A DNA stretch of 14,526 nt from DASVDK01 sp036562265 [NCBI: Thermodesulfobacteriota bacterium] (lineage in GTDB: Bacteria > DASVDK01), in assembly GCA_036562265.1 (NCBI GenBank), contig DATCKS010000104.1, forward strand, positions 1 to 14,526, given 5' to 3'. Positions 1 to 14,526 of the stretch are shown piece by piece. The translations under genes and the position numbers were made by a program. The notes beneath the pieces were generated by a model, which did not search any database, was not told where the DNA came from, and worked only from the letters and a program-made list of their open reading frames with translations. The stretch's first letter is position 1, and each line of letters begins with the position of its first letter.

Positions 1-5
1 CATGT

Positions 6-224
6 ATGGCTCGTGATGATCTCATTCAGCTCGAGGGCGTCGTCACCGAGGTGAAATCGACCAACTACTTCACCGTCAAGACCGACTCCGGACCGGTCGT
101 CACCGCGCAGCTCTCGGGCCGCATGCGGAAGTTCCGGATCCGCGTCGTCCAGGGCGACCGGGTGGTCGTCAGCGTGTCGCCGTACGATCCCACCCACGGC
201 CTCATCACCTACCGACCGAAGTAA
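6..224 (+). CDS. infA: Translation initiation factor IF-1 (stand-alone copy)
   Basis: Encodes 72 residues, the usual length of bacterial IF-1, a cytoplasmic single-domain OB-fold (S1-like) protein that binds the ribosomal A site during initiation. Family landmarks are the N-terminal MARDDLIQLEG, the SGRMRK segment (residues 38-42) with the basic cluster RKFRIRVV, the GDRV turn (50-53), and SPYDPTHGLITYR (58-70). It departs from the textbook sequence: the middle strands read NYFTVKTDSG where housekeeping IF-1 usually has a MFRVEL(E/D)NG-type segment, and the end is ITYRPK rather than ITYRYK. It is not next to ribosomal protein genes or secY, as the housekeeping copy often is, so it may be a second paralogue. 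Only 5 bases precede the ATG, so its ribosome binding site and promoter cannot be judged. Family assignment is secure; its role as sole or extra IF-1 is not. Confidence 0.95.
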   Translation: MARDDLIQLEGVVTEVKSTNYFTVKTDSGPVVTAQLSGRMRKFRIRVVQGDRVVVSVSPYDPTHGLITYRPK

Positions 225-235
225 CCTGACGCTGC

Positions 236-264
236 TTGCCCCGCACATAGCGGCCGTGTACGCT
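236..264 (+). promoter_or_regulatory. Possible promoter for the first M20 peptidase
   Basis: TTGCCC (236-241) and TACGCT (259-264) are separated by 17 nt in the 48-bp gap after infA. The -10 hexamer lies 8 nt before the ATG at 273, which has no Shine-Dalgarno sequence, so a transcript from here would be nearly leaderless. Both hexamers are only moderate matches to consensus; this is inference from spacing. Confidence 0.3.
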
Positions 265-272
265 CGTCATCC

Positions 273-1415
273 ATGAGCGACCCGGTCCTCGCCGACCTCG
301 CCCGCCGGGAGACGGAGATGGTCGAGATGCTCGGCCGTCTCGTGTCGATCGACTCGGGCAGCTACGACAAGGCGGGCGTCGACGCCGTCGGCGCCGTCCT
401 GCGCGGCTTCCTCGAGGCCGAGGGGGTCGCCTGCCGCGTCCTCCCCCACCCGACCCTGGGAGACTGCCTGATCGCCACGGTCGGGGCCGGCCGGGACACG
501 GCGCTCCTCATGGGGCACCGCGACACCGTCTTCCCCCGGGGCACAGCCGCGGAGCGCCCCTTCCGCGTGGCCGACGGCGTCGCCACCGGGCCCGGCGTGG
601 CCGACATGAAGGCGGGCCTCGTCATGAACGCGTTCGTGCTGGCCGCCTTCGCGCGAGCCGGCACCCCGATCCCGCTCGTCGGCCTCTTCACCGCCGACGA
701 GGAGATCGGCTCGCCCTCCTCGCGGCCGATCATCGAGGCCGAGGCGCGCCGCGCGAAAGCCGTCTTCAACGCCGAGCCGGGCCGGCCGAGCGGCAACGTG
801 GTCGTCCGCCGGAAGGGGGCGGCCTTCCTCGAGGTCCAGGTGACCGGGCGCGCCGTCCACTCGGGCGTCGAGCCGCAGAACGGCGCGTCGGCCATCGAGG
901 CGCTCGCGCGGAAGATCACCCGCCTCCACGCCCTCACCGACTACGACGCCGGCGTCACGGTGAACGTCGGCCTCGTGCGCGGCGGGACCGCGGTCAACGT
1001 GGTGGCGGCCGAGGCGCACGCCGAGGTGGACGTCCGCTACCCGACGCCCGAGGCGATGGCGCGGGTGCTCGACGAGGTGCGCGCCATCGTCGACACGGTG
1101 GAGGTGCCGGGGACCGCGGCCCGCCTCGTCGAGCGGGCGACGTTCGTCCCCCTCGTGCCGACCGAAGCCTCGACGCGCCTCTTCGACCTCTACACCCGGT
1201 GCGCGGCGGACGTCGGCCTCACCGTGGGCGGCGAGGCGACGGGCGGCTCGGCCGACTCCGGCTTCGCGGCGGCCGTCGGCGCGCCGACGCTCTGCGGGAC
1301 CGGCCCGGTCGGCGGCAATCCCCACCGCCCCGACGAGTACTGCCGGGTCGACACGCTGGTGCCGCGCGCGCAGGCGCTCGCGCTCACGATCCTGCGCCTG
1401 GGCCGCGCCGCCTGA
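273..1415 (+). CDS. M20 family metallopeptidase (glutamate carboxypeptidase/CPG2-like)
   Basis: A 380-residue zinc-dependent amidohydrolase of the M20 (ArgE/DapE/CPG2) family. Such enzymes remove C-terminal amino acids or N-acyl groups using a two-metal centre. The full ligand set is visible: H82 and D84 in GHRDTV, bridging D111 in GVADMKAG, general base E143 and metal ligand E144 in TADEEIGS, E168 in NAEPGR, and H351 in GNPHRPDEY. H196 (AVHSG) lies in the dimerisation domain inserted at roughly residues 180-290. The length fits the family and no signal peptide is seen. The ATG at 273 has no recognisable ribosome binding site; a TACGCT hexamer just upstream suggests a leaderless message. The gene ends 15 bp from the convergent oxidoreductase. 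Family certain; substrate unknown. Its position next to a peptide-uptake operon with two more M20 proteins suggests, but does not prove, a shared pathway. Confidence 0.93.
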   Translation: MSDPVLADLARRETEMVEMLGRLVSIDSGSYDKAGVDAVGAVLRGFLEAEGVACRVLPHPTLGDCLIATVGAGRDTALLMGHRDTVFPRGTAAERPFRVADGVATGPGVADMKAGLVMNAFVLAAFARAGTPIPLVGLFTADEEIGSPSSRPIIEAEARRAKAVFNAEPGRPSGNVVVRRKGAAFLEVQVTGRAVHSGVEPQNGASAIEALARKITRLHALTDYDAGVTVNVGLVRGGTAVNVVAAEAHAEVDVRYPTPEAMARVLDEVRAIVDTVEVPGTAARLVERATFVPLVPTEASTRLFDLYTRCAADVGLTVGGEATGGSADSGFAAAVGAPTLCGTGPVGGNPHRPDEYCRVDTLVPRAQALALTILRLGRAA

Positions 1416-1430
1416 GGGGCCGCGCGGCGC
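1405..1430. terminator. Weak hairpin between convergent genes
   Basis: GCGCCGC (1405-1411) can pair with GCGGCGC (1424-1430) around a 12-nt loop, and a 10-bp palindrome GCCGCGCGGC (1419-1428) sits inside. It covers the stop codon of the M20 gene and the 15-bp gap before the oxidoreductase stop. No T-run follows on either strand, so it does not look like a classical intrinsic terminator. In sequence this GC-rich such pairings arise by chance. Confidence 0.2.
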
Positions 1431-2669
1431 TCACGCGAAGCGCGCGGGCGAGAGCGGGGCCACGTCGAGCGACGTGGGGGCGCCCGCCACGATCTCCGAC
1501 ACCAGCCGGCCGGTGATCGGCCCGAGGGAGACGCCGAGCATCGCGTGCCCGGTGGCGAGGACGACGTTGTCGAGGCCGGGCGGCCGCCCCACGATCGGCA
1601 GCCCGTCGGGCGTACAGGGCCTGAGCCCCGCCCACGGCTCGGCCGCGAGCGGGGGCCCGGGGTCGCGCAGGTAGGTCCGCGCGGCCCGCCGGATCGCCTC
1701 CACCCGGCGGGGGGAGATCGACAGATCGGTCCCCGCAAGCTCGAGGGTCCCGGCGTAGCGGAGCCGGTCGCCCATCGGCGTGACGGCGACCCTCGCCTCG
1801 GCCAGCATGAGCGGTCTCGACGGCCCGCCCGCCGGCCTGGGACCGGTGAGGCTGTAGCCCTTGGCCGCCTCGACCGGGATCCGCACGCCGAGGTCGCGGG
1901 CGAAGGCCGGCGCGAAGGCGCCGGTCGCCACCACGACGGCCTCGCACGGCAGGTCCCCCTCCGGGGTGCGCACGGCGGTCACGCGGCGCCCGTTGCGGCG
2001 CAGGCCGATCGCCGCGATGCCGGTGCGCACCTCGACGCCGTGCGACCCGGCGGCGAGCCGCGCAAGCCCGGTGACGAAACGATCGGGGACGATCTGCGCG
2101 TCCGCGGCGACGTGCAGGCTCCCCACCAGGCCGGGCGCGAGCGCCGGCTCGAACGCCATCGTCTCCTCCGCCCCGAGCAGGCGCGCCTCGATGCCGGCCT
2201 CACCGAGCCGGGCCGCCTCTCGCCTCCCCTCCTCGAAGCCGCTCGCCGACCGGTAGACCTCGAGGATCCCCCGCTCCTCGAATCCGAAGTCGAGCCCGGG
2301 CGTCATGGCGAGTTCCCGGTAGAGGTCGAGGCTCGCCAGGTGGAGCGCCTTGAGGATCGGCGCGGCGCGCCGCACGTGCGCCTCGGTGCACGACGCCGCG
2401 AAGGCGACGAGCCACCGCACGAGCGCGAGGCTCGCCCGCGGCCGGACGTAGAAGGGGCTCTCCGGGTCGAGCATCCACCGGAGTCCCTTCGAGAGCACGC
2501 CGGGGGCGGCGAGCGGCACGCTGTGGCTCGGCACCAGGAGCCCGGCGTTGCCCGCGGAGGCGCCCGAGGCGATCGCCGCCCGCTCGAGGAGCGTGACCGG
2601 CAGACCTCGCCTCGCGAGGTAGTAGGCCGACGCCACGCCGACGATCCCACCGCCGATCACGACGACCAT
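1431..2669 (-). CDS. FAD-dependent D-amino-acid dehydrogenase-like oxidoreductase (DadA family)
   Basis: A 412-residue DAO/DadA-family flavoenzyme, which oxidises the C-N bond of D-amino acids or N-substituted amino acids to an oxo/imino acid, usually passing electrons to the membrane quinone pool. Visible features are the N-terminal dinucleotide-binding loop GGGIVG (6-11) with E29 at the end of the second strand, the family segment SAGNAGLLVP (38-47), the AAPGVLSKGLRWML stretch (54-67), AKGYSLTGP (269-277), and the C-terminal FAD motif GLRPCTPDGLPIVG (348-361) followed by ATGHAMLG (372-379). The start at 2669 is chosen because GAGGAGG lies 5 nt upstream and the FAD loop begins at once; the reading frame stays open further upstream, but that is antisense to the next gene. 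It is transcribed divergently from the amidinohydrolase-transporter operon through a 69-bp shared promoter region. Alternatives are D-hydroxyproline dehydrogenase or an opine oxidase-like enzyme; sequence alone does not decide. Confidence 0.88.
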   Translation of the reverse strand: MVVVIGGGIVGVASAYYLARRGLPVTLLERAAIASGASAGNAGLLVPSHSVPLAAPGVLSKGLRWMLDPESPFYVRPRASLALVRWLVAFAASCTEAHVRRAAPILKALHLASLDLYRELAMTPGLDFGFEERGILEVYRSASGFEEGRREAARLGEAGIEARLLGAEETMAFEPALAPGLVGSLHVAADAQIVPDRFVTGLARLAAGSHGVEVRTGIAAIGLRRNGRRVTAVRTPEGDLPCEAVVVATGAFAPAFARDLGVRIPVEAAKGYSLTGPRPAGGPSRPLMLAEARVAVTPMGDRLRYAGTLELAGTDLSISPRRVEAIRRAARTYLRDPGPPLAAEPWAGLRPCTPDGLPIVGRPPGLDNVVLATGHAMLGVSLGPITGRLVSEIVAGAPTSLDVAPLSPARFA

Positions 2670-2689
2670 GCTGGCCTCCTCGAGAGCGG

Positions 2690-2738
2690 ATCGTGTGGTA
2701 CTTGCTTGAGTGGTCAAGGATGTTCTATTCTGCCCGAC
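2690..2738. promoter_or_regulatory. Overlapping divergent promoters with inverted-repeat operator
   Basis: Plus strand: TTGCTT (2702-2707), an 18-nt spacer and TATTCT (2726-2731), ending 7 nt before the ATG at 2739. Minus strand: TTGACC (complement of 2712-2717), a 16-nt spacer and CACGAT (complement of 2690-2695) in front of the oxidoreductase. Both -35 regions coincide with the inverted repeat CTTGA-GTGG-TCAAG (2705-2718). A dimeric regulator bound there would cover both promoters. This stretch is also AT-richer than its surroundings. No regulator gene adjoins it, so the protein involved is unknown. Confidence 0.45.
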
Positions 2739-3758
2739 ATGGCACTCAAGGACACCCCGCAGTACTACCACGAAGTTCTCAAACGCATTCCCCCTCGCGC
2801 GCTGCCGGCCTTCGAGGAGCCGGAGATGCAGGAGCGGGTCTGGGGCCGCCGCTGGGGCGTCTACGACGACGTCGGGCCGCTCAAGATCTGCGCCGTGCAC
2901 CGGCCGGGCGACGAGATTCGGGTCATGACGCAGGACAAGTACGACCCGACGATCGAGGCCCTGATCGACGACGACGCGCAGTGGTACTTCCGATCGGACC
3001 GCGCGCCGAACCTCGAGAAGATGCAGGCCGAGCACGACCAGATGACCCGGGCGCTGCGCGAGGAGGGGGTCGAGATCGTCGAGATCGGGGGGTCGCCGAC
3101 CGACCCGAAGGCGATGTACACGCGCGACAACGCCGTGGCGGTCCAGGGAGGGGCCATCATCGCCCGCATGGGGCCGGTCGGCCGCAACTTCGGCTGCGGG
3201 CGGCGCGGCGAGGAGGCTTACGCGGCGCGCGCGATCGCCGCGCTCGGCATGCCGATCCTCCGCACCATCCACGGCACCGGCCTCTTCGAGGGCGGCAGCT
3301 TCTGCTTCCTCAACGAGCGAAACGCCGCCATCGGCCTCTCGTTCCGCCAGAACGAGGAGGCGGCGCGCCAGATCGAGGAGGTGCTGGCGGTGCAGGGGGT
3401 GAAGCTCCACCGGGTGCCGCTCACCGGCCACAGCCTCCACATCGACAGCGCCATCGTCATGGTGGCCAAGGACCTGGCCCTCGTGAACGTGTCGCGCCTC
3501 CCCTACTGGTTCCTCGACACGTTGAAGGACCTCGGGATCCACACGGTGGAGGCGCACTGGGCCGACAACCCGCGCGTCGTCAACTGCCTCGCCGTGCGTC
3601 CGGGGCGTGTCCTGCTCGCCATCAACAACGGCGACGGCACCGCCGAACGGCTCGTCAAGCTCGGCGTCGAGGTGATCCCCATCGACTACGCCGAATGTCA
3701 GATGAACGGCGGCGGGATCCACTGCTCCACGCTGCCGCTCTTGCGCGAACGCGCCTGA
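2739..3758 (+). CDS. Amidinotransferase-fold guanidine hydrolase (arginine deiminase/DDAH superfamily)
   Basis: A 339-residue member of the guanidino-modifying superfamily (arginine deiminase, dimethylarginine dimethylaminohydrolase, agmatine deiminase, amidinotransferases). These cytoplasmic enzymes attack a guanidinium carbon with a cysteine and form a thiouronium intermediate. The catalytic set is recognisable: TRDN (128-131), E184 in FEGGSF, H234 and D236 in HSLHID, and nucleophile C329 in NGGGIHCSTLPL near the C-terminus. Length is between DDAH (about 250-285) and arginine deiminase (about 400). The ATG at 2739 starts MALKDTPQYY; it has no Shine-Dalgarno sequence, and TATTCT ends 7 nt upstream, which suggests a leaderless transcript. 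It is first in the operon, 17 bp before the substrate-binding protein. A hydrolase of arginine or of an N-modified arginine/guanidino acid is the likeliest role; a true amidinotransferase is possible. Superfamily sure, substrate not. Confidence 0.88.
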   Translation: MALKDTPQYYHEVLKRIPPRALPAFEEPEMQERVWGRRWGVYDDVGPLKICAVHRPGDEIRVMTQDKYDPTIEALIDDDAQWYFRSDRAPNLEKMQAEHDQMTRALREEGVEIVEIGGSPTDPKAMYTRDNAVAVQGGAIIARMGPVGRNFGCGRRGEEAYAARAIAALGMPILRTIHGTGLFEGGSFCFLNERNAAIGLSFRQNEEAARQIEEVLAVQGVKLHRVPLTGHSLHIDSAIVMVAKDLALVNVSRLPYWFLDTLKDLGIHTVEAHWADNPRVVNCLAVRPGRVLLAINNGDGTAERLVKLGVEVIPIDYAECQMNGGGIHCSTLPLLRERA

Positions 3759-3762
3759 ACCC

Positions 3763-3769
3763 GGGAGGA
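3763..3769 (+). promoter_or_regulatory. Strong ribosome binding site of the substrate-binding protein
   Basis: GGGAGGA lies 6 nt before the ATG at 3776. It fixes the start of the binding-protein gene in front of its signal peptide, although the frame is open far upstream. It is one of the best Shine-Dalgarno sequences in the window, consistent with high expression of the binding protein relative to the permeases. Confidence 0.7.
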
Positions 3770-3775
3770 AGGATC

Positions 3776-5356
3776 ATGCTGTCTCGCATCGCGACGTTCA
3801 CCGCCGCGCTGCTGCTGCTGGCCGTCGCCAGCGCGTCCCATGCAGCCACGCCGCCCGACACGCTCGTCATCGGCTACAACCGGGCGGCCAACAACCTGCT
3901 ACCGGGCCAGAACCCGGGGTTGCCCAACATCTGGGCCAACATGCTGATCTACGACTGCCTCGTCATCCACGACGGGGAGGGGAAGATTCACCCGGGTCTC
4001 GCCGAGCGGTGGGAGCTGGCGAAGGACGGCGTCACCTGGACCTTCCACCTCCGCAAGGACGTGACCTTCCACTCGGGGCGGAAGTTCACGGCGAAGGACG
4101 TGAAGGCCCACTTCGACATGTGGAAGACGCTGCCGACGGCGAGCAAGATCGCGGCGCTCGACCGGACGGAGATCGTCGACGACTACACGGTCCGCTTCGT
4201 CCTCAAGTACCCGACGCTGGTCTTCCTCAACATGATCAGCCAGACGGAGTGGTCGTACTGCGGCATCCCCGACTCCGAGCAGGTGGCCAAGTACGGCAAG
4301 GACTACGGCGTGGTGCCGGAGTCGGTCTCCGGGACCGGCCCGTTCAAGCTCGTCCGGTGGATCCGCGAGGACCGGCTGGAGTTCGAGCGTAACCCGGCCT
4401 ACACGTGGGGCCCGGCGTTCTACAAGAACCGCGGGCCGGCCCACATCCAGAAGGTCGTCATCCGCTCGATCGCCGACGCCGCCGCGCGCACGGCCGCGCT
4501 CGAGCGGGGCGAGATCGACATGGACATCAGCCTCTCGGAGTTCGACGCCAAGCGGCTGTCGGCCATGAAGGGGCTCTCGGTCATCGTCAAGCCGAAGAAC
4601 ACGACCCACAACCTCGGCTTCAACCACGACAAGCCGCTCTGGAAGGACGTGCGCGTCCGCCAGGCGCTGATGTACGCGATCGACCAGAAGCCGATCGTCG
4701 AGGCGGTCTTCGCGGGCTACGCCCAGCCGGCGATCGGGCTCTTCGCGCCGTCGGTCGAGGGGTCCGCCCCCGACGACGCGGTGCGCGCCGTCTTCCCCGG
4801 CTACAACCCCGAGAAGGCGAAGGCCCTCCTCGACGAGGCGGGCTGGAAGCCGGGGCCCGACGGCATCCGCGTGAAGGACGGGCAGCGGCTCGCGTTCAAC
4901 GTCTTCGTCTACAGCGAGCCGCAGGCGAACACCCTCACCGTGATCCAGGAGCAGTGGCGCGCGATCGGCGCCGAGGCGACGATCCGGCAGATGGAGTACG
5001 CCGCCTGGATCGAGGCGACCAAGAAGGGTGAGCACGACATCCGCTACGTCGACGGTACGCACAGCACGGCCGACATCGCGTACTGGTACACCTGCGCGGC
5101 GCGTCCGCACCCGAACAACATCTTCTGGTGCGACCCGACGACGGAGAAGCTCTACGAGATCACGCAGAAGACCACCGATCCGGCCGCGCGGGTCAAGGCC
5201 TTCCAGGACCTCGAGCTCGACCTCATCAAGCGCGCGGTCCTGATCCCGATGCCCCACACCGCCTGGGTCGTGGGCGTCTGGGACAGCGTGAAGGACCTCG
5301 AGCTGCACCCGATCCACGGGTACTACAAGCTCCTGGACGCGAGGAAGGCGCGCTGA
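3776..5356 (+). CDS. ABC transporter substrate-binding protein, family 5 (DppA/OppA type)
   Basis: A 526-residue extracytoplasmic binding protein of the SBP_bac_5 family, which captures di/oligopeptides, nickel complexes, opines or sugars for import. A Sec signal peptide is clear: positive start MLSR, hydrophobic core AALLLLAVA, and likely cleavage after SHA (residue 23). No lipobox cysteine follows, so a soluble periplasmic protein is expected. Family signatures include LAERWELAKDGVTWTFHLRK, the SGTGPFKLVRW segment near residue 200, LERGEIDM, and WKDVRVRQALMYAIDQ. Two cysteines in the C-terminal half (CAARPHPNNIFWC) are close enough to form a disulphide in the periplasm. It precedes two cognate permeases and overlaps the first by 4 bp. 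The neighbouring peptidases and guanidine hydrolase point to a peptide or amide-linked amino acid ligand, but the ligand cannot be read from sequence. Confidence 0.94.
   Translation: MLSRIATFTAALLLLAVASASHAATPPDTLVIGYNRAANNLLPGQNPGLPNIWANMLIYDCLVIHDGEGKIHPGLAERWELAKDGVTWTFHLRKDVTFHSGRKFTAKDVKAHFDMWKTLPTASKIAALDRTEIVDDYTVRFVLKYPTLVFLNMISQTEWSYCGIPDSEQVAKYGKDYGVVPESVSGTGPFKLVRWIREDRLEFERNPAYTWGPAFYKNRGPAHIQKVVIRSIADAAARTAALERGEIDMDISLSEFDAKRLSAMKGLSVIVKPKNTTHNLGFNHDKPLWKDVRVRQALMYAIDQKPIVEAVFAGYAQPAIGLFAPSVEGSAPDDAVRAVFPGYNPEKAKALLDEAGWKPGPDGIRVKDGQRLAFNVFVYSEPQANTLTVIQEQWRAIGAEATIRQMEYAAWIEATKKGEHDIRYVDGTHSTADIAYWYTCAARPHPNNIFWCDPTTEKLYEITQKTTDPAARVKAFQDLELDLIKRAVLIPMPHTAWVVGVWDSVKDLELHPIHGYYKLLDARKAR
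5341..5355 (+). promoter_or_regulatory. Ribosome binding site deciding a CTG start
   Basis: GAGGAAGG (5341-5348) lies within the last codons of the binding-protein gene and ends 4 nt before CTG at 5353-5355 (GAGG itself is 8 nt away). The CTG overlaps the TGA stop as CTGA, mirroring the ATGA and GTGA junctions downstream. No in-frame ATG, GTG or TTG lies close enough to give a normal permease N-terminus. Confidence 0.55.
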
Positions 5357-6297
5357 TCCCGTACGTCCTCAGGCGGCTCACCGCCGCCTGCTTCATCCTG
5401 GTCGGGGTCTCCCTGCTGGTGTTCGTCGCCGTGCGGCTCATCCCGGGAGACCCCGCCGCCGTCCTGGCCGGCGCCGACACCACGTCCGAGCAGATCGAGC
5501 AGATCCGGCGCGATCTGGGCCTCGATCGTCCGATCTGGGTCCAGTACGTGCGGTACGTGCGCCGGGCGCTGGAAGGGGACCTCGGGCGGTCGATCCACAG
5601 CCGGCAGCCGGTCGCCCAGGAGATCCTCGGCCGCTTCCCGGCCACGCTCGAACTGACGCTGGCGAGCCTCCTCATCGCGTCGATCGTCGGGATCGCCATC
5701 GGGGTGCTCTCGGCCGTGCGGCAGTACAGTCTCCTCGACCACATCACGATGGTCGGCGCGCTTGCCGGCATCTCCATGCCGGTCTTCCTGATCGGCATCC
5801 TCCTGGTCTGGTTCTTCTCGCTCTACCTGGGCTGGCTGCCGACCGGCGGCCGGCCCGAGTGCTGGGCCTGCGCCGATCGCGTGATCCACCTGATCCTCCC
5901 CACCCTGACGCTGGCCGGGATCTCGGTCGGCATGATCGCGCGCCTCACGCGCGCGACCATGCTCGAGGTCATCCGCGAGGACTTCAACCGGACCGCCCGC
6001 GCCAAGGGGCTCAGCGAGCGGGCGGTGATCTGGCGGCACGCCCTCAGGAACGCCCTCATCCCGGTCGTGACCTTCCTCGGGCTCCAGTTCGGCGTCCTCC
6101 TCGGCGGCGCCGTGGTGACCGAGACGATCTTCTCCTGGCCCGGGATGGGCCGGCTCGTCGTCGAGGCCATCGGCTCGCGCGACTACCCGGTCATCCAGGG
6201 GACGGTCCTCTTCATGGCGATCCTGTTCGTCCTCATCAACCTCGCCGTGGACCTCCTCTACGGGGTCCTCGACCCGCGCGTGAGGACCGCACGATGA
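5353..6297 (+). CDS. ABC transporter permease (DppB/OppB type), probable CTG start
   Basis: A 314-residue inner-membrane subunit of a peptide/opine/nickel-type importer. The N-terminus IPYVLRRL followed by a transmembrane helix (about 10-30) and RLIPGDP (28-34) is typical of DppB proteins. Further hydrophobic segments lie at about 100-120, 132-160, 178-198, 235-258 and 282-305. The EAA-like cytoplasmic loop that contacts the ATPase is RTARAKGLSERAV (213-225) leading to RNALIP (232-237), and FSWPGMGRL (260-268) is a conserved permease motif. The start is unusual: alignment to the family demands initiation at the IPYVLRRL segment, where only CTG (5353) is available, with GAGGAAGG properly spaced upstream. 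A single base change would restore ATG, so a sequencing error is possible. Overlaps the preceding gene by 4 bp (CTGA) and the next by 4 bp (ATGA). Confidence 0.92.
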   Translation: MIPYVLRRLTAACFILVGVSLLVFVAVRLIPGDPAAVLAGADTTSEQIEQIRRDLGLDRPIWVQYVRYVRRALEGDLGRSIHSRQPVAQEILGRFPATLELTLASLLIASIVGIAIGVLSAVRQYSLLDHITMVGALAGISMPVFLIGILLVWFFSLYLGWLPTGGRPECWACADRVIHLILPTLTLAGISVGMIARLTRATMLEVIREDFNRTARAKGLSERAVIWRHALRNALIPVVTFLGLQFGVLLGGAVVTETIFSWPGMGRLVVEAIGSRDYPVIQGTVLFMAILFVLINLAVDLLYGVLDPRVRTAR

Positions 6298-7133
6298 GCC
6301 CCGCACTGCGCCGATTCAGCCGGCACCGCCTCGCCGTCGCGGGCCTCGTCTGCCTCGTGCTCATCGTGACCGCATCGGTGGCGGCGCCGCTCCTCACCCC
6401 CTACACGCCGACCCAGCAGTCCTTCACGCGGCGCCTGCAGGGCCCGTCGGCCCAGCACCTCCTGGGGACCGATCAGTTCGGCCGCGACATCTACACGCGC
6501 ATCCTCTACGGCGGCCGGCTCTCGGTCCTCTTCGGCGTCGCGGCGGTCGCCATCGGGCTCGCCGCCGGCGGCAGCCTGGGCCTTGCGGCCGGCTACTTCC
6601 GGCGGGTGGACGGTCCGGCCATGCGGGCGATGGACGTCCTCCTGTCGTTCCCGGCGGTGCTCCTGGCGATCATCGTCGTGGCGATCCTCGGACCCGGCTT
6701 CGGCACGGTCATGCTCGCGGTCGGCATCCGGCAGATCCCCGCGTACGCCCGCATGGTCCGGGGGGCGGTCCTCGTCGTGAAGGCGCTCCCCTACACCGAG
6801 GCCGCGATGGCCCTCGGATCGACCCACTGGCGGACGATCCGCTCGACCATCGTCCCGAACTGCGTCGCGCCGGTCCTCGTCTTCTCGACCTTGCAGATCG
6901 CCAACGCGATCCTGCTCGCGTCGATCCTCTCCTTCCTCGGCCTCGGGGTCCAACCGCCCGCGGCCGAATGGGGGATCATGGTGAACCAGGGTCGCGCGTT
7001 CCTGCGCGACGCCCCGCACGTCGCCATCGTCCCCGGCCTCGCGATCTTCCTCGTCGTCATGAGCTTCAACATGATCGGCGACGGGCTGCGCGACAGCCTC
7101 GACGTGCGGCTCAGGGACGGGAGCCACTCGTGA
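6294..7133 (+). CDS. ABC transporter permease (DppC/OppC type)
   Basis: A 279-residue inner-membrane partner of the preceding permease. It has the DppC layout: one N-terminal helix (about 11-33), a periplasmic stretch ending in HLLGTDQFGRDIYTRILYG (55-73), which is the family hallmark, then five hydrophobic segments. The EAA loop is canonical, with E169, A170, A171, G175 and the IVPN end (186-189), and is the docking site for an ABC ATPase. SFLGLGVQPPAAEWG (213-227) is another typical DppC motif. The ATG at 6294 overlaps the previous stop (ATGA) and has GAGG 8 nt upstream. The gene ends in a GTGA overlap with the next M20 gene. No ATP-binding subunit follows, unlike standard dppABCDF operons, so the ATPases must come from elsewhere in the genome. 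Confidence 0.94.
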   Translation: MSPALRRFSRHRLAVAGLVCLVLIVTASVAAPLLTPYTPTQQSFTRRLQGPSAQHLLGTDQFGRDIYTRILYGGRLSVLFGVAAVAIGLAAGGSLGLAAGYFRRVDGPAMRAMDVLLSFPAVLLAIIVVAILGPGFGTVMLAVGIRQIPAYARMVRGAVLVVKALPYTEAAMALGSTHWRTIRSTIVPNCVAPVLVFSTLQIANAILLASILSFLGLGVQPPAAEWGIMVNQGRAFLRDAPHVAIVPGLAIFLVVMSFNMIGDGLRDSLDVRLRDGSHS

Positions 7134-8413
7134 AGCGACGCATCGTGGAGGAGGTGGACCGGCGGCGGGACGAGTTCGTCGCGCTCCTGTCCCGCGTGGT
7201 CCAGTTCAACACCGACAACCCGCCGTCGGACACGCGGGCGCTCGCCGCCTTCATCGCGGACTGGCTCCGGGCACGCGGCATCGCCGCCGAGGTCGTCATG
7301 CCGTACGAGCCGTACGCGAACGTCGTCGCGGCGCTCGGGCCCAAGGGGGCGACGCCCCACCTCACGCTGAACGGCCACCTCGACCAGTTCCCGGCCGACG
7401 AGCCGAGCCTCTGGCGCGACGGTCCCTACTCCGGGGTCGTCCGCGACGGCAAGATCTACGGCCGCGGCGTCTCCGACATGAAGGGCGGCACCACCGCCTC
7501 GCTCATCGCCTTCGCGCTCATGAAGGAACTCGAGGTGCCGCTCCGGGGTCGGCTGAGCTTCACCGCCGTCGCCGACGAGGAGAGCGGCGGCGAGTACGGC
7601 ACGCGCTGGATCCTCGCGCACCACCAGGAGTACGTCGGCCAGGCGTGCCTGAACGGCGAGCCCTACGCGCCCGACGTGGTCGGCATCGGCGAGCGCGGCA
7701 CGTACCGGGTCATCCTCCGCGCCGAGGGCGAGCCGATGCACGGCTCCCTCTCGTCGGGCGACAACTGCATCATGCGCATGGCCGAGGCCCTCCTCGCCCT
7801 TCGCCCGCTCGTCCACGAGAAGTCCGACATCCCGCGGGAACTCGAGGCGATCGTCGAGCGGCAGCGGTCCTACACGCGCAGCCCCCAGGACGCCGGCAAG
7901 GGGTACCTCCTCGACCACCCCTCCTACAACGTCGGCGTCATCCGCGGCGGCACGAAGCTGAACGTCGTGCCCCGCTTCTGCGAGGCGGAGGTCGACATCC
8001 GGCTGCCGGTCGGTTTCTCCGTCGCCCGCATGGACAGCCTGGTCAAACGGCTCCTGCGCGAGGCCGGCCGGTCGGACGTCACCGTGACGCCGGCGCGCGA
8101 GACGGCCGGCCGCGCCCCGGATCGCCCCTCCGCGGAGCGCACCGGGGAGCCGACCTGGACGAGTCCCGACGAGCGGCTCGTCCAGATCGTCAGGGCCAAC
8201 GCCGCGGCGCAGATCGGGAAGGAGCCCATCTACTACCTCGGCCTCGGCGCCACCGACGGGCGGCTCTTCCGCGCCCACGGGGTGCCGACCGTCATCTACG
8301 GACCCCGCCCCTTCAACATGGGCGGCATCGACGAGCACATCGCCGTCGACGACTTCCTCACCGTCGTCAAGGTGCACGCCTTGACGATCGTGGACTACCT
8401 CGGACTCGCGTAA
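7130..8413 (+). CDS. M20 family metallopeptidase/deacylase with complete metal site (ArgE/DapE-like)
   Basis: A 427-residue two-domain metal-dependent amidohydrolase of the ArgE/DapE/ACY1/CPG2 group, likely cytoplasmic. The full catalytic set is present: H83 and D85 in NGHLDQFP, bridging D116 in GVSDMKGG, general base E150 and ligand E151 in ADEESGG, E177 in NGEP, and H403 in GIDEHIAVDD. The dimerisation-domain histidine is H204 (PMHGS). Members hydrolyse N-acyl amino acids, dipeptides or N-carbamoyl compounds. The start is GTG at 7130, overlapping the permease stop as GTGA, with CGGGAG 6 nt upstream; earlier in-frame codons lie inside the permease gene. It is separated by 11 bp from a second, degenerate M20 gene, so the two are co-translated and might form a hetero-oligomer. 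Substrate presumably arrives through the adjacent transporter. Family certain, specificity unknown. Confidence 0.93.
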   Translation: MKRRIVEEVDRRRDEFVALLSRVVQFNTDNPPSDTRALAAFIADWLRARGIAAEVVMPYEPYANVVAALGPKGATPHLTLNGHLDQFPADEPSLWRDGPYSGVVRDGKIYGRGVSDMKGGTTASLIAFALMKELEVPLRGRLSFTAVADEESGGEYGTRWILAHHQEYVGQACLNGEPYAPDVVGIGERGTYRVILRAEGEPMHGSLSSGDNCIMRMAEALLALRPLVHEKSDIPRELEAIVERQRSYTRSPQDAGKGYLLDHPSYNVGVIRGGTKLNVVPRFCEAEVDIRLPVGFSVARMDSLVKRLLREAGRSDVTVTPARETAGRAPDRPSAERTGEPTWTSPDERLVQIVRANAAAQIGKEPIYYLGLGATDGRLFRAHGVPTVIYGPRPFNMGGIDEHIAVDDFLTVVKVHALTIVDYLGLA

Positions 8414-8424
8414 CGGAGACCCTC

Positions 8425-9672
8425 ATGGCCATCAAGGACCAGATCCTCGCCCGCGTCGACCCCGACGAGGTCATCCAGCTCGCCAAGGACCTCGTCAAGA
8501 TCCCGAGCTTCACCACCGAGGAGACCGAGTGCGCCCGGTTCCTCCACGACCTCTTCCGCAAGGAGGGTTTCGAGTCCGAGCTGCAGGAGGTGGACCCCGG
8601 CCGCTTCCAGACCGTGGCCCGGCTGCGCGGTACCGGCGGCGGCAAGAGCCTCATGCTGAACGGCCACATCGACATCGACCCGATGGGGGCCGGCTGGCGG
8701 CGCGACCCCTTCACCGCCACCATCGAGGGCGACCGGATCTACGGCGCGGGGATCTTCAACATGAAGGGGGGCGTGGCCTCGATGGTCATCGCCGCGCTCG
8801 CCGCGAAGCGGAGCGGCGTCCGGCTCCGGGGCGACGTCGTAGTCGCCTGCGTGGCCGGCGAGCTGCAGGGCGGCGTCGGGACGGTGCACCTCCTCGAGCG
8901 GGGGATCCGCACCGACTACGCCATCGTCCCCGAGCCGTACGACACGAAGAACATCATCACGAAGCACACCGGCGTGATGCAGATCCTCGTGCACGTGATC
9001 GGCCGCTCGGCGCACATCTCGCGCAAGGAGCAGGGGATCAACGCCATCGTCAAGATGGCGAAGGTCGTCGAGGCGCTCGAGAACGCGAAGCTCCGCCACA
9101 CGCACGACCCCGACCTCCCGGGCCTGCCGCGCCACCAGGTCGGCACCATCATCGGCGGCCGCGGCTACACGCCGGGTGGGCATTCGTACCGCGGCGTCGA
9201 GACGCGAGGCGCCAACATCGTCCCCGACGTCTGCACGATCTGGATCGACGTGCGCTTCAACCAGAGCATGACCCCCGAGAGCATCCTCGAGGACATCACC
9301 GCGGTGCTCGAGCAGACGAAGCGGAACGACCCCGACTTCCAGTACGAGATCGAGTTCCCGCCGGTCCCCGAGCGCAAGGCGAACCGCATCGTCATGCCGC
9401 CCATGTCGGTGCCGGTCACGGCGCACATCGTCCAGACGTTGAAGAAGAACGTCACCGCCATCATCGGCGAGGAGCCGAACGTCGGGGCGGTCGCGCCCTT
9501 CAGCTACGCCGGCAACGACACCGCGCACCTCTACAACGCCGGCATCGAGTGCTGCCTCTACGGGCCGGTGGCCGGCTACACCACGGAGTTCCCCGACCGC
9601 TGGACCTCCGTGAAGCAGATGCAGGACTGCGCGAAGGCGCTCGCCGCGACCATCGCCGACATCTGCGCCTGA
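8425..9672 (+). CDS. M20 family protein with altered metal-binding site
   Basis: A 415-residue M20-fold protein directly after the canonical copy, starting at ATG 8425 with GGAG 6 nt upstream. The fold landmarks are kept: NGHIDID (H81, D83), NMKGG, VPEP (E170) and GRSAHIS (H197) in the dimerisation domain. By the spacing of conserved blocks, however, the bridging aspartate of the DMKGG block is N112 (GIFNMKGG), the DEE triad is GEL (general base E146 kept, the second glutamate replaced by L147), and the C-terminal metal histidine region reads FPDRW (R392). Three of the usual ligands are therefore missing while the rest of the domain is intact and unbroken. It could be a single-metal or metal-independent hydrolase, a binding or regulatory partner of the upstream enzyme, or a subfamily with its own chemistry. 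Other M20 proteins with an NMK variant may exist; I could not check. Overlaps the next start by 1 bp. Confidence 0.88.
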   Translation: MAIKDQILARVDPDEVIQLAKDLVKIPSFTTEETECARFLHDLFRKEGFESELQEVDPGRFQTVARLRGTGGGKSLMLNGHIDIDPMGAGWRRDPFTATIEGDRIYGAGIFNMKGGVASMVIAALAAKRSGVRLRGDVVVACVAGELQGGVGTVHLLERGIRTDYAIVPEPYDTKNIITKHTGVMQILVHVIGRSAHISRKEQGINAIVKMAKVVEALENAKLRHTHDPDLPGLPRHQVGTIIGGRGYTPGGHSYRGVETRGANIVPDVCTIWIDVRFNQSMTPESILEDITAVLEQTKRNDPDFQYEIEFPPVPERKANRIVMPPMSVPVTAHIVQTLKKNVTAIIGEEPNVGAVAPFSYAGNDTAHLYNAGIECCLYGPVAGYTTEFPDRWTSVKQMQDCAKALAATIADICA

Positions 9673-10859
9673 TGGTGATCCGCTGCGGCACGCTGATCGA
9701 CGGCGTCTCCGCCGCGCCGCGGCGGGACGCGACGATCGGCGTGCGGGAGGGCAGGATCGTGGAGGCGGAGGGGCGGGTGGACCTCGACCTCTCCGCGTAC
9801 ACGGTCCTGCCCGGCTTCGTCGACGCGCACGACCACCTCGGCTTCGGCGTGGGCGAGGCCAAGACGGCGCTCGCGGACGAGTCGCCGGTCTGGGTCATGG
9901 CCAAGGCCGCCGCCGTCCTGCGCGGCGCCCTCGAGGCCGGCGTCACGACGCTCAGAACCCTCGGCGACCGCGACCAGGTCGACCTCCTCGCCCGACGGGC
10001 GATCGACCAGGGGCTCCTGCCCGGCCCCCGGCTCCTCGTGGCCGGCGTGCCGATGACCCGGCCGTCCGGCGGGATGTTCTGGTACCCGCCGGCCCTGGCC
10101 GACGGCCCCGACGGCGTGCGGGCGCACGTCCGCCGCGAGGTCGCCGCCGGCGTCGACTGGCTCAAGATGTTCGCCACCGGCCCGGCCGGCACGCCCACCT
10201 CGGCCACCGCGACGCCGCTCTTCACCCGCGAGGCGATCCTCGCCGCCGGCGACGAGGTGCGCCGCGCCGGCAAGCGACTCGCCGTGCACGCCCACGACCC
10301 GACCGCCGTCCGCTGGGCCGTCGAGGCGGGGGCGCACACGATCGAGCACGGCGTCCACCTCGACGCCCCGACCCTCGACCTCATGGCCGAACGCGGCGTG
10401 AGCCTCGTCGTCACCGCCAGCTACTACGAGGTGGCGGCGCGCCACCCCGCCTACCCTCCCGAGGTGCAGGCGCGCTTCCGGACCGCCCTCGAGGTCGCCC
10501 GGCAGGGGCTCGCCCTCGCGCGGCGCGCCGGGGTGAACCTGGCCGTCGGCACCGACGAGAACCACGGCCGCATCGACATGGAGGTGGCGATCCTCCGCTC
10601 GGGCGGCTACACGCCCATGGAGTCGCTGCGCGCCGCGACCCTCGGCGGCGCCATCGCCTGCGGCGTCGACCGGGAGGTGGGGAGCCTCGAGCCGGGCAAG
10701 GCGGCCGACCTCGTGGCCGTCGACGGCGACCCCCTGGCGGACGTGTCGGCCATCCGCCGCGTCGTCCTCGTCATGAAGGGGGGGAAGATCGTGGTGGACA
10801 GGCGGCCCCGCGCGGGTCAGGACCTGACGGCAGTCGAGGAAACGGGGCCACAGCCCTGA
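9672..10859 (+). CDS. Metal-dependent amidohydrolase (imidazolonepropionase/prolidase-like)
   Basis: A 395-residue amidohydrolase-superfamily enzyme with a TIM-barrel metal centre. The N-terminal beta-sandwich (GTLIDG, DATIGVREGRIV) leads to the HxH motif VDAHDH (H53, H55). Next come K165 in DWLKMFATG, a probable carboxylated bridging lysine, H206/H208 in AVHAHD, H226 in TIEHGVHLD, and the catalytic aspartate D295 in GTDENHG. The C-terminus closes the sandwich with GSLEPGKAADLVAVDGDP. This pattern resembles the imidazolonepropionase-related and Xaa-Pro/Xaa-Arg/Lys dipeptidase groups, which hydrolyse cyclic amides or dipeptides. The ATG at 9672 shares one base with the preceding stop (TGATG) and has no Shine-Dalgarno sequence, so translation is probably coupled. 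It is the last gene of the operon; 99 bp then separate it from the toxin-antitoxin pair. Substrate inferred only from context. Confidence 0.9.
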   Translation: MVIRCGTLIDGVSAAPRRDATIGVREGRIVEAEGRVDLDLSAYTVLPGFVDAHDHLGFGVGEAKTALADESPVWVMAKAAAVLRGALEAGVTTLRTLGDRDQVDLLARRAIDQGLLPGPRLLVAGVPMTRPSGGMFWYPPALADGPDGVRAHVRREVAAGVDWLKMFATGPAGTPTSATATPLFTREAILAAGDEVRRAGKRLAVHAHDPTAVRWAVEAGAHTIEHGVHLDAPTLDLMAERGVSLVVTASYYEVAARHPAYPPEVQARFRTALEVARQGLALARRAGVNLAVGTDENHGRIDMEVAILRSGGYTPMESLRAATLGGAIACGVDREVGSLEPGKAADLVAVDGDPLADVSAIRRVVLVMKGGKIVVDRRPRAGQDLTAVEETGPQP

Positions 10860-10868
10860 TTCTACACG

Positions 10869-10880
10869 GATCGCGCGATC
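10869..10880. repeat. 12-bp perfect palindrome
   Basis: GATCGCGCGATC stands 9 bp after the amidohydrolase stop, at the point where base composition begins to fall toward the toxin-antitoxin module. No T-run follows closely enough for an intrinsic terminator. It may be a protein-binding site or chance. Confidence 0.25.
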
Positions 10881-10884
10881 TTAT

Positions 10885-10915
10885 TTGCAGAAGTACCCAC
10901 TTTGTGGGATATTAT
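10885..10915 (+). promoter_or_regulatory. Promoter of the AbiE module
   Basis: TTGCAG (10885-10890) and TATTAT (10910-10915) are spaced by 19 nt. The -10 hexamer matches consensus at five of six positions and lies in a locally AT-rich stretch. The first inverted repeat (10896-10908) sits in the spacer, so a bound repressor would block RNA polymerase. Confidence 0.5.
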
Positions 10916-10955
10916 GAGAACGATGCGGACTTCGGAAGTCCCCATTGAGTGGGCA
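10891..10955. promoter_or_regulatory. Paired inverted-repeat operator of the AbiE module
   Basis: Two 20-bp sites 45 bp apart resemble each other: 10891-10910 contains CCCAC-TTT-GTGGG, a perfect 5-bp-arm repeat, and 10936-10955 contains CCCAT-TGA-GTGGG, with one arm mismatch. They share AAGT at the left and GTGGG at the right. A further perfect repeat GGACTTC-G-GAAGTCC (10927-10941) touches the second site. Published AbiEi antitoxins bind two inverted repeats and autorepress cooperatively; the arrangement here fits that model, with one site between -35 and -10 and the other after the expected transcription start. Binding itself is inferred. Confidence 0.5.
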
Positions 10956-10958
10956 GTC

Positions 10959-11771
10959 ATGCAAACGTCGCGCGATACCCGACCTTCGTCGCTTTCGGAT
11001 TTCGTCGACGCCCTACAGGCTACCGGTCGCTATACCTTCACGCATGCGGAGGCAGTAGCCGCGCTCGGCCGCTCGGACAAGGCGGTACGGAGCGCTCTGG
11101 GGCGACTCGCGGCCAAGCAGCGGATTGTCAGTCCCCGCCGGGGCTTCCATGTCATCGTCCCCCTCGAGTACCGTTCGGCAGGTGGGCCGCCACCGTCGTG
11201 GTTCATTGACGCCCTCATGGACTTCATCGGGCGACCGTACTACGTCGGCCTCCTGACCGCCGCCATGATCCATGGTGCGGCTCACCAGTCTCCTCAAGAG
11301 TTCCAGGTCATCACGAGCGGTCCGCTACGGACGGCCAGAGCGGGCCGAGCCCGAATCCGCTTTCTGACGAAGCGACGCGTCGAGCGGACGCCAACCATGC
11401 GGGTCTCGACCCCCGCTGGAAGCATGCGAGTCTCGACCAGAGAGGCAACCGCCCTCGACCTCGTCCGGTACGCACCGAGCATCGGATCCCTGGATACCGT
11501 AGCAACCGTGCTGGTCGAGCTCGCCAATCGCCTCGATGGATCGCTGCTGGTCGAGGCCGCGCAGGCAGACCAGGAACTCGCCACGGTTCAACGGCTCGGC
11601 TATCTGCTCGAACGTGTCGGCGGCGGAAGCGTCACAGGTCCTCTCGCCGAGTGGCTGGCGGCACAACGACCCCGTCCGACTCGGCTCCGACCGGACCGGC
11701 CTCTGGGGGCCGCTCGGAAGGATGAACGGTGGGCGTTGTACGTCAATGAAACGGTGGAGCCGGACCTGTGA
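10959..11771 (+). CDS. abiEi: AbiEi-type antitoxin/transcriptional repressor (type IV toxin-antitoxin)
   Basis: A 270-residue AbiEi-family antitoxin. The N-terminal winged helix-turn-helix spans about residues 10-65 (SLSDFVDALQATGRYTFT, then LGRSDKAVRSALGRLAAKQR and the wing SPRRGFHVIVP), typical of AbiEi. The C-terminal domain (about 78-270) contains WFIDALMDFIGRPYYVGLL and TREATALDLVRY, also family-typical. Members repress their own promoter and neutralise the AbiEii toxin without forming a stable complex. Start choice is uncertain: ATG 10959 lies after both operator repeats and has a weak GAGTGGG upstream, while ATG 10923 would add 12 residues and lie 7 nt after the -10 hexamer, as a leaderless start. 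The gene overlaps the toxin by 4 bp (GTGA). Composition is less GC-rich, with more A/T-ending codons than its neighbours, suggesting horizontal acquisition. Confidence 0.87.
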   Translation: MQTSRDTRPSSLSDFVDALQATGRYTFTHAEAVAALGRSDKAVRSALGRLAAKQRIVSPRRGFHVIVPLEYRSAGGPPPSWFIDALMDFIGRPYYVGLLTAAMIHGAAHQSPQEFQVITSGPLRTARAGRARIRFLTKRRVERTPTMRVSTPAGSMRVSTREATALDLVRYAPSIGSLDTVATVLVELANRLDGSLLVEAAQADQELATVQRLGYLLERVGGGSVTGPLAEWLAAQRPRPTRLRPDRPLGAARKDERWALYVNETVEPDL

Positions 11772-12592
11772 TCCCTCGGGCGTTCATTACTCAATGGCGG
11801 GCGTCGGCGCCGTGGCCAGAGGACGCGCAGGTAGAGCAGGACCTCGTCATCTCCAGAGCCCTTGTCGAGATCTTCTCGGACCCCGTTCTCTCCGTAGCAC
11901 TCGCCTTCCGAGGCGGGACCGCTCTCCACAAGCTGTTCCTGGCCCCGCCCGCCCGCTACTCGGAGGATATCGACCTTGTCCAGGTGGTTGCAGGCCCGGC
12001 TGGACCGATCCTGGACGCGGTTCGCAAGCTTCTTGACCCCTGGCTCAAGGAGCCGAGGGTCGATCGAACCCCGCACTCTGTCAGGCTCACGTACCGGTTT
12101 CCGTCCGAGGTCCCTCCCGTCGTACAACTGCGCCTCAAGGTCGAGATCAACACCCGGGAGCACTTCTCGGTCCTCGGCTTCGAGCGCAAGCGCTTCGCTG
12201 TCGAGAACGGTTGGTTCTCCGGACGCGCGGAGGTGCAGACCTACAGATTGGAGGAGTTGCTCGGTACGAAGCTTCGGGCGCTGCACGAGAGAAAAAAAGG
12301 GCGCGATCTGTTCGACCTGTCCATGGCTCTCACGAAACACGCACCAGACCCCAGCGACATCGTCGAGTGCTTTCGGAGGTACCTCGAGCAAGAGGGTAAA
12401 CACGTCTCGCGTGCGGAGTTCGAGAGGTCGTTCGCGGCAAAGCTCGGGGATCCCGCATTTCACACGGACGTTCGTTCACTACTCGCTCCCGGATCTCCGT
12501 ACGATCCGAACGGTGCTGCACGAACCGTGTACGAGACGCTTGTAGCCCGGATCCCCGGCGAGCCTTGGAAGAAGAGCCCGTTCGGACTCTAG
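11768..12592 (+). CDS. abiEii: AbiEii-type nucleotidyltransferase toxin
   Basis: A 274-residue AbiEii/DUF1814-family protein of the DNA polymerase beta-like nucleotidyltransferase fold. All family motifs are present: motif I FRGGTALHK (47-55) with RYSEDIDL (63-70), where D67 and D69 bind metal; motif II KVEIN (124-128) with E126; and motifs III/IV in RKKGRDLFDL (175-184), with a conserved lysine, D180 and D183. The related toxin MenT3 adds pyrimidines to tRNA acceptor ends and AbiEii is reported to bind GTP; the activity of this copy is unknown. It starts at GTG 11768, overlapping the antitoxin stop as GTGA, so the pair is translationally coupled. The frame is intact, with no missing catalytic residue. 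A run of seven A bases (12292-12298) encodes part of the lysine motif. The local sequence is the least GC-rich in the window. Confidence 0.9.
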   Translation: MIPRAFITQWRASAPWPEDAQVEQDLVISRALVEIFSDPVLSVALAFRGGTALHKLFLAPPARYSEDIDLVQVVAGPAGPILDAVRKLLDPWLKEPRVDRTPHSVRLTYRFPSEVPPVVQLRLKVEINTREHFSVLGFERKRFAVENGWFSGRAEVQTYRLEELLGTKLRALHERKKGRDLFDLSMALTKHAPDPSDIVECFRRYLEQEGKHVSRAEFERSFAAKLGDPAFHTDVRSLLAPGSPYDPNGAARTVYETLVARIPGEPWKKSPFGL

Positions 12593-12697
12593 GATACGAG
12601 CCTCCGGCGTTCGGCGAACCACCTGTCTATCGCGCATCGGCTCGCCTCACCATAATACCGGCTTGACGCCGAGCTACACTTCGAGGATCATCGAACC
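12593..12697 (+). promoter_or_regulatory. Intergenic region with candidate ArsR operator
   Basis: This 105-bp gap contains the inverted repeat TTCGA-GGATCA-TCGAA (12680-12695), ending 2 nt before the arsR-type start codon and overlapping its ribosome binding site GAGGAT (12683-12688). Candidate promoter pieces are TTGACG (12663-12668) and CATAAT (12651-12656), but neither has a well-spaced partner. The position suggests an autoregulatory operator for the ArsR-family protein. No terminator for the toxin gene is evident. Confidence 0.4.
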
Positions 12698-13036
12698 ATG
12701 TCTCCCAACGCCGACGTCGCCCGCTACGCGGCCATGTTCGCGGCCCTGGGTCACGCGGCGCGCCTCGAGATCGTCCGCCTCCTGCTCGCGGCCCATCCGG
12801 TCGGGATGGTGGCCGGCGAGATCCAGCAGGAACTCGGCATCCCCGCCTCCACCCTCTCGCACCACCTCGACGCGCTGAGGCAGGTCGGCCTGGTCGAGCA
12901 GCGGCGCGAGGGGAAGTACCAGCGCTACCTCGCGGCGGCGGACGGGCTCGCGGCACTCTTGCGGTTCCTCTACGCCGAGTGCTGCACCCGAAGCCAGGTG
13001 GTGTCGCTCTCGGCGCTGCGGCGCACGTCGTCGTGA
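12698..13036 (+). CDS. ArsR/SmtB-family transcriptional repressor
   Basis: A 112-residue ArsR-family winged helix-turn-helix regulator, a dimeric repressor that usually leaves DNA on binding metal(loid)s or another ligand. Helix ARYAAMFAALGHAARLEIVRLLL (residues 8-30) is the typical start; the recognition region is GEIQQELGIPASTLSHHLDAL (40-60), followed by the wing VEQRREGKYQRYLAA. There is no cysteine in the alpha3 recognition area, so it lacks the E. coli ArsR-type CVC arsenite site. Its only cysteines are C95 and C96 at the C-terminal helix, a placement like that of the Acidithiobacillus ferrooxidans ArsR site, but the third cysteine reported there is absent. Arsenite sensing is possible but not shown. 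The ATG has GAGGA upstream. It overlaps the MFS gene by 4 bp (GTGA), so it probably controls that transporter. Confidence 0.92.
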   Translation: MSPNADVARYAAMFAALGHAARLEIVRLLLAAHPVGMVAGEIQQELGIPASTLSHHLDALRQVGLVEQRREGKYQRYLAAADGLAALLRFLYAECCTRSQVVSLSALRRTSS

Positions 13037-14259
13037 GGATCTACTACGGCTGGCGTCTGGTCGTGACGCTCGGCGTCACGGAGACGATCTCCTGGGGGAT
13101 CCTCTACTACAGCATCACGGTCTTCCTCGCCCCGATGGAGGCCGAACTCGGCTGGTCGCGGGCGGCGACCTCGGGCGCCTTCTCGGTGGCGCTCCTCGTC
13201 TCGGCCGTGACGGCCCTGCCGGTCGGCCGCTGGCTCGACCGCCACGGCGGGCGAGCCCTGATGACCGTCGGCTCCCTCGCCGCCGCCCTCCTCGTCGTGG
13301 CCTGGGCGCTCGTCGAGCGGCTCGCGACGTTCTACGCCGTCTGGATCGCGATCGGGGCGGTCATGGCCACGCTCCTCTACGACCCGGCCTTCACCATCGT
13401 GACGCGCTGGTTCGAGCGCGACCGGGCCCGTGCGCTCACGGCGGTCACGCTCATGGCCGGCTTCGCGAGCACCGTCTTCATCCCGCTGGCCGGCTGGCTG
13501 GTCGAGCAGGTCGGCTGGCGGCAGGCGCTCCTCGTCCTGGCCGCCCTGCAGCTCGCGACGGCCCTTCCCCATGCCGTCGTGCTGCGGCGCGCGCCCGAGG
13601 ACCTCGGCGTCGGCCCGGACGGCGACCCGCTGCCGGCCGGCGCCCTGGCCGCGCGGCCGGCGTCGAGGCCCGGCATGTCGCTCGGCACGGCCCTCAGGGA
13701 CCCGACGTTCCGCTGGCTCACGGCCGGCTTCGCCCTCACCGCCTTCGCGCAGGTGGGCGCCTCGGTCCACCTTGTTCCCTACTTCCTCGGCCGCGGCTAC
13801 GACCCGAACGTCGCGGCCACGGCGGCCGGGCTCATCGGCGCGGTGCAGGTCGCCGCGCGGCTCGTCTTCGCGCGGCTCGAGCGGCGCGTCACGCGCCGCA
13901 CCCTGGGAATCGTCGTCTACCTCCTCCCGGCCGCGGCGCTGGCGCTGGTGCTCGCCGTGCCGGGCGTGACCGGCATCACGCTGTTCGTCGTCGTCTTCGG
14001 CGCCGGCCGGGGGCTCACGACGCTCGCCCGCGCCCTGCTCGTGGCGGACGTCTACGGGGCGTCCCGCTACGGGAGCGCCAGCGGCGCGATCGCCCTCTTC
14101 GCGACGACGGCGCAGGCGGCGGCGCCGGCGGTGGTGGGTGCGGCCTACGACCTCGCAGGCGGCTACGACCCGGTCTTCTGGGCGCTGGCGGCGCTCTCGC
14201 TCCTGGCGGCCGCCGCCGTGGGGCGCGTCGCCGGGGCTACGCGCCCGCGCGGCGGATGA
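13033..14259 (+). CDS. Major facilitator superfamily transporter
   Basis: A 408-residue inner-membrane protein with about 12 hydrophobic segments in two halves, separated by a polar central loop (about residues 184-222, rich in Asp, Pro, Arg and Gly). MFS signatures include the first helix after YYGWRLVV, LGWSRAATSGAFS (39-51), and a motif A-like VGRWLDRHGGR (64-74) between helices 2 and 3. I place the start at GTG 13033, overlapping the ArsR stop as GTGA and giving the common short cytoplasmic N-terminus before YYGWRL; an upstream in-frame GTG at 12979 would add 18 residues but overlap ArsR much further. Proteins of this type are often annotated only as MFS or monocarboxylate-like transporters. 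The coupled ArsR regulator hints at metalloid or organic-toxin export, but the protein appears to have no cysteines. It overlaps the convergent gene by 23 bp. Confidence 0.9.
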   Translation: MRIYYGWRLVVTLGVTETISWGILYYSITVFLAPMEAELGWSRAATSGAFSVALLVSAVTALPVGRWLDRHGGRALMTVGSLAAALLVVAWALVERLATFYAVWIAIGAVMATLLYDPAFTIVTRWFERDRARALTAVTLMAGFASTVFIPLAGWLVEQVGWRQALLVLAALQLATALPHAVVLRRAPEDLGVGPDGDPLPAGALAARPASRPGMSLGTALRDPTFRWLTAGFALTAFAQVGASVHLVPYFLGRGYDPNVAATAAGLIGAVQVAARLVFARLERRVTRRTLGIVVYLLPAAALALVLAVPGVTGITLFVVVFGAGRGLTTLARALLVADVYGASRYGSASGAIALFATTAQAAAPAVVGAAYDLAGGYDPVFWALAALSLLAAAAVGRVAGATRPRGG

Positions 14260-14526
14260 GGATCTGGCCGCCCGACTCGACGATCTCGTACCGCTCCCCC
14301 GGCGTCACCCGCCGCATGTCGCGCCGCAGCCGCACGGTCAGGCCGCGCCGTTCCCAGTCGTCGGCGTGGGCCCTGAAGTGGGCGACGGCCCAGCGCACGG
14401 GCGTCGCAAGCTCGACCGGCGTCCGCTCGGCCCCGAGGTAGGCCAGCGGAACGATCCGCCGGAAGCCGAGCAGCTCGTGGTCGAGCTGGAGGTACTCGAT
14501 CCCCACCTCCCCCTCGGCGTTCGGCC
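14237..14526 (-). CDS. C-terminal part of an unrecognised protein (runs off the window)
   Basis: The minus-strand frame is open from the right edge to TAG at 14239-14237, giving at least 96 residues. An internal GTG at 14506 lacks a spaced ribosome binding site, and the frame continues through it (PNAEGE upstream), so I regard this as the 3' part of a longer gene. The visible part is mixed alpha/beta and soluble: EYLQLDHELLGFRRIV, a tryptophan-containing helix VRWAVAHFRAHADDWERRG, then two short strands ending VESGGQILIRRAGA. There is no membrane segment, zinc motif or repeat. I do not recognise the family. It converges with the MFS gene and overlaps its last 23 bp. Coding is supported by an uninterrupted frame and natural amino acid composition; a chance frame in GC-rich DNA cannot be fully excluded. 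Confidence 0.6.
   Translation of the reverse strand, partial: PNAEGEVGIEYLQLDHELLGFRRIVPLAYLGAERTPVELATPVRWAVAHFRAHADDWERRGLTVRLRRDMRRVTPGERYEIVESGGQILIRRAGA

What the first reader, a model, noticed from the sequence alone, without database searches (positions are those of the whole stretch)
8425..9672. Tandem M20 protein that has lost metal ligands while its neighbour keeps them
Compared with the two other M20 proteins in the same window, this one has Asn at the bridging aspartate (N112, in NMKGG), Leu at the second glutamate of the DEE triad (L147), and Arg where the C-terminal metal histidine is expected (R392). H81, D83, E146, E170 and the dimer-domain H197 remain. The frame is intact and translationally linked to the active-looking paralogue, so this looks like selected change rather than decay. 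It may be a pseudo-enzyme partner, a one-metal enzyme or a distinct chemistry.
Basis: partly seen in the sequence, partly recalled or inferred. Interest (0 to 1): 0.6.

Follow-up and report, generated by a model that had tools for sequence, protein, structure and literature searches.

The report
Widespread one-metal M20 hydrolase subfamily
This protein belongs to a broad, conserved branch of a common amide-cutting enzyme family that has lost one of the two usual metal sites but kept the other and most of the catalytic machinery, so it is more likely a working one-metal enzyme than a dead copy.

Summary
The frame at 8425-9672 is an intact M20 protein (P0001). Aligned with E. coli ArgE it keeps the Zn1 ligands H81 and E170, the base E146 and the dimer-domain H197, but has Asn at the bridging Asp (N112), Leu at a Zn2 ligand (L147) and Glu388 in the C-terminal His column; R392 is not that position. 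Neighbour P0002 lacks the His too (Gly). The change is not private: all 90 rows with N112 have G145, E146 and E170, and none has Glu147 or His in that column. They form one clade over several bacterial phyla and an archaeal MAG. By profile, the best PDB match is 5-nitroanthranilate aminohydrolase, which shares all three changes; by single sequence and by fold, DapE/ArgE-like entries come first. Best reading: a selected one-metal hydrolase, probably cutting amides of small transported compounds. Pseudo-enzyme is unlikely. Bolder lead: in 43 of 51 related loci the gene cluster also holds an M20 with Asn at the opposite site's ligand E169. Metal content, substrate and heteromers are untested.

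The parts
8425..9672 (+). N-type (Asn112 / GEL) M20 protein P0001, 415 aa
   Evidence: Pfam M20 76.9 bits and M20_dimer 60.7 bits; TIGR01910 220.2 bits, cut-off 217.6; AF2 pLDDT 95.4, pTM 0.93
8414..8419 (+). CGGAGA, Shine-Dalgarno-like, between the P0002 stop (8411-8413) and ATG 8425
   Evidence: sequence read
8665..8667 (+). His81 codon: kept Zn1 ligand (EcArgE H80)
   Evidence: 90 of 90 N-type rows
8758..8760 (+). Asn112 codon: in place of the bridging Asp (EcArgE D112)
   Evidence: it defines the N-type rows
8860..8862 (+). Glu146 codon: general base (EcArgE E144)
   Evidence: 90 of 90 N-type rows
8863..8865 (+). Leu147 codon: Zn2 ligand lost (EcArgE E145)
   Evidence: L 83, T 6, I 1 of 90; Glu never
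8932..8934 (+). Glu170 codon: kept Zn1 ligand (EcArgE E169)
   Evidence: 90 of 90 N-type rows; 25 of 26 in the 9-genome sample, Asp in one
9013..9015 (+). His197 codon: dimer-domain His (EcArgE H195)
   Evidence: 87 of 90, Trp in 3; 19 of 26 in the 9-genome sample
9586..9588 (+). Glu388 codon: column of the C-terminal Zn2 His (EcArgE H355)
   Evidence: Thr in 63, Glu in 5, Asp in 5 of 90 N-type rows
9598..9600 (+).
   Evidence: E in 54 of 54 Asp112 rows and 68 of 90 N-type rows
7130..8413 (+). P0002, neighbouring M20 with Asp and both Glu but Gly for the C-terminal His (NMGGIDEH)
9672..10859 (+). amidohydrolase (Amidohydro_1), start overlaps the P0001 stop by one base
3776..7133 (+). dipeptide/nickel-type ABC transporter: substrate-binding protein (3776-5356) and two permeases (5353-6297, 6294-7133)
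   Evidence: frames; NCBIfam matches below the equivalog cut-offs
2739..3758 (+). arginine deiminase / dimethylargininase-like protein
   Evidence: Pfam ADI 63.3 bits; a relative lies beside the N-type gene in L122
273..1415 (+). third M20 protein of the window, with all five metal-ligand positions canonical

Best explanation
P0001 is an active, probably dimeric M20 hydrolase that works with one metal ion. Shown by sequence: the residues that only Zn2 uses in ArgE (E145, H355) are replaced and the bridging Asp is Asn, whereas H81 and E170 of Zn1 and the general base E146 are kept, throughout a clade found in several bacterial phyla and one archaeal MAG; the dimer-domain H197 is kept in most. 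Inferred: a single divalent metal held by H81, N112 (side-chain O) and E170 activates water with E146, and H197 helps bind the carbonyl. The room freed at Zn2 is taken by the substrate or by group-specific residues (Glu388 here, Thr in the rhizobial branch). Inferred from the gene cluster: it cleaves an amide bond of a small peptide-like or N-acylated compound brought in by the dipeptide-type ABC transporter, as one step of a catabolic gene set.
For: Alignment with EcArgE, whose ligand roles were read in passages of PMC11270798: Zn1 = H80, D112, E169, present in mono- and di-zinc forms; Zn2 = D112, E145, H355. The kept half is the one occupied in mono-zinc ArgE. Passages of PMC4791643: the second DapE site is of low affinity, not essential, and loss of one zinc changes catalysis little. 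Conservation: H81, D83, G145, E146, E170 in 90 of 90 N-type rows, H197 in 87 of 90. Linkage in 48 readable M20 hits of 9 genomes. One clade, SH-aLRT 98. Profile A5 hits 5NAA-A best in the PDB (4e-47), which has Asn, Glu-Ile and no His at these sites and whose entries are titled Mn2+/5NSA-bound and Zn2+/tetrahedral-intermediate-bound. Confident M20 fold.
Against: No metal or activity measurement. Asn is a weaker ligand than Asp, so metal could be labile or absent. In mono-zinc DapE, H349 was proposed to stand in for the second metal (PMC4791643), and that His is lost here. 17 of 90 N-type rows have a His elsewhere in the 378-397 segment, and L168 of the 9-genome sample has His residues near the H355 position, so a substitute ligand is not excluded for some members. 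H197 holds in only 19 of 26 N-type rows of the 9-genome sample and E170 in 25 of 26. Most of the 90 rows come from related proteobacteria and are not independent. Without the signature columns the quick tree needed two changes; without the long 5NAA-A-like row it was one, and the constrained single clade fitted better (p-AU 0.784). P0001 alone (phmmer) and its fold match DapE/ArgE-like entries before 5NAA-A. The substrate is a guess from neighbours.
Confidence: 0.7

Rival explanations
1. Pseudo-enzyme: P0001 has no activity and serves as a structural or regulatory partner of P0002.
For: Three metal-site residues changed; the gene directly follows P0002; an M20 enzyme with two different subunits, one poorer in metal ligands, exists (AbgA/AbgB, passages of PMC5082436).
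Against: Base and Zn1 ligands kept in 90 of 90 rows, dimer-domain His in 87. 19 of 67 loci with at least 7 kb upstream show no Asp-type M20 in the held stretch (unclassified M20 pieces, as in L011 and L015, were not counted). The closest relative's fetched 16 kb has no second M20. P0002 relatives lie next to an N-type gene in 1 of 10 genomes.
Confidence: 0.08
2. Distinct chemistry like 5NAA-A: metal-dependent attack of water on a non-amide centre, for example aromatic substitution or deamination.
For: Same three changes as 5NAA-A, best profile hit. Passage of PMC9814641: 5NAA-A uses enzyme-coordinated M2+ to replace the amino group by hydroxyl.
Against: P0001 keeps H197 where 5NAA-A has Tyr, and has Ile265 where 5NAA-A has R289 (alignment; R289 named in the 5k8p title). 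Neighbours are peptide-type transporters and peptidases.
Confidence: 0.1
3. Binuclear after all: Glu388 or another residue, such as a shifted His in some members, replaces a lost ligand.
For: Glu388 sits in the His column; 5 of 90 rows have Glu and 5 Asp there. 17 of 90 rows have a His elsewhere in the segment.
Against: 63 of 90 rows have Thr and 8 Gly in the His column, and the other Zn2-only ligand is Leu, Thr or Ile in 90 of 90. P0001 has no His in the segment.
Confidence: 0.07
4. Obligate active heteromer: the N-type protein and a second M20 form one enzyme with complementary half-sites.
For: In 43 of 51 loci of the NTMP branch the same gene cluster also encodes an M20 with Asn at E169 (46 of 46 such rows), keeping the Zn2 ligands. 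AbgA/AbgB heterotetramer is a precedent.
Against: 0 of 16 loci of the window's side have that partner. In M20 proteins the metal ligands of a site come from one subunit, so half-sites do not complete each other (recalled; in line with the EcArgE passage). Shared inheritance of one operon explains co-occurrence as well.
Confidence: 0.12

Closest known systems
5-nitroanthranilate aminohydrolase 5NAA-A (PDB 5k8m-5k8p)
   Same: M20 fold (VIA Z 39.8-40.9); Asn at the bridging Asp (N124), Glu-Ile (E158-I159), no C-terminal His; best profile match in the PDB. Residue numbers counted by eye from the printed alignment.
   Different: 25-29% identity. 5NAA-A has Tyr at the dimer-domain His, R289 where P0001 has I265, and an insertion after GEI. 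By P0001's sequence alone DapE ranks higher. A shared substrate is unlikely (inference).
E. coli ArgE and DapE (7rsf/8uw6, 7uoi, 3isz)
   Same: Fold; H81, E146, E170, H197, R277 and N264 match ArgE residues; above the TIGR01910 DapE-ArgE cut-off. 7uoi is the top hit by phmmer and Foldseek.
   Different: Zn2 ligands and bridging Asp replaced; none of the equivalog models among the 25 families shown reached its cut-off.
AbgA/AbgB (p-aminobenzoyl-glutamate hydrolase)
   Same: Two M20-related proteins forming one enzyme, metal ligands partly lost in one subunit, Mn2+-dependent (passages of PMC5082436).
   Different: Different metal motif (by my recall subfamily M20D); heteromer shown there, untested here.
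Carboxypeptidase G2 (1cg2)
   Same: Fold (VIA Z 34.4) and an H112/E200 half-site like the one kept here.
   Different: Binuclear site with D141, E176 and H385 (PMC5082436 Table 1).

Membership tests
Peptidase family M20 (PF01546 + PF07687) | Scores above curated cut-offs, catalytic plus dimerisation domain | tested here: met
   76.9 vs 24.6 and 60.7 vs 21 bits; model matches M20 structures
Binuclear (co-catalytic) M20 enzymes | Five ligands H, D(bridging), E, E, H | tested here: not met
   H81 and E170 present; N112, L147, E388 in place of D, E, H
Binuclear (co-catalytic) M20 enzymes | Two metals per subunit | not testable with these tools
   needs ICP-MS or structure
ArgE/DapE deacylase subfamily TIGR01910 | Above the subfamily cut-off | tested here: met
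   220.2 vs 217.6 bits, a narrow margin
ArgE or DapE proper | Equivalog model above cut-off | tested here: not met
   25 best of 47 families shown; none of the equivalogs shown passes, best ArgE/DapE-named ones far below
5NAA-A-type M20 | Asn at bridging Asp, Glu followed by non-acid, no C-terminal His | tested here: met
5NAA-A-type M20 | 5NAA-A Arg289 | tested here: not met
   I265 in P0001 (alignment; residue named in the 5k8p title)
5NAA-A-type M20 | Hydrolysis of 5-nitroanthranilate by aromatic substitution | not testable with these tools
   needs assay
AbgAB-like heteromeric M20 | Stable complex of two different M20 subunits | not testable with these tools
   only monomer prediction offered

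The most novel reading that the evidence does not exclude
N-type M20 proteins and their cluster-mate M20 proteins are reciprocally degenerate: one keeps only the Zn1 half-site (H-N-E), the other, in 43 of 51 NTMP-branch loci, keeps the Zn2 ligands but has Asn for the Zn1 ligand E169; in the window the partner P0002 lacks the Zn2 His. They would work as a heteromer of two one-metal active sites with a division of labour in one pathway for transported peptides.
Probability: 0.14. Interest if true: 0.72.

Novelty: new variant of a known kind. Interest (0 to 1): 0.47.

Why it matters
The M20 family is described by two co-catalytic metals with conserved binding sites (passages of PMC11511702). A conserved multi-phylum clade without the second site would be a natural experiment on whether that metal is needed, and suggests that the 5NAA-A active site is not a one-off. 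Members are annotated generically, for example as M20/M25/M40 metallo-hydrolase or M20 metallopeptidase (L007, L004), so a signature (N112, GE[LTI], no His in the H355 column) would help annotation.

Tried and rejected
R392 as the lost His: rejected by two alignments. Neighbour as keeping all ligands: rejected. Random decay: rejected by conservation. Single-protein scans found no confirmed relatives in genome contigs and no match in viral contigs; the alignment query did find them. A dN/dS check of P0001 against L121 gave NG86 dN 0.29, dS 0.66, and YN00 failed; with third-position GC of 0.99 it is saturated and not used, and its L122 row was in a wrong frame. Literature: searches for a described one-metal or degenerate M20 subfamily gave 0 papers, 0, 4 and 30 of which 12 were listed; no listed title or abstract start describes one. 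5NAA-A searches gave citing papers; the 5NAA-A paper itself is not held, so its metal details come from PDB titles, one citing passage and recall. The library holds open-licence papers only. No heterodimer model could be run; the second structure job was not used. ORFs of high-GC loci were chosen by a simple GC3 rule, which called some wrong frames; neighbours named in the report were matched by Pfam, NCBIfam or phmmer. The window's own genome is not held. In the second tree I left out the long row L025_7814_D.

Full report
What is there. Window 8425-9672 encodes an intact 415-aa protein, P0001. It matches Pfam Peptidase_M20 (76.9 bits) and M20_dimer (60.7 bits) and the TIGR01910 DapE-ArgE subfamily (220.2 bits against a cut-off of 217.6). 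It follows P0002 (7130-8413) after 11 bases holding CGGAGA, and its stop overlaps the start of an amidohydrolase by one base. Upstream are a dipeptide/nickel-type ABC transporter, an arginine deiminase/dimethylargininase-like gene, a D-amino-acid-dehydrogenase-like gene on the other strand and a third M20 protein.

Checking the residues. P0001 was aligned with E. coli ArgE (fetched), 145 other M20 rows and 11 relatives of P0002. EcArgE ligands were read from passages of PMC11270798: H80, D112 and E169 bind Zn1, which is present in both the mono- and the di-zinc structure; D112, E145 and H355 bind Zn2. Mapping: H80 to H81, D112 to N112, base E144 to E146, E145 to L147, E169 to E170, H195 to H197, R264 to R277, N251 to N264, H355 to E388. 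The third change is real but misplaced: R392 is in the Glu column of P-D-E (E in 54 of 54 Asp112 rows), and the His column holds Glu388. The neighbour does not keep all ligands either: P0002 has Gly in the His column, and the 12 rows of its group have Ala (7) or Gly (5).

Not a private change. Plasmid relatives already showed the same signature. Rows counted were plus-strand ORFs over 300 aa scoring over 90 bits to P0001 from loci L001-L090, P0001 itself, and lower-scoring M20 ORFs of the same loci; shorter pieces were dropped. Of 146 rows, 90 have Asn112. In those 90: H81 90, D83 90, G145 90, E146 90, E170 90, H197 87 (Trp in 3), residue 147 Leu 83, Thr 6, Ile 1. None has His three residues before the D391 column, but 17 of 90 have a His somewhere else in the 378-397 segment. 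N264 is Pro in 64 and Asn in 13 of the 90, R277 is Arg in 82. Many of the 90 are close proteobacterial orthologues, so these are not independent events.

As a less selected sample I took all 50 hits at E<=1e-20 in nine genomes (chosen because they hold an N-type gene); ten were already loci and 40 were fetched. 48 were readable: Asn112 with GEL 14, GET 6, GEI 5 or AEL 1 (26 of 26); Asp112 with DEE, GEE, AEE, HEE or QEE in 19, DEV in 1 and AHK (probably misaligned) in 2 of 22. No row joins Asn112 with Glu147. Against simple uniformity: in these 26 N rows H197 is kept in 19 and E170 in 25, the GEI rows being the most variable, and L168 has His residues near the H355 position.

One clade. With the signature columns removed, one long Asp row left out and more Asp rows added (89 rows), two changes were needed; without the long 5NAA-A-like row L032_3164 it was one, and holding all 44 together gave a better likelihood (p-AU 0.784). 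One origin is thus not rejected, and convergence of the 5NAA-A arm is not excluded. The nearest relative found has 65% identity and lies in G068, in the phylum of the Rokuibacteriota MAG G001; 15 of 95 genomes of that phylum match at 1e-60.

Closest solved structure. A profile of 50 N-type proteins (A5) hits 5-nitroanthranilate aminohydrolase best (4e-47), ahead of DapE 7uoi (2.6e-44). Other measures rank differently: phmmer with P0001 alone puts 7uoi first (4.1e-28) and 5NAA-A second (6.4e-23), Foldseek puts 7uoi and 3pfo first, VIA-align 3pfo (Z 43.1), then DapE and 5NAA-A (Z about 41). By the printed alignment, 5NAA-A has H86, N124, E158, I159, E196 and no His near its C-terminus (numbers counted by eye). 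PDB titles give Mn2+- and Zn2+-bound forms, and a passage of PMC9814641 describes enzyme-coordinated M2+ catalysing replacement of the amino group by hydroxyl. That 5NAA-A has a single labile metal is recalled, not read. P0001 differs: it keeps H197 (Tyr in 5NAA-A) and has I265 where 5NAA-A has R289. An ORF of L032 (3170-4456) whose best PDB hit is 5NAA-A (1e-53) shares the Asn-GEI signature. The AlphaFold2 model of P0001 is confident (pLDDT 95.4, pTM 0.93).

How it most likely works. The lost residues are those used only by Zn2 plus the bridge, the kept ones those of Zn1, and mono-zinc ArgE has its metal in Zn1. DapE's second site is described as low-affinity and not essential, with little loss of catalysis on removing one zinc, though H349 was proposed to take over the second metal's role (passages of PMC4791643); that His is absent here. 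I conclude by inference that P0001 is a one-metal hydrolase with E146 as base and H197 for carbonyl binding. The kept H197 and R277 favour an amide substrate. The dipeptide-type transporter, and M24 peptidases beside the N-type gene in L121 and L004, point to small peptides or N-acylated compounds. The exact substrate is unknown.

Is the neighbour its partner? Of 67 loci (of 80) with at least 7 kb upstream, 48 hold an Asp-type M20, 3 of them directly adjacent, and 19 none by a motif rule that leaves unclassified pieces out; 5 of all 80 loci have two N-type genes. P0002 relatives occur in 10 of 95 genomes of the phylum, next to an N-type gene in G001 (L123) and on the same contig 7-10 kb away in G008 and G009. 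So N-type proteins do not depend on P0002-like neighbours in general. A different pairing is frequent: in 43 of 51 loci of the branch with the NTMP motif, the same gene cluster holds an M20 that keeps H80, D112, E145 and H355 but has Asn at E169 (46 of 46 such rows), and in 0 of 16 loci of the window's side. PDB alignments of one such partner put the same Asn region opposite ArgE E169 and CPG2 E200. The pair has thus lost opposite half-sites. The partner count used a score threshold and misses at least L080, which has an Asp-type M20. Inheritance of one operon could explain the co-occurrence; AbgA/AbgB shows that M20 heteromers exist (passages of PMC5082436).

Verdict. Real, conserved, and best filed as a wider subfamily around a known exceptional enzyme, 5NAA-A: a new variant of a known kind. 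Searches of the open library listed no description of it, judging by titles and abstract starts, with 12 of 30 papers listed.

Noticed in passing
10902-12592: AbiEi (117 bits) and AbiEii (134 bits) type IV toxin-antitoxin pair with overlapping genes, right after the catabolic cluster.
   Followed up: no
L037 2565-3917 and 45 similar rows: Cluster-mate M20 proteins with Asn instead of the Zn1 ligand E169 in 46 of 46 rows, keeping the Zn2 ligands: the mirror image of the N-type loss.
   Followed up: partly
7130-8413 and loci L133-L143: P0002 group keeps Asp and both Glu but has Gly or Ala for the C-terminal metal His in 12 of 12 rows.
   Followed up: partly
L123 470-6603: Five M20-like ORFs in a row in a genome of the Rokuibacteriota group, including an N-type gene next to a P0002-like gene.
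   Followed up: no
L012 8896-10194: The N-type protein of an Acidobacteriota MAG begins with a twin-arginine-like leader (MKRRTFLEG...), so some members may be exported.
   Followed up: no
2739-3758; L122 8699-9766: Arginine deiminase/dimethylargininase-like gene near the N-type gene in both the window cluster and G064 (553 bits between them), hinting at guanidino compounds as substrates.
   Followed up: partly
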